From the NCBI RefSeq assembly GCF_900005615.1, contig NZ_LN832559.1, forward strand, positions 1,890,837 through 1,954,836: a stretch of 64,000 nucleotides of DNA, read 5' to 3'. Made by a program: the position numbers and the translations under genes. Under the pieces are notes generated by a model. It searched no databases. It was not told the origin of the DNA and worked only from the letters and a program-made list of their open reading frames with translations. The stretch is from Paracoccus aminovorans. Its GTDB lineage: Bacteria; Pseudomonadota; Alphaproteobacteria; Rhodobacterales; Rhodobacteraceae. Below are positions 1 to 64,000 of this stretch, one piece after another (position 1 is the stretch's first letter; each line of letters begins with the position of its first letter).

Positions 1-675
1 GAGACCGCCGGCTATTTCGACGGCTGCCTGCCGATCGAGGTCATGGCCGAGCGTGGCCGCGAGACCCTGCGCCACGGCCCGATGAAGCCGGTCGGCCTGA
101 CCAATGCCCACAACCCGGCCGAAAAGCCCTATGCAGTGGTGCAGCTTCGCCGCGACAATGCGCTGGGGACGCTTTACAATATCGTCGGTTTCCAGACAAA
201 GATGAAATATGGCGCGCAAACCGATGTTTTTCATCGCATTCCCGGTCTGCAGAACGCCAGCTTCGCCCGCCTGGGCGGCATCCATCGCAACACCTTCCTG
301 AATTCGCCACGGCTGATCGACGACCGGTTGCGGCTGCGCGCGCGGCCGAATCTGCGTTTCGCCGGTCAGGTGACCGGTGTCGAGGGCTATGTCGAATCCG
401 CCGCCATGGGCCTGCTCGCCGGCCGCATGGCCGCGGCCGAGGCGCTGGGGCGCGACTTGGCGCCGCCGCCGCCCACCACCTCGATGGGGGCCTTGGTCAA
501 TCACATTACCGGCGGCGCCGATGCCAAGACCTTCCAGCCGATGAACGTGAACTTCGGCCTCTACCCGCCCTTGGACGCGATGCGCGGCGGCCGCAAGGGA
601 CGCAAGGACCGTTACCCGGCCTATACCGACCGCGCGAAAGCCGATTTCCAGCAATGGCTTGCGGAACAAAGTTGA
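1..675 (+). CDS. trmFO: TrmFO, folate-dependent tRNA (uracil-5-)-methyltransferase, 3' part
   Basis: The reading frame is open from the first base, so the gene starts outside the window and only about the last 224 codons are present. The family makes m5U54 in the T loop of tRNA using methylenetetrahydrofolate and FAD. Visible family features are the segment [14 protein letters not shown] near the left edge, the following [10 protein letters not shown], and the C-terminal [17 protein letters not shown] of the FAD-binding half. The product ends in a short basic tail. The 3' end overlaps the gluQ start by 22 bases in another frame, so translational coupling is likely. The N-terminal dinucleotide-binding motif cannot be checked here. 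Confidence 0.93.
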
Positions 676-1514
676 ACCGGACCCGGTTCGCCCCCTCGCC
701 GACCGGCCCGCTGCATCTGGGCCATGCCTTCGCGGCGCTGACCGCCGCGCGGCTGGCGGATCCCGGCCAGTTCCTGCTGCGTATCGAGGACATCGACCGA
801 ACCCGCTGCCGCCCGGAATACGAGGCGCTGATCGCCGAGGACCTGCATTGGCTGGGGCTCGACTGGCCGCTGCCGGTCATGCGCCAGTCCGAACGCCTGC
901 CCGCCTATCAGGCGGCGCTGGACCGGCTGGCCGCCCTGGGCCTGATCTACCCCTGCCGCTGCCGCCGCGCCGACATCCGCGCCGCGCTTTCCGCCCCGCA
1001 AGAGGGTGCTGCGCCGATCGGCCCCGACGGCCCGGTCTATCCCGGCACCTGCCGCCCGCGGCGGATGGTCGAGGCCGGGCTCGATGACGCCATCCGCCTG
1101 AACGCCGCCCGCGCGCTGGAGCATCTCGGCCTCGACGAAATCGCCTTTCTGGACGAGAATATCGCCCCCGGCCTGCCGCATCGGCTGTCGGCGCAGGATT
1201 TCATCGCCGGTGTCGGCGATGTGGTGCTGGCGCGGCGCGGCATGGGCACCAGCTATCACCTCTCGGTGGTGCTGGACGATGCGGCGCAGGGCATCACGCT
1301 GGTCACGCGCGGAAAAGACCTCATAGATTCAACGTGGATCCATGTTATTCTTCAGAAACTGCTGCACCTGCCGACGCCGCGCTATCATCACCATCGGCTG
1401 ATCCGCGACGCCCAGGGCAAGCGGCTGGCCAAGCGCGACGACGCCCGCGCGCTGAAACTGTTCCGCGACGAGGGCGTCCCCGCCGCGCAGATCCGGCGCG
1501 AACTAGGCTTCTGA
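654..1514 (+). CDS. gluQ: Glutamyl-Q tRNA(Asp) synthetase
   Basis: This 286-residue protein is a truncated paralogue of glutamyl-tRNA synthetase. It lacks the anticodon-binding domain and attaches glutamate to queuosine at position 34 of tRNA-Asp. The N-terminus has [15 protein letters not shown], carrying the class I HIGH signature, and the KMSKS-like loop near the end reads KRLAKRD. A CRCRR segment with paired cysteines around residue 100 and a downstream GTCRPRR fit the zinc-binding region of the family. The ATG at 654 lies inside trmFO; LNRTRF a few codons later is where most homologues begin to align, so the true start could be slightly downstream. The 3' end converges on hisI with a 12-base overlap. 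Confidence 0.93.
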
Positions 1515-1862
1515 CGGCGCCATGATCTCGACCTCGGCGCCATCGCGGATCGCGGTATAGAAACAACTGCGCCGGTTGGTGTGGCAGGCCGGTCCGGTCT
1601 GCTCGACCAGCAGCAGCAGGCAGTCGCGGTCGCAATCGACCCGAACCTCGACCAACCGCTGCACATGGCCCGAACTCTCGCCCTTGGTCCAGAACGAGGC
1701 GCGCGAGCGGGACCAATAGGTGACGCGCCCCTCCTCAAGCGTTTTCCGCAAGGAAGCCGCGCTCATCCAGGCCAGCATCAGCACCTCGCCGGTCCGGTGA
1801 TCCTGCGCGATGGCGGGAACCAGCCCATTGGCGTCATATTTCAGGCTGTCGCAATCGAACAT
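1503..1862 (-). CDS. hisI: Phosphoribosyl-AMP cyclohydrolase
   Basis: The 119-residue product is the stand-alone HisI enzyme, which opens the purine ring of PR-AMP in the third step of histidine synthesis. Family segments are present in order: [11 protein letters not shown], then [40 protein letters not shown] and RSCFY. The cysteines and histidine in the last two blocks are the zinc ligands, and the aspartates of DCDRD bind magnesium. It has a good ribosome binding site (AAGGAAAG) just before the ATG. It converges with gluQ and overlaps its last codons. There is no adjacent hisE or other his gene, as is usual in this group. Confidence 0.96.
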
Positions 1863-1922
1863 CGGCTTTCCTTTCGGCTTTGCGCTTCCTATCTAGACGC
1901 GACGGCAGCAAGGGAAAAGACC

Positions 1923-2360
1923 ATGTCCGACAGCGACCTGATGCAGCTCTATTCCCGGCGCATCCTCGCGCTGGCCTCGGACATCCCGCATCTGGGCAAG
2001 ATCGAGGCGCCGACCGGCAGCGCGCACAAGCGCTCGCCGCAATGCGGATCCTCGGTGACGGCGCATGTCGCGATGCGGGACGGCCGCATCGCCGATTTCG
2101 GGCAAGAGGTGCGGGCCTGCGCCCTGGGCCAGGCCTCGGCCGGCGTGCTGGGCCAGACCGCCCTCGGCCGCTCGCGGGACGAGATCGCCCGCGCCCGCGA
2201 CCAGTTGCAAGCCATGCTGAAGCAGGACGGCCCGGTTCCGGATGCCCCTTTCGAGGCGCTTGAAGCGTTGCTGCCGGCGCGCGAATTTCCCAACCGCCAC
2301 GCCTCGATCCTGCTGGCTTGGGAGGCGCTGCTCGGCGCCATCGACGCCTCGCCCGCCTGA
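1923..2360 (+). CDS. NifU-like iron-sulfur cluster assembly scaffold protein
   Basis: This 145-residue protein resembles the N-terminal scaffold domain of NifU/IscU. Three cysteine contexts are visible: KRSPQCGSSV, VRACALGQAS, and the region where the third ligand normally lies, which has no cysteine here (FPNRHASILLAWEALL). The SPQCGS and CALGQAS blocks are typical of the alphaproteobacterial stand-alone family. Whether it transfers clusters or only resembles a scaffold is inference. The ATG at 1923 is preceded by AAGGGAAAAGACC, a good ribosome binding site. It runs divergently from hisI. Confidence 0.82.
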   Translation: MSDSDLMQLYSRRILALASDIPHLGKIEAPTGSAHKRSPQCGSSVTAHVAMRDGRIADFGQEVRACALGQASAGVLGQTALGRSRDEIARARDQLQAMLKQDGPVPDAPFEALEALLPAREFPNRHASILLAWEALLGAIDASPA

Positions 2361-2424
2361 GCGCTTTCACCGTTTCAATACCCCCGCCGAAGGCGCACCT
2401 CACGCATAACCTGATGGAGGCCGC

Positions 2425-2454
2425 AAAAAGAAAAAACCGGCCCCACGGGGCCGG
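2425..2454 (-). terminator. Rho-independent terminator after the 31-codon gene
   Basis: An 8-bp G/C stem, CCGGCCCC-AC-GGGGCCGG, is followed on the minus strand by TTTTTTCTTTTT. It sits about 75 bases past the stop of the small membrane-protein gene and closes that unit. Confidence 0.85.
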
Positions 2455-2530
2455 CAGTTGCGCGCATGATCGTCCGGGGAAAGGGTTCGGCCCCAGGCGA
2501 AGGGCCGTCGATTGCGCGGGGCAGGAGGGG

Positions 2531-2626
2531 TCAGGCCGCCAGGATCGAGGGCAGCGAGAACAGGATGATGGCGGTCACGGAAATCGCGACGGTGCCCAGC
2601 AGGTCGGAAAGGGATTCGCGGGTCAT
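2531..2626 (-). CDS. 31-residue predicted membrane protein behind a LexA-type operator
   Basis: This short reading frame starts MTRESLSDLLGTVAIS, continues into an apolar stretch (VTAIILF) and ends SLPSILAA, giving one predicted membrane helix with a charged N-terminal face. A strong ribosome binding site, GGAGAAA, lies 5-8 bases before the ATG, and a clear terminator follows. Upstream is a dense set of GAAC/GTTC half sites spaced as in alphaproteobacterial LexA boxes. Together these make it a real, independently transcribed gene. SOS-induced membrane peptides of about 30 residues are known elsewhere: TisB in Escherichia coli, and SidA, a division inhibitor in Caulobacter. I infer a similar class of role, but cannot claim homology to either. 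Confidence 0.72.
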   Translation of the reverse strand: MTRESLSDLLGTVAISVTAIILFSLPSILAA

Positions 2627-2644
2627 GAGGTTTCTCCACGGTTT

Positions 2645-2708
2645 GTTTATACTTTGTTCTCATGGGGAGAGAACAAAGTAAAGAACTTTTTAGGAACATC
2701 GTGGGAAC
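2645..2708 (-). promoter_or_regulatory. Array of LexA-type half sites and operator palindrome
   Basis: GAAC occurs at 2671, 2683, 2694 and 2705. The last three are spaced exactly GAAC-N7-GAAC-N7-GAAC, the direct-repeat form of the alphaproteobacterial LexA box (GTTC-N7-GTTC on the minus strand). On the other side, GTTT-N7-GTTC lies at 2645-2659. A perfect 12-bp inverted repeat, TACTTTGTTCTC / GAGAACAAAGTA, spans 2650-2680 with a 7-base spacer. On the minus strand a possible -10, TATAAA, lies within the array, so a bound repressor would block the small gene's promoter. recG ends at 2711, just before the array. Confidence 0.72.
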
Positions 2709-2710
2709 GT

Positions 2711-8038
<5,328 letters not shown>

Positions 8039-8088
8039 AATATGTCCCCTTGCTAACCAGCTGACTGGTAAAATTTCCGCGCAAAAGG

Positions 8089-8103
8089 TTAATATCACGT
8101 TAC
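8089..8103 (-). promoter_or_regulatory. CtrA-type binding box upstream of ctrA
   Basis: On the plus strand the site reads TTAA-N7-TTAC, and on the minus strand GTAA-N7-TTAAC, one mismatch from the CtrA consensus TTAA-N7-TTAAC. It lies about 50 bases before the ctrA start codon. Autoregulation of ctrA is established in Caulobacter; here it is inferred from the site only. Confidence 0.5.
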
Positions 8104-8121
8104 CAGAGAAGCTCGCAAATC

Positions 8122-8406
8122 TTATTCAACTTGCGGTTGCCTGAATTTTTGCAGCTGCGTGACCTTCAGCGCATTGCGCCCGTGGCGCCGAAAGGCCGAG
8201 ACCCAGCCGTCGAACTCCTCGCCGGTCAGACCATAGCGGCGAATCGCCTCCTCGCGGGTCAGCAACCCGTGCTGCACGGCCCCGACCACCGCGGCCTTGC
8301 GGGACGCCACCCAGCGGGTCTGCGGCGGCGGCAGGTCGGCCAGCGTCAGGATGCTGCCGTCGGGCAGGATCGCGGTCCGCGGTCCGGGGCTTTTTCTCAA
8401 AAACAT
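8122..8406 (-). CDS. sciP: SciP-type CtrA inhibitor (DUF1153 protein)
   Basis: The 94-residue product carries the DUF1153 signature: [50 protein letters not shown], then a basic C-terminal [18 protein letters not shown]. In Caulobacter the family member SciP has a helix-turn-helix fold and represses CtrA-activated genes. The start at 8406 (MFLRKSPGP) has AGGAAC ahead of it; a longer frame reaching 8490 is less likely. It lies directly upstream of ctrA on the same strand with 83 bases between, so the regulator and its antagonist may be cotranscribed. Confidence 0.88.
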
Positions 8407-8492
8407 CGGCAAGTTCCTGTCTTCCTGCCTCCGTTCTGGCGCAAACTTCTTAAATCGAGGTGAAGTCGCGGCGTCTTTACCGCCGCCCACCC

Positions 8493-8520
8493 TTGAGAAA
8501 CCGCCCGTTTTTCCTATAAA
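8493..8520 (+). promoter_or_regulatory. Sigma-70-type promoter for mnmA
   Basis: TTGAGA at 8493-8498 and TATAAA at 8515-8520 are separated by 16 bases and lie about 55 bases before the mnmA start. The -10 region sits in an imperfect palindrome, CCGTTTTTCCTA / TAGGGAAACGG (8505-8533), which could be an operator. Confidence 0.5.
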
Positions 8521-8574
8521 TGTAGGGAAACGGCGGCCGCCTGCCGATCAGCCCGGCCGCGACAAGGACGATCC

Positions 8575-9744
8575 ATGACAGCGCCAAGCTCGACTCTGCG
8601 CCCCGAGGCGCCGGACATGACCGTGAATTCGCTGGGCTTCGCCAAGCCTCCGGCCCAGACGCGCGTGGTCGTCGCCATGTCGGGCGGCGTCGACAGCTCG
8701 GTGGTGGCGGCGATGCTGGCGGCGCAGGGCTATGACGTGATCGGGGTCACCTTGCAGCTTTACGATCACGGCGCCGCCCTGGCCAAGAAAGGCGCCTGCT
8801 GCGCCGGACAGGACATCCACGACGCCCGCCGCGTGGCCGAGCGTATCGGTTTTCCGCATTATGTGCTGGATTACGAAAACAAGTTCCGCGAATCGGTGAT
8901 CGAGGAATTCGCCGACGCCTATCTGGCCGGCGCGACTCCGGTGCCCTGCATCCGCTGCAACGAGCGGGTCAAGTTCCGCGACCTGCTGCAGACCGCGCGC
9001 GAACTCGACGCCGATTGCATGGCGACGGGGCATTATATCCGCCGCTTCGATGGGCCGACCGGGGCCGAATTGCACATGGCGGCCGATCCGAACCGCGACC
9101 AGAGCTATTTCCTGTTCTCGACCACGCAGGAACAGCTGGACTTTCTGCGCTTTCCGCTGGGCGGCCTCGCCAGCAAGGCCGAAACCCGAGCCTTAGCGGC
9201 CGAATACGGGCTGGCGGTCGCCGACAAGCCGGACAGCCAGGACATCTGCTTCGTGCCGAACGGCGATTATGCCGGGGTGATCGAGAAACTGCGTCCCGGC
9301 GCCGCCGATCCGGGCGAGATCGTGGACATGGACGGCAATGTGCTGGGGACGCATCGCGGCGTGATCCATTACACCATCGGCCAGCGCCGCGGCCTCGGCA
9401 TCGGCGGCCTGGGCGATCCGCTGTACGTGGTGCGGCTGGAGCCCGAGACCCGGCGCGTGGTCGTCGGCCCCAAGCAGGCGCTGGCGACCAGGATCGTACC
9501 GGTGACCGAGGTGAACTGGCTGGGCGACGAACCCTTCGCAGGCGAGATCGCCATCACCGCCCGCATCCGCTCGACCCGACCGCCGCGGCCGGCGATCCTG
9601 CGCGTGACCGGCGCGAGCCGTGCCGAGATCGAGCTTCTGGCTCCGGAAGAGGGCGTCAGCCCCGGCCAGGCCTGCGTCTTTTATGCGACCGAGGGCACCC
9701 GGGTTCTGGGCGGCGGCTGGATCTCGCACCGCCGCGGGGGTTAG
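8575..9744 (+). CDS. mnmA: tRNA-specific 2-thiouridylase MnmA
   Basis: MnmA activates U34 of tRNA Lys, Glu and Gln with ATP and inserts sulfur from a relay. The PP-loop [16 protein letters not shown] is near residue 32. The catalytic cysteine is in RCNERVKF (about residue 128) and the second in [13 protein letters not shown] (about residue 225). TGHYIRR and [11 protein letters not shown] also match the family. The 389 residues include a short N-terminal extension before the PP-loop. The ATG at 8575 is supported by AAGGAC a few bases upstream. The end overlaps the last four bases of sufE on the other strand. Confidence 0.97.
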
Positions 9745-10148
9745 GCCGCCGCCGCCAGCAGCCGAATGCGCTCGACCATGGCCCGCAACCCGTTCGAGCG
9801 CTGCGCCGAAAGATGCTCGTCCAGACCCAGCCTGCCCAGTTCGGCACTGGCATCGATGGCGCCGACCTCGCCCACCGGCACGCCGGAATAGAGCGCATGC
9901 AGGATGGCGATCAGCCCGCGCACGATCAGCGCGTCGCTGTCGCCCTGAAAGTCGAAGCGGCCGGCCTCGATGCGCGGCATGATCCAGACCTGGCTGGCGC
10001 AGCCGTCGACCTTGGTGGCCGGCACCTGCAGCGAGGGCTCCATCGCCGGCATCGCCTTGCCCAACTCGATGACATGGCGATAGCGCTCTTCCCAATCCTC
10101 GAGAAAATCGAAGGTCTCGGCGATTTCTTCAAAGGCCGGCGTGGCCAT
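9741..10148 (-). CDS. sufE: SufE family sulfur acceptor
   Basis: The 135-residue product accepts sulfur from a SufS-type desulfurase and stimulates iron-sulfur cluster assembly. The active cysteine is in [10 protein letters not shown], and the family block [18 protein letters not shown] follows, with the C-terminal [12 protein letters not shown] helix. The start MATPAFEE at 10148 has AGGAAA 7 bases upstream, better placed than the ATG five codons earlier. It is a single gene here, not in a suf operon, as is often the case for this family in Rhodobacteraceae. It converges with mnmA. Confidence 0.93.
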
Positions 10149-10289
10149 GGCATTTCCTTTCATGGACCCTCGGGCAGACGGGCGGCATCGGCATAGCGCG
10201 CGCGAGCGACGAGGTCAAAGAGGCTTTCGCCCCCGCACGACTTGTCCTATCACTGCGGCAACGAAAGCAGACAGACGGGGACGGCGCTC

Positions 10290-10796
10290 ATGCGGACAAG
10301 GACATTCGGCACGCTTGCCTGTGCGATGCTGGTGCTGACCGGATGCGGTCGCCTGGGGGACAGCAACTGGAACCCGATGCGCTGGTTCGGCGGCTCGTCC
10401 CAGCCGCAGACTCTGGCGCCCGAAGGCGGCTATCCCACCGCCGTGAATGACGGACGCGTGCCGCTGGCTCATGTCACCGGCGCGAAATGGGACCCGATGT
10501 ACGAAGGCCGGCTGCTGGTCGTCACCGGCCTCGGGGCCAGCAAGGGCTGGTGGGACGTGGCGCTGGTGACCGAGGTGCCGATGCCCAGCGGCCGCATCCG
10601 CCCGGACGAAAACGGCGTGCTGCGTCTGCGGCTGGTCGGCAAGCCGCCCTTGCCCGACACTTTCGCCGCAGCGAACCCGGCCAATCCGGCCAGCGACACC
10701 ATCACCGCCGCACTGACCATCCCGAACGCCGTGCTGCCCAGCCTGCGCGAGGTGGTGATCACCGGCGCCGGCAATGCCGTCACGCTGCGGCCCTGA
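10290..10796 (+). CDS. Predicted outer-membrane or periplasmic lipoprotein, function unknown
   Basis: The protein begins MRTRTFGTLACAMLVLTGCG, a signal peptide with lipobox LTGC, so the cysteine at residue 18 is the likely lipidated N-terminus. The mature part of about 150 residues is soluble and has no motif I recognise. VLRLRLVGKPP and LREVVITGAGNAVTLRP are clean beta-type stretches. The reading frame extends a little upstream, but the ATG at 10290 is the one that gives the signal peptide. It may be cotranscribed with nothing: sufE is divergent and the next gene converges. Confidence 0.8.
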   Translation: MRTRTFGTLACAMLVLTGCGRLGDSNWNPMRWFGGSSQPQTLAPEGGYPTAVNDGRVPLAHVTGAKWDPMYEGRLLVVTGLGASKGWWDVALVTEVPMPSGRIRPDENGVLRLRLVGKPPLPDTFAAANPANPASDTITAALTIPNAVLPSLREVVITGAGNAVTLRP

Positions 10797-10987
10797 ATAC
10801 GGGCCGGGCAAAATCCGCTGCGCGGCAGGCCAAGGCGACCCTTCCTTCGTATTTCGCTCGTCATAGCCCGCGACCCATACAGGGCGGGAGAAGAGCCGTC
10901 ACCCATGGCGCCGCGGCAAGCTGATCGGAAAGGTGCCGAACCGCCGAAGTCCGGGCACAGATGCCAGGCCGCAGCAGCGGCCTGTCG

Positions 10988-11004
10988 CCGTTTTCCAAAT
11001 ACCC
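10988..11004. repeat. Copy 1 of a 17-base intergenic motif
   Basis: CCGTTTTCCAAATACCC occurs here and again, exactly, at 45684-45700. Both copies are intergenic and lie in the AT-richer part of their gap. No function is visible. Confidence 0.55.
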
Positions 11005-11050
11005 CGTCAAGGGCGCCGCCGGCCGCAACCGCGCCTCCGCGCCCAGCCGT

Positions 11051-11596
11051 TCAGCCCATCTTGCGCAGATAGGTCCAGGTCGGCACCCGGGCGGCACGGG
11101 CCACCGACCAGCTTTCCGCGTCGCCCAAATATTCGAAGCCGCCATTGGTCAGCACCCTCGCCGAGCCAGGATTGTCCTGGAAGGCCTCGGCAAAGAGCGT
11201 GCGCGAGCCATGGGGATTGGCCTCGACCAAAGCCGAAACCGCTTCGGTCGCGAAGCCGGTGTTCCAGAAGCCGGCACCAACCCAGAAGCCCAGTTCGGAC
11301 TGTTCCTTGTCGATGCGGGTCAGCGAGACAACGCCCAGCAGTTCCGCCAGCTTGTTCATCGAGCCGTCAATGGCCCAGACATCCTCTTCGCGGTCGGCAG
11401 CCATGGCGCGGCGCACATAGGCTTCGGCCGCGCCCGGCGGCAAGGGATGCGGGATCGAGCGGGTTCCCTCGGCCACGCGGCGGTCGGCGGTATAATGCGC
11501 GATCAGCCCGGCGTCCGAGGCCCGCAGCGGGCGCAGCACGAAACGCTCTGTCGCGATCTCGATCTGCCGCGTGTCCGAGGCGATCAACTCGTTCAT
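11051..11596 (-). CDS. GNAT family N-acetyltransferase (RimJ/RimL-like)
   Basis: This 181-residue acetyltransferase starts MNELIASDTRQIEIATERF and has the layout of RimJ/RimL-type GNAT enzymes: ERFVLRPLRASDAGLI at the N-terminus, LGVVSLTRIDKEQSELGFWV in the middle, and the acetyl-CoA binding turn region GFWNTGFATEAVSALVEA, then NPGSARVLTNGGFEYLGD. The substrate cannot be read from the sequence. It lies downstream of rplU and rpmA in the same direction, an arrangement common in Rhodobacteraceae, but a hairpin sits between rpmA and this gene. A GGGGGAG ribosome binding site precedes the ATG. Confidence 0.88.
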   Translation of the reverse strand: MNELIASDTRQIEIATERFVLRPLRASDAGLIAHYTADRRVAEGTRSIPHPLPPGAAEAYVRRAMAADREEDVWAIDGSMNKLAELLGVVSLTRIDKEQSELGFWVGAGFWNTGFATEAVSALVEANPHGSRTLFAEAFQDNPGSARVLTNGGFEYLGDAESWSVARAARVPTWTYLRKMG

Positions 11597-11652
11597 ATCA
11601 CTTCACTCCCCCAATTCCTCGAAAACATATGGGTGCTGCGCGCCGAAACGCG

Positions 11653-11685
11653 AAGGGGACCGGCTTGCGCCGATCCCCCTTTTTA
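11653..11685. terminator. Hairpin between rpmA and the acetyltransferase gene
   Basis: GGGGACCGGC and GCCGATCCCC form an imperfect stem around TTGC, followed on the plus strand by CTTTTT. On the minus strand, in the direction of the genes, the T tract is weak (TTCGCGTTT), so it may only attenuate read-through from rpmA. Confidence 0.45.
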
Positions 11686-11709
11686 GCACCGGAAGTGTTA
11701 AAAATCGGC

Positions 11710-11982
11710 TTACTCGGCAGCCTCGAGATTGGCGGGCAGCACGGAGATATAGGTGCGGCCCTTGAGGCCCTTGCGGAAGGTCACCTGGCCATCGGTCAGC
11801 GCGAACAGGGTATGGTCGCGGCCCATGCCGACATTGGCGCCGGCCCACCAGGTGGTGCCGCGCTGGCGCACGATGATGTTGCCGGCGACGGCCTGCTGGC
11901 CGCCATACAGTTTCACGCCAAGACGACGACCCGCCGAATCGCGACCGTTGCGGGACGAACCGCCTGCTTTCTTATGTGCCAT
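11710..11982 (-). CDS. rpmA: 50S ribosomal protein L27
   Basis: This 90-residue protein starts [16 protein letters not shown], the signature N-terminus of L27, which reaches toward the peptidyl transferase centre. [22 protein letters not shown] and [11 protein letters not shown] follow as expected. The ATG is preceded by GAGGAG at ideal spacing. It lies 12 bases after rplU in the usual L21-L27 operon. The tail ANLEAAE is slightly longer than in enterobacteria. Confidence 0.98.
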
Positions 11983-11994
11983 GGGTCAGTCTCC

Positions 11995-12363
11995 TCAGTT
12001 GGCGGTTTCGACGCGGGTGCGGGCACCGACAGCGGCTTTGACATCGGTCTTGTCGCCGCCGTTTTCAAGCAGGTCGGTGATGCGGACCAGGGTCAGCTGC
12101 TGGCGATGGCCGCGCGTGCGCTGCGAGCTGTGCTTGCGGCGGCGCTTGACATAGGTGATGACCTTGTCGGCCTTGATCGTGTCGATGACCTCGGCCTGCA
12201 CGGCGGCACCAGCGACCAGCGGCGCACCGACGGTCGAGCCGATCATCAGCACGTCATTGAACTGGATTTTGTCGCCGGCTTCGGCGTTCAGCTTTTCGAC
12301 GCGCAGCACATCACCGGCCTGGACCCGGTATTGCTTGCCGCCCGTCTTGAGAACTGCGAACAT
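11995..12363 (-). CDS. rplU: 50S ribosomal protein L21
   Basis: The 122-residue protein starts MFAVLKTGGKQYRVQAGDVL, the typical L21 beginning. VIDTIKADKVITYVKRRRKH and RTRGHRQQLTLVRI are the rRNA-binding part. A C-terminal tail rich in Asp/Lys/Ala extends beyond the core, as in other alphaproteobacteria. The start at 12363 is where homologues begin; the open frame upstream is not coding. It is the first gene of the rplU-rpmA pair. Confidence 0.97.
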   Translation of the reverse strand: MFAVLKTGGKQYRVQAGDVLRVEKLNAEAGDKIQFNDVLMIGSTVGAPLVAGAAVQAEVIDTIKADKVITYVKRRRKHSSQRTRGHRQQLTLVRITDLLENGGDKTDVKAAVGARTRVETAN

Positions 12364-12649
12364 TCGCTTCTTCCTTGTTTTGCCGCGTCCTTCGGCCCCT
12401 GCGGCGCAGGTGTTTTCGGGGTCGGCCCCCGCCTTCGGACAGCGCACCCGTTTGTGGGGTGAGGTTCAAAAATAACGCACCGGCAACGGACATGCGTCCG
12501 GCCGGTCGCGGGTGTATCGCGGATTCGGCCCGGCAAGTCAACAGGAATGCCGCCTATGGCGCATCGCGTCCCCGGGGAAATATTGGCGGAAGGCTCGGGT
12601 TCCCGACATCTTCGGTCCAGATGAAGCACGAATATCATGCCGGATTTGA
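12364..12649. other. Leader and promoter region of rplU, no gene seen
   Basis: This stretch holds the upstream region of rplU. I see no convincing open frame and no RNA gene. The sequence changes character toward 12560, where the mobile remnant begins. No attachment-site repeat could be paired with the other end. Confidence 0.5.
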
Positions 12650-12877
12650 CATGGTTCCCTAACGCGCCCGCAACGCTCCGCGAAGGCGGCCGATTTCGAC
12701 AGGAAGAACCCGGAGGTCTGGGAACACGCTTCTCTGCCCCAGCCGCAAAGGAGCGACTGCAGGAACAGCGAGTCGAAGACGGGCAAGATCGCGCTGACCG
12801 TGTTCAACTTCGTGGACGTGCTGGTGCGCCGGCTGCAAACGCACTTCTACGCGCTGCATGAGGCGGGGACTCCCTGA
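12650..12877 (+). pseudogene. 3' fragment of an unidentified phage-type gene
   Basis: An open frame without a start codon reads KAADFDRKNPEVWEHASL and ends VRRLQTHFYALHEAGTP, its stop overlapping the ATG of the prohead protease remnant (TGATG). The tight junction is typical of phage structural operons, so I take it as the tail of the preceding phage gene. I do not recognise the family. Confidence 0.35.
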
Positions 12878-13543
12878 TGGAACAGCGCGCAATCTGGCCC
12901 GCATCGGGCCTTGAGGTGCGCCAGCAAGGGAAGGCTCCGGTTATCCGGGGCCTGTTCCCCTATGGGGCGCTTGCCACGATGGCCGACCGGGGCAAGGTCC
13001 GAAAGGAACGCATCATGCCGGGCGCGTTCAGCTATACGCTGGACGATCCCGACCGGGAGGTGTCCTTCCTGCTGGGCCATTCCTTCGACCGGCCGCTTGC
13101 CTCGCGCCGGAACGGCAGCCTCGTGCTGCGCGACACGGAGGATGCGCTCACCTGCGAGGTGACGATTGAACCCGACCTGCTGGACGTGTCGCATGTGCGG
13201 GACGCGCTGGCGATGCTGGCGGCCGGGTTGATCAAGGGTATCAGTCCCGGCTTCCGCGTGGCCGCCCAAGGAGGTGGTGCCCGACAACGAGCGGCTGGAC
13301 CCGGAGCCCGGCAATCCGGGCGTGTTCATCCGCACGCTTCTGCAACTGCTGCTTTACGAGGTCTCTTTGGTTTCGAGACCTGCCTACGAGGCGAGCCAAG
13401 CGGAGTTGCGAGCGATGCAATCCGCGCACCCGGTGCGCACGCAAGGGGGAGGATACCTTCCATGCTTACAGCTATCTCACAGGCTCGCGGCGACATGCCG
13501 GCCGGCCCCGATCCGGTATCGGTGGCGCTTGAGGCGGCCGTGA
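12877..13543 (+). pseudogene. HK97-type prohead protease, frameshifted
   Basis: The N-terminal part reads GLEVRQQGKAPVIRGLFPYG, then ERIMPGAF, VSFLLGHSFDRPLASR and GLIKGISPGF, the layout of phage prohead proteases (with the GH.. histidine). Near 13260 an extra base shifts the frame. The remainder continues one frame over as PKEVVPDNERLDPEPGNPGV, LYEVSLVSRPAYEASQAEL, where EVSLVSRPAY is the conserved serine motif. The frameshift and the missing capsid gene show this is a decayed prophage piece, not a working head module. It lies between a fragment on the left and another phage gene on the right. Confidence 0.8.
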
Positions 13544-14016
13544 AGAACGACCGCGCCGTTGCCATGATCAGGGCCTCTTGGATTCTGGCGGAACGCTGGA
13601 CGGGCCACAACTATTGGCCGGTGCTGGGGGCGACCGCCCGGGCGCAGGTGGACGTTGCCGGGGACGTGGCATGGCCGCGCGAGCCCTTCTCCTCGGCGCT
13701 GATCGTGGAACGCTGGGAGGCCGAGGGCTGGGGGGAGGTGGATGGGGGCTATGTCCCGGAGTTCGGATTGCTCGTAGGGCTGGCGCCGGGCCGCTACCGC
13801 ATCCGGCAGACGGTGCCGGTAGCGCCGGAAGACCCGCCCGAGCATGTGCTTGAATCGGTGCGCGCGCTGGCGCTCTACCAGTTGATCCACAGCGCCGCGC
13901 GGCGGGAGTTCCGCACCATGGGCACCGGCGAGTCCAGCCTGACCCGGGAAGCTCTGGACGGGCTGTTCCGGGCCTCGGGCGCTGGCATCCTCTTAGCAGG
14001 GGAGGCGCGCTGGTGA
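13462..14016 (+). CDS. Phage protein, possible head-tail connector
   Basis: An intact 184-residue frame starts MLTAISQARGDMPAGP and overlaps the end of the shifted protease frame. The middle contains WTGHNYWPVLGATARAQVDV and a helical C-terminus ALALYQLIHSAARREFRTMG. Size, position after the protease and the helix-rich tail resemble phage head-tail adaptor proteins of the phiE125 gp8 kind, but the match is by layout only. The major capsid gene that should precede it is absent. It ends in TGATG with a following gene that the IS5-type element cuts off. Confidence 0.55.
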   Translation: MLTAISQARGDMPAGPDPVSVALEAAVKNDRAVAMIRASWILAERWTGHNYWPVLGATARAQVDVAGDVAWPREPFSSALIVERWEAEGWGEVDGGYVPEFGLLVGLAPGRYRIRQTVPVAPEDPPEHVLESVRALALYQLIHSAARREFRTMGTGESSLTREALDGLFRASGAGILLAGEARW

Positions 14017-14038
14017 TGTGGCCGTTTTCCCGCCGCAA
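14016..14038 (+). pseudogene. First codons of a phage gene cut by an insertion sequence
   Basis: MWPFSRRK starts at the TGATG overlap and runs straight into the IS5-type terminal repeat. This N-terminus is common among phage portal proteins, but portal genes normally precede the protease, so the identity is open. Confidence 0.45.
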
Positions 14039-15081
14039 GGCTCTGTTGCACAAATCCTGTCATGGATTCATCTGATGAAACCCGTACGGTAGCTGGTCTG
14101 CATGAGCCGACCCGCATCCCCGACATACAGAACCCGGAACTGGCCAGCCTACAATGAAGCGCTCAAGCGCCGGGGTTCGCTGACGATCTGGTTCGACCCC
14201 GAGATGAGCTGGGATGCCGCGCCGACAGGCAGGCGTGGCCGCCAGCAGACCTACAGCGATGCCGCCATTCAGACGTGTCTTTCGATGAAGGTGCTCTTCG
14301 GCATGGCGCTCAGGCAGACGACTGGTTTCGTCGAGAGCCTGCTGCAGTTGGTTGGTCTCGACTGGACGGTGCCTGACTTCAGCACCCTGTCCCGTCGCCA
14401 GAAGACCCTGGCTGTGAACATACCGTATCGCGGGGCCGCTGCACCTGCTGATCGACAGCACTGGCATCAAGGTCGAGGGCGAAGGCGAGTGGCACGCCCG
14501 CAAGCATGGCGGCCCGAAACGGCGCGTCTGGCGCAAGATCCATCTGGGGATTGATGAGGAAACGCTGGAGGTTCGGGCGGTGGAGATCACAGGGAGCCAC
14601 ATCGGCGATGCGCCGGTGTTACCCGACCTGCTCAAACAGATCCCGGCGCACGAGCAGATCGGCCGCGTCACAGCAGACGGCGCCTACGACACCCGCAAAT
14701 GCCACGATGCCATCGCTGACCGCGGCGCCGACGCTGTCATTCCGCCCCGCAAGAACGCCAAACCCTGGAAGACAGTCGCCGCCGGCGCGGGCGCACGAAA
14801 CGAGGCTCTGCGGGCATCGAAATACCTCGGTCGTGCCCTCTGGCGACGATGGAGTGGATACCACCCCCGAAGCCGCGTCGAGACGAAGATGCACTGTGTG
14901 AAACTGCTGGGTCAGCGCCTCATGGCACGGGACTTTGACCGACAGGTCGCCGAGCTTCAGGTCCGTATCGCTATTCTGAACCGTTACACCGCGCTTGGCA
15001 CCCCCGTCACAGAGGCCGTGGGATAGATCTGTCCGGGGAAAGGGGAAATCCGGCCATCAACTCTTTGGTGCAACAGAGTCC
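14039..15081 (+). mobile_element. IS5-family insertion sequence, full length but with broken transposase
   Basis: The ends are GGCTCTGTTGCACAAA on the left and the reverse complement of GGACTCTGTTGCACCAAA on the right, giving an element of about 1043 bases. No short direct repeat flanks it: the left neighbour is phage DNA, the right is an IS3 remnant, so the junctions come from more than one event. A 106-base right-end fragment of a related copy, with a few base differences, lies at 20981-21086 in the opposite orientation. Confidence 0.82.
14102..15026 (+). pseudogene. IS5-family DDE transposase, frameshifted
   Basis: The first part starts MSRPASPTYRTRNWPAYNEA and includes RRGSLTIWFDPEM, AIQTCLSMKVLFGMALRQT and GLDWTVPDFSTLSRRQ. 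Near 14435 the frame changes after VNIPYRG, and the rest continues as PLHLLIDSTGIKVEGEGEW, KIHLGIDEE, ITGSHIGDA, TADGAYDTRKCHDAIADRGA and ETKMHCVKLLGQRLMARDFD. D in LIDSTG, D in ADGAYD and E in ETKMHC are the catalytic triad. Comparing the join with usual homologues, several bases seem to be missing. Some IS5 groups use programmed frameshifting, but a small deletion looks more likely. Confidence 0.82.
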
Positions 15082-15647
15082 TTGCGCGTTCTTTCAACGG
15101 CGATCCCGTTTTCGCGCATCAGGCGACCGACGCGCCGGTGCCCCACATCGACACCGGCCTCTTTCAGTTCCTCGGTCATTCGTGGGCGGCCATAGCTGCC
15201 CAGGCTCAGGCGCGATTGTTCCTTGATATGCGCCAGAATGACCGTGTCCATGCGCTGCCTGCGGCTGGCAGGTCGGCTGCGGAAGGCCCGCAACCCACGC
15301 GGGCTGACATTCATGATCCGACACAGTCGCTCGATGGGAAAGGCCCCAAGTTGCTCTTCGACGAACCTGAGCCTCATGGCTTTTGGCTGGCGAAGAACTG
15401 GTGGCTTTTTTAGAATGTCCCTCTCCTCCTTGAGGATGCGGTTCTCGCGCCGAAGCTGTTCGTTCTCCCGCGCAAGCTCGCGATCCTCGGGCGAGACCAC
15501 ATCCGTGTCGCGGTGCGCTGTCACCCACTTGTTCAGCGTCGAAAGCCCAACGCCCAAATCATCCGCAACCTGCCGGCGTGTCAGCCCGCTGGTCAGCGCA
15601 ATTCGCACTGCATCCTTGCGAAATTCATCCGTTCTTCCCGTGCCCAT
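15082..15647 (-). pseudogene. IS3-family transposase, truncated
   Basis: The product starts MGTGRTDEFRKDAVRIALTS with the helix-turn-helix RRQVADDLGVGLSTLNKWV and a leucine-zipper-like LARENEQLRRENRILKEERD, the OrfA part. At the run of A residues the frame continues into OrfB-like sequence (FVEEQLGAFPIERLCRIMNV, GSYGRPRMTEELKEAG, RVGRLMRENGIAVERTRK) without the usual -1 shift. It is cut after VERTRK by the IS5-type element, so the whole DDE catalytic core is lost. GGGAG precedes the ATG at 15647. Confidence 0.85.
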
Positions 15648-15710
15648 AGTTCGTCTCCCTTGCTGCACATTATGCTATCAAAGGAGCGGCACCAAACCGC
15701 GACAGGTCCA
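15082..15710 (-). mobile_element. IS3-family insertion sequence remnant (A)
   Basis: The left end on the minus strand begins TGGACCTGTCGCGGTTTGG at 15710. The element runs leftward and stops abruptly at the IS5-type end at 15081, so most of the second reading frame is missing. Confidence 0.75.
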
Positions 15711-15843
15711 ATGTAGTAGCGCAACGCCTCCACAGTTAGGATAGAAACGAACAAAGCACGAAGCAGGAATGTTGAGAGCCATGTTGAGAGGGCCCCTTGC
15801 GCGGTCCTGCGGTTGTGGTTACAGCCGGCATTGGCAATAATTT

Positions 15844-15927
15844 GCCCGAGTGGCGGAATGGTAGACGCAGCGGATTCAAAATCCGCCGCCGCAAGGCATG
15901 TCGGTTCGAGTCCGACCTCGGGTACCA
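15844..15927 (+). tRNA. tRNA-Leu, anticodon CAA
   Basis: The 84-base gene starts GCCCGAG and closes with CTCGGGT-ACCA. The anticodon stem-loop is GCGGA-TTCAAAA-TCCGC with CAA at the centre. A long variable arm (GCCGCAAGGC) and GGTTCGAGTCC in the T loop complete a class II tRNA-Leu. CCA is encoded. It marks the return to chromosomal sequence after the mobile remnant. Confidence 0.96.
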
Positions 15928-16060
15928 GCCTGCAGCGGAACGTATCTGTTGCGATGCGCCGCCAGGCATCTGACAGCGGTTAAGGCGCGGATCGGGTCCT
16001 GCCCGGATCCCGGCTGCCTCTCCGGCCCATTGGCCGAAGGACGGATCGGATCAGGGAAAG

Positions 16061-16897
16061 ATGGCGGATCTCATCGTCGGAATTTGTCGGTTTTCCTATC
16101 TCGGACGGGGGGACTGGGCCGTCTATGCCGGGCTCGAGCGCGGCTCCGCGGCCGAGATGCAGGCGCGCGAGCGTGCGGCAAGGACGCTTTACGACCCGGC
16201 CCGGCTGGAAATGCGCTTCCGCAGCTTCGAGACGCTGACGCTGCCGTCGATCAAGGCGCAGCGGCAGCCGGATTTCCAGTTCATCGTGCTGACCTCGCCC
16301 GCCATGCCGCCAGAATACCGCAGCCGGTTGGAGCGGCTTTGCGCGGGCGACGGTCGCCTCCATCTGCTGGTTTCCGAGGCGCCGGATGTCGGGGCGGCCA
16401 TCGAGCCGCTGCTGGCGCAACTGTCCGAAGGCGGCCGGCACCGGCTGATGCAGTTCCGCCTGGACGATGACGACTGCCTGGGCGTCGACTACATGACCGC
16501 GCTGCATCGCGCGACGGCGGCGACGCGCGATTATGAGGCCTTGGCCTTCAGCATGCCGCGGGGGCTGCTGGTCAGCCATTACACGGGTGCCGGCCCGGCC
16601 TGGTACGAACTGGACAAGCCCTTCCATTCCGCCGGGGCGGCGCTGCGGCCGCGCAGCCCGGCGCAATGCGTTTATTCCTTCGGGCATTACGCGCTGATGC
16701 GGCGCTTTCCCAGCGTCCTGGACCCGCGCTTCCACGGCTCGCTGCAGCTGAAGCTGGAAGGTCACGACTCCCGGCCGGTCCAACCCGGGCCCCGCAGCGG
16801 GCTGACGGTGCTGCAGCGGGCCATCTTCGCCGAGCATCTGGCCCGCGCCTTTCCCTTCGTCGACATGGCGCTGCTGGAGGAATTGCTGCACGCCTAG
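16061..16897 (+). CDS. Putative rhamnosyl/glycosyl transferase
   Basis: This 278-residue protein has the features of the family annotated as putative rhamnosyl transferase: IVGICRFSYLGRGDW at the start, RFRSFETLTLPSIKAQ, DFQFIVLTSPAMPPEYR, and the acidic metal-binding stretch LDDDDCLGVDYM near residue 140, as in GT-A folds. The family link is by sequence pattern; donor and acceptor are unknown. No signal peptide or membrane span is seen. It stands alone between tRNA-Leu and a csbD-like gene, with no polysaccharide genes nearby. Confidence 0.72.
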   Translation: MADLIVGICRFSYLGRGDWAVYAGLERGSAAEMQARERAARTLYDPARLEMRFRSFETLTLPSIKAQRQPDFQFIVLTSPAMPPEYRSRLERLCAGDGRLHLLVSEAPDVGAAIEPLLAQLSEGGRHRLMQFRLDDDDCLGVDYMTALHRATAATRDYEALAFSMPRGLLVSHYTGAGPAWYELDKPFHSAGAALRPRSPAQCVYSFGHYALMRRFPSVLDPRFHGSLQLKLEGHDSRPVQPGPRSGLTVLQRAIFAEHLARAFPFVDMALLEELLHA

Positions 16898-17008
16898 CGG
16901 GTTACGCCGGCCGGCATCCGGTTCCTTCGGCGGGTGGTGAAAAAACCCGGAACCGCGACCGGCGGCGGCGGGTTGGTCCGGCATGAACCACCCTGGAAGG
17001 AGTGCGAA

Positions 17009-17209
17009 ATGAACTGGGATATCATCGAAGGCAAGTGGAACCAGCTCAAGGGCAGCGTCAAGGAGAAATGGGGCGATCTGACCGATGACGAGCTGACCCA
17101 GATCGGCGGCAAGAAGGACAAGCTGGCCGGCAAGCTGCAAGAGAAATACGGCTGGACCAAGGAAGAGGCCGACGACCAGTTGAACAGCTTCTTCCGCGAC
17201 AAGCTCTGA
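17009..17209 (+). CDS. CsbD family stress-response protein
   Basis: This 66-residue hydrophilic protein starts MNWDIIEGKWNQLKGSVKEK and continues WGDLTDDELTQIGGKKDKL, the CsbD signature. Members are small, abundant, stress-induced proteins of unknown biochemical role. The ATG follows AAGGAGTGCGAA, a very good ribosome binding site, suggesting high expression. A terminator lies 25 bases after the stop, so it is monocistronic. Confidence 0.95.
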   Translation: MNWDIIEGKWNQLKGSVKEKWGDLTDDELTQIGGKKDKLAGKLQEKYGWTKEEADDQLNSFFRDKL

Positions 17210-17233
17210 CGCGGCCCCAGCGGTCCGACCATC

Positions 17234-17263
17234 GGCTCCCGGCGGTTTGCCGGGGGCCTTTTT
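17234..17263 (+). terminator. Rho-independent terminator after the csbD-like gene
   Basis: GGCTCCCGGC-GGTTT-GCCGGGGGCC forms a 10-bp stem with one G-T pair, followed by TTTTT. Confidence 0.85.
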
Positions 17264-17302
17264 CATGCCGCTGAAACGAACAAAATGCGAACCAATCTGC
17301 CA

Positions 17303-17330
17303 TTGAACCTGATCGTCCGGCTTCTTATCT
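17303..17330 (+). promoter_or_regulatory. Heat-shock-type promoter upstream of lon
   Basis: TTGAAC (17303-17308) and CTTATCT (17324-17330) resemble the alphaproteobacterial RpoH promoter, with a CTTGA-type -35 and a CYTATNT -10. They lie about 70 bases before the lon start. Heat-shock control of lon is well known in bacteria; the assignment here rests on the motif. Confidence 0.45.
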
Positions 17331-17400
17331 TGTCAGCCAGCAGGGGGCGCAGACTGCCTGCCTTAGGGGTTGCGCCACTTGGCGAGAAAGGACTGATTCC

Positions 17401-19812
17401 ATGAACGAATTCGCCCAAACCACCCATCCGGTCCTGCCCTTGCGGGACATCGTGGTGTTTCCGCACATGATCGTGCCGCTGTTCGTCGGGCGCGAGAAGT
17501 CGGTGCGCGCGCTCGAGGCCGTGATGGAGCAGGACCGCCCGATCCTTCTGGCGGCGCAGATGGATGCCGCCGTCGACGAGCCGGCGCCCGAAGGCATCTA
17601 TCGCACCGGCGTGCTGGCCAGTGTGCTGCAATTGCTGAAACTGCCCGACGGGACCGTCAAGGTGCTCGTCGAGGGGCGCGAACGTGTCCGCATCACGGAT
17701 TTCGTGCCGAACGAGAATTATTTCGAGGCCCGCTGCGACAGCCTGGCGGAAGAGCCCGGCGATGCCGACACGCTGACCGCCCTGACCCGAGCCGTAGCGG
17801 AAGAATTTGAACGTTATGTGAAGGTCCGCAAGAATATCCCCGAAGAGGTCGTCTCGGCCGTGGCCGAGGCCCGCGATCCCGCGCGGCTGGCCGATCTGGT
17901 CAGCGGCCATCTGGGCATCGCGTTGGACCGCAAGCAGGATCTGCTGGAGACGCTGGTCACCGCCGAGCGGCTGGAAAAGGTCTATGGCCTGATGCAGGGC
18001 GAGATGTCGGTCCTTCAGGTCGAGAAGAAGATCAAGTCGCGCGTCAAGACCCAGATGGAGAAGACCCAGCGCGAATACTATCTGAATGAGCAGATGAAGG
18101 CCATTCAGAAGGAGCTGGGCGATGGCGAGGATGGTGGCAACGAACTGACCGAGCTGGAAGAGCGCATCAACGCCACCAAGTTCAGCAAGGAGGCCCGCGA
18201 AAAGGCCGAGGCCGAGCTGAAAAAGCTGAAGTCGATGTCGCCGATGTCGGCCGAGGCCACGGTCTCGCGCAATTACCTCGACTGGCTGCTGGCGCTGCCG
18301 TGGGGCGTGAAGTCGCGCACCCGCAAGGACCTCGGCAAGGCCGAGGCGGTGCTGGATGCCGACCACTACGGGTTGGAGAAGGTCAAGGAGCGCATCGTCG
18401 AATATCTGGCGGTGCAGAACCGTTCGGCCAAGCTGAAGGGTCCGATCTTGTGCCTCGTCGGTCCTCCGGGCGTGGGCAAGACCTCGCTGGGCCGGTCGGT
18501 CGCCAAGGCCACCGGGCGCGAATTCATCCGCATCAGCCTCGGCGGCGTGCGCGACGAATCCGAGATCCGCGGCCACCGTCGCACCTATATCGGCTCGATG
18601 CCCGGCAAGATCATCCAGGCGCTGAAAAAGGCAAAGACCACCAACCCGCTGATCCTGCTCGACGAAATCGACAAGATGGGCCAGGATTTCCGCGGCGACC
18701 CGGCCTCGGCCATGCTGGAGGTTCTGGATCCCGAACAGAACGCGAGTTTCGTGGACCACTATCTTGAGGTGGAATACGACCTGTCGAACGTGATGTTCGT
18801 GACCACGGCCAACAGCTACAACATGCCCGGACCGCTTCTGGACCGGATGGAGATCATCTCTCTGGCCGGCTATACCGAGGACGAGAAGCGCGAGATCGCG
18901 CGCCAGCACCTGCTGCCCAAGCAGATCGCGGCGAACGGCTTGCGCAAGGGCGAATTCTCGGTTTCGGACGAGGCGCTGACCCATGTGATCCGCTATTACA
19001 CCCGCGAGGCGGGAGTGCGGTCGCTGGAGCGGGAGATCGCGAAACTGGCCCGCAAGGCCGTGACCGAGATCCTGAAGGGCCAGGTGAAATCCGTCGCCGT
19101 GACGCCCGAGAAGGCCGAGGAGTACCTGGGCGTGCGCCGCTATCGCTATGGTCTGGCCGAAAAGGACGACCAGGTCGGCGTGGTGACGGGCCTTGCCTGG
19201 ACCCAGGTCGGCGGCGATCTGCTGCAGATCGAGGCGCTGAAACTGCCGGGCAAGGGTCGTATGAAAACGACCGGGAAACTGGGCGAGGTGATGAAGGAGT
19301 CGATCGATGCGGCGGCGAGCTATGTGCGCTCGATCGCGCCCCAGATCGGGGTGAAACCGCCGAAGTTCGACGCCATCGACATCCACGTCCACGTCCCGGA
19401 CGGCGCGACGCCCAAGGACGGCCCCTCGGCCGGTCTGGCGATGGTGACTTCCATCGTCTCGGTGCTGACGCAGATCCCGGTGCGCAAGGACATCGCCATG
19501 ACCGGCGAGGTCAGCCTACGGGGCAATGCCATGGCTATCGGCGGGCTCAAGGAAAAGCTGCTGGCGGCCTTGCGGGGCGGCATCAAGACGGTGCTGATCC
19601 CGGCCGACAACGAGAAGGACCTGGCCGACATCCCGGCCAACGTCAAGGAAGGGCTGAAGATCATTCCCGTCAGCCATGTGCGCGAGGTGTTGAAGCTGGC
19701 GCTGGTGCGTCAGCCTGACCCCGTCGAATGGGACGAAGCCGCCGAGGAGGCGGCTGCGGCCACCAGGCTTGCCGCCCGCGACCCGGACGGCGGCACGGCG
19801 GTCGCCCACTGA
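17401..19812 (+). CDS. lon: ATP-dependent Lon protease
   Basis: This 803-residue cytoplasmic AAA+ protease degrades damaged and regulatory proteins. The N-terminal LON substrate-binding domain starts [20 protein letters not shown], a coiled-coil segment follows, Walker A is [11 protein letters not shown] near residue 354, and Walker B is LLDEIDKM. The protease domain has the serine in DGPSAGLAM (about residue 676) and the lysine in [10 protein letters not shown] (about residue 719), the Ser-Lys dyad. Spacing and length match LonA. In the related Caulobacter, Lon degrades cell-cycle regulators such as CcrM. The next gene is a HU gene after a terminator, the usual lon-hup order. Confidence 0.98.
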
Positions 19813-19817
19813 CAAAC

Positions 19818-19848
19818 AGGCCGCGCGGAAACCCCGCGCGGCCTTTTT
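19818..19848 (+). terminator. Rho-independent terminator after lon
   Basis: An 11-bp perfect stem, AGGCCGCGCGG-AAACC-CCGCGCGGCCT, is followed by TTTT. Confidence 0.9.
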
Positions 19849-19878
19849 CTTGACCGAAAGGCCAAAGGGAGGTGTTTC

Positions 19879-20178
19879 ATGGCACGGTCAGAGGGAAAGC
19901 CGCAGCCGCGCGAGGTCATCGAACCCGAAGCCGCAAAGGTCTTGCAGAAGCGCGAATTGTTGGCCTTGGTTGCCCGTCGCACCGGCTTGCGCAACAGCGA
20001 GATCAAGACGGTGGTCGAGGCGACGCTGGCCGAACTCGGCGAGGCCATCGCCTCGGGCATGACGCTGGCGCTGCCGCCGCTGGGGCGCGCCCGGATCAGC
20101 CGCCGCAACGATCGCTCGGGCGGAGAGGTCATCACCCTGCGCCTGCGCCGCGCGACGTCTGGAACGCATGCTTCGTAG
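19879..20178 (+). CDS. HU family DNA-binding protein
   Basis: This 99-residue basic protein has the HU fold pattern: KRELLALVARRTGLRNSEIK, VVEATLAELGEAIASGMTLA, LPPLGRARISRRNDRSGGE. It replaces the usual GFGxF with LPPLGRA, so it belongs to the more divergent HU/IHF relatives found in Rhodobacteraceae. It probably binds and bends DNA as a dimer. AGGGAGGTG precedes the ATG. It directly follows lon. Its far side is the edge of the mobile-element cluster. Confidence 0.85.
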   Translation: MARSEGKPQPREVIEPEAAKVLQKRELLALVARRTGLRNSEIKTVVEATLAELGEAIASGMTLALPPLGRARISRRNDRSGGEVITLRLRRATSGTHAS

Positions 20179-20507
20179 AACGGGAAGGTGAATGGTCCCG
20201 AATCGGGTTTCATACCGGTCAGCGCCTTGTCGTCGGGGTCTTGGATATCCAGCAGATCGATGTGCCCGATCACGCGCATGAATTCTTCCGCATCCTCCGA
20301 AGGGGTATCGACTAGGACTGTGTTCTGGACCTTGGCTGGTTGGGGATAGCAAGTATTCTGATCTGCTCGACGCAGGCGGCGGCTACATCGCCTTCGCCAT
20401 CGTCACGCTCGATGACCAGGGCGCGCGTGTCGTCGATGAAGTTGAATCGCCGATGGCCTTGTCGACTATGCGGTGAGCTACAGAGCGGCGGATGCAGGAT
20501 TCTCGAC
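20179..20507. other. Gene debris between the HU gene and the IS cluster
   Basis: No intact gene is visible. The minus strand carries a readable piece, VLVDTPSEDAEEFMRVIGHI then LLDIQDPDDKALTGMKPDSG, and the plus strand a separate piece, LLDAGGGYIAFAIVTLDDQG. Both lack ends and I cannot name either. They look like left-overs from insertions or deletions. Confidence 0.4.
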
Positions 20508-20588
20508 TGAACTACTCCCCGGAAATCGGACAGTGACGGAAGCTACGATCTGACGTCTGCTGGTCTCCAAGGACGAGGGGATCAGAAC

Positions 20589-20882
20589 ATGAGGAAGCAC
20601 AGGAACCATGACGCGGGCTTCAAGGCGCGGGTGGCATTGGAAGCCGTGAAGGGCGAGCGCACGGTATCGGAGCTGGCGGCCGAATACGGCGTGCATCCGA
20701 CGATGATCCATCAATGGAAGAAAGCGCTGTTGGAAGGCGCTGCGGATATCTTCGAGCGGGGCAGTCGGAAGCCGGTGGAGGTGGACGAGGAGACGGTCCG
20801 ATCGCTGCATGCCAAGATCGGAGAACTGGCTGTCGTCAACGATTTTTTGTCACGCAAGCTCAAGCCGTGGACCGGAAAGTGA
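20589..20882 (+). CDS. IS3-family transposase OrfA
   Basis: The 97-residue product starts MRKHRNHDAGFKARVALEAV and has the helix-turn-helix RTVSELAAEYGVHPTMIHQW, then a coiled-coil tail SLHAKIGELAVVNDFLSRKL. That is a full-length OrfA, which binds the element ends. Without OrfB it cannot transpose the element and may act only as an inhibitor. Confidence 0.9.
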   Translation: MRKHRNHDAGFKARVALEAVKGERTVSELAAEYGVHPTMIHQWKKALLEGAADIFERGSRKPVEVDEETVRSLHAKIGELAVVNDFLSRKLKPWTGK

Positions 20883-20890
20883 GGCGGCGG

Positions 20891-20980
20891 ATGATCGAGC
20901 GGGACCATCCTGCGCTGTCGGACGGCGTGCAGTGCCGCTTGCTGTCGATCTCGCGCTCGTCGTTCTATCATGAACCGACG
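20891..20980 (+). pseudogene. IS3-family transposase OrfB, first 30 codons
   Basis: MIERDHPALSDGVQC and SISRSSFYHEPTG match the start of IS3-type OrfB. The IS5-type terminal repeat at 20981 cuts it off and removes the DDE core. Confidence 0.85.
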
Positions 20981-21086
20981 GGACTCTGTTGCACCAAAGA
21001 GTTGATGGCCGGTTTTCCCCCTTCCCCGGACAGATCTATCCCACGGCCTCTGTGACGGGGGTGCCAAGCGCGGTGTAACGGTTCAG
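20981..21086 (-). mobile_element. Right-end fragment of the IS5-family element
   Basis: The 106 bases match, in reverse, the right end of the element at 14039-15081, including the last transposase codons (RYTALGTPVTEAVG), with a few base differences. The left part is missing; an IS21 end begins immediately at 21087. Confidence 0.88.
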
Positions 21087-22635
21087 TGTTGAACGGCTTG
21101 CAATAAGGACCCCGCTTCTGGGGTGATCGGCGTCCAAAATGGACCCCACCGACCGGGGGTTGGGTCCATTGTGCCTTCGATGATTATCGGAGGCCGAGCA
21201 CGGGATGCTGATCGTGGAGACAATCGCAAAAATCAGGCGGCTACATTTCACCGAGGGCAAGGGGATCAAGACGATCTGCCGTGACCTGAAGCTGTCGAAG
21301 AAGGTGGTGCGGAAGGTGATCCGCACCGGGATTACCGAGTTCACCTATACCCGGACGGTGCAGCCGCGCCCGAAGCTGGGTGCCTGGCTGGGGGAACTCA
21401 ACCGGCTGCTGGAGGTCAACGCCGCGCGGTCCAGCCGGGAACGTCAGTCTCTGATACAGATCTACGAAGAACTGAGCGGTCTCGGTTATGAAGGTGGGTA
21501 TGACGCGGTGCGCCGCTACGCCTCGAACTGGGCACGCACTCAGAGTTCAGGCGCTTCTGCCGCCTTCGTGCCCCTGAGCTTTGCGCCCGGTGAAGCCTAT
21601 CAGTTCGACTGGAGCCACGAGGTTGTGGTGATCGATGGGGCGACCACCACCATCAAAGTGGCCCATGTTCGCCTGTGCCACAGCCGGATGTTCTTTGTGC
21701 GGGCCTATCCGCGCGAGACGCAGGAGATGGTGTTCGATGCCCACGACAGGGCTTTCGCCTTCTTCAAGGGCACCTGCACCCGCGGGATCTACGACAACAT
21801 GAAGACGGCGGTGGAGACCATCTTCACCGGCAAGGAACGCCTCTACAATCGTCGGTTCCTGCAGATGGCCAGCCATTATCTGGTCGAACCCGTTGCCTGC
21901 ACCCCTGCTGCGGGTTGGGAGAAAGGCCAGGTGGAGAGCCAGGTCGGCACTGTCCGTCAGCGGTTTTTCGCGCCCCGCGTCAGGGTCAAGAGCTACGAGG
22001 AACTGAATGCCTGGCTGCTGGACAAGTGCATCGCCTCGGCCAGAACCAGCAAGCATCCGGAGCTGACGGACAAAACCGTCTGGCAGGTCTTCCAGGAAGA
22101 GCGCCCGCACCTTGTCCCCTATGCCGGGCGCTTCGACGGATTCCATTCACTGCCTGCGGCGGTGTCAAAGACCTGTCTCGTGCGCTTCGACAACAACAAA
22201 TACTCCGTCGCGGCAACGGCTGTCGGGCGGCAGGTCGAGATCAGGGCCTATGCTGAGCGGATCGAGATCCGGCAGGAGGGCCGACTGGTCGGAGACCACC
22301 CGCGTCACTTCGGCCGGGACCGAACGGTTTACAATCCCTGGCATTATGTGCCTGTTCTGCTTCGCAAACCCGGGGCGCTGCGTAACGGCGCACCGTTCAA
22401 GGACTGGGTTCTTCCCGGAGCTCTTGAACAGATCCGCCGCAAGCTGCAGGGCTCCTCAGATGGCGACCGCCAGATGGTGAAGGTCCTCGGCGCTGTGCTG
22501 ACGGAAGGGATGCCTGTGGTTCAAAAGGCATGTGCCGAAGCTCTCTCGCAAGGCGTCCATTCTGCCGATGTAATCCTCAATATTCTATCCCGCAGGCGAG
22601 ATCCGGAACCACCACCGCTTCTGCTGACCTCTCCG
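21087..22635 (+). mobile_element. IS21-family element, copy 1, 3' truncated
   Basis: The left end is TGTTGAACGGCTTGCAATA, with subterminal copies of GATCGGCGTCCA. The copy is the same as the reverse complement of the full element to the right up to 22635, where the right end of that second copy begins. istB and the end of istA are missing. Confidence 0.9.
21205..22635 (+). pseudogene. istA: IS21 transposase IstA, truncated
   Basis: About 477 native residues remain, starting [20 protein letters not shown]; the frame then runs into the next element and stops at 22665. The helix-turn-helix [20 protein letters not shown] and integrase core segments ([30 protein letters not shown]) are present. 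The translated sequence equals the full copy up to LLLTSP. About the last 20 residues and all of istB are lost, so it may retain catalytic residues but lacks its ATPase partner, which the second copy could supply. Confidence 0.88.
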
Positions 22636-22768
22636 TGTCAATCGGCATTCAAACGGGCCCCCTGATCGGCGTCCAAAAGTGACCCCTTTGGCGCGCGGGT
22701 GAGCAGGCCCGTGGCGGCGTAGCTTTCCAGCTGGCGCAGCCGACGCGGGCCTGCGTTTTGGAGGGTGT

Positions 22769-23497
22769 TCAGGCTCGGGTTTTGATGCGCCAGCTGTCGT
22801 TGCCGGTCTCGACGATGTCGCAGTGGTGGGTGAGCCGGTCGAGCAGCGCGGTGGTCATCTTTGCGTCTCCGAAGACGGTCGGCCACTCCCCGAATGCGAG
22901 GTTGGTGGTGACGATGACGGAAGTCTGCTCATAGAGCTTGCTGATCAGATGGAACAGCAGCTGGCCGCCGGACTGCGCGAATGGCAGGTATCCGAGTTCA
23001 TCGAGGATGACGAAGTCGAGCCGCATCAGATGTTCTGCAAGCCGGCCTGCCCGTCCGGCACGGGCCTCGGCCTCCAGCCTGTTCACCAGATCGACGACAT
23101 TGAAGAACCTGCCCCGGGCACCATTGCGGATGACCGCGCGCGCTATGGCCACAGAGATATGGGTCTTGCCGGTCCCGGTGCCGCCAACCAGCACGACATT
23201 GCGCTGTTGGCTGAGGAACTCCCCGCTGGCCAGATCTCGCACCAGGGTCTCGTTGATTGGGGTGTCATCGAAGGTGAACTCCTCGATCTCCCGGGCATAG
23301 GGCAGCTTGGCGGTGGTGATCTGGTATTTGACCGACCGCGCTTTCTTCTCGTTGATCTCGGCGGCCAGAAGATCTCCAACGATCTGGCGGGGTTCGTGCT
23401 GGCGGCGCACAGCCACCGCCATGAGTTCGTCATAAGCGGCGCGCATCCCGTAGAGCTTCAACTCGCCCATTGCAGCCATGATGTCAGCACGATCCAT
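22769..23497 (-). CDS. istB: IS21 helper ATPase IstB
   Basis: The 242-residue product is the AAA+ target-selection ATPase of IS21. Walker A is [16 protein letters not shown], Walker B is [17 protein letters not shown], and [20 protein letters not shown] is the sensor region. It starts in a TGATG overlap with istA, so translation is coupled. It is intact, as expected for an active element. Confidence 0.96.
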
Positions 23498-24996
23498 CAG
23501 CAGGCCCTCCGCAGCAGATCATAACGGGCGCAGTCCGCCACAGGCTCATGGGTCAACTGCAAGGCCGGAGAGGTCAGCAGAAGCGGTGGTGGTTCCGGAT
23601 CTCGCCTGCGGGATAGAATATTGAGGATTACATCGGCAGAATGGACGCCTTGCGAGAGAGCTTCGGCACATGCCTTTTGAACCACAGGCATCCCTTCCGT
23701 CAGCACAGCGCCGAGGACCTTCACCATCTGGCGGTCGCCATCTGAGGAGCCCTGCAGCTTGCGGCGGATCTGTTCAAGAGCTCCGGGAAGAACCCAGTCC
23801 TTGAACGGTGCGCCGTTACGCAGCGCCCCGGGTTTGCGAAGCAGAACAGGCACATAATGCCAGGGATTGTAAACCGTTCGGTCCCGGCCGAAGTGACGCG
23901 GGTGGTCTCCGACCAGTCGGCCCTCCTGCCGGATCTCGATCCGCTCAGCATAGGCCCTGATCTCGACCTGCCGCCCGACAGCCGTTGCCGCGACGGAGTA
24001 TTTGTTGTTGTCGAAGCGCACGAGACAGGTCTTTGACACCGCCGCAGGCAGTGAATGGAATCCGTCGAAGCGCCCGGCATAGGGGACAAGGTGCGGGCGC
24101 TCTTCCTGGAAGACCTGCCAGACGGTTTTGTCCGTCAGCTCCGGATGCTTGCTGGTTCTGGCCGAGGCGATGCACTTGTCCAGCAGCCAGGCATTCAGTT
24201 CCTCGTAGCTCTTGACCCTGACGCGGGGCGCGAAAAACCGCTGACGGACAGTGCCGACCTGGCTCTCCACCTGGCCTTTCTCCCAACCCGCAGCAGGGGT
24301 GCAGGCAACGGGTTCGACCAGATAATGGCTGGCCATCTGCAGGAACCGACGATTGTAGAGGCGTTCCTTGCCGGTGAAGATGGTCTCCACCGCCGTCTTC
24401 ATGTTGTCGTAGATCCCGCGGGTGCAGGTGCCCTTGAAGAAGGCGAAAGCCCTGTCGTGGGCATCGAACACCATCTCCTGCGTCTCGCGCGGATAGGCCC
24501 GCACAAAGAACATCCGGCTGTGGCACAGGCGAACATGGGCCACTTTGATGGTGGTGGTCGCCCCATCGATCACCACAACCTCGTGGCTCCAGTCGAACTG
24601 ATAGGCTTCACCGGGCGCAAAGCTCAGGGGCACGAAGGCGGCAGAAGCGCCTGAACTCTGAGTGCGTGCCCAGTTCGAGGCGTAGCGGCGCACCGCGTCA
24701 TACCCACCTTCATAACCGAGACCGCTCAGTTCTTCGTAGATCTGTATCAGAGACTGACGTTCCCGGCTGGACCGCGCGGCGTTGACCTCCAGCAGCCGGT
24801 TGAGTTCCCCCAGCCAGGCACCCAGCTTCGGGCGCGGCTGCACCGTCCGGGTATAGGTGAACTCGGTAATCCCGGTGCGGATCACCTTCCGCACCACCTT
24901 CTTCGACAGCTTCAGGTCACGGCAGATCGTCTTGATCCCCTTGCCCTCGGTGAAATGTAGCCGCCTGATTTTTGCGATTGTCTCCACGATCAGCAT
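23497..24996 (-). CDS. istA: IS21 transposase IstA
   Basis: This 499-residue DDE transposase starts [20 protein letters not shown]. It has an N-terminal helix-turn-helix, the first catalytic aspartate in [13 protein letters not shown], the second in [13 protein letters not shown], and the glutamate in [12 protein letters not shown]. The C-terminal beta-barrel part follows ([19 protein letters not shown]). It is complete, unlike copy 1. Its stop overlaps the istB start by one base. Confidence 0.96.
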
Positions 24997-25114
24997 CCCG
25001 TGCTCGGCCTCCGATAATCATCGAAGGCACAATGGACCCAACCCCCGGTCGGTGGGGTCCATTTTGGACGCCGATCACCCCAGAAGCGGGGTCCTTATTG
25101 CAAGCCGTTCAACA

Positions 25115-25633
25115 CTTGGCGTCCATGCGCATATTGCGCTCTGCACATATGGGCACGGCCAGCACATGCACATGCGGGTGGGATTCATCGAGATGCTCGA
25201 CGATGCTCAGCACCTCGGCCGCGTTACGCGCGGCATCGTCCCTGGCGAAGACGATCACGTCACTGCGCCAGCGCAGATACTCAGCCTGGTCCATGTCTCC
25301 GACCGGATCGGGAAAGCTGAACACGCTGGCGATCATCACGTGGGTGTCGCTGCGGATGCCCCGCAAGGCGTCCTTTCGATCCGGCTGCTCCTTGCGCAAC
25401 CGACGCAGCAGCTTGTTCTGTTCGGCAATGCGCTGCTCAATCAGCGCGACCACCTCCGAGGGCCGGATGCCTTCGAGGATAGTGGGCGGCTGCGGATTCC
25501 CGGCATGCGGGCAGGCCCCGTCCAGCCGTTCGGCCTCATCGGCGATATCGCTGACCGACCGGCTCTTGCTGCTGCCCTTGCGCGAATAGGTCTGCTTGTG
25601 CGCAAAGATCGATTTGCCGCTACGCTCAGACAT
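25115..25633 (-). pseudogene. MobV/Pre-type mobilization relaxase, C-terminus lost
   Basis: The remaining 170 or so residues start MSERSGKSIFAHKQTYSRKG and reach HLDESHPHVHVLAVPI, where HVH after a DE..PH context is the metal-binding motif of Pre/Mob relaxases. The IS21 end at 25114 cuts the gene and supplies a stop within two codons (CGC ATG GAC GCC AAG, then TGT TGA). The family name is by motif and could be wrong. The start overlaps the preceding gene by 8 bases, so the two formed one transcript. Confidence 0.6.
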
Positions 25634-26483
25634 AACGCAATCCCTCGCTGAAGCCCGCGGCGCGCACTTGGCTGCGGGAAACCAGCTCCAGGTCCAGCGC
25701 CATGCGGACCTGCCCGACGCTCAGGGTCCGGCACAGGGGATGACGGGATTTGATCCAGTCGGCAGTTTTTGCCGCATGCGCTGGGGTCGGTTTCTGAGGC
25801 GGTTCCGGCTCGTCCTCGATGTAATCGCGCCAGCGGCCCGTCTTAAACCAGTTATCCGAAAAGCAGACCTTTGAGCGCGTATAGCCTGCGGTCTCCAGCG
25901 CATAGCGCTTTACAGCCGAGAGAAGCTTTTCATACCCGACCTCCTGCACAGCAGCCTCGACGTGGTGCAGGCAGGCCGCTTCGTTGCGACGTCGGTCGGT
26001 CGGATAGGCCTTCAATATCTCCAGAGATTCCGCCGCCGCCTCGCGTGCACGCGCATGCGAAGGTGGTTTATGGATGGTTTCAGGATGGTTTGGGGTCCGC
26101 TGTGGACGGGGTACCGGGTCCGCAGCGGACCCCGTTCCGGGTTCACGGCAGACCCCGTCCTCTGTGGACCCCGTCTCATCATCGGGTTCGGCAATGCCCT
26201 CCAGGGTGCGGACGGCGGCAAGGGAAATGCGATAGACGACGGTAAAACCGTTCTTGCAGGCACGGCGGCCGGTCTCGATCAGGATGCCTTCGTTCAGGAA
26301 CTCATTGATCGTGCGCTTGACGGTGGTTTCGCCAAGCTCGGTGTGCCGCTGGATCGTCCCCTTGGAGCACCAGATGCCCGACCCGTCATCGCTGGCCTTG
26401 TCGGCCAGAAACATGATGATCTGCTTTCGCACCGGACTGCCGAAGCGCCGCCCGGCGCAAAGATTCGCGACCTTCCAGCTCAT
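25626..26483 (-). CDS. Helix-turn-helix protein of a plasmid- or ICE-like element
   Basis: The 285-residue product starts MSWKVANLCAGRRFGSPVRK and has a winged-helix pattern, GIWCSKGTIQRHTELGETT, TVKRTINEFLNEGILIETGR. A linker rich in Pro/Glu/Thr follows, then a conserved C-terminal VKRYALETAGYTRSKVCFSD and NWFKTGRWRDYI. Such proteins occur next to mobilization genes on small plasmids and could be a replication or partition factor; that is inference. GGGGAGG before the ATG at 26483 fixes the start. Third-position G/C is lower than in the flanking chromosomal genes, in keeping with transfer. Confidence 0.65.
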   Translation of the reverse strand: MSWKVANLCAGRRFGSPVRKQIIMFLADKASDDGSGIWCSKGTIQRHTELGETTVKRTINEFLNEGILIETGRRACKNGFTVVYRISLAAVRTLEGIAEPDDETGSTEDGVCREPGTGSAADPVPRPQRTPNHPETIHKPPSHARAREAAAESLEILKAYPTDRRRNEAACLHHVEAAVQEVGYEKLLSAVKRYALETAGYTRSKVCFSDNWFKTGRWRDYIEDEPEPPQKPTPAHAAKTADWIKSRHPLCRTLSVGQVRMALDLELVSRSQVRAAGFSEGLRYV

Positions 26484-26555
26484 GCCGTACCTCCCCACGG
26501 GATTGCGCGGCGGGCAGCTGTGACATATTCTTTTGCCAGAAGACCTTTGACAGTG

Positions 26556-26596
26556 CCGTCGGATGGAGTGCCAGCTCCACCGACGGTTTTCTTTTG
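26556..26596 (+). terminator. Hairpin with T tract before the HTH gene
   Basis: CCGTCGG-A-TGGAG and CTCCA-CCGACGG pair around TGCCAG with one bulge, followed by TTTTCTTTT. It points away from the HTH gene and could end a plus-strand transcript, or, read as DNA, be an operator for the HTH protein. Confidence 0.6.
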
Positions 26597-26713
26597 CGCA
26601 GGCAAGGCCCGGAACTGCGGGACACCTGCGTCATAACCCATTGATTTGCATGCTGCCGCATTGCGCGAATGCGGGACACCACTTCGTTGATATCGTTCGA
26701 TTTTCAGAAGAAG

Positions 26714-26797
26714 TGGTGGGCGACCCTGGAATCGAACCAGGCATGGGTCTCCCCGGCGGAGTTACAGTCCGCTGCCGCACCTTGCAGCACGTCGCCC
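26714..26797 (-). tRNA. tRNA-Tyr, anticodon GUA
   Basis: The 84-base gene begins GGGCGAC and ends GTCGCCC-ACCA. The anticodon stem-loop is GCGGA-CTGTAAC-TCCGC with GTA in the centre. The variable arm is long, as in bacterial tRNA-Tyr, and the T loop reads GGTTCGATTCC. The 3' end faces the mobilization/HTH pair, so this tRNA may be the integration site of that element. Confidence 0.96.
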
Positions 26798-26959
26798 GCC
26801 GAACGCTTCGGCGTGAGGGGGTGATTAGCCCGGCCCGCACAGGGCGTCAAGCGGTGCGGAGGCAGTTTTTGCGGTTTTCCCCAATCGCTCCGCCCGACGC
26901 GGAAACCTTGCATTCCCCGGCGAATTCTGCGCAGTCGGACAGGAAACCGGGATCGCGAC

Positions 26960-27757
26960 ATGGCCGAGAAAGCTCAGAAATCCAAGAAACCCGCCTGGGT
27001 CATCGACAAGGAACGCGCGCGTCGCGCCGCAGCGGCCGAGACCGTGTGGCTGTTCGGCTTGCATGCCGTGCGCGACGCGCTGGCCAATCCCGCGCGCGAG
27101 AAGCTGCGGCTGGTGGTGACGCGGAACGCGCTGGACCGGCTGGGCCTCCTGACCGACGGCATCGCGCCCGAACTGGCCGATCCGCGCGTCTTCGACCGCA
27201 GCGTCCCGCTGCCGCCCGAAAGCGTGCATCAGGGCGCAGCGCTGGAGGTCAAGCCGCTGAAATGGGGCAGCCTGACCGACCTGGCGCTCTCCGGTCCCGG
27301 TCGACCGCTGCTGGTGGCGCTGGACCGTGTGACGGACCCCCACAACGTCGGCGCCATCCTGCGCTCGGCCGAGGTCTTCGGCGCCCGGGCCGTGATCGCG
27401 CCGGCGCGCCACAGCGCCCCCGAGACCGGCGCCCTGGCCAAGACCGCCTCGGGCGCGCTGGAGCGGCAACCCTATCTGCGGGTCACCAATCTGGCCGACG
27501 CCCTGATCGAATTGCAGGGCATGGGCTATGTCGTCCTGGGCCTCGACGGCACCGGGCAAGAGACGCTGCCCGAGGCCGTGGCGCAGCTGGCCGGCCGGCC
27601 GATCTGCCTGGTTCTGGGCGCCGAGGGCCCCGGCCTGCGCGAGCGCACGCGCGAGACCTGCGACCGCATCGCCCGTATTCCCTTCGCTGCGGATTTCGGC
27701 TCGCTCAACGTCTCGAACGCGGCGGCGGTGGGGCTTTACGCCGTCTCACGCGGCTGA
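26960..27757 (+). CDS. rlmB: SpoU family rRNA 2'-O-methyltransferase (RlmB type)
   Basis: This 265-residue SPOUT enzyme probably methylates the 2'-OH of G2251 in 23S rRNA. The substrate-binding N-terminal domain has WLFGLHAVRDALANPAREKL. The catalytic domain shows LDRVTDPHNVGAILRSAEVF (motif 1), LVLGAEGPGLRERTRETCD (motif 2) and IPFAADFGSLNVSNAAAVGL (motif 3), the trefoil-knot signature. The basic N-terminus AEKAQKSKKPAW is a common extension. It is divergent from tRNA-Tyr. Confidence 0.92.
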   Translation: MAEKAQKSKKPAWVIDKERARRAAAAETVWLFGLHAVRDALANPAREKLRLVVTRNALDRLGLLTDGIAPELADPRVFDRSVPLPPESVHQGAALEVKPLKWGSLTDLALSGPGRPLLVALDRVTDPHNVGAILRSAEVFGARAVIAPARHSAPETGALAKTASGALERQPYLRVTNLADALIELQGMGYVVLGLDGTGQETLPEAVAQLAGRPICLVLGAEGPGLRERTRETCDRIARIPFAADFGSLNVSNAAAVGLYAVSRG

Positions 27758-27835
27758 GCGCCAGGATCACATCGCCGCTAGAAAATCGCCCGCTCGGTTG
27801 AGAATCGCGGGGCGATTTGCCAGATCGAAGGTCAG

Positions 27836-28273
27836 ATGTCCTCCAACGATCGTGCCAAGATGATTCGCCCGCTTCTCGCCAGCCTGGTGCTTGCCCTGCC
27901 CTTTTCGCAGGCAGTGGCGCAGGATTGGGCATTGGACGGCATGGACCCGGTCTCGTATGGTGCCGAGAATGCCGCGGTCCCTGGTCGCAGCGACCTTGTG
28001 ACGCTGTGGCGGGGCAAGTCCTGGCATTTCGCCACCGAGCAGAACCGCAACCTTTTCGAAGCCAATCCCATGGCTTACGCGCCCGGCCTGGGCGGGCTTT
28101 GCGTCGTTGCCCTGTCCGAGGGCCGCTCCGAGCCGGGGAACCCGCGTTATTTCGTCGTCATCGGCCAGCGGACCTATTTCCTGCGCTCGGAAAGCGCGCG
28201 TCAGCGCCTTCTGGCCGATCCGAAGCATGTCCTGATGCGCGCAAAGGCCTATTGGGCCAGAATGAATCCCTGA
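27836..28273 (+). CDS. Secreted YHS domain protein
   Basis: The 145-residue product has a predicted signal peptide ending ...PFSQAVA before QDWALDG. The mature part, WALDGMDPVSYGAENAAVPG, then WRGKSWHFATEQNRNLFEAN, is the YHS domain (PVSY, then F.. N..F..NP), a fold linked to metal or heme handling. Its role is otherwise unknown. AAGG lies upstream of the ATG at 27836; an ATG eight codons later would give a shorter signal peptide but has no ribosome binding site. Confidence 0.8.
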   Translation: MSSNDRAKMIRPLLASLVLALPFSQAVAQDWALDGMDPVSYGAENAAVPGRSDLVTLWRGKSWHFATEQNRNLFEANPMAYAPGLGGLCVVALSEGRSEPGNPRYFVVIGQRTYFLRSESARQRLLADPKHVLMRAKAYWARMNP

Positions 28274-28332
28274 ATTCTCACTTTTTTGCGATGAGGGTGG
28301 AACTTTTGGGCCACAGTTTCCATTTATTTAGG

Positions 28333-28420
28333 GAACATGGCCACGGAACGGTCATGTTCAGATCACTGTCCCTCGTTCCGCGACTTGCGCCCGGCCAGAC
28401 CTCTGGACCGGGCGCTTTTT
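28333..28420 (+). ncRNA. Candidate structured RNA or leader ending in a terminator
   Basis: A 10-bp hairpin, GAACATGGCC / GGTCATGTTC with loop ACGGAAC (28333-28359), is followed by a linker and then a strong terminator, GCGCCCGGCCAGA ... TCTGG-A-CCGGGCGC TTTTT (28387-28420). CGGAACG at 28344-28350 is also complementary to CGTTCCG at 28374-28380, so two structures can exclude each other. It could be a small RNA or an attenuator for the CoA-binding protein gene that starts at 28458. I see no clear promoter. Confidence 0.45.
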
Positions 28421-28457
28421 CCATGCCACTTTGAGTTGTGATCTGGGGGAGGATCAG

Positions 28458-28910
28458 ATGAACCTGGCTATTCTTCGCGATATCGGCCCGTCGCCGGTCG
28501 ATGACGACATCGCGCGCATCGCCCGCTCGACCCGCTGCATCGCCATGATCGGATTGTCGCCGAACGAAGCCCGGCCGTCCTGGGGCGTTGCGCGCTATCT
28601 GAAGTCGCAGGGTTTCCGCGTGATCCCGGTCAATCCGGCCCATGCCGGCAGCGCGATCCTGGATGAACAGGTCTATGCCGACCTGCATGCCATTCCGGCC
28701 GAGGCTGGTGTGGATATGATCGACATCTTCCGCCGCTCGGACGCGGTGCCGACCATCATCGATCAGGCCCTGGCCAGCCTGCCGCGCCTGCGCACGATCT
28801 GGATGCAGCTGGGCGTCAGCCATCCCGCGGCGGCGAATCGGGCCCGCGGCCGCGGGCTGACGGTGATCGAGAACCGCTGTCCCAAGATCGAATTCCCGCG
28901 GTTCCTCTAG
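28458..28910 (+). CDS. CoA-binding domain protein
   Basis: This 150-residue protein starts MNLAILRDIGPSPVDDDIAR and has the Rossmann-type CoA-binding fold: CIAMIGLSPNEARPSWGVAR, YLKSQGFRVIPVNPAHAG, DMIDIFRRSDAVPTIIDQAL, and IWMQLGVSHPAAANRARGRG. It resembles the YccU group and the N-terminal domain of succinyl-CoA synthetase alpha; the partner is unknown. GGGGGAGGA is an ideal ribosome binding site. It follows the candidate attenuator directly. Confidence 0.92.
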   Translation: MNLAILRDIGPSPVDDDIARIARSTRCIAMIGLSPNEARPSWGVARYLKSQGFRVIPVNPAHAGSAILDEQVYADLHAIPAEAGVDMIDIFRRSDAVPTIIDQALASLPRLRTIWMQLGVSHPAAANRARGRGLTVIENRCPKIEFPRFL

Positions 28911-28917
28911 GCGGACG

Positions 28918-28948
28918 AAAAAGGCCCCGGCAGCGGTGTCGGGGCCCT
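28918..28948 (-). terminator. Rho-independent terminator after prs
   Basis: GGCCCCG and CGGGGCC pair around a 10-base loop, with TTTTT on the minus strand side (28918-28922). It lies between the converging prs and CoA-binding genes. Confidence 0.85.
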
Positions 28949-28972
28949 GAAGATACGGCCGCGACCCTTGGC

Positions 28973-29992
28973 TCAGGTGCCGGAATAGAGCCCTTCATAG
29001 ATCGGGCCCAGCGTGTCCACCTCGAACAGCGAGCTGACAGAGGTGCCGTTCCAGATGTTCAGAATCGCCTGCGCGAACATCGGCGCGGTCGGCACGATGC
29101 GGATGTTCGAGGCGGCCTTGACCTTTTCGGAGGGCTCGATGGAATCGGTGATCACCAGCGATTTCATCACCGAGTTCTGCACCCGCTCGACCGCCGGGCC
29201 GGACAGGACGCCATGGGTGATATAGGCATGGACCTCGACCGCGCCATGCTCGGTCAACACCTGCGCCGCCTTGCACAGCGTGCCGGCGGTGTCGCAGATG
29301 TCGTCGACGATGATGCAGGTCTTGCCGGCAACCTCGCCGATCACGGTCATCTCGGCCACTTCGCCGGCCTTCTCGCGCCGCTTGTCGACGATGGCGAGCG
29401 GCGCACCGATGCGCTGCGCCAGTTCCCGCGCCCGCGCCACGCCGCCCACGTCGGGCGAGATCACCATCAGGTCCGAGATCCGGTCGCGGAAATGGTGCAG
29501 CACATCCAGCGCAAAGACCGGCGCGGCATAGAGGTTGTCCACCGGAATGTCGAAGAAACCCTGGATCTGCGCCGCATGCAGGTCCAGCGTCAGCACCCGG
29601 TCCACGCCGGCCTCGGTCAGCAGGTTCGCCACCAGCTTGGCGCTGATCGGCGTGCGGGCCTTGGCGCGGCGGTCCTGGCGGGCATAGCCGAAATAGGGAA
29701 TGACGGCGGTGATCCGGTCGGCCGACGAACGCTTCAGCGCGTCGGTCATGATCAGCAGCTCCATCAGGTTGTCGTTCGCCGGGTTCGAGGTCGGCTGGAT
29801 GATGAACATGTCCTCGCCGCGGACGTTCTCATAGACCTCGACGAAGATCTCCTGGTCGTTGAACCGCTCGACGCGGGCTTCGATGGGCGCGACGTTCATC
29901 CCGCGATGCATCGACATGCGCCGGGCGATGGCATTGGCCAGCGGTCGGTTCGCATTCCCCGCGATCAGCTTCGGTTCGGTCATGGCCGGCAT
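28973..29992 (-). CDS. prs: Ribose-phosphate pyrophosphokinase
   Basis: This enzyme makes PRPP from ribose 5-phosphate and ATP. It has [39 protein letters not shown] and the PRPP-binding [34 protein letters not shown] carries the metal ligands. The start is set by CGGAG six bases before the ATG at 29992 (MPAMTEPKL); starting at 29983 (MTEPKL) gives 336 residues. The upstream open frame reaching 30790 is antisense to the next genes and not coding. It is divergent from the isomerase gene. Confidence 0.97.
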
Positions 29993-30076
29993 GGCTGGCT
30001 CCGTAAGGGTGGATTCGTGTGATTGCACCCCGCTTAGCACCGGGCTAGCTTGCCCGCAAACCCCGGAGACCCCGCC

Positions 30077-30676
30077 ATGGCGCATATCGACTATTACTTC
30101 GGCACCCCCAGCCCGTGGAGCTATCTGGCCGGCGACCGGCTGGAGCGGATCGCGGAAAAGCACGGCGCCACCGTCACCTACAAGCCCGTCGATTTGCTGC
30201 AGCTTTTCGACCGCACCGGCGGCGTGCGCCCGGCGAACCGACACCCCTCGCGCCTGGAATATCGCGCGCAAGAGCTGCGCCGCTGGTCCGAGACCCTGGA
30301 CATGCGCCTGAATCTCAAGCCCGCCTTCTGGCCGGTGAACCCGGCGCCCTCGTCCTATGCCATCATCGCCGCGCAAGCGGCGGGCGGCGGCGACCTGCCC
30401 GGCCTGGTCCAGCGCTTCCTGCGCGCGGTCTGGGCGGATGAGGAGAACATCGCCGAGGATGCGGTGATCCGCGCCAAGCTGTCGGCCTCGGGCTTCGACC
30501 CGGCGCTGGCGGACAAGGGGCTGTTCATCGGCGCCGAGACCTTCGGACGCAATCTGGAACAGGCGGTCGAGGCCGGCGTCTTCGGCGCGCCCTTCTATGT
30601 CGTGCGCGAAACCGGCGAGCGGTTCTGGGGCCAGGACCGGCTGGATTTCCTGGACCGGCACCTGGCAGGGCTGTGA
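30077..30676 (+). CDS. 2-hydroxychromene-2-carboxylate isomerase family protein
   Basis: The 199-residue thioredoxin-fold protein starts [20 protein letters not shown], with the serine (SPWSY) used by the kappa-class GST-like DsbA family. [20 protein letters not shown] near the end contains the cis-proline (GAPFYV) and binding loop of the family. Known members isomerise naphthalene degradation intermediates using glutathione; many others have no known substrate. No aromatic degradation genes are nearby. Its TGA overlaps the GTG of the next gene (GTGA). Confidence 0.9.
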
Positions 30677-31443
30677 GCGGGCTGCACCTGCGCCGCTGGC
30701 CGGGCAACGAGGATCGCCCGGCGCTGGCGCTGCATTGCATGATGGGCAATGCCTCGTATTGGGGGCCGATCGCGCGCGACCTGCGCACAAGCGTGCAGAT
30801 CGAGGCGCCCGACCTGCCCGGACACGGCCAGAGCCCGGATTGGGACGGCGGTCCGCCCGATTACCATACCGTCGTGACCCGGGCGGTGGCGGAGCTGATC
30901 ACACGACCGCTGGATCTGATCGGCCACAGCATGGGCGCCACCGTGGCCCTGCGCATCGCCGTCGCCGCGCCCGAGGCCGTGCGCAGCCTGACCCTGATCG
31001 AACCGGTGCTATTCGCCGCGGCACCCGATGCCGCGAACGACCGGCTGCTGGACCGGATCGGCGCCCGGTTCGCGGCCGGCGAAGCGGCCGAGGCGGCGCG
31101 CGATTTCCTGGCCATCTGGGGCGGCGTCGACTGGGAATCGCAGACCGAGGCCGGCAAGGCGCGGCTGACGCGGCAGATCCGGCTGGTGCAGGCCAGCAAC
31201 GAAGCCCTGCGCCGCGATTCCGCGCATATCCTGCGCGACGGCGGGCTGGAGGCCATCGACGCCCCGGTCCTGATCGTCATGGGCGCGGAGTCGCCACCGG
31301 TGATCCCGGCCATCGCCGATGCGCTGGCGGCGCGCCTGCCCGACGTGGGTCGCGCCCGGGTGCCGGGCGCGGGGCATATGCTGCCGATCACCCATCCGCA
31401 TCAGGTGGCGGAACTGATCGGCCTGAACCTGCAGCGGGCCTGA
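30673..31443 (+). CDS. Alpha/beta hydrolase
   Basis: The protein starts at a GTG in a four-base overlap with the preceding stop. It has 256 residues and a typical fold: [18 protein letters not shown] (oxyanion strand), PDLPGHGQS, the nucleophile elbow [15 protein letters not shown] with Ser, and the C-terminal [16 protein letters not shown] with the catalytic His. The acid is probably the aspartate before the IVMGAESPP strand. Substrate unknown. The tight coupling with the isomerase suggests a shared pathway, but the sequence does not say which. Confidence 0.9.
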
Positions 31444-31585
31444 ATTTGGAATGCGGCCCCGGCGGACGGCGCGGCGCTGGTCGGCCGCGCCTGATCGAGG
31501 CTGCGCTTGAGCCCGAAAACGGACCTGCCCGCCGGAGTTTGCCGTCACCCGTCACCGCCACCGCGCGGGGTCGCCGCCGGGCGGC

Positions 31586-31936
31586 TCAATGGGCGTCGAA
31601 GTCGTCTTCGTAGCGGGTCGGGCCGATGGCCAGCCAATTGGCGCGTACCCGCGCAACCCGGGTATCGCCCCAGGTCCGGAATTGCAACTCGAACCCCTGC
31701 CGGGTGACATTTGCCGCCTGGATGTCGGCGCGCTGGTTGGCGTTGCGGTCGATATCCCACATGCTCAGGGCCACATGCACCACCGGCGGCTCGGCGAAGC
31801 TTTCGTCGAAATGCACGCGCTGCACCTCGAGCCGCGGCCCCTGGCCGGTCCACATCGGACCGCCGCTTTCAAAGGCCGAGAACATCTCGACCGAGCCCTG
31901 CTCGACCCCGACCGCAAAATGTCCGAAACGCCGCAA
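31586..31936 (-). CDS. H-type lectin domain protein
   Basis: This 116-residue protein reads FGHFAVGVEQGSVEMFSAFE, GPMWTGQGPRLEVQRVHFDE, then VVHVALSMWDIDRNANQRAD, the H-type lectin pattern (W... D.. N.R.) first described in snail and slime mould lectins. Bacterial members are unstudied. The best start is a TTG at 31936 with GGGAGAGAGG upstream; ATG starts in frame are too far in or lie outside the conserved part. It lies beyond the atp operon terminator in the same direction. Confidence 0.7.
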   Translation of the reverse strand: MRRFGHFAVGVEQGSVEMFSAFESGGPMWTGQGPRLEVQRVHFDESFAEPPVVHVALSMWDIDRNANQRADIQAANVTRQGFELQFRTWGDTRVARVRANWLAIGPTRYEDDFDAH

Positions 31937-31994
31937 ATCCGCCTCTCTCCCTGTGCCCCCGCATTCTGATGATAGAACGTTGGGAAACAATTAA

Positions 31995-32022
31995 GAAAGC
32001 CCCGGAAGCTCCGGGGCTTTCT
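31995..32022 (-). terminator. Terminator at the end of the atp operon
   Basis: AGAAAGCCCCGGA and TCCGGGGCTTTCT form a 13-bp stem around AGC. On the minus strand the stem is followed by TTAATTGTTT. It can work in both directions. Confidence 0.8.
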
Positions 32023-32045
32023 GTCTTTTTCGTCAGTTTCCCGCC

Positions 32046-32492
32046 TTAGTGCGGGAAATTCGAGTGGTTCGGGTCCAGCCCGATATGGGTGCCGAGCGCC
32101 TCCATGTCGGCCAGCAGCTTGACGGCGGCGGCGACGATTTCCTCGCCGGCCGATTCACGCTCCTTGGCGGCCTGAACGCGACGATGGGCTTGCGCCATCA
32201 TCTCGCTGAAGACCTGTTGCGTCATCTCGGCCCGCGGGTGGCCGCGCTCGGCCAGCAGGGTGACGGATTCGTTGTTGATCTCGGCAAAGCCGCCGGTCAC
32301 CGCGAATTCCGTTTCCGAGCCGTCCGCCGCCACCACGGTCACCAGACCGGGGCGCAGGTTGACGATGGCCGGCGCATGGCCGGGCATCGCCGTCAGGTCG
32401 CCCTCGGCGCCGGGCAGGCGCACCTCGCGCACCGGGACGGACACCAGGTTCCGCTCCGGCGAGACGAGGTCGAACTGCATCGTGTCGGCCAT
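32046..32492 (-). CDS. atpC: ATP synthase F1 subunit epsilon
   Basis: This 148-residue protein starts MADTMQFDLVSPERNLVSVP and has GAEGDLTAMPGHAPAIVNLR, the beta-sandwich domain of epsilon, then the C-terminal helices (RRVQAAKERESAGEEIVAAA). It is the last gene of the five-gene F1 operon. AAGGGGGC precedes the ATG. In Paracoccus a separate zeta protein, not encoded here, also inhibits the enzyme. Confidence 0.96.
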   Translation of the reverse strand: MADTMQFDLVSPERNLVSVPVREVRLPGAEGDLTAMPGHAPAIVNLRPGLVTVVAADGSETEFAVTGGFAEINNESVTLLAERGHPRAEMTQQVFSEMMAQAHRRVQAAKERESAGEEIVAAAVKLLADMEALGTHIGLDPNHSNFPH

Positions 32493-32501
32493 GTCGCCCC
32501 C

Positions 32502-33944
<1,443 letters not shown>

Positions 33945-34820
33945 TCAGAGCGCCTCTGCGCCCGAGATGATTTCAATCAGTTCCTTGGTGATCGCAGCCT
34001 GACGCGTCCGGTTGTATTCGGTGGTCAGCTTGTTGATCATGTCGCCGGCGTTGCGGGTCGCGTTGTCCATCGCGCTCATCCGGGCACCCTGTTCCGAGGC
34101 CGCGTTTTCCAGCAGCGCCGCGAAGACCTGGGTCGCCACGGAACGCGGCAGCAGGTCGTTCAGGATCGCGTGCTCGTCCGGTTCGTAGTCGTAGAGCGAC
34201 GAGGCGCCGGCCTCGCCCGCATCCTCGATCACGGCGGGGATGATCTGCCGGGCGGTCGGAACCTGGCTGATGACGGATTCGAAACGGTTGTAGAACAGCG
34301 TCGCCACGTCGAACCCGCCCGCATCGAAGCGGTCCAGGATTTCATCGGCGATGCCGCGCGCGTTCTCGTAGCCGATGCGCTTGACCTCGCTCATGTCGAC
34401 GTGATGCACGAACAGGTTGCCGTATTCGCGCTTGAGCTGCTCGCGGCCCTTCTTGCCGACGGTCAGGATTTCGACCTGCTTGCCCTGGGCCTGCAGGTCG
34501 TTCAGGCGCTGCCGGGCCAGCTTGACGATGGACGAGTTGAACCCGCCCGCAAGCCCGCGCTCCGAGGTCATCACCACCAAGAGGTGGCGGCGATCCTCGC
34601 CGGTGCCGGCCAACAGGCGCGGCGCGTTGTCCGAACCGGCCGCCGAGGCGGTCAGCCCGGCCATGACGCTGGCCATGCGGTCGGCATAGGGACGCGCAGC
34701 CTCGGCCGCCTCCTGCGCGCGGCGCAGTTTCGCGGCGGCGACCATCTGCATCGCCTTGGTGATCTTGCGCGTGTTCTTGACGCTGCCGATCCGGTTCTTG
34801 AGATCCTTGAGGCTGGGCAT
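33945..34820 (-). CDS. atpG: ATP synthase F1 subunit gamma
   Basis: The 291-residue central stalk protein starts [20 protein letters not shown], the usual N-terminal helix, and ends with the matching C-terminal helix [20 protein letters not shown], which together form the coiled-coil rotor shaft. [16 protein letters not shown] is the family signature in between. It is cotranscribed with the neighbouring atp genes. Confidence 0.97.
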
Positions 34821-34832
34821 CTGTCACCCTCC

Positions 34833-36367
<1,535 letters not shown>

Positions 36368-36368
<1 letters not shown>

Positions 36369-36934
36369 TATCCGACCTCTTTCATAGCATTCTGGAGGGA
36401 GGCGAGCTTGGAGCGGATCGAGCTGTCGATCATCTGCGAGCCCAGTTTGACGATCATGCCGCCGATGAGGCTTTCATCGACGCGCGCGTTCAGTTTCACC
36501 TTCTTGCCCGATTTCGCGGCCAGCGCGTCGGTCAGGCGGGACTTCTGGTCGTCGCTCAGCGCCTGGGCACTCACCACGTCGGCGGTGACCTCGCCGCGCG
36601 CGTCGGCGATCAGACCGCGCAGCTTGGCGACGAACTGCGGCAGCGCGAACAGCCGCCGGTTCTTGGCCATCAGCCGCAACGTATTGGCCAGTTCGGGCGA
36701 CAGGCCCATTTTCGTGGCCAGCGCACCCAGCGCCGCTTCCTGCTGCTGGCGGTCGTAGAGGGGCGAAACGGTCAGCTCGCGCAGATCCTCGCTGGCGTCA
36801 TAGGCCGAGGCCAGTTCGTCGATCTGGGCTGAAAGGGCGTCGACCCCCCCCGCATCCCGGACCAGATCGAACAGGGCCTGCGCATAACGCCCGGCGATAT
36901 CAGCGGAAATCGAAGCGGAATTGGCCACGGTCAT
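36368..36934 (-). CDS. atpH: ATP synthase F1 subunit delta
   Basis: This 188-residue stator protein (OSCP-like) has [20 protein letters not shown] at the N-terminus and [20 protein letters not shown] at the C-terminus, both typical. The start [15 protein letters not shown] at 36934 has GGAAGG just upstream; the frame is open to 37147 but nothing upstream is conserved. It is the first gene of the operon, as in other alphaproteobacteria with separate F0 genes. Confidence 0.96.
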
Positions 36935-37243
36935 CCTTCCGGTTAGCGCAAGCTCCGCAGGCGGGCCGGCTGGCAGGCCGGTCTGTCGCGGAGCGCGGGT
37001 CAAGGGTCGGCCGTGGCGCCAAGGCTGGGCCTTCCCGAAAATCTGCGGCGTCTCTAGCAGGTGATTTTCGCTGCCGCAACCGCCTTGCACACGGAAATGC
37101 GAGCCTGTGCGGCCAATCATCCACCGGCTTAGGCGCCGATTGCGCAAACAGCCGTCAGGGGGGCGTCTCGCGCGCCCGCGTGCTGTCGCGCGCGGGAAGT
37201 TTTCCCCATCCCAGACCTTCGTCTTAGATTCGCGGCCGATCCC
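36935..37243. other. Upstream region of the atp operon and end of the methyltransferase gene
   Basis: This 309-base gap must hold the atp promoter on its left half. I cannot point to a confident -35/-10 pair. No open frame or RNA gene is convincing. Confidence 0.5.
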
Positions 37244-38026
37244 TTAGCCCCGGTTGCGGGCGATGCGGCGCGCGCCCTGGCCCACCGGCCTGGGCCGGGC
37301 GATGCCCTCCAGCACGTCCAGCGGGCTCGGCACGCTTACGCGCCTGCCGCGGCCGACCGGGGCCTGGACCTGCTTGCTGAACTCGGACAGCACCACGCCG
37401 GCGACCAGCACCTGGCTGATGCGCAGCCCGGCGCGTTCCCACATCTGCGCGCTCTTCAGCCAGAAGCGCCGGTCCGAGGGCGGGATGTAGAGCGCGGCCC
37501 CCGTCCCCTCGGGCACGAAGCCCGCCGCCCGCGCCTGCGCCTCGAGCTGGCCGGCGGTATAGCTGCGGCCGAAGCCGAAAGGCGTGGTCTCGGACCTGGC
37601 CCACAGCCCGGCGCGGTTGGGCACCATCACCAGCATCCGCCCGCCCGGCCCCAGCGCGCGCCAGGCCTCGTCCATCAGCGCGGCAGGGTGGTCGGCCGTC
37701 TCCAGCGCATGCAGCAGCACCAGCCGGTCCACGCTGCCGGTGTCGACCGGCCAGGCGGTCTCCTCGCACAGGACCGAGCAGTTGGGCAGGCCCGCCGGCC
37801 AGGCCATCACCCCTTGCGGCCCCGGCATCAGCGCGGTCACCCGCCGCGCCCGCCCCAGCCAGGGCCGCAGCAGGGGCGCGGCGAAACCGTAGCCGGCGAC
37901 GGTCATGCCCTGGGTCTGCTCGGGCGGCCACATCCCGGTCAGCCGGTCGCGCAGCACCCGCTGCACCACCCGGCCCAATGCGCGGGTATAATAGAACTTC
38001 CGTAGCTCGTAGACGTCGTGATGCAT
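37244..38026 (-). CDS. Class I SAM-dependent methyltransferase
   Basis: The 260-residue protein starts MHHDVYELRKFYYTRALGRV. The methyltransferase core is of the UbiE/Methyltransf_11 kind: VAGYGFAAPLLRPWLGRARR (glycine-poor motif I), DRLVLLHALETADHPAALMD (post-I/II), and WRALGPGGRMLVMVPNRAGL (motif III/IV). A C-terminal part after WERAGLRISQ has several basic stretches. The target is unknown. It is divergent from gloB with 51 bases between, an arrangement seen in other Rhodobacteraceae, which hints at shared regulation. Confidence 0.87.
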   Translation of the reverse strand: MHHDVYELRKFYYTRALGRVVQRVLRDRLTGMWPPEQTQGMTVAGYGFAAPLLRPWLGRARRVTALMPGPQGVMAWPAGLPNCSVLCEETAWPVDTGSVDRLVLLHALETADHPAALMDEAWRALGPGGRMLVMVPNRAGLWARSETTPFGFGRSYTAGQLEAQARAAGFVPEGTGAALYIPPSDRRFWLKSAQMWERAGLRISQVLVAGVVLSEFSKQVQAPVGRGRRVSVPSPLDVLEGIARPRPVGQGARRIARNRG

Positions 38027-38077
38027 TGCGTCCCCCGCTTCGCCCGGCCAGACTGCGGCAAAGAGAGGATTTTGCCA

Positions 38078-38824
38078 ATGCCGCTGGAACTGGTGCCCGT
38101 CCGCTGCCTGACCGACAACTATGCCTGGCTGCTGCACGGCAACGGCCGGACCGCGCTGATCGACGCCCCCGAAGCCGCGCCGATCCTCGAGGAGCTCGCC
38201 GCGCGCGGCTGGACGCTGGACCTGATCGCACTGACCCATCACCACGCCGACCACATCCAGGCCGTGCCCGAACTGGTCGGCATGACCGGCGCCCGCGTGA
38301 TGGGGAATGCCGCCGACGCCGCCCGCCTGCCGCCGCTGGACCTGCCCGTCCGCCCCGGCGAGACGGCGCGGATCTGCGACGAGCCCGCCCATGTGATCGA
38401 GGTATCGGGCCATACCATCGGCCACATCGCCTTCCACCTGCCGGATTCGGCCATGGTCTTCACCGCCGACAGCCTGATGGCGCTCGGCTGCGGCCGGCTG
38501 TTCGAGGGCGACGCCGAGACGATGTGGGCCTCGCTGTCGCGGCTGAACGCGCTGCCGGCCGAGACGCTGGTCTGCTCGGGCCACGACTATTGCCGCGGCA
38601 ACGGCGCCTTCGCGCTGTCGGTCGATCCCGAGAATGCCGATCTGCGCCGAAGGCTCGCCGAGACCGCCGCCGGCCAGCGCCCCTGCGCGCCCGCGACCCT
38701 GGCCGAAGAGCGCGCCACCAACCCCTTCCTGCGGGTAGAGGCCCTGCGCGATTCCCTGGGATTCGCCGGCGAAACGGACGCCCGGGTCTTCGCCGAGCTT
38801 CGACTCAGGAAGGACAGGTTCTGA
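38078..38824 (+). CDS. gloB: Hydroxyacylglutathione hydrolase (glyoxalase II)
   Basis: This 248-residue metallo-beta-lactamase-fold enzyme converts S-lactoylglutathione to lactate and glutathione in methylglyoxal detoxification. It has the THHHADH zinc motif near residue 50, GHTIGHIAFHLPD, FTADSLMALGCGRLFEGD and SGHDYC, all of them metal ligands or glutathione contacts of GloB. The start MPLELVPVRCLTDNYAW is supported by AGAGAGGA upstream. Confidence 0.97.
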   Translation: MPLELVPVRCLTDNYAWLLHGNGRTALIDAPEAAPILEELAARGWTLDLIALTHHHADHIQAVPELVGMTGARVMGNAADAARLPPLDLPVRPGETARICDEPAHVIEVSGHTIGHIAFHLPDSAMVFTADSLMALGCGRLFEGDAETMWASLSRLNALPAETLVCSGHDYCRGNGAFALSVDPENADLRRRLAETAAGQRPCAPATLAEERATNPFLRVEALRDSLGFAGETDARVFAELRLRKDRF

Positions 38825-39077
38825 ACCTCCCCCGCAAGAGCACAAGAAAATTCCGCCGCCGGGGTCCCGTCCCTGGCCGACCGCGGCGGATGCTTGAAAT
38901 TTCGCCGGTGCGTGATCACATCTGCCTCAGCCACGGAAAATTCGGCACGGGCGGAAGCAAATACCGCTTGAATTGCGCGAAAATCCACCGATTCTTAACT
39001 GTATCGTGACAGTCTGGTCAGGTGGACCGCTACATCTTGGCGGCTCCAAACCGCCAGCCGACTGACAGGAGCTTGAA

Positions 39078-41396
39078 GTGCCTTCCTTTTCGACCTCGCT
39101 GGAACAGGCCATCCACGGCGCGCTCGCGCTGGCCAACGACCATCACCATGAGCTTGCCACGCTCGAGCACCTGTTGCTTGCGCTGACGGAAGAGCCCGAT
39201 GCCGTCAAGGTGATGCGGGCCTGCAACGTCGATCTGGACGAATTGCGCCGGATGCTGGTCGAGTTCATCGAAGACGACCTGTCGACCCTCATCACCGATG
39301 TCGAGGGGTCCGAGGCCGTTCCCACCGCCGCCTTCCAGCGCGTGATCCAGCGCGCGGCGATCCATGTGCAAAGCTCGGGCCGGACCGAGGTGACGGGCGC
39401 GAACGTACTGGTCGCCATCTTCGCCGAGCGGGAATCGAACGCCGCCTTCTTCCTGCAGGAACTGGACATGACCCGCTATGACGCGGTGAATTTCATCGCC
39501 CATGGCGTGGCCAAGAACCCCTCCTTCTCAGAGAACCGGCCGGTGCAGGGCGCCGAGGGTCAGGAGCAGGCCCAGGCCGAAGCCGCGCCCGCCAAGGACG
39601 AGACCGCGCTGGCCAAATATTGCGTGGACCTGAACCGCAAGGCCACCAAGGGCGACGTCGATCCGCTGATCGGCCGCGCCGACGAGGTCGAGCGCTGCAT
39701 CCAGGTGCTTTGCCGCCGGCGCAAGAACAACCCGCTGCTGGTGGGTGATCCGGGCGTCGGCAAGACCGCCATCGCCGAGGGACTGGCGCTGAAGATCACC
39801 CGCGGCGAGACCCCCGACGTGCTGGCCGGCTCGACCATCTTCTCGCTCGACATGGGCGCGCTGCTGGCCGGCACCCGCTATCGCGGCGATTTCGAGGAGC
39901 GGCTGAAGGCCGTGGTCAAGGAGCTGGAAGAGCATCCCGACGCCATCCTCTTCATCGACGAGATCCATACCGTGATCGGTGCCGGCGCCACTTCGGGCGG
40001 GGCGATGGACGCCTCGAACCTGCTGAAGCCGGCGCTGGCCGGCGGCAAGCTGCGCTGCATGGGCTCGACCACCTACAAGGAGTTCCGCCAGCATTTCGAA
40101 AAGGACCGCGCCCTGTCGCGGCGCTTCCAGAAGATCGACGTGAACGAGCCGACCGTGCCCGACGCGATCAAGATCCTGATGGGGCTGAAGCCCAGTTTCG
40201 AAAAGCACCACGACCTGCGCTATACCAATGACGCGATCAAGTCGGCGGTGGAACTGGCCAGCCGCTACATCAACGACCGCAAGCTGCCCGACAGCGCCAT
40301 CGACGTGATCGACGAGGCCGGCGCCGCCCAGCACCTGGTCAGCGAAAGCAAGCGCCGCAAGACCATCGGCCCGAAAGAGATCGAGGCCGTGGTCGCCAAG
40401 ATCGCCCGCATCCCGCCGAAAAGCGTCTCCAAGGACGATGCGGCGGTGCTGAAGGATCTGGACGCGACGCTGAAGCGCCTGGTCTTTGGCCAGGACGCGG
40501 CGATCGAGGCGCTGGCTTCGGCGATCAAGCTGGCGCGCGCCGGCCTGCGCGAGCCGGAAAAGCCGATCGGCAACTATCTCTTCGCCGGCCCCACCGGCGT
40601 CGGCAAGACCGAGGTGGCCAAGCAACTCGCATCGTCGCTGGGCGTCGAACTGCTGCGCTTCGACATGTCCGAATACATGGAGAAACACGCGGTCAGCCGG
40701 CTGATCGGCGCGCCTCCGGGCTATGTCGGCTTCGACCAGGGCGGTCTGCTGACCGATGGCGTCGACCAGCATCCGCATTGCGTGCTGCTGCTCGACGAGA
40801 TCGAAAAGGCGCATCCGGATGTCTACAACATCCTGTTGCAGGTCATGGACCACGGCAAGCTGACCGACCACAACGGCCGGCAGGTGGACTTCCGCAACGT
40901 GATCCTGATCATGACCTCGAACGCGGGCGCCTCGGACATGCAAAAGGCCGCCATCGGCTTCGGCCGCGAAAAACGCGTGGGCGAGGATACCGCCGCCATC
41001 GAGCGCACCTTCACGCCCGAGTTCCGCAACCGGCTGGACGCGATCATCAGCTTCGCCGCCCTGTCGCGCGAGGTGGTGGTCCATGTGGTCGAGAAGTTCG
41101 TGCTGCAACTGGAAGCCCAGCTCATCGACCGCGGCGTCCATATCGAACTGACCCCGGAGGCTGCGAACTGGTTGGCCGAAAAGGGCTATGACGAAAACAT
41201 GGGCGCCCGCCCGCTGGGCCGCGTGATTCAGGAAACGATCAAGAAGCCCTTGGCCGAAGAGCTGCTGTTCGGCCGCCTGACCAAGGGCGGCGTGGTCCGG
41301 GTCCGCATCGAGAACGACAAACCGGTCTTCGACATCACCGGCCCTGAAACGCCCAAGATCAGCAGTTCCAAGCCGCCTTTGCTGACGGCCGACTGA
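39078..41396 (+). CDS. clpA: ClpA, ATPase subunit of ClpAP protease
   Basis: This 772-residue Hsp100 unfoldase starts at a GTG with AGGAG ideally placed. The N-domain begins [20 protein letters not shown]; Walker A of the first AAA domain is [12 protein letters not shown] near residue 222 and of the second [14 protein letters not shown] near residue 503. The ClpP-binding loop lies in the region after the second Walker [21 protein letters not shown] starts the first AAA domain. clpS is not visible in the 250 bases upstream, although it often precedes clpA. Confidence 0.97.
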
Positions 41397-41413
41397 TCCG
41401 CCGATGCATGATT

Positions 41414-41443
41414 GAAAAGCGGCGCCTACGGGCGCCGCTTTTC
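41414..41443. terminator. Bidirectional terminator between clpA and mfd
   Basis: GAAAAGCGGCGCC and GGCGCCGCTTTTC form a perfect 13-bp stem around TACG, with T-rich arms in both directions. It serves the converging clpA and mfd transcripts. Confidence 0.88.
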
Positions 41444-41505
41444 ACTGTCGCCCCGCCTGCCGTCCCCGAATAGCCAAGGCGTCGGAGGCGCTTTCGGCGC
41501 AGGCT

Positions 41506-44500
41506 TCACCCCTTCGCTCTGCCTTCCCTGATCTTCGCCGCCAGTTCCTTGGCGATGGCAAAGGCGCCCTTGATGCGGTCGGCGTCCCCCGGCCAGTCGC
41601 GTAGCACCACGATCTTGTTGTCGGAGACCTTGGCCTGGCCGCGCTGGTCGTGGATGAACTCGACCAGCCCGGCCGGGTTCGGGAACTTGTCGCCGTGGAA
41701 CTGGATCGTCGCCCCCTTGGGCCCGGCGTCCAGTTTCGAGATATTCGCCCGCTTCGCCATCGCCTTGATGCGGATGACCAGCAGAAGCGTATTCACCTCG
41801 CGCGGCAGCGGGCCGAAGCGGTCGATCAGCTCGGCGGCGAAGCCCTCCAGCTCGACCTTGGTGGTCAGCTCGGCCAGCCGGCGATAGAGCCCCAGCCGCA
41901 CGTCCAGGTCGGGCACATAGCTTTCGGGAATCGTCACCGGCACGCCCAGGTTCAGCTGCGGCGCCCATTCATCCTCGGGCGTGCCCTCGATCTCGCCGGA
42001 TTTCAGCTTGGCGATGGTCTCCTCCAGCATCTGCTGGTAAAGCTCGAAGCCGACCTCCTTGATATGGCCGGACTGCTCCTCGCCCAGAAGGTTCCCGGCG
42101 CCGCGCAGGTCCAGGTCCTGCGAGGCCAGATTGAAGCCCGCACCCAGGCTGTCGATGGCGCCCAGGAACTTCAGCCGCCGCATCGCCTGCGGGGTCAGCG
42201 GCACGCGGGGCTTGGTGGTCAGGTAGCAATAGGCCCGCGTTTTCGACCGCCCGACCCGGCCGCGGATCTGGTAAAGCTGCGCCAGGCCGAACATGTCGGC
42301 GCGCCAGACCACCATGGTGTTCGCGGTCGGAATATCCAGGCCCGATTCGACGATGGTCGTCGCCAGCAGGACATCGGCGCCGCGGTCGTAGAAGGCGTTC
42401 ATGCGGCTATCCAGATCGCCGGCCGCCAGCTGGCCATGCGCGACAATCGTGCTGACCTCGGGGACGTGTTCCCGCAGCCATTCCTCGATCTCGGGCAGGT
42501 CCGACAGGCGCGGCACGACAAAGAAGCTCTGCCCGCCGCGATATTTCTCGCGCAGCAGAGCCTCGCGGATGGTGACGCTGTCGAACTCGCTGACATAGGT
42601 GCGGATCGACAGCCGGTCCACCGGCGGCGTGCCGATGATCGACAGGTCCCGCACCCCGGTCAGCGACAGTTGCAGCGTACGCGGGATCGGCGTCGCGGTC
42701 AGGGTCAGGACATGGATGTCGCTGCGCAGCTCCTTCAGCCGCTCCTTGTGGCCGACGCCGAAATGCTGCTCTTCGTCGACGATCAGCAGGCCGAGGTTCT
42801 TGAAGCGCACCTGCTTCGCCAGCACGGCATGGGTGCCGACGACGATGTCCACGGTGCCCTCGGCCAAGCCCTTGCGGGTCTCGGCCGCGTCCTTGGCCGA
42901 GACGAAGCGCGACAGCGGCCGGACGTTGATCGCGGTGCCGCGGAAGCGCTCGGCAAAGGTGCGGAAATGCTGGCGCGCCAGCAGCGTGGTCGGCGCCACC
43001 ACGGCGACCTGCCGACCCTGGCTGGCGGCGATGAAGGCCGCGCGCATGGCAACCTCGGTCTTGCCGAAGCCGACGTCGCCCACCACCAGCCGGTCCATCG
43101 GCCGGCCGGCGGCCAGGTCCTCGGCCACATCCGAGATCGCCGCCGCCTGGTCCTCGGTCTCGGTATAGGGGAAGCGGGCGGCGAAGCTTTCGACCTCGTG
43201 ATGCTCGGGCTCCAGCACCGGGGCGGGACGCAACAGGCGTTCGGCCGCGACGCGCATCAGCTTGTCGGCAATCAGCTTGATGCGCTCTTTCAGCCGCGCT
43301 TTCCGCGCCTGCCAGGCCCCGCCGCCCAGCTTGTCCAAGAGGCCTTCCTCATGGCCATAGCGGCTGAGCAGCTCGATGTTCTCGACCGGCAGATACAGCC
43401 GGTCGCCGCCGGCATATTCGATGGCGACGCAGTCATGCGGCACCTTCAGCGCCATCACGGTCTCGAGCCCGGTATAGCGGCCGATGCCATGCTCGACATG
43501 CACCACCAGGTCGCCGGGGGTCAGCGTTGTGGTGTCGCGCAGGAAATTCTCGGCCTTGCGCTTGCGCTTCGCGCCGCGGATCAGCCGGTCGCCCAGCACG
43601 TCCTGTTCCGAGATCACCGCCAGCGGCCCGGTCGCCGCACCCTCCGAGGTGAACCCTTCCTCCAGCGGCCAGACCGCCAGCCCCAGCGCGCCGGGCGTGC
43701 CGGGCAGGTCGCGCAGATCGGCGATGGGCTTTGCGCCCTCAACCCCCTCGTCGGCGATCAGCCCGGCCAGGCGTTCGCGGGCACCTTCGGAGAAGCTCGC
43801 GACCACGACGCGATGCGTGGCTTGAAGTTTTCGAATATGCTCCGACAGAGCTTTGAACAGGTTTCCCTTTTCGGCCTGCCGCTCGGGTGCGAAATTGCGC
43901 CCGACCCGGCCGCCCGCATCCAGCACGCCCGGCCCGGGCGGCTGCGGCAGCACCGAGAGCCGCAGCAGGCGATGCGCGGCAAGCCAGCGCTTCCACTCGG
44001 CCTCGTCGGGGAACATTTCCGAGGGCGGCACCGGACGATAGACTGTATCGGTGCCCCCCTTGCGGGCCAGCGCCTCGCGCCGGGCCTCGAATTGCTCGGC
44101 GATGGTATGTGCGCGCGCGTCGCGGACTTGGTCCAGGTGGTCGTCCGCCACCACCGCGGCCCCGGGCAGATAATCGAAGAGGCTCTCCAGCCCGGCGTGG
44201 AACCAGGGCAGCCAATGCTCCATCCCGGCCATCTTGCGCCCGGCGCTGATGCCTTCATAAAGCGGGTCGTTCGACGCGGCGCCATATTCAGCGCGGTAGT
44301 TCTGGCGGAACCGGGTGATCGCGGCTTCGTCCAGGATCACCTCGGACATCGGCGCCAGCTCGACATGATCGAGCTTTTCTGTGGAACGCTGTGATTCCAC
44401 GTCGAAACGCCGCGCGCCTTCCAGCACGTCGCCGAACATGTCCAGCCGGATCGGTCCCGAATCGCCCGGCGGATAGATGTCGATGATGCCGCCGCGCACG

Positions 44501-44970
44501 GCGAAATCGCCGGGCTCGGTCACGGTGGGCGATTGCGAAAAGCCCATGCGGGCCAGATAGGCGCGCAAGGCACTCTCGTCCATGCGGTTGCCCACGGTGG
44601 CCGAGAAGCTGGCCCCGCGCAGCGCCGCGCGCGGCGGCACCCGCTGCATCGCGGCCGAAAGCGTGGTCAGCAGGATGAAAGGCCCCTTCAGCGCACCATG
44701 CGCCAAGGCCGTCAGCACCGCCACGCGCGCGGCCATCACCCCGCCGGCGGGCGACACGCGGTCGTAAGGCGTAGTGTCCCAGGCCGGGAATTCCAGCACC
44801 ACGGCTTGCGGAGCGAAAAACCCCAGCGCGGCGCGCATCGCCGCCATGCGGCGGTCGTCGCGGGCGATGTGGATGACGGGCTGGCCGCGCGACAGTTCGC
44901 GCGCGATCAGGGCGGCGTCCATGCCCTCGGGCGCGCCGGAAAGGATCAGGTGTTCGGGATGCGCTGACAT
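41506..44970 (-). CDS. mfd: Transcription-repair coupling factor Mfd
   Basis: This 1154-residue translocase removes stalled RNA polymerase and recruits UvrA. The UvrB-like N-terminal part is followed by the RNA polymerase interaction domain near residue 487 (PGDLVVHVEHGIGRYTGLET), Walker A GDVGFGKTEVAMRAAF near 630, DEEQHFGVGHKERLKEL near 730, and QLYQIRGRVGRSKTRAYCYL. The C-terminal TRCF domain ends with a short basic tail. It starts MSAHPEHLILSGAPEGMDAA. Downstream it converges with clpA; upstream lies a membrane-protein gene. Confidence 0.98.
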   Translation of the reverse strand: MSAHPEHLILSGAPEGMDAALIARELSRGQPVIHIARDDRRMAAMRAALGFFAPQAVVLEFPAWDTTPYDRVSPAGGVMAARVAVLTALAHGALKGPFILLTTLSAAMQRVPPRAALRGASFSATVGNRMDESALRAYLARMGFSQSPTVTEPGDFAVRGGIIDIYPPGDSGPIRLDMFGDVLEGARRFDVESQRSTEKLDHVELAPMSEVILDEAAITRFRQNYRAEYGAASNDPLYEGISAGRKMAGMEHWLPWFHAGLESLFDYLPGAAVVADDHLDQVRDARAHTIAEQFEARREALARKGGTDTVYRPVPPSEMFPDEAEWKRWLAAHRLLRLSVLPQPPGPGVLDAGGRVGRNFAPERQAEKGNLFKALSEHIRKLQATHRVVVASFSEGARERLAGLIADEGVEGAKPIADLRDLPGTPGALGLAVWPLEEGFTSEGAATGPLAVISEQDVLGDRLIRGAKRKRKAENFLRDTTTLTPGDLVVHVEHGIGRYTGLETVMALKVPHDCVAIEYAGGDRLYLPVENIELLSRYGHEEGLLDKLGGGAWQARKARLKERIKLIADKLMRVAAERLLRPAPVLEPEHHEVESFAARFPYTETEDQAAAISDVAEDLAAGRPMDRLVVGDVGFGKTEVAMRAAFIAASQGRQVAVVAPTTLLARQHFRTFAERFRGTAINVRPLSRFVSAKDAAETRKGLAEGTVDIVVGTHAVLAKQVRFKNLGLLIVDEEQHFGVGHKERLKELRSDIHVLTLTATPIPRTLQLSLTGVRDLSIIGTPPVDRLSIRTYVSEFDSVTIREALLREKYRGGQSFFVVPRLSDLPEIEEWLREHVPEVSTIVAHGQLAAGDLDSRMNAFYDRGADVLLATTIVESGLDIPTANTMVVWRADMFGLAQLYQIRGRVGRSKTRAYCYLTTKPRVPLTPQAMRRLKFLGAIDSLGAGFNLASQDLDLRGAGNLLGEEQSGHIKEVGFELYQQMLEETIAKLKSGEIEGTPEDEWAPQLNLGVPVTIPESYVPDLDVRLGLYRRLAELTTKVELEGFAAELIDRFGPLPREVNTLLLVIRIKAMAKRANISKLDAGPKGATIQFHGDKFPNPAGLVEFIHDQRGQAKVSDNKIVVLRDWPGDADRIKGAFAIAKELAAKIREGRAKG

Positions 44971-45011
44971 GGCCCGTCAGGTAAAGCCGGCGCGGGCAGA
45001 GTCAACCCCGG

Positions 45012-45584
45012 CTAGAAGCCATAGGGATGCGCAAGCATCCAGGCCGCGCCGTAGAACGCCGTCACGGCCACCGACAGGACCGAGATCGCCAGCCCGACCC
45101 GGCGGTGGTGGCGCAGAAGCCGCGCCGCCTCGGCCCCGGCCTCGTTCACCGGCTGGCCGATCTCGGCCCGGGCCAGCACCGCGCCCAGCCGGCGCGCCAG
45201 CCGCAGGTCCAGCGCGAAAAGCCCGGCGAAGGGCAGGATCAGCAGCACCAGCGCCTGCGCCATTTCCAGCCCATAGCCGAAACCCAGCACCGCCAGCGTG
45301 CTGACCAGAAAGGCGCCGATGCCCAGCAGCACCGCCCCCTCGCGCGGGCCAAGTTGCCAGCGCGGCAGCGTCAGGGACAGCCAGTCCAGCAGTGTCAGTG
45401 CCGCCGGATCGTCCTCGGCACCCGCCCCGCCCCGGCCGGCGGCTGCGATCACGTCCGAGGGCACGCCCAGGCTGCGGCGGCCGGCCATGGTCCAGGCCAG
45501 CGTCAGGATCACCCAGAACCAGATCGAGCCGAAGGACCGGCTGTCCAGCAGGGCGAGGATGGCCTCGGCTCCGGGCACGCACAT
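45012..45584 (-). CDS. Predicted inner-membrane protein, function unknown
   Basis: This 190-residue protein has four likely membrane helices: FGSIWFWVILTLAWTMAG near residue 18, AVLLGIGAFLVSTLAVLGF near 84, QALVLLILPFAGLFALDL near 110, and VGLAISVLSVAVTAFYGAAW near 162. The loop between helix 1 and 2 is acidic and Ala/Gly-rich. I do not recognise the family. It lies upstream of mfd in the same direction with 41 bases between, so the two may be cotranscribed. Confidence 0.78.
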   Translation of the reverse strand: MCVPGAEAILALLDSRSFGSIWFWVILTLAWTMAGRRSLGVPSDVIAAAGRGGAGAEDDPAALTLLDWLSLTLPRWQLGPREGAVLLGIGAFLVSTLAVLGFGYGLEMAQALVLLILPFAGLFALDLRLARRLGAVLARAEIGQPVNEAGAEAARLLRHHRRVGLAISVLSVAVTAFYGAAWMLAHPYGF

Positions 45585-45683
45585 CTCCCTCGTGCAAACT
45601 GCGCGAGGGGCAAACTAACCGCGCGCAACCGAAAGGGAAACCGGGATTTTTCGGCACCTCGCGTCCCCGGCGGCGCGGTGTTT

Positions 45684-45700
45684 CCGTTTTCCAAATACCC
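45684..45700. repeat. Copy 2 of the 17-base intergenic motif
   Basis: It is an exact copy of the motif at 10988-11004, here between the membrane-protein gene and hemB. Confidence 0.55.
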
Positions 45701-45789
45701 GAAATCCCGACTGCGCCGCCGGCACGGGGGTTGCGCAGCGAACGCCCCGGGTGCAGTTTCCCGCCCGAGCCAGCATGCAAGAGGCCGCC

Positions 45790-46788
45790 ATGTCCCCGAC
45801 CCCGATCGTCGCCCCCTTCCCGATGACCCGCCTGCGCCGCTTGCGCCGCACCCCGGCGCTACGCGCGCTGACGACCGAGGTGAACCTGACCGCCGCCAAC
45901 CTGATCTGGCCGATCTTCGTCACCGAGATCGAGGGCGGCGCCGGCGAGATCGCCTCGATGCCCGGGGTCGAGCGACTGACGCTGGACGGCGCCAAGCGCG
46001 CGGCGGAAACCGCGATGCGGCTGGGCATCCCGGCCGTCTGCATCTTTCCGCATTCCGACCCGGGACTTAAGACGGAAACTTGCGAGCGCGCCTGGGACCC
46101 CGACAATATCGGCAACCGCGCCATCCGCGCCATCAAGCAGGTCGCGCCGGAACTGGCGGTGATGACCGACATCGCGCTGGATCCCTACAACGCCAACGGC
46201 CACGACGGGCTGGTCCGGGACGGCGTGATCCTGAACGACGAAACCATCGAGGCGCTCGGCCGCATGGCGCTGATCCAGGCCGAGGCCGGGGCGGATATTC
46301 TGGGTCCCTCGGACATGATGGACGGGCGCATCGGCGCGCTGCGCGGGCTGCTGGAGGATCACGGCCACAAGGACGTGGCGATCCTGTCCTACGCGGCGAA
46401 ATACGCCAGCGGCTTCTATGGCCCGTTCCGGGACGCGGTCGGCGCCTCGGGGCGGCTGGTCGGCGACAAGAAAACCTATCAGATCAACCCGGCCAACCGC
46501 GACGAGGCGATGCGCTGCGTCGCCCGCGACCTGGCCGAGGGCGCCGACATGGTCATGGTCAAGCCCGGCATGCCCTATCTGGACATCTGCCGCATGGTCC
46601 GCGACCAGTTCGCGGCGCCGACCTTTGCCTATCAGGTCAGCGGCGAATACGCGATGCTGGAGGGCGCGATCCGCAACGGCTGGCTGTCGCGCGACGTGGT
46701 CATCGAAAGCCTGCTGGCCTTCCGCCGCGCCGGCTGCGACGGCATCCTGACCTATTACGCGCCGCAGGTGGCCGAAAGGCTGGCCTAG
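45790..46788 (+). CDS. hemB: Delta-aminolevulinic acid dehydratase (porphobilinogen synthase)
   Basis: The 332-residue enzyme joins two ALA molecules to porphobilinogen in heme and vitamin B12 synthesis. The active-site lysines are in ILSYAAKYASGFYGPFRDA and MVMVKPGMPYLD. The metal site reads DIALDPYNANGHDGL rather than the Cys-rich zinc version, so this is likely a magnesium-type enzyme, as in Rhodobacter. AAGAGG before the ATG at 45790 sets the start; the frame is open upstream. Confidence 0.97.
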   Translation: MSPTPIVAPFPMTRLRRLRRTPALRALTTEVNLTAANLIWPIFVTEIEGGAGEIASMPGVERLTLDGAKRAAETAMRLGIPAVCIFPHSDPGLKTETCERAWDPDNIGNRAIRAIKQVAPELAVMTDIALDPYNANGHDGLVRDGVILNDETIEALGRMALIQAEAGADILGPSDMMDGRIGALRGLLEDHGHKDVAILSYAAKYASGFYGPFRDAVGASGRLVGDKKTYQINPANRDEAMRCVARDLAEGADMVMVKPGMPYLDICRMVRDQFAAPTFAYQVSGEYAMLEGAIRNGWLSRDVVIESLLAFRRAGCDGILTYYAPQVAERLA

Positions 46789-46858
46789 GGGGCGAAAGCC
46801 GCTTATCATCCCGGCCTCAAAGGGCGGGACAGCCGCCGGTCAAGGGACGAGGCAAAGA

Positions 46859-47431
46859 ATGATCGATTTCAATATGGTTAGCAGGCGCCTTGTGCTTCTG
46901 GGCGGGGCGGCGCTGGCTTTGGCCGGCTGCTCTAACGCGGTCGGGCAGGATGCGCCTTCGCGGCTGGACGCGCGGGTGGACGCGACGCGCAACTTCCTGC
47001 TGCAGACCTATCCCGCCACCGCGCCGATGGTGCAGAACGCCAAGGGCGTGCTCTACATGCCGCTGATGACCGAGGCCGGTTTCGGCGTCGGCGGCGCCTA
47101 TGGCCAGGGTGCGCTGCGCATCAACAACGTGACGGTGGATTATTATTCCGCCACCCAGGCCAGCGTCGGCTTCCAGATCGGCGCCCAGCAATATGCCCAT
47201 GTGCTGATCTTCCAGACCGACGCGGCGCTGGCCGATTTCCGCAAGGCCTCCGGCTGGGTGGCCGAGGCGGGGGCCTATTACGCCCTGCCCGCCGGCGGCG
47301 TCTCGATGGGGACCGACACCATCACCTCCCAGCAGCCGGTCGTGGCCATGGTCTTCGGCCAGTCCGGGCTGATGGCGGGCGCCTCGATCGCCGGGACGAA
47401 ATACACCCGGATCATCCCCTCGACCTTCTGA
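46859..47431 (+). CDS. SYLF/YSC84-like lipoprotein
   Basis: The 190-residue product has an N-terminal signal with lipobox LAGC (LVLLGGAALALAGCSNAVG) and then the SYLF (YSC84-like) domain: GVLYMPLMTEAGFGVGGAYG, VDYYSATQASVGFQIGAQQY and YALPAGGVSMGTDTI. SYLF domains bind phosphoinositides in eukaryotes; the bacterial role is not known. GGACGAGG precedes the ATG. It follows hemB by 70 bases and ends facing a terminator. Confidence 0.85.
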   Translation: MIDFNMVSRRLVLLGGAALALAGCSNAVGQDAPSRLDARVDATRNFLLQTYPATAPMVQNAKGVLYMPLMTEAGFGVGGAYGQGALRINNVTVDYYSATQASVGFQIGAQQYAHVLIFQTDAALADFRKASGWVAEAGAYYALPAGGVSMGTDTITSQQPVVAMVFGQSGLMAGASIAGTKYTRIIPSTF

Positions 47432-47450
47432 GCCACCTTCGAGGCCCATG

Positions 47451-47474
47451 AAAAAGCCGGGCGCCCTGCCCGGC
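47451..47474 (-). terminator. Terminator between the SYLF and transglycosylase genes
   Basis: GCCGGGC-GCCCT-GCCCGGC forms a 7-bp stem followed on the minus strand by TTTTT. It ends the transglycosylase transcript. Confidence 0.82.
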
Positions 47475-47503
47475 CCTTTGCCTCATGCCGCCTGCGACGG
47501 CGA

Positions 47504-48151
47504 TCAACTGCCGTGGATGACACGGACGTAGTTCCTGGTCTCGCGATAGGGCGGCACGCCGCCGTATTTCGCCACCGCCGCAGGACCGGCGTTATAGGCC
47601 GCCAGCGCCAGCCGCCAGCTGCCGAAGGTGTTGTACATCATGCGCAGGTAGCGCGCCCCGCCTTCCAGATTCTGGATCGGATCGCCCGGATCGACGCCCA
47701 GCTTGGCCGCCGTCCCGGGCATCAGCTGCGCCAGCCCGCGAGCCCCCTTGTGCGAGCGCGCCGAGGGATTCCAGCCCGATTCCTGCTGCACGAGGCGCAG
47801 GAAAAGGTCCTCGGGCACGCCATGCTTGCGCGCCATGGCCTTGGCATGGGGCAGATACTGGCTGCGGCGGTTGCCGCGATAAGCGGGAATCGCGGTGGGG
47901 ATGTCCAGCTCGACCACGCTTTTCGTCGAGGTGCCGCCGGGACGCAGCCGCGCCGATTGCTGGTATTGGCCCGACAGGCGCGAATCCATCAGCCGGGTCT
48001 GCCGCTCGAACTGGGCAAGCCGCGACTTGCCGCTTTTCACCTGCAGCCGCAGCCCGTCGGCCGAGGCAGGCGCCGCCAGCCCGGCCGAAATCGTCAGCGC
48101 CAGAACCGCCCGGCCCAGCCCGCGCAACATCGCCCGTTCGCGTGAAAGCAT
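47504..48151 (-). CDS. Periplasmic lytic transglycosylase (SLT domain)
   Basis: This 215-residue murein hydrolase has a signal peptide ending near LAAPASADG and a C-terminal SLT domain: [20 protein letters not shown] with catalytic Glu, [20 protein letters not shown] and [20 protein letters not shown]. Such enzymes cut the glycan strands for growth or to place cell-envelope machines. The start at 48151 (MLSRERAML) has GAGGGA seven bases upstream. It is divergent from ssb. Confidence 0.92.
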
Positions 48152-48361
48152 CTCTGGTCCCTCATGCATGCCGTGTTCTTTTTTGCAGGCACTATACCGC
48201 AAAGGCCGGCGGGCACCGCAACAGGATTTTAACCTTTTCACCATCGGCGGATTTCCGCCGAAGACGGCGGGCAGCGGCCGGCCTTGCATTCCGCTTGCCC
48301 CGCCGGGCCGTGACACGCTAAACCCGCGCGCAGCACGAATGCAACGAAAGGGGCCGGCAGC

Positions 48362-48874
48362 ATGGCAGGCAGCGTGAACAAGGTCATCCTGGTCGGCAAT
48401 CTGGGCCAAGACCCGGAGGTCCGCACCTTCCCCAGCGGCGGCAAGGTCGCCAACCTGCGCATCGCCACGTCCGAGACGTGGAAGGACCGCAACACCGGCG
48501 AGCGCAAGGAACGGACCGAGTGGCACACCGTCGCCATCTATTCCGAGCCGCTGGTCCGCGTCGCCGAGCAATTCCTGCGCAAGGGCTCCAAGGTCTATGT
48601 CGAGGGCCAGCTGGAAACCCGCAAATGGCAGGACCAGAGCGGCAACGACCGTTATGCGACCGAGGTCGCCCTGCGTCCCTTCCGCAGCGAATTGCACATG
48701 CTCGACGGCCGCGGCGGCGGGGGCGGCGGGCGCAGCGATGACAGCTATGGCGGCGGCGGTTACGGCGGCGGCTCGTCGGGCGGCGGCTATGGCGGCGGCT
48801 CCGGCGGAAACGCGGGCGGCGGCGGGCAATCCTCGCAGGGCCGGCCCGATTTCGACGACGACATCCCCTTCTGA
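48362..48874 (+). CDS. ssb: Single-stranded DNA-binding protein
   Basis: This 170-residue protein has an N-terminal OB fold ([40 protein letters not shown]) and a long Gly/Ser-rich linker from about residue 117, ending in the acidic tail FDDDIPF that recruits partner proteins. AAAGGGGCC precedes the ATG. No LexA-type repeat pair is visible in front of it, and no uvrA is adjacent. Confidence 0.97.
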
Positions 48875-48949
48875 TCCGATCCCGATCCCGGCCCGCAAGG
48901 CCGGGATATTCCGTTCCCCCTGCGCGCCTGGCGCGATTGCGCCGCTTCG

Positions 48950-48987
48950 ATCTGGATTCATCTATTCGCGCAATCTGGCTCTATCGC
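48950..48987 (+). promoter_or_regulatory. Direct repeats upstream of tpa, possible TauR-type operator
   Basis: ATCTGGATTCAT (48950) and ATCTGGCTCTAT (48973) are 23 bases apart, about two helical turns, and lie 60-95 bases before tpa. MocR-type regulators such as Rhodobacter TauR are known to bind direct repeats at aminotransferase promoters. The regulator gene next door is a pseudogene. Confidence 0.42.
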
Positions 48988-49044
48988 TCCGCTCCGTTCG
49001 GGCGCAGTCAGGGGGATAAAGTCCTATCTGCAGGAGTCCCGGCC

Positions 49045-50424
49045 ATGACGCTCGATCTGAACCCCAACGACATGTCGCAGGTGGTCGCCGCCGACCGCAA
49101 CCATGTCTGGCACCACCTCAGCCAGCACAAGCAATACGAAAGCATCGACCCGCGCGTCTTCGTCGAGGGCAAGGGAATGCGGCTTTGGGACGCCACCGGG
49201 CGCGAGTTCCTAGACGCGGTCTCGGGCGGGGTCTGGACGGTGAACGTGGGCTATGGCCGCGAAAGCATCGCCGATGCGATCCGCGACCAGTTGGTCAAGC
49301 TGAACTATTACGCCGGTGCGGCCGGCACCGTGCCGGGCGCGATCTTCGCCCAGAAGCTGATCGAGAAGATGCCGGGCATGAGCCGGGTCTATTACTCGAA
49401 CTCGGGCTCCGAGGCGAACGAGAAGGTCTACAAGATGGTGCGCCAGATCGCGGCCCGCCATCACGGCGGCAAGAAGTGGAAGATCCTGTATCGCGACCGC
49501 GACTATCACGGCACCACCATCGCCACGCTGGCGACCTCGGGCCAGGACCAGCGCGCCATCGCCTACGGCCCCTTCCCCGACGGTTTCGTGCGGGTGCCAC
49601 ATTGTCTGGAATACCGCAAGCAGTGGGACGTCGAGAATTACGGCGAGCGCGCCGCCGACGCCATCGAGGAGGTGATCCTGCGCGAGGGCCCCGACACCGT
49701 CGGCTGCCTGGTGCTGGAGCCGGTGACCGCCGGCGGCGGCGTCATCACCCCGCCCGAGGGCTATTGGCAGCGCGTGCAGGAGATCTGCCGCAAATACGAC
49801 ATCCTCTTGCATATCGACGAGGTGGTCTGCGGGCTCGGCCGCACCGGCGCCTGGTTCGGCTATCAGCATTACGGCGTCGAGCCGGATTTCGTCACCATGG
49901 CCAAGGGCGTCGCCTCGGGCTATGCGGCGATTTCCTGCACCGTAACCACCGAGCGCGTCTTCGAGATGTTCAAGGACGCGCCCGAGGACGGCATGAGCTT
50001 CTTCCGCGACATCTCGACCTTCGGCGGCTGCACCTCGGGGCCGGTGGCGGCGATCGAGAACATGCGCATCATCGAGGACGAGAAGCTTCTGGAAAACACC
50101 GTTGCCATGGGCAACCGGATGCTGGACAACCTGACCACGCTGATGGACAAGCATGCCGTCATCGGCGACGTGCGCGGCAAGGGGCTGTTCTGCGGCGCCG
50201 AGCTGGTCTCGGACCGCGCCGGCAAGGAGCCGATGGACGAGAAGAAGGTGCAGGCCGTGGTCGCCGAATGCCTGGCGCAGGGCGTCATCATCGGCGCCAC
50301 CAACCGCTCGCTGCCCGGTTTCAACAACACGCTCTGCCTGTCGCCGGCGCTGATCGCCACCGCGGACGACATCGACGGCATCACCGACAGCATCGACCGG
50401 GCGCTGACCAAGGTCTTCGGCTGA
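49045..50424 (+). CDS. tpa: Taurine-pyruvate aminotransferase
   Basis: This 459-residue class III PLP aminotransferase matches Tpa, which turns taurine and pyruvate into sulfoacetaldehyde and alanine, allowing taurine use as carbon, nitrogen and sulfur source. The PLP lysine is in FVTMAKGVASGYAAISCTV near residue 286. GGVITPPEGYWQRVQEIC, LLHIDEVVCGLGRTGAWFGY and YYSNSGSEANEKVYKMVRQI are class III signatures. Substrate is assigned by family similarity, and a beta-alanine or other omega-aminotransferase cannot be excluded. AGGAG lies before the ATG. Neither xsc nor a tauABC transporter is in the window. Confidence 0.87.
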   Translation: MTLDLNPNDMSQVVAADRNHVWHHLSQHKQYESIDPRVFVEGKGMRLWDATGREFLDAVSGGVWTVNVGYGRESIADAIRDQLVKLNYYAGAAGTVPGAIFAQKLIEKMPGMSRVYYSNSGSEANEKVYKMVRQIAARHHGGKKWKILYRDRDYHGTTIATLATSGQDQRAIAYGPFPDGFVRVPHCLEYRKQWDVENYGERAADAIEEVILREGPDTVGCLVLEPVTAGGGVITPPEGYWQRVQEICRKYDILLHIDEVVCGLGRTGAWFGYQHYGVEPDFVTMAKGVASGYAAISCTVTTERVFEMFKDAPEDGMSFFRDISTFGGCTSGPVAAIENMRIIEDEKLLENTVAMGNRMLDNLTTLMDKHAVIGDVRGKGLFCGAELVSDRAGKEPMDEKKVQAVVAECLAQGVIIGATNRSLPGFNNTLCLSPALIATADDIDGITDSIDRALTKVFG

Positions 50425-50477
50425 GCCCTTGATCCGCGGCGGCATCGCGGGCTGCCTCGGCCCGCCATCGCCGCGGA

Positions 50478-51870
50478 TCACCATATCGATCCCCCACGCC
50501 TTCTCCCTGGACCATACCGCCGCAGGTGCAGCTGCGACGTCAGATCATCGACGCGGTGACGGTTGCCGCCTTCGTCCGGCGGAAACTGCCCTCGACCCGC
50601 ACACCGGCCCGGCACCTGAACGTGGCGCACGGTGACGGTGACGCCGGCCTTTGCGGAACGGGTATCGACCGACGATCTCGCTAACCGCGACCGCGCCGAA
50701 GATTTCATCTCGGACGCCATCGAGCGGCATCTGGAACCCGAGCCGTCCCCGGTCAGGTCGCGATTCGACCGCGACCGCCGGCTCGAGGGGCGTTTCGGAC
50801 ACGCCCGGCACCAGGACCGCGCGCCTGGCGCCGCTTCGCCTATCCCTTCGTCTATGGCCAAGGCCAACCGGGCGCTGGCGGATCACGCCGCCTGGCGCGA
50901 CTGAGGCATGCGCGCACTGGGCCGACACGAATTTCGATGTCGCCACCGGCAATTTCCGCGACACCGACGACCCGGCGGTGGTCGAACACATTGCCATATC
51001 CTGCCCCGGCGCGGCATAAATGCCGGACACGCCGAGACCCTGCTGACCATGGGGACGCAGAACGCGCTGCGGCTGGTGGCGCAAGAGCTACGGGCCCCTA
51101 ACGCCGCCCGTGCTGTCGATGCCCCTATCTCGGCCGGGGTGAGATCCTGCTGGCCAGAGATGCCCGCATCCTGCCGGTGCCGGTCGATGCCAGCGGCCTG
51201 CCGCCCGATGCCGCCTCGCCCGGCGTGGCTGCGGTCTTTACCAGCGCCAGCCACCAATGTCCCGCATGCCGCTGGCCCGCCGCAAGGAACTGCTGGCGCG
51301 GGCCGGGGCACAAGGCTTTGCGGTGGTCGAGGGCGATTACGAATTTTCGCCCGCGCCTTCGCCCGCGCTCAAGGCCATCGATCGGGTCGGGCGGTAATCT
51401 ATATCGGCTCCTTCTCGAAATCAGTGTTTCCGGGGGCGCTGCTTGGCTAATCTGGCGGCCGACCTGCATTTTATCACCGAGGCACGCGCAGCATGGTGCT
51501 GCGCCACCCGCCCGGCGATATGCAACGGACGCTCGCGCATTTCCTGTCGCTGGGTCACTACGATACGCAGGGCAACCGCATGCGCCGTGCCTTTGCCCGC
51601 CTGCGCGAGGCGATGTTCGCGGCCATCGCGCATCGCGGGCTGTGGCTGGTCTCTCCACGCGGGCGGCTCCAGCTTCTGGCTGGCGACGCCCGAAGGCAGC
51701 GGATCGTAGGCGCTGGCGAAAATCCTGAAAACCCGCGACTTGCTGATCCAGCCGGGCACACTCTTCTCTGGCCATCCAATCCAGGACGAGCGGTTCGTCC
51801 GGCTGGCCTTTTCCTCGATCTCGGCCGAGCGTATCCCAAGGACCGGCGCCGCATCGCCGCCGCCGTAGCC
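50478..51870 (+). pseudogene. MocR/TauR-type GntR regulator with aminotransferase domain, degraded
   Basis: Many frames carry recognisable pieces in the right order: ISIPHAFSLD and VQLRRQIIDAV at the N-terminus (the DNA-binding part), FAYPFVYGQGQPG, TSASHQCP in the middle, then MPLARRKELLARAGAQGFAV, EGDYEFSPAPSPALKAIDRV, IYIGSFSKSVFPGALLG with the PLP lysine, and LLIQPGTLFSGHPIQDERFV near the end. Frame changes and stops occur throughout. The order matches MocR-type regulators such as TauR, which normally stand beside tpa. It is clearly not functional. Confidence 0.8.
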
Positions 51871-52183
51871 GAATCCGACGGCCGCTGGTGCTGCGGCCGC
51901 GACCCATGGTCACAGCCGGCCGCGCGGCCGCCCTGCGTGAGCGGATCGTAACATTCTGAAACGAATTTCTTTCCAGATGCCGCAGGACAACCCCTGCACA
52001 TCCGCGCCGCGAGGACGGCCGTTGGTGCGGCATCGCCGCCAAATCCCGGCAAAATTTGGCAAAACCTGCGCCCTTGCGCCTTGCGGGGGCGGAATGATAG
52101 ACCGGGAAAAAGTTCGACGAAGGGCGCCGCCCGCCGTGAGCGGCGACCATGACACAACCGCCGGCCAAGGGGACGAAACAGGG
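51871..52183. other. Intergenic region upstream of fabA
   Basis: No gene is visible. The left half is the decayed tail of the regulator pseudogene; the right half must hold the fabA promoter. I cannot mark a convincing promoter or operator. Confidence 0.45.
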
Positions 52184-52693
52184 ATGACGATGACGAAGAC
52201 CAGCTTTGACAAGAACGATCTGCTGGCCTGCGCCCGTGGCGAGTTGTTCGGCCCCGGCAATGCCCAATTGCCCGAGCCGCCCATGCTGATGATGGACCGC
52301 ATCACCGACATCTCGGCCGACGGCGGATCGCATGGCAAGGGCCATGTCACCGCCGAATTCGACATCACCCCCGACCTCTGGTTCTTCGCCTGCCACTTCC
52401 CCGGCAACCCGATCATGCCCGGCTGCCTCGGCCTCGACGGGCTGTGGCAGCTGACCGGCTTCAACCTGGGCTGGCGGGGCTGGCAGGGGCGCGGCTACGC
52501 GCTCGGCGTGGGCGAGGTCAAGCTGACCGGCATGGTCCGCCCCGACCGCAAGCTGCTGCGCTATCACGTCGATTTCACCAAGGCGGTCCAGACCCGCCGG
52601 CTGACCATGGGCGTCGCCGACGGCCGGGTCGAGGCCGACGGCGAAACCATCTACGAGGTCAAGGACATGAAGGTGGCCCTGTCGGCCGCCTGA
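52184..52693 (+). CDS. fabA: 3-hydroxydecanoyl-ACP dehydratase/isomerase FabA
   Basis: This 169-residue enzyme introduces the double bond at C10 in unsaturated fatty acid synthesis. The catalytic histidine is in [20 protein letters not shown] and the aspartate in the same stretch; [20 protein letters not shown] starts the hotdog fold. The ATG at 52184 ([10 protein letters not shown]) fits the family length; the frame is open upstream. It begins the fabA-fabB-fabI set. Confidence 0.97.
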
Positions 52694-52714
52694 CCCATGA
52701 ACAAGGAGCACGCC

Positions 52715-53944
52715 ATGCGCCGTGTCGTCATCACCGGGCTGGGCATCGTCTCTCCCATCGGCAACAATGCCGCCGAAGTCACCGACAGCCTGCGCGCGGG
52801 CCGCTCGGGGATCGTCTTCGCCCCCGAATACGCCGAATACGGGTTCCGCAGCCAGGTCCACGGCATGCCGCAGATCGTGCTCGAGGACCATGTCGACAAG
52901 CGCAACCTGCGCTTCATGGGACCCGGCGCGGCCTATAACTTCATCGCCATGGAACAGGCCATCGCCGATGCCGGCCTTGCCGCCGAGGATGTCTCGAACG
53001 AGCGCACCGGCCTGGTCATGGGCTCGGGCGGTCCCTCGACCTCGAACCTGTTCGACGCGCATCGCATCGTCATCGAGAAGGGGGCACCCAAGCGCATGGG
53101 CCCGTTCATGGTCACGCGCTGCATGTCCTCGACCAATTCGGCCTGCCTGGCCACGCCCTTCAAGATCAAGGGCGTGAACTATTCCATCACCTCGGCCTGC
53201 TCGACCTCGGCTCATTGCGTCGGCAACGGCACCGAGATGATCCAGATGGGCAAGCAGGACATCGTCTTCGCCGGCGGCGGCGAGGAACTGGACTGGACGC
53301 TCAGCTGCCTCTTCGACGCCATGGGCGCGATGTCGTCGAAATACAACGACACGCCGCAGACCGCCTCGCGCCCCTTCGACGCCACCCGCGACGGCTTCGT
53401 CATCGCCGGCGGTGCCGGGGTCGTGGTGCTGGAGGAGCTGGGCCACGCGCTGGCCCGCGGGGCCAAGATCTATGCCGAGGTCACCGGTTACGGCGCGACC
53501 AGCGACGGCTATGACATGGTCGCCCCTTCCGGCGAGGGCGGCGAACGCGCGATGCGGCTGGCGCTGTCCACCCTGCCCGAGGATCGCCGCGTCAGCTATG
53601 TGAACGCTCATGGCACCTCGACCCCGGTCGGCGACGTGGGCGAGATCAAGGCGCTGCGCCGGGTCTTCGGCGAGGGCGCGGTGCCGCCGGTGTCCTCGAC
53701 CAAGTCGCTGACCGGCCATTCGCTGGGCGCGACCGGCGTGCATGAGGCGATCTATTCGCTCTTGATGATGCAGAACGGCTTCATCGCCGCCTCGGCCAAC
53801 ATCACCGAGCTGGACCCCGAGATCCGGCCCGAGGAAGTGGCCCGGACGCGCGTTGACGATGTGGATTTCGATACGGTCCTTTCCAACAGTTTCGGCTTCG
53901 GCGGCACCAATGCGACCCTGGTCCTGTCGAAATACCGCGAATAA
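52715..53944 (+). CDS. fabB: Beta-ketoacyl-ACP synthase I FabB
   Basis: This 409-residue condensing enzyme is needed to extend unsaturated chains. The active-site cysteine is in [15 protein letters not shown] (about residue 163) and the histidines in [11 protein letters not shown] and [15 protein letters not shown]. Starting at 52715 ([18 protein letters not shown]) places AAGGAG exactly; the ATG at 52697 has no ribosome binding site. It lies 21 bases after fabA, so they are cotranscribed. Confidence 0.97.
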
Positions 53945-53963
53945 GCCAAGAAAAGGTTAAGCC

Positions 53964-54752
53964 ATGGGCGATTTGATGAAGGGAAAGCGCGGCCTGGTGA
54001 TGGGGGTCGCGAATGACCGCTCGATCGCCTGGGGCATCGCCAAGGCGCTGGCCGACCAGGGTGCCGAGCTGGCCTTTTCCTACCAGGGCGAGGCCTTCTG
54101 CAAGCGGGTCGAGCCGCTGGCGCAGTCGCTGGGCTCGGATTTCCTGATGGATGTCGACGTGCTGAACGACGAATCGCTGGACGCGGCCTTTGCCCAGATC
54201 GGAGAGCGCTGGGGCGGGCTGGATTTCCTGGTCCATGCCGTGGCCTTTTCCGACAAGAACGAGCTGACCGGGCGGTTCATCAACACCACACGCGACAACT
54301 TTAAGAATTCCTTGACGATTTCCTGCTATTCGCTGATCGACCTGGCCCGGCGGGCCCAGCCCCTGATGACGAATGGCGGCTCGATCATCACGCTGACCTA
54401 TGCCGGCTCGAACCGGGTCACGCCGTTTTACAATGTCATGGGGGTGGCCAAGGCCGCATTGGAATCGTCCGTCCGCTATCTTGCCAACGACCTCGGCCCC
54501 GACGGGATCCGCGTCAACGCGATCAGCCCGGGACCGATGAAGACCCTGGCCGGCGCGGCCATCGGCGGCGCCCGCAAGACCTATCGCCATACCGAGGCGA
54601 ATGCGCCCCTGCGCGCCAATGCCACGCTGGAGGCCATCGGCGGCACGGCGGTCTGGCTGTGCTCGGAATGGGGGGCCTGCACCACCGGCGAGATCGTTCT
54701 GGTCGACGGCGGCTATCACGTCCTCGGGATGCCGCAGTCGGAAAACCTGTGA
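53964..54752 (+). CDS. fabI: Enoyl-ACP reductase FabI
   Basis: This 262-residue NADH-dependent short-chain reductase catalyses the last step of each elongation cycle. It starts MGDLMKGKRGLVMGVANDRS, has SLTISCYSLIDLARRAQPLM, and the catalytic Tyr/Lys in TPFYNVMGVAKAALESSVRY, with the FabI spacing YxxxxxxK. Triclosan-sensitive FabI has this layout. It follows fabB by 19 bases. The TGA overlaps the start of the next gene by one base (TGATG). Confidence 0.97.
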   Translation: MGDLMKGKRGLVMGVANDRSIAWGIAKALADQGAELAFSYQGEAFCKRVEPLAQSLGSDFLMDVDVLNDESLDAAFAQIGERWGGLDFLVHAVAFSDKNELTGRFINTTRDNFKNSLTISCYSLIDLARRAQPLMTNGGSIITLTYAGSNRVTPFYNVMGVAKAALESSVRYLANDLGPDGIRVNAISPGPMKTLAGAAIGGARKTYRHTEANAPLRANATLEAIGGTAVWLCSEWGACTTGEIVLVDGGYHVLGMPQSENL

Positions 54753-55576
54753 TGCCGGCCCGGTTCCAGGCCGAGGACGGCGCCAGCCTGGCCTATCGCG
54801 ACGAAGGCCAGGGGCTGCCGGTGCTGGCGCTGTCCGGGCTGACCCGGACCGGGCGGGATTTCGATTATGTCGCGCCGCATCTGGACGGGGTGCGGCTGAT
54901 CCGGCCGGATTATCGCGGCCGCGGCGGTTCGGAATGGACCGGGGCGGAAAGCTATAGCGTGCCGCAAGAGGCAAGGGACGCGCTGGCGCTGCTGGATCAT
55001 CTGGGCATCGAAAAGGCTGCGGTGCTGGGCACCTCGCGCGGCGCCATCATCGGCATGCTGCTGGCGGCGACCGCGCATGACCGGCTGCTGGGCCTGTGCC
55101 TGAACGACGTCGGGCCCGTGCTGCAACGCGAGGGCCTTGAAAAGATCTTCGACTATATCGGCCGCAATCCCGCCGGCCGCAGCCTTGCCGACCTGGCGCA
55201 GCGGCTGCCGCTGGCCATGCCCGGCTTTGCCCATGTCCCCGCCAGTCGTTGGCTGGAAGAGGTCCAGCGACATTATGTCGAAACGCCCGAAGGCCTGCGC
55301 ATCAACTACGACCCCGCGTTGCGCGACTCCTTCCTGGCCGCCTTCGATGGGACCCCGCCGGATCTGTGGCCGCTGTTCGATGCGGCGCAAGACCTGCCGC
55401 TGGCCCTGATCCGCGGCGCCAACTCGGAGCTGCTTTCGGCCGAGACGGCAGCCGAGATGTGCCGCCGCCGCCCCGACATGATCTTTGCCGAGGTCCCGGA
55501 CCGGGGGCACGTCCCCTATCTGGACGAGCCGGAATCGCTGCGCGCGATCCACGCCTGGCTGGCACGGATGCGCTAG
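54752..55576 (+). CDS. Alpha/beta hydrolase
   Basis: This 274-residue protein has GLTRTGRDFDYVAPHLDGVR near the N-terminus, PDYRGRGGSEWT, the nucleophile elbow AAVLGTSRGAIIGMLLAATA with Ser, and C-terminal AEVPDRGHVPYLDEPESLRA with the catalytic His. That is a normal hydrolase triad with GTSRG rather than GxSxG. Substrate is unknown. It is translationally coupled to fabI and may be a thioesterase or lactonase, but nothing in the sequence proves that. Its stop codon lies within the CTAG at the edge of the MITE. Confidence 0.88.
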   Translation: MPARFQAEDGASLAYRDEGQGLPVLALSGLTRTGRDFDYVAPHLDGVRLIRPDYRGRGGSEWTGAESYSVPQEARDALALLDHLGIEKAAVLGTSRGAIIGMLLAATAHDRLLGLCLNDVGPVLQREGLEKIFDYIGRNPAGRSLADLAQRLPLAMPGFAHVPASRWLEEVQRHYVETPEGLRINYDPALRDSFLAAFDGTPPDLWPLFDAAQDLPLALIRGANSELLSAETAAEMCRRRPDMIFAEVPDRGHVPYLDEPESLRAIHAWLARMR

Positions 55577-55737
55577 CAGCCTGCTGAAAAAAAGCGACGC
55601 GACACCATGGACAGAAAGCGGGAGGATCACCTCGTACCGCTCGCAAATTGGCCTGTTTTCCAGCCGATCCTGGTCAGACCCAGCACGATCTTTCGTCCCG
55701 ACGCCCTCTTGGAATGCTCTTTTTCAGCAGCCTGCTA
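55573..55737. mobile_element. MITE-like element with 19-base inverted ends
   Basis: CTAGCAGCCTGCTGAAAAA at the left and its near-perfect inverse (TTTTTCAGCAGCCTGCTAG, one mismatch) at the right enclose about 165 bases with no coding capacity. CTAG at both ends could be a palindromic target duplication. The ends resemble those of some IS families, so this is probably a non-autonomous derivative. It sits exactly at the hydrolase stop codon. Confidence 0.7.
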
Positions 55738-55916
55738 GACGTGCTGCCCGGCCGGGCCTGCCCGGGCGCCGTATACACGCCACGGTTTCATTTTCCTCGG
55801 AAATACAATTTTTGCGGTAAATAACCTTTTGTTTACAACTGGTTCGCGTCGTTGCGCGACTCGGCGCCGCGGCCTAGGCTGGTGGTGTTGTTTATGTATG
55901 TTAACGAGTATCCGAT

Positions 55917-57731
55917 ATGCCCGATCCTGCGGTATCGAACGTCGTGTTCGTCGCCCATCAAGACGACAACATCCTTTTCATGGAACAGGGACTGCACGCG
56001 GCCATCTCGGCCGGCGAAGCGGTCACGACCGTTTTCGTGACCGCCGGCGACGCCGGCGGCAACGCCGATTATTGGCTGGGCCGCGAGGAAGGCGCCCGCG
56101 CGGCGATGTCGCAGATGGTGGGCTCGACCGCCTGGGTTACCGAGACCGTCACCCTGGGCGAAGGCGCCGGCAGCCATCAGCTCGTCACCAGCCATCTGGC
56201 CGATCACCCCGAAATCCGGCTGTATTTCCTGCGCCTGCCCGACGGCATGTTCCGCGGCGGCGGCTCGGCCCGCTATGGCCGCGAAAGCCTGGAAAAGCTG
56301 GTGGAAGGCGAGATCGACCGGGTCCACAGCGTCGACGGCGCCGCCAGCTACGGCCGCCAGGACCTGGTCGGGCTGATGCGCCTGCTGATGGACGAACACC
56401 AGGCCACCCATGTCCAGATCCAGGACCATCTGAGCGTCTTCGCGCGCGAGGACCACAGCGACCACCGCGCCACCGCCTTCCTGGCCACGCTGGCCTTCGA
56501 GGGCTCGGGGCCCGATCGCGTTCTCGCCGGCCATGTCGATTACGGCTCGCACCACCTGCCCGCCAATGTCCCGCCAGCCCTGCTGGAGCATTTCCAGGCG
56601 GTGTTCCGCGCCTATGCCGAACACGACCCGGCGGTCCAGGTCGGCCGCGACGCCGACGGCAACGTGATCTACGGCGCGCATTTCGACGACTGGCTGGGGC
56701 GCGACTATCGGGTCCAGGACGTGCTGGGCATCTGGGCGCTGGACTTCACCCAGGGCCGCGGCAACTGGCGGGTCGGAAACCATGTCCGCACCCTGGCCGA
56801 TATCGATGGCGACGGCCGCGCCGATATCGTCGGCTTCGGCGCGGGCCGGGTGCTGACCGCGCTGGCGGAGCAGCGCCACTTCGGCGCCACCGTGGGCTGG
56901 TCGGACGCCTTCAGCCATCGCGCCGGCTGGCGCGTCAACCTGCATGAGCGCGAGATGGGCGACCTAGACGGCGACGGCCGCGCCGACATCGTCGCTTTCG
57001 GCGACAACGGCGTGCAGGTGGCGCTGTCGAACGGCACCGCTTTCGTCGATGCCGGCCTTTGGCTGGCGAATTTCGGCCGGCTGGCCGGAAACTGGCGCGT
57101 CGACCGGCATGAGCGCGCGGTGGCCGACGTCGACGGCGACGGCCGCGACGATGTGATCGGCTTCGGCGGCAACGGCGTGCTGGTGGCGCTGTCGACCGGG
57201 ACCGGGCTGACGGCCGCTCAGGTCTGGAGCCGCGAGTTCTCCTATGCGGCGGGCTGGCGCAACGAGTTGCATGTCCGCACCCTGGCCGACGTCGATGGCG
57301 ACGGCCGCGCCGACATCGTCGCCTTCGGCGACAATGGCGTGCAGGTGGCGCTGTCGAGCGGCGGCCGTTTCGCGGCCAGCGCCGTCTGGTCCGCCGAGTT
57401 CTCGGGCGCCGCCGGCTGGAGCGTGATGCGACACGAGCGCATGCTGGCCGACGCGAACGGCGACGGGCGCGCCGATATCGTCGGCTTCGGCGAGGACGGG
57501 GTCCGGGTGGCGCTTTCGACCGGCACCGGCTTTGCGGCGGCCGAGCTGTGGTGCGACGACTTCGCCTTCGACGACGGCTGGCGCAGCGACCGGCACGACA
57601 GGTTCCTGGCCGACGTGAACGGCGACGGGCGTGCCGACATCGTCGGCTTCGGCGAGGATTTCGTCGAGGTGGCGCTCTCGACCGGCACCGGCTTCGCGAC
57701 ACCCGCACTTTCGGACGACTTCGCGGTCTGA
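55917..57731 (+). CDS. PIG-L deacetylase fused to six VCBS/FG-GAP repeats
   Basis: The N-terminal half (to about residue 240) is a PIG-L/LmbE-like deacetylase: VVFVAHQDDNILFMEQGLHA has the AHxDD zinc motif, and EDHSDHRATAFLATLAFEG has the second histidine-containing site. The C-terminal half from about residue 290 is six repeats of about 54 residues around LADVDGDGRADIVGFG, Asp/Gly-rich turns that bind calcium in related beta-propeller or adhesion modules. Each repeat also has a GW...H spacing element. There is no signal peptide, so export would need another route. The substrate is unknown; PIG-L enzymes remove acetyl groups from N-acetylated sugars. Confidence 0.85.
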   Translation: MPDPAVSNVVFVAHQDDNILFMEQGLHAAISAGEAVTTVFVTAGDAGGNADYWLGREEGARAAMSQMVGSTAWVTETVTLGEGAGSHQLVTSHLADHPEIRLYFLRLPDGMFRGGGSARYGRESLEKLVEGEIDRVHSVDGAASYGRQDLVGLMRLLMDEHQATHVQIQDHLSVFAREDHSDHRATAFLATLAFEGSGPDRVLAGHVDYGSHHLPANVPPALLEHFQAVFRAYAEHDPAVQVGRDADGNVIYGAHFDDWLGRDYRVQDVLGIWALDFTQGRGNWRVGNHVRTLADIDGDGRADIVGFGAGRVLTALAEQRHFGATVGWSDAFSHRAGWRVNLHEREMGDLDGDGRADIVAFGDNGVQVALSNGTAFVDAGLWLANFGRLAGNWRVDRHERAVADVDGDGRDDVIGFGGNGVLVALSTGTGLTAAQVWSREFSYAAGWRNELHVRTLADVDGDGRADIVAFGDNGVQVALSSGGRFAASAVWSAEFSGAAGWSVMRHERMLADANGDGRADIVGFGEDGVRVALSTGTGFAAAELWCDDFAFDDGWRSDRHDRFLADVNGDGRADIVGFGEDFVEVALSTGTGFATPALSDDFAV

Positions 57732-57981
57732 CCGGCAGCCGAAGGGCCTCGGGCCTGCCGAAGGCATCGCCGAAGGGCAAGGCACCGCGATGGCGCGAAG
57801 TTTATGCGAAATCCGCATGATTCGGTTGCTTCGAGCCTTGGAAATTCCGCGCAACGGTGCCTAACTCGCGGGCACCGGCGGGACCGGACCCGCCCAGACG
57901 CGAACAGAACCAGTCGACCTGCATGACCGCCCGGAACCCTCGCGGGAAAGCGCGCCGCTGTTTCATGCCTTCGAGGTGACC

Positions 57982-59388
<1,407 letters not shown>

Positions 59389-59427
59389 GGCCCGGCGCGG
59401 GGCGCACAACCCCAGGCCGACTCACCC

Positions 59428-59470
59428 GCGCGCCGAATCCGGGAAATCCGGACCGGCGCGCTTCCATTTT
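59428..59470 (+). terminator. Terminator after aspA
   Basis: GCGCGCCG and CGGCGCGC pair with an inner CCGG/CCGG stem, followed by TTCCATTTTCTTG, a moderate T tract. Confidence 0.65.
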
Positions 59471-59729
59471 CTTGTTGCGACAGGACGGTTTCTGGGGAAA
59501 TCGCGGATTCTGCGTCGTTGCCATACCGCCGCGGTTTTGTTAGCGTTCGCAGCATAGACCTTTTCTTCTGACAAGCCGAACCAGGGGCTGCCCTCCCCTC
59601 CAGCCAGGTCGACCTGCCGGTGCGCCTTCCGGGATTTTCTCCGGCGGCGGTCGCGGCGGGTCTGTCACGGATCATGCGCAATCCCGGCCGCGCGCCCCGC
59701 GCGGCGCGGGTCATCCAGCGAGGGCTTCC
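59471..59729. other. Upstream region of the contractile injection genes
   Basis: This G/C-rich gap separates aspA from the first tail gene. No open frame is convincing. A promoter must lie here if the cluster starts at the sheath gene, but I cannot mark one. GAGGG precedes the sheath ATG. Confidence 0.5.
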
Positions 59730-61298
59730 ATGCTTGATACTCCCGGCGTCTATGTGCAGGAAATTCCCAGCGGCAGCGCGCCCATCGCGGGCGTGGCCAC
59801 CTCGAACACCGCCTTCATCGGCGTCTTCGGCCGCGGCCCGGTCGGCCGCGCCACCCGCGTCACCTCATGGGGCGAATTCGAGCGCGTCTTCGGCGGGCTG
59901 CATGCCGGATGCGAGACCAGCTACGCGATCCGCAACTATTTCCTGAACGGCGGCAGCGTCGCCTTCGTGGTGCGGGTGAACAACGGCGCCACCCCGGCCG
60001 CGCTGGCGGTGCCGCCGGCGGGGGGCGGCGTGGCGCTGGCGGCGTCCTCGGCCGGGCTCTGGGGCAACAGCCTGCGCATCGGCGTCGCGCGCGCCACCGG
60101 CAACGGGGCGACCAGCTTCGACCTGCTGATCCGCGAATATCGCGGCAACGACGTGCTGCGCGAGGAAAGCTTCGTCGGCCTGTCTCCGGTCGCGACCCAT
60201 CCGCGCTACGTGACGCGGGTGCTGGCGGCGGAAAGCCAGATGGTCACCGTCACCGCCCATAACGGCGGCAACATGCCCGACGCCACGCAATCGGGCGGCA
60301 ACCCGGTCCTGACCATGGAGGCGCTGCGCCAGCTGGGCGCGGCAGGACTGGCGGCGATGACCGGCGGCGGCGACGGCACGCTGCCGGGCGACACCGACGC
60401 CTGGCAGAACCTGGCGCTGAACGCGCTCGGCGCCGGCATCGACGCCATGGACGCCATCGTACCCGACGTGTTCAACCTGATGTGCCTGCCCGATGTCTCG
60501 GTCATGGGCCAGGCCCGGGCCGCCGTCGCGGCGCAGGTCTATCAGCGCGCCAACACCTATTGCGAACGGAATTTCGCCTTCCTGATCGTCGATCCGCTGG
60601 CCGATACCACCCGCGCCAATGTCGGCGCCTGGGCCGGCGCGCTGAGCGGGCTGCGACGCAACGCGGCGATCTATTTCCCGCGGCTGGTCGCGCCGGACCC
60701 GCTGAACCCGGCGCAGAACCGCACCTTCGCCCCCTCGGGCGCGGTCGCCGGCATCTTCGCCCGCACCGACGCCGCCCGCGGCGTGTGGAAGGCGCCGGCG
60801 GGCACCGCCGCCACCGTCTCGGGCGGGCGGCCGGTCGATGTGATGACCGACCTGCAGCAGGGGCCGCTGAACGTGTTGGGCATCAACGTGATCCGCACCT
60901 TCCCGGTCTACAACACCGTGGTCTGGGGCGCCCGCACCATGGAGGGCGCCGATGCGCTGGCCTCGGAATGGAAATACATCCCGGTCCGTCGCCTGGCGCT
61001 GCATATCGAGAACAGCCTGCAGCGCGGCCTGCAATGGGTGGTGTTCGAGCCGAACGACGAGCCGCTCTGGGCCTCGGTGCGGCTGAACGTCACCGGCTTC
61101 ATGTCGCAGCTGCACCGGCAGGGGGCCTTCCAGGGCGCCTCGGCCCGCGACGCCTTCCTGGTGAAATGCGACGGCGAGACCACGACTCAGGCCGACATCA
61201 ACCTGGGGATCCTGAACATCTATGTCGGCTTCGCCCCGGTCCGTCCGGCCGAATTCGTCATGCTGCGCATCCAGCAGCGCCTGCAAACCACGAACTAG
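59730..61298 (+). CDS. Contractile injection system sheath protein
   Basis: The 522-residue product is a tail sheath protein of the phage/eCIS family. It starts MLDTPGVYVQEIPSGSAPIA and has GVATSNTAFIGVFGRGPVG, FERVFGGLHAGCETSYAIRN and, near the C-terminus, LGINVIRTFPVYNTVVWGAR with IPVRRLALHIENSLQRGLQW and NLGILNIYVGFAPVRPAEFV. That C-terminal block is typical of sheath subunits, which contract to drive the tube. The middle is variable. It begins a gene set whose next members fit an extracellular injection system rather than a phage: tube, chaperone, Pro-rich protein, DUF4255. Confidence 0.92.
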   Translation: MLDTPGVYVQEIPSGSAPIAGVATSNTAFIGVFGRGPVGRATRVTSWGEFERVFGGLHAGCETSYAIRNYFLNGGSVAFVVRVNNGATPAALAVPPAGGGVALAASSAGLWGNSLRIGVARATGNGATSFDLLIREYRGNDVLREESFVGLSPVATHPRYVTRVLAAESQMVTVTAHNGGNMPDATQSGGNPVLTMEALRQLGAAGLAAMTGGGDGTLPGDTDAWQNLALNALGAGIDAMDAIVPDVFNLMCLPDVSVMGQARAAVAAQVYQRANTYCERNFAFLIVDPLADTTRANVGAWAGALSGLRRNAAIYFPRLVAPDPLNPAQNRTFAPSGAVAGIFARTDAARGVWKAPAGTAATVSGGRPVDVMTDLQQGPLNVLGINVIRTFPVYNTVVWGARTMEGADALASEWKYIPVRRLALHIENSLQRGLQWVVFEPNDEPLWASVRLNVTGFMSQLHRQGAFQGASARDAFLVKCDGETTTQADINLGILNIYVGFAPVRPAEFVMLRIQQRLQTTN

Positions 61299-61307
61299 GG
61301 GGTCACC

Positions 61308-61835
61308 ATGGCACAGTTCAGCATCAACGCGACCCGCTTCGACCCCTACAAGAACTTCAAGTTCCGGGTGAAATGGGACGGCCGCTATGTCGCCGGCATC
61401 TCGAAGGTCTCGGCTTTGAAACGCACCACCGAGGTGGTCGAGCACCGCGAGGGCGGCGACCCCTCGGTCTCGCGCCGCAGCCCCGGCCGCACCAGCTTCG
61501 AGGCGATCACGCTGGAGCGCGGCGTCACCCACGACCTCGACTTCGAGCAATGGGCGAACAAGGTCTGGAACTATGGCGCCGGCCTGGGCGCCGAGGTCAG
61601 CCTGCGCGATTTCCGCAAGGACCTGGTCATCGACCTCTACAACGAGGCCGGGCAGCTGGCGCTGTCCTATCGCGTGTTCCGGGCCTGGGTCTCGGAATAC
61701 CAGGCGCTGCCGGAACTGGACGCCAATGCCAATGCCGTCGCCATCCAGTCGATCAAGCTGGAAAACGAGGGCTGGGAGCGCGACTACGACGTGATCGAGC
61801 CCAGCGAGATCTCGTTCCTCGAACCGGCGGTGTGA
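61308..61835 (+). CDS. Contractile injection system tube protein
   Basis: This 175-residue protein of the T4 gp19-like tube family starts MAQFSINATRFDPYKNFKFR, has KVSALKRTTEVVEHREGGDP, ITLERGVTHDLDFEQWANKV and ALSYRVFRAWVSEYQALPEL, the expected Hcp-like beta-barrel subunit that stacks into the inner tube. AGGGGG lies before the ATG, 9 bases after the sheath stop. Sheath and tube are in the usual order. Confidence 0.93.
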   Translation: MAQFSINATRFDPYKNFKFRVKWDGRYVAGISKVSALKRTTEVVEHREGGDPSVSRRSPGRTSFEAITLERGVTHDLDFEQWANKVWNYGAGLGAEVSLRDFRKDLVIDLYNEAGQLALSYRVFRAWVSEYQALPELDANANAVAIQSIKLENEGWERDYDVIEPSEISFLEPAV

Positions 61836-61868
61836 CGCCCCGCCGCAAGCCGGGCAGGGAGAGGCATC

Positions 61869-62516
61869 ATGCTGGACGGCGGAGCACTTCTGGACCTCTA
61901 TCAGAACGGACGCGCGGCGGACGGCCCGGCGCGGCTGGCGGTGCTGGCGCGGGCGGCCGGCGCCGACGCGGCCACGCTGCCGCTGGCCGAGCTCGACCGC
62001 CGCATCTGGGCATTGCGCGCGGACTGGCTGGGCGCGGCGGCGGGCGATGCGGTCTGCACCTGCCCGGCCTGCGGCGGCATGCTGGAATTCACCCTGCCCG
62101 CCGGTTTCGCCCTGCCCCCCGCTGCGGCCCAGACGGTCAGCGTCGCCTGGCGCGGCCGCGACCATGCGCTGCGCCAGCCGCGGTTGTCGGACATCGGTCC
62201 CGCGGGGCTGGACCCGCGCCGGCTGGGCGAGGGCCCGTGGGACGATCCCGGCTTTGCCGAGGCCGCCGCCCGGGCGCTGCAAGCCGCCGACCCGGCGCTT
62301 GGCCTCGGCTTCGCCATGACCTGCCCCGATTGCGGCGCGGCGCTGGAACAGCTTTTCGACCCCGCCGGCTATTTCTGGGCCGAAATCGAGGATCTGGCCC
62401 GCAGGCTCCTGCACGAGGTCGCCTTGCTCGCCCGCGCCTTCGGCTGGTCCGAGGCCGAGATCCTGGCCATGCCCCCCGCCCGCCGGGCGCTGTATCTGTC
62501 CGAGGTGGCGCCATGA
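61869..62516 (+). CDS. Baseplate assembly chaperone of the injection system, with zinc-ribbon motifs
   Basis: The 215-residue protein has the C-terminal segment HEVALLARAFGWSEAEILAM then PPARRALYLSEV, matching T4-type baseplate hub assembly chaperones found in eCIS clusters. Two CxxC pairs, CTCPACGGML (about residue 60) and MTCPDCGAALEQLF (about residue 157), could bind zinc together. GAGAGG precedes the ATG and the TGA overlaps the next ATG by four bases. The chaperone assignment is by family pattern; the zinc site is read from the sequence. Confidence 0.7.
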   Translation: MLDGGALLDLYQNGRAADGPARLAVLARAAGADAATLPLAELDRRIWALRADWLGAAAGDAVCTCPACGGMLEFTLPAGFALPPAAAQTVSVAWRGRDHALRQPRLSDIGPAGLDPRRLGEGPWDDPGFAEAAARALQAADPALGLGFAMTCPDCGAALEQLFDPAGYFWAEIEDLARRLLHEVALLARAFGWSEAEILAMPPARRALYLSEVAP

Positions 62517-63256
62517 GCGACCTTTTCGCCGCACTGTCGCGCCGCTTTGCCGCCCCGCCCGCGATCCTGCCCCGCGCCCGGCAGCGCTTCGAGACCGAGG
62601 CCGATGCCGCGCCGGTCGAGGAGATGGGCGAAACGCGCGCCACGCCGCCCGTCCCGCGCGCGAACCGCACCGCCCGGCCCGTTCCGGCCGAAGCCGCGCC
62701 GCAACGACAGCAGCCCGCGCCGCGCCACGACCCCGCTGCCCGCGCCCCGGAACAGGCGCCCCGCCGCGCTCCGGACCCGGCCTCCGCAACGCCGCAGCCG
62801 GTGCCGCTGCCCGTGCCGCAGCCCTCTTTGGCCACAGCGCCCGCTCCCGCGCCGCAACCGCCCGCCCCGGCCGTGCCGCTTGCGGTCGAAACGGCCGCCG
62901 CCCGCCCCGGCCCGGCGCAGCCCGAGGCGTCGCGGCCCCTGCCCGACCCCGAACGGCCGGCACGTGCCGAGATGCCGATACACGCTCCGCAGGCCGCCGC
63001 GGTCCCGGCGCCACCGCCTGCCCCCGCCCGACCCGGTCCGGCCATGCCCGAACTGGCCGCGCCGCCGCCCTCGCCCTTCCAGCCCGCACCGGAACCGGTG
63101 GCGCCCAAGATCGACATCCGCATCGGCCGGGTCGAGGTCGCGGCCCCCAAGCCCGCCAGCCCGGCACCGCAACAGGCCCCCGCGCGCCCTGTCGCCAGCC
63201 GCCCCGCCGGCCCGCCGCGGCCGCCGCTGACCGACTACCTGGGCTGGAGGCGCTGA
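62513..63256 (+). CDS. Pro/Ala-rich protein of the injection system
   Basis: The 247-residue product starts MSDLFAALSRRFAAPPAILP. Most of it is a low-complexity Pro/Ala/Arg region with no predictable fold. The C-terminus carries two short blocks that recur in eCIS clusters: KIDIRIGRVEVAAPK and LTDYLGWRR. It may act as a linker or assembly factor. The base composition is extremely GC-rich, so the open antisense frame (minus strand, 59865-63167) is an artefact. ATGA overlap with the preceding gene. Confidence 0.72.
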   Translation: MSDLFAALSRRFAAPPAILPRARQRFETEADAAPVEEMGETRATPPVPRANRTARPVPAEAAPQRQQPAPRHDPAARAPEQAPRRAPDPASATPQPVPLPVPQPSLATAPAPAPQPPAPAVPLAVETAAARPGPAQPEASRPLPDPERPARAEMPIHAPQAAAVPAPPPAPARPGPAMPELAAPPPSPFQPAPEPVAPKIDIRIGRVEVAAPKPASPAPQQAPARPVASRPAGPPRPPLTDYLGWRR

Positions 63257-63259
63257 GCC

Positions 63260-64000
63260 ATGTCGAACGCGCTCGCCATCGCCGGAGTGACCGCCATCCT
63301 GCGCGACCGGCTGAATGACGGGCTGCTGAACGCGAATCTGGACAGCCTGGGGCAGTTCTCGGTCACCTCCTCGCCCCCCGACCGGCTGGAGGGTGACGCC
63401 GATCCCGCCAACCGGCTGAACATCTACCTGTGGAACGTCACCCGCAACGCCGCTTGGTCGACGCCGCGCCTGCCCGCCCGCAGCGCGGCGGGCGAGCGGA
63501 TCGACAATCCCTTGCTGGCGCTGGACCTGCACTACATCCTGACCGCCACCGGCGCCGAGGACCTGAATGCCGAGATCCTGCTGGGCTATGGCATGCAGGT
63601 GCTGCACGAAACCCCGGTGCTGACCCGCGCCGACATCCGCGCCTCGCTGGGCGGCGCCGATCCGGCGGTGGATGCCAGCCTTTTGCCCGCGCCGCTGCGG
63701 CTGCTGGTCGCGGCGGACCTGGCCGACCAGTTCGAACAGATCCGGATCAGCCCGGCGGTGCCGGAAAGCCGCGACCTGGGCCAGATCGAGGCGCTGAGCA
63801 ATATCTGGTCGGCGTTTTCGGCCCCCATGCGGGCCTCGGCCCTGTATCAGGTCGGCTGCGTGCTGATCGAAAGCCGGCGCCCGGCGCGCTCGGCCCTGCC
63901 GGTGCTGACCATCGGCGGGCGCACCGCGCCGCTGCGCGGACCGCGCATCGCCCGCGTCGCCGCTTTGCCTGGGGGCGCGGGCGGCCTGCCCGATCCGATG
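63260..64000 (+). CDS. DUF4255 protein (Pvc16/Afp16-like N-terminal domain), 3' end outside the window
   Basis: At least 247 residues are present. The protein starts MSNALAIAGVTAILRDRLND and has LNIYLWNVTRNAAWSTPRLP, NPLLALDLHYILTATGAEDL and ALYQVGCVLIESRRPARSAL, the DUF4255 (Pvc16_N) pattern, a tail-terminator-like protein that controls tube and sheath length in eCIS. In Photorhabdus-type clusters this gene comes late; here it comes fifth. The ATG is close to the previous stop. The rest of the cluster (baseplate, spike, ATPase, cargo) is beyond the edge. Confidence 0.85.
   Translation, partial: MSNALAIAGVTAILRDRLNDGLLNANLDSLGQFSVTSSPPDRLEGDADPANRLNIYLWNVTRNAAWSTPRLPARSAAGERIDNPLLALDLHYILTATGAEDLNAEILLGYGMQVLHETPVLTRADIRASLGGADPAVDASLLPAPLRLLVAADLADQFEQIRISPAVPESRDLGQIEALSNIWSAFSAPMRASALYQVGCVLIESRRPARSALPVLTIGGRTAPLRGPRIARVAALPGGAGGLPDPM

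Follow-up and report, generated by a model that had tools for sequence, protein, structure and literature searches.

On the minus strand of the Paracoccus aminovorans genome, directly behind recG, lies a 31-codon frame that is a real gene under coding selection and an essentially single-copy core gene of the Rhodobacteraceae. The gene is very probably under LexA control, and its product is almost certainly a membrane protein, as judged from its predicted helix. We found it in a 64,000-nucleotide stretch of DNA (hereafter the window) from a host genome of 4.04 Mb in 4 contigs. By analogy to damage-induced proteins of other bacteria, we tentatively propose that the small protein is a SidA-like SOS inhibitor of cell division, a plausible reading that stops a little short of probable, with the division target suggested by that analogy. 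In the wider family, the gene is followed by a well-supported structured RNA.

A small core gene downstream of recG

To orient the reader, the features of the locus are listed below, with positions counted from the first letter of the window.

2711..4825, minus strand: recG, the conserved upstream neighbour (NCBIfam NF008164, 1084 bits)
2634..2637, minus strand: ribosome binding site GGAG, 7 nt 5' of the ATG
2531..2626, minus strand: small protein gene MTRESLSDLLGTVAISVTAIILFSLPSILAA (with stop), 31 amino acids, single helix (conservation, synonymous and nonsynonymous counts, AlphaFold)
2436..2455, minus strand: intrinsic terminator stem-loop, then a T-run to 2426
1923-2360: SufU-type iron-sulphur scaffold gene, converging from the other side (match below the curated cut-off)

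Along the minus strand, an intergenic stretch of 84 bp separates recG from the 31-codon frame, and the terminator (2455-2436) comes after a further 75 nt. An initial annotation had credited the frame with a ribosome binding site and a terminator of its own, and both are in place, with GGAG 7 nt before the ATG and the stem-loop running into a stretch of T. When the window was compared to one close relative, the small frame displayed 14 synonymous and 0 nonsynonymous differences, and the 15 pairs among six close relatives differed at 1-14 synonymous and 0-3 nonsynonymous positions.

Within the genus, 56 of 61 genomes, the host among them, have a homologous frame. The search delivered 61 loci, of which five were left out as chance matches (one from another family and four second hits in genomes already represented), and a 57th match among 101 genomes fell inside a long unrelated frame. 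By E-value, several of the 56 were weak (up to about 1); place and operator were the grounds for trusting them. Five members of the genus carry a 45-residue version with an N-terminal extension and a differing 3' region that lacks the exact CUGCCCCGCG motif described below.

For the wider family, the sample was anchored on recG to avoid bias. The C-terminus of recG was detected in 106 of 110 genomes representing 109 genera, and the resulting set held 105 loci, from which five without a recG match in the extracted stretch were omitted, leaving 100 to be counted. A small hydrophobic frame follows recG in 94 of these 100 genomes, which represent nearly as many genera, and is absent from this place in the other six. 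The initial annotation had suggested searching the Rhodobacteraceae for the frame downstream of recG and had regarded a lack of conservation of the frame and its GAAC spacing as evidence against its reading; both proved strongly conserved. The unit can stand apart from recG: in nine loci of the family the LexA-type box is not adjacent to recG but begins 98-238 bp behind it, with the small gene still following. One genome among the five omitted loci carries a box and the small gene at another locus.

A profile built from 54 of the 94 family proteins matched 147 of 149 genomes of an order-level sample, all of them Rhodobacteraceae and nearly always in one copy. The same profile matched 7 of 240 genomes of a class-level sample; three belong to the same family, and the other four are at chance level. 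Thus, we rejected these four marginal matches (E 0.004-0.01, about the number expected by chance in 240 genomes) as homologs outside the family; three lie in frames of more than 230 residues and one in a 103-residue frame. The profile of the genus and that of the family align with a probability of 97.7%. The plasmid and phage collections, queried with one 40-residue family member, gave no match.

The family proteins share a layout of a short charged N-terminus, a near-invariant Asp and Gly, and a hydrophobic helix ending in Leu-Pro; the commonest residues at these positions recur in 93 (D), 91 (G), 90 (L) and 85 (P) of 94 proteins. Seventy of the 94 are 40 residues long, compared to 31 in the window, as called by a script that gave preference to lengths of 36-46 and to ATG codons behind a GGAGG-like site, so that the length counts are biased accordingly. 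AlphaFold, run on the single 31-residue sequence, predicts one helix spanning residues 2-30 with a mean pLDDT of 91, in line with the single helix that the initial annotation had claimed. No family was recovered at E<=1 in Pfam and NCBIfam (5 proteins each) or in PADLOC and PHROGs (2 proteins each). Named relatives came from Loktanella, Cribrihabitans, Cognatishimia and Roseobacteraceae, and are annotated as 'hypothetical protein' where named. Among the matches listed from the open-licence literature, the openings of titles and abstracts describe neither the small gene nor its 3' RNA, and a description elsewhere is possible.

A paired LexA-type operator

The intergenic region between recG and the small gene holds two opposed LexA-type boxes, a presumed promoter element and additional half-sites, as follows.

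2694..2708, minus strand: overlapping LexA-type box GTTC-CCACGAT-GTTC, with the third half-site at 2705-2708
2683..2697, minus strand: primary LexA-type box GTTC-CTAAAAA-GTTC, column-conserved in the family
2677..2682, minus strand: presumed -35 hexamer TTTACT (TTTACA or TTGACA in relatives), proposed from column conservation
2671..2674, minus strand: additional GTTC half-site (N8) that belongs to the inverted repeat and is not widely conserved
2650..2680, no strand: inverted repeat with arms of 12 bp (2650-2661 and 2669-2680; gap 7 bp), formed by two opposed half-sites
2645..2659, minus strand: second LexA-type box, opposed, near-consensus GAAC-AAAGTAT-AAAC

Read on the gene strand, the order is GTTC N7 GTTC N7 GTTC TTTACT ... 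GAAC N7 AAAC. The half-site at 2705-2708 is separated by N7 from that at 2694-2697, which is again separated by N7 from 2683-2686, and N8 leads to 2671-2674. The opposed GAAC (2656-2659) starts 23 bp after 2683, and AAAC (2645-2648) follows after N7. The four GAAC sites that had been noted on the plus strand at 2671, 2683, 2694 and 2705 are exact in position; two N7 steps join three of them as claimed, and the fourth is off by one.

GTTC-N7-GTTC has been reported as the alphaproteobacterial LexA motif (PMC3323433). The pattern is found three times in the window against 1.21 expected, a count reached by 12 of 100 shuffles, and 100 times in the host genome against 61 for the reversed pattern. 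Most copies of the box are therefore chance occurrences, and a lone box is weak evidence. Chance is ruled out for the present operator by its conservation across the genus and the family. Among the 56 loci of the genus, the box is present in 54, the arrangement GTTC-N23-GAAC in 55 and a near-consensus second box in 52. One further observation from the genus is an odd, rearranged operator, in which five irregularly spaced GTTC sites precede the gene.

Across the family, GTTC-N7-GTTC occurs within 250 bp after recG in 88 of 100 genomes. Over the same distance the reversed pattern was found in none of the 100, 50 shuffles gave a mean of 0.34 and a maximum of 2, and control variants gave 1 (complement), 0 (N5), 1 (N8) and 2 (N9). 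The N6 variant, found in 68 of 100, represents the third half-site. Twelve genomes are without an exact box within 250 bp; in one of them a box begins 238 bp behind recG and crosses that limit. Of the 94 family genomes, 78 have an opposed GAAC exactly 23 bp after the box, followed in 77 of these 78 by xAAC after N7, i.e., a near-consensus second box; 60 of the 78 also carry a third GTTC (N6 or N7) one turn further upstream. The column consensus of the 78 genomes reads GTTC.caaaTGTTCtcAaAAAGTTCTTTACa-N14-TGAGAACAAAggggCAACA, where the box and the GAAC are fixed by the selection of genomes and the remaining columns represent conservation. Counted from where the second box begins, the start codon is mostly 30-50 nt downstream, and the extremes among the family loci are 19 and 77. 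A consensus -10 element could not be placed: from the -35-like hexamer, TATAAA is 25 bp away, and AACAAA, at 18 bp, matches poorly.

The conserved unit thus pairs one canonical LexA box with a near-consensus box in the opposite orientation, the two flanking the -35-like TTTAC. The initial annotation had spoken of three or more boxes in a row, which does not describe this unit, even with the third half-site of the 60 genomes above. Likewise, the perfect 12-bp palindrome that it had listed exists as an inverted repeat with a 7-bp gap, but its arms are opposed GTTC and GAAC half-sites, and it shows the opposition of the two boxes as it looks in a single genome; as the N8 half-site is also not generally conserved, we rejected the palindrome as the site of a separate regulator. 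Paired opposed LexA boxes at a fixed spacing of 23 bp offer a natural test case for tight repression by an alphaproteobacterial LexA.

The host genome encodes one LexA. Inspection of 50 of its 100 box sites placed boxes close before recA, uvrA, lexA, a PA0069-type radical SAM gene and an imuA-like gene, the imuA match being below the curated cut-off. The box at 2694..2708 is similar to GTTCCCGTGATGTTC, the box at uvrA in the host. The LexA-type operator that had been suggested for the small gene is thereby upheld by the genus and family counts and by the boxed recA, uvrA and lexA genes, and we consider it very probable, from the conserved sites, that LexA binds here and that DNA damage induces the gene. 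LexA sites have also been predicted in Dinoroseobacter, in a paper that makes no mention of recG in its main text (PMC6473078).

Inspection of the boxes gave three side observations. A LexA-type box GTTCGCATTTTGTTC (17278-17292, minus strand) precedes by 109 bp a gene for a lon-like protease (start 17401, plus strand; named by eye from its N-terminus), and Lon could belong to the SOS response here if this box is real. In the host genome, a box at C1:50424-50438 lies between the imuA-like gene (below the NCBIfam cut-off) and a divergent frame of SRAP/HMCES type, as judged by eye. Another frame, imuA-like by eye and with no NCBIfam match, has its own box GTTCTATATTTGTTC.

A structured RNA in the 3' region

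Between the stop codon of the small gene and the end of the terminator lies the following region.

2426..2530, minus strand: 3' untranslated region with the leader motif CUGCCCCGCG (2524-2515), a closing stem, a hairpin with a C-rich loop, and the terminator

Within ~60 nt after the stop codon, CTGCCTG is found in 54 and CTGTCCC in 50 of 94 family genomes. Most of 15 sequences folded singly adopt one layout, in which an unpaired CUGCCUG is followed by a long closing stem, a hairpin with a CUGUCCC loop, a CUGCCUG stretch, a further hairpin, the closing strand and the terminator. Aligned globally, 78 3' regions shared no useful consensus except for the terminator, and a seed of nine sequences was therefore taken from 15 trimmed candidates. 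In an unfitted alignment of these nine, chosen from the 78, 10 of 24 pairs carry compensatory changes (shuffles: mean 3.3, 0 of 500 as high); further pair types numbered 14, a count reached by 99 of 500 shuffles.

The covariance model built on the nine sequences was run on the 100 loci and gave 63 matches at E<=1, nine of them seed sequences and 36 of the others scoring at least 20 bits; 37 loci were without a match at this threshold. Except for one match that overlaps the gene, all start -3 to +66 nt from the small-gene stop on the same strand (62 of 63), and the six genomes without the small gene are also without a model match. In the model-fitted alignment, which leans to the structure, 92.2% of cells pair and 24 of 24 pairs are compensatory (0 of 500 shuffles as high). 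Here, G-U (66) outnumbers A-C (25), which favours the mRNA strand as the folded strand.

In 20 of the 105 family loci searched against Rfam, no family reached its gathering score; at E<=0.5 only mir-1305 and tfoR appeared, far below gathering, with tfoR overlying the RNA in one locus. The window between 2200 and 3000 gave two sub-threshold matches, Hrs13 and PhotoRC-I. The former, at 2430-2509 (E 0.024; 20 bits, where gathering requires 52), was judged a chance match; the name Hrs13 occurs in an Erwinia amylovora paper. We thus regard the structured 3' RNA as new and outside the Rfam families. It is well supported in the wider family and would represent a new class of RNA tied to DNA damage.

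For the genus of the window, our data only suggest a structured RNA. The RNA is short here, with the CUGCCCCGCG motif and the closing stem remaining. Of 41 sequences, 40 preserve one variable pair of the closing stem, against a shuffle mean of 27.7 and none of 2000 shuffles as high; relatedness inflates this count, which was made without 15 further loci that lack the exact leader motif. An unfitted alignment of 10 genus sequences has compensatory changes in 5 of 13 pairs. The family covariance model yields no significant match on the genus sequences (best E 0.37), and the fold of the window's own 3' region is unexceptional (z -1.4 and -1.9).

The strong conservation of the 3' RNA raises the possibility that the protein is not the sole product of the transcript. 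It is conceivable, though we consider it doubtful, that one LexA-controlled transcript throughout the family yields both a membrane checkpoint peptide and a structured RNA that regulates other mRNAs or titrates a protein during the SOS response. In a related reading, the RNA would itself be an independent SOS regulator, with exposed CUGCCUG and CUGUCCC stretches pairing with G-rich sites of mRNAs or binding a protein, and the peptide would be the second product. The matches placed close to the small-gene stop, the compensatory changes in both alignments, the recurrence of CTGCCTG after the stop, the lack of an Rfam family at threshold and the joint absence of gene and RNA in six genomes all speak for such a regulator. 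The RNA could, however, be a mere stability or termination element, more than a third of the loci (37 of 100) are unmatched, and the genus RNA is short, with the weak model score and fold values given above; on balance, we find this reading unlikely. If the transcript does have two products, it would constitute a dual-function SOS RNA that was shortened in the window's genus.

Proposed function and comparison with known systems

Our preferred reading remains a division brake that resembles SidA. In an undamaged cell, LexA would occupy the two opposed boxes that flank the promoter behind recG and would so keep the small gene silent. Upon DNA damage, activated RecA would bring about cleavage of LexA, and a short mRNA for one small protein would be made. 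This protein would insert into the inner membrane and act as a brake on septum formation, perhaps at the level of FtsW, FtsI or FtsN, until the DNA is repaired. The conserved folded RNA at the end of the mRNA would at least protect or tune the message. The role would be the one that SidA fulfils in Caulobacter, reached independently. Damage-induced small membrane proteins that block late division through FtsW or FtsN have been described as a recurrent solution (PMC4211646, PMC13396833). The near-universal presence of the gene and its fixed place fit a core checkpoint role. Among the matches listed from the open-licence literature, no SOS division brake is described for the family, and the gene carries no name except 'hypothetical protein'. 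Rhodobacteraceae are widespread in sea and soil. With the gene in 94 of 100 genomes, a single deletion would test the checkpoint for the whole family.

Two other roles for the protein were weighed against the division brake. In the first, the protein would be an SOS toxin of the TisB/DinQ type that depolarises the membrane and renders cells dormant, restrained by LexA and an antitoxin RNA. Its 31 residues are close to those of TisB (29) and DinQ (27), one helix and LexA control are shared (PMC8309996), and translational control could involve a folded RNA carried by the message. Against this, a sigma70-like antisense promoter was found in 0 of 94 loci, with 2.8 expected by chance, so that this promoter type gives no signal for a type I antitoxin on the opposite strand; an antitoxin RNA encoded in trans, or one under another type of promoter, may still exist. 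Moreover, the short distance from the second box to the start codon leaves little room for an inhibitory leader, and the gene is essentially single-copy, sits in one place in nearly all genomes and, for the one member queried, is unmatched in plasmids and phages. The near-invariant D, G and LP would rather point to a specific partner than to a pore. Thus, the TisB-like character put forward in the initial annotation was not borne out, and we judge a toxin of this type to be improbable. In the second, the LexA-controlled membrane protein would serve another job, e.g. as an adaptor of a membrane protease or transporter or as an envelope regulator. Many small single-helix proteins are adaptors, and nothing in our data points directly to the divisome, but nothing points specifically to such a partner either, and we rate another job as quite improbable.

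That the boxes serve recG itself, or are not LexA sites, with the frame a by-product, is hardly credible despite the LexA regulation of recG reported in some alphaproteobacteria (PMC3323433), because recG ends before the boxes begin and a conserved coding frame, with its terminator, comes after them, the frame is under coding selection and the boxes match those at recA, uvrA and lexA. The 2012 comparative study that predicted this regulation includes Paracoccus denitrificans and Rhodobacter sphaeroides in its species set, and its recG-linked LexA site may be the site described here (PMC3323433). It was reported there as regulation of recG, whereas the site described here lies 3' of recG and would serve the small gene.

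Returning to the proposed division brake, several known systems can be set beside it. TisB/IstR-1 and DinQ/AgrB, the E. coli type I systems, likewise feature LexA control of inner-membrane proteins of 27-29 residues (PMC8309996); the present locus differs from them by showing no sign of an antisense promoter, by its short leader and by its near-universal, fixed position. YneA, SosA and ChiZ are damage-induced small membrane inhibitors of late division, as proposed here, but belong to other phyla, and YneA possesses an extra LysM domain (PMC13396833). DidA is also a damage-induced small membrane inhibitor of a late step in division, but is SOS-independent (PMC4211646).

The closest likeness in kind is to SidA of Caulobacter crescentus, a division inhibitor of 29 residues that resides in the inner membrane and acts through FtsW (PMC4211646). 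We deduced its sequence from one Caulobacter genome by inspecting 50 of 135 LexA-box sites. Three loci contained a hydrophobic frame of 26-34 residues at most 200 nt from the box, only one of which has 29 residues and an ATG preceded by GGAGG, 49 nt after the box. From its size, box and conservation, this frame is probably SidA. It is present in 9 of 10 Caulobacter genomes and absent from a draft labelled C. vibrioides. An orthologous relation was sought and not found, with hhalign aligning the present family with the presumed SidA profile at a probability of 0.2. Reciprocal searches, which have little power with so short a query, found presumed SidA in 0 of 4 family genomes, a small sample, and gave the family profile a best E of 0.25 in 5 Caulobacter genomes, with all matches in frames of at least 170 residues.

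Taken together, the small protein and SidA share a LexA-type box, a tiny one-helix protein predicted to reside in the inner membrane and an alphaproteobacterial host. The conserved D, G and LP are present only in the family described here and not in the presumed SidA sequences, and ~97% of Caulobacter SOS promoters are reported to have one box (PMC12700426), compared to two opposed boxes here. The likeness to SidA drawn in the initial annotation thus remains the best guess in the sense of one helix under a LexA-type box, but does not extend to homology with the presumed SidA; with no detectable homology between them, the family and SidA look like independent solutions.
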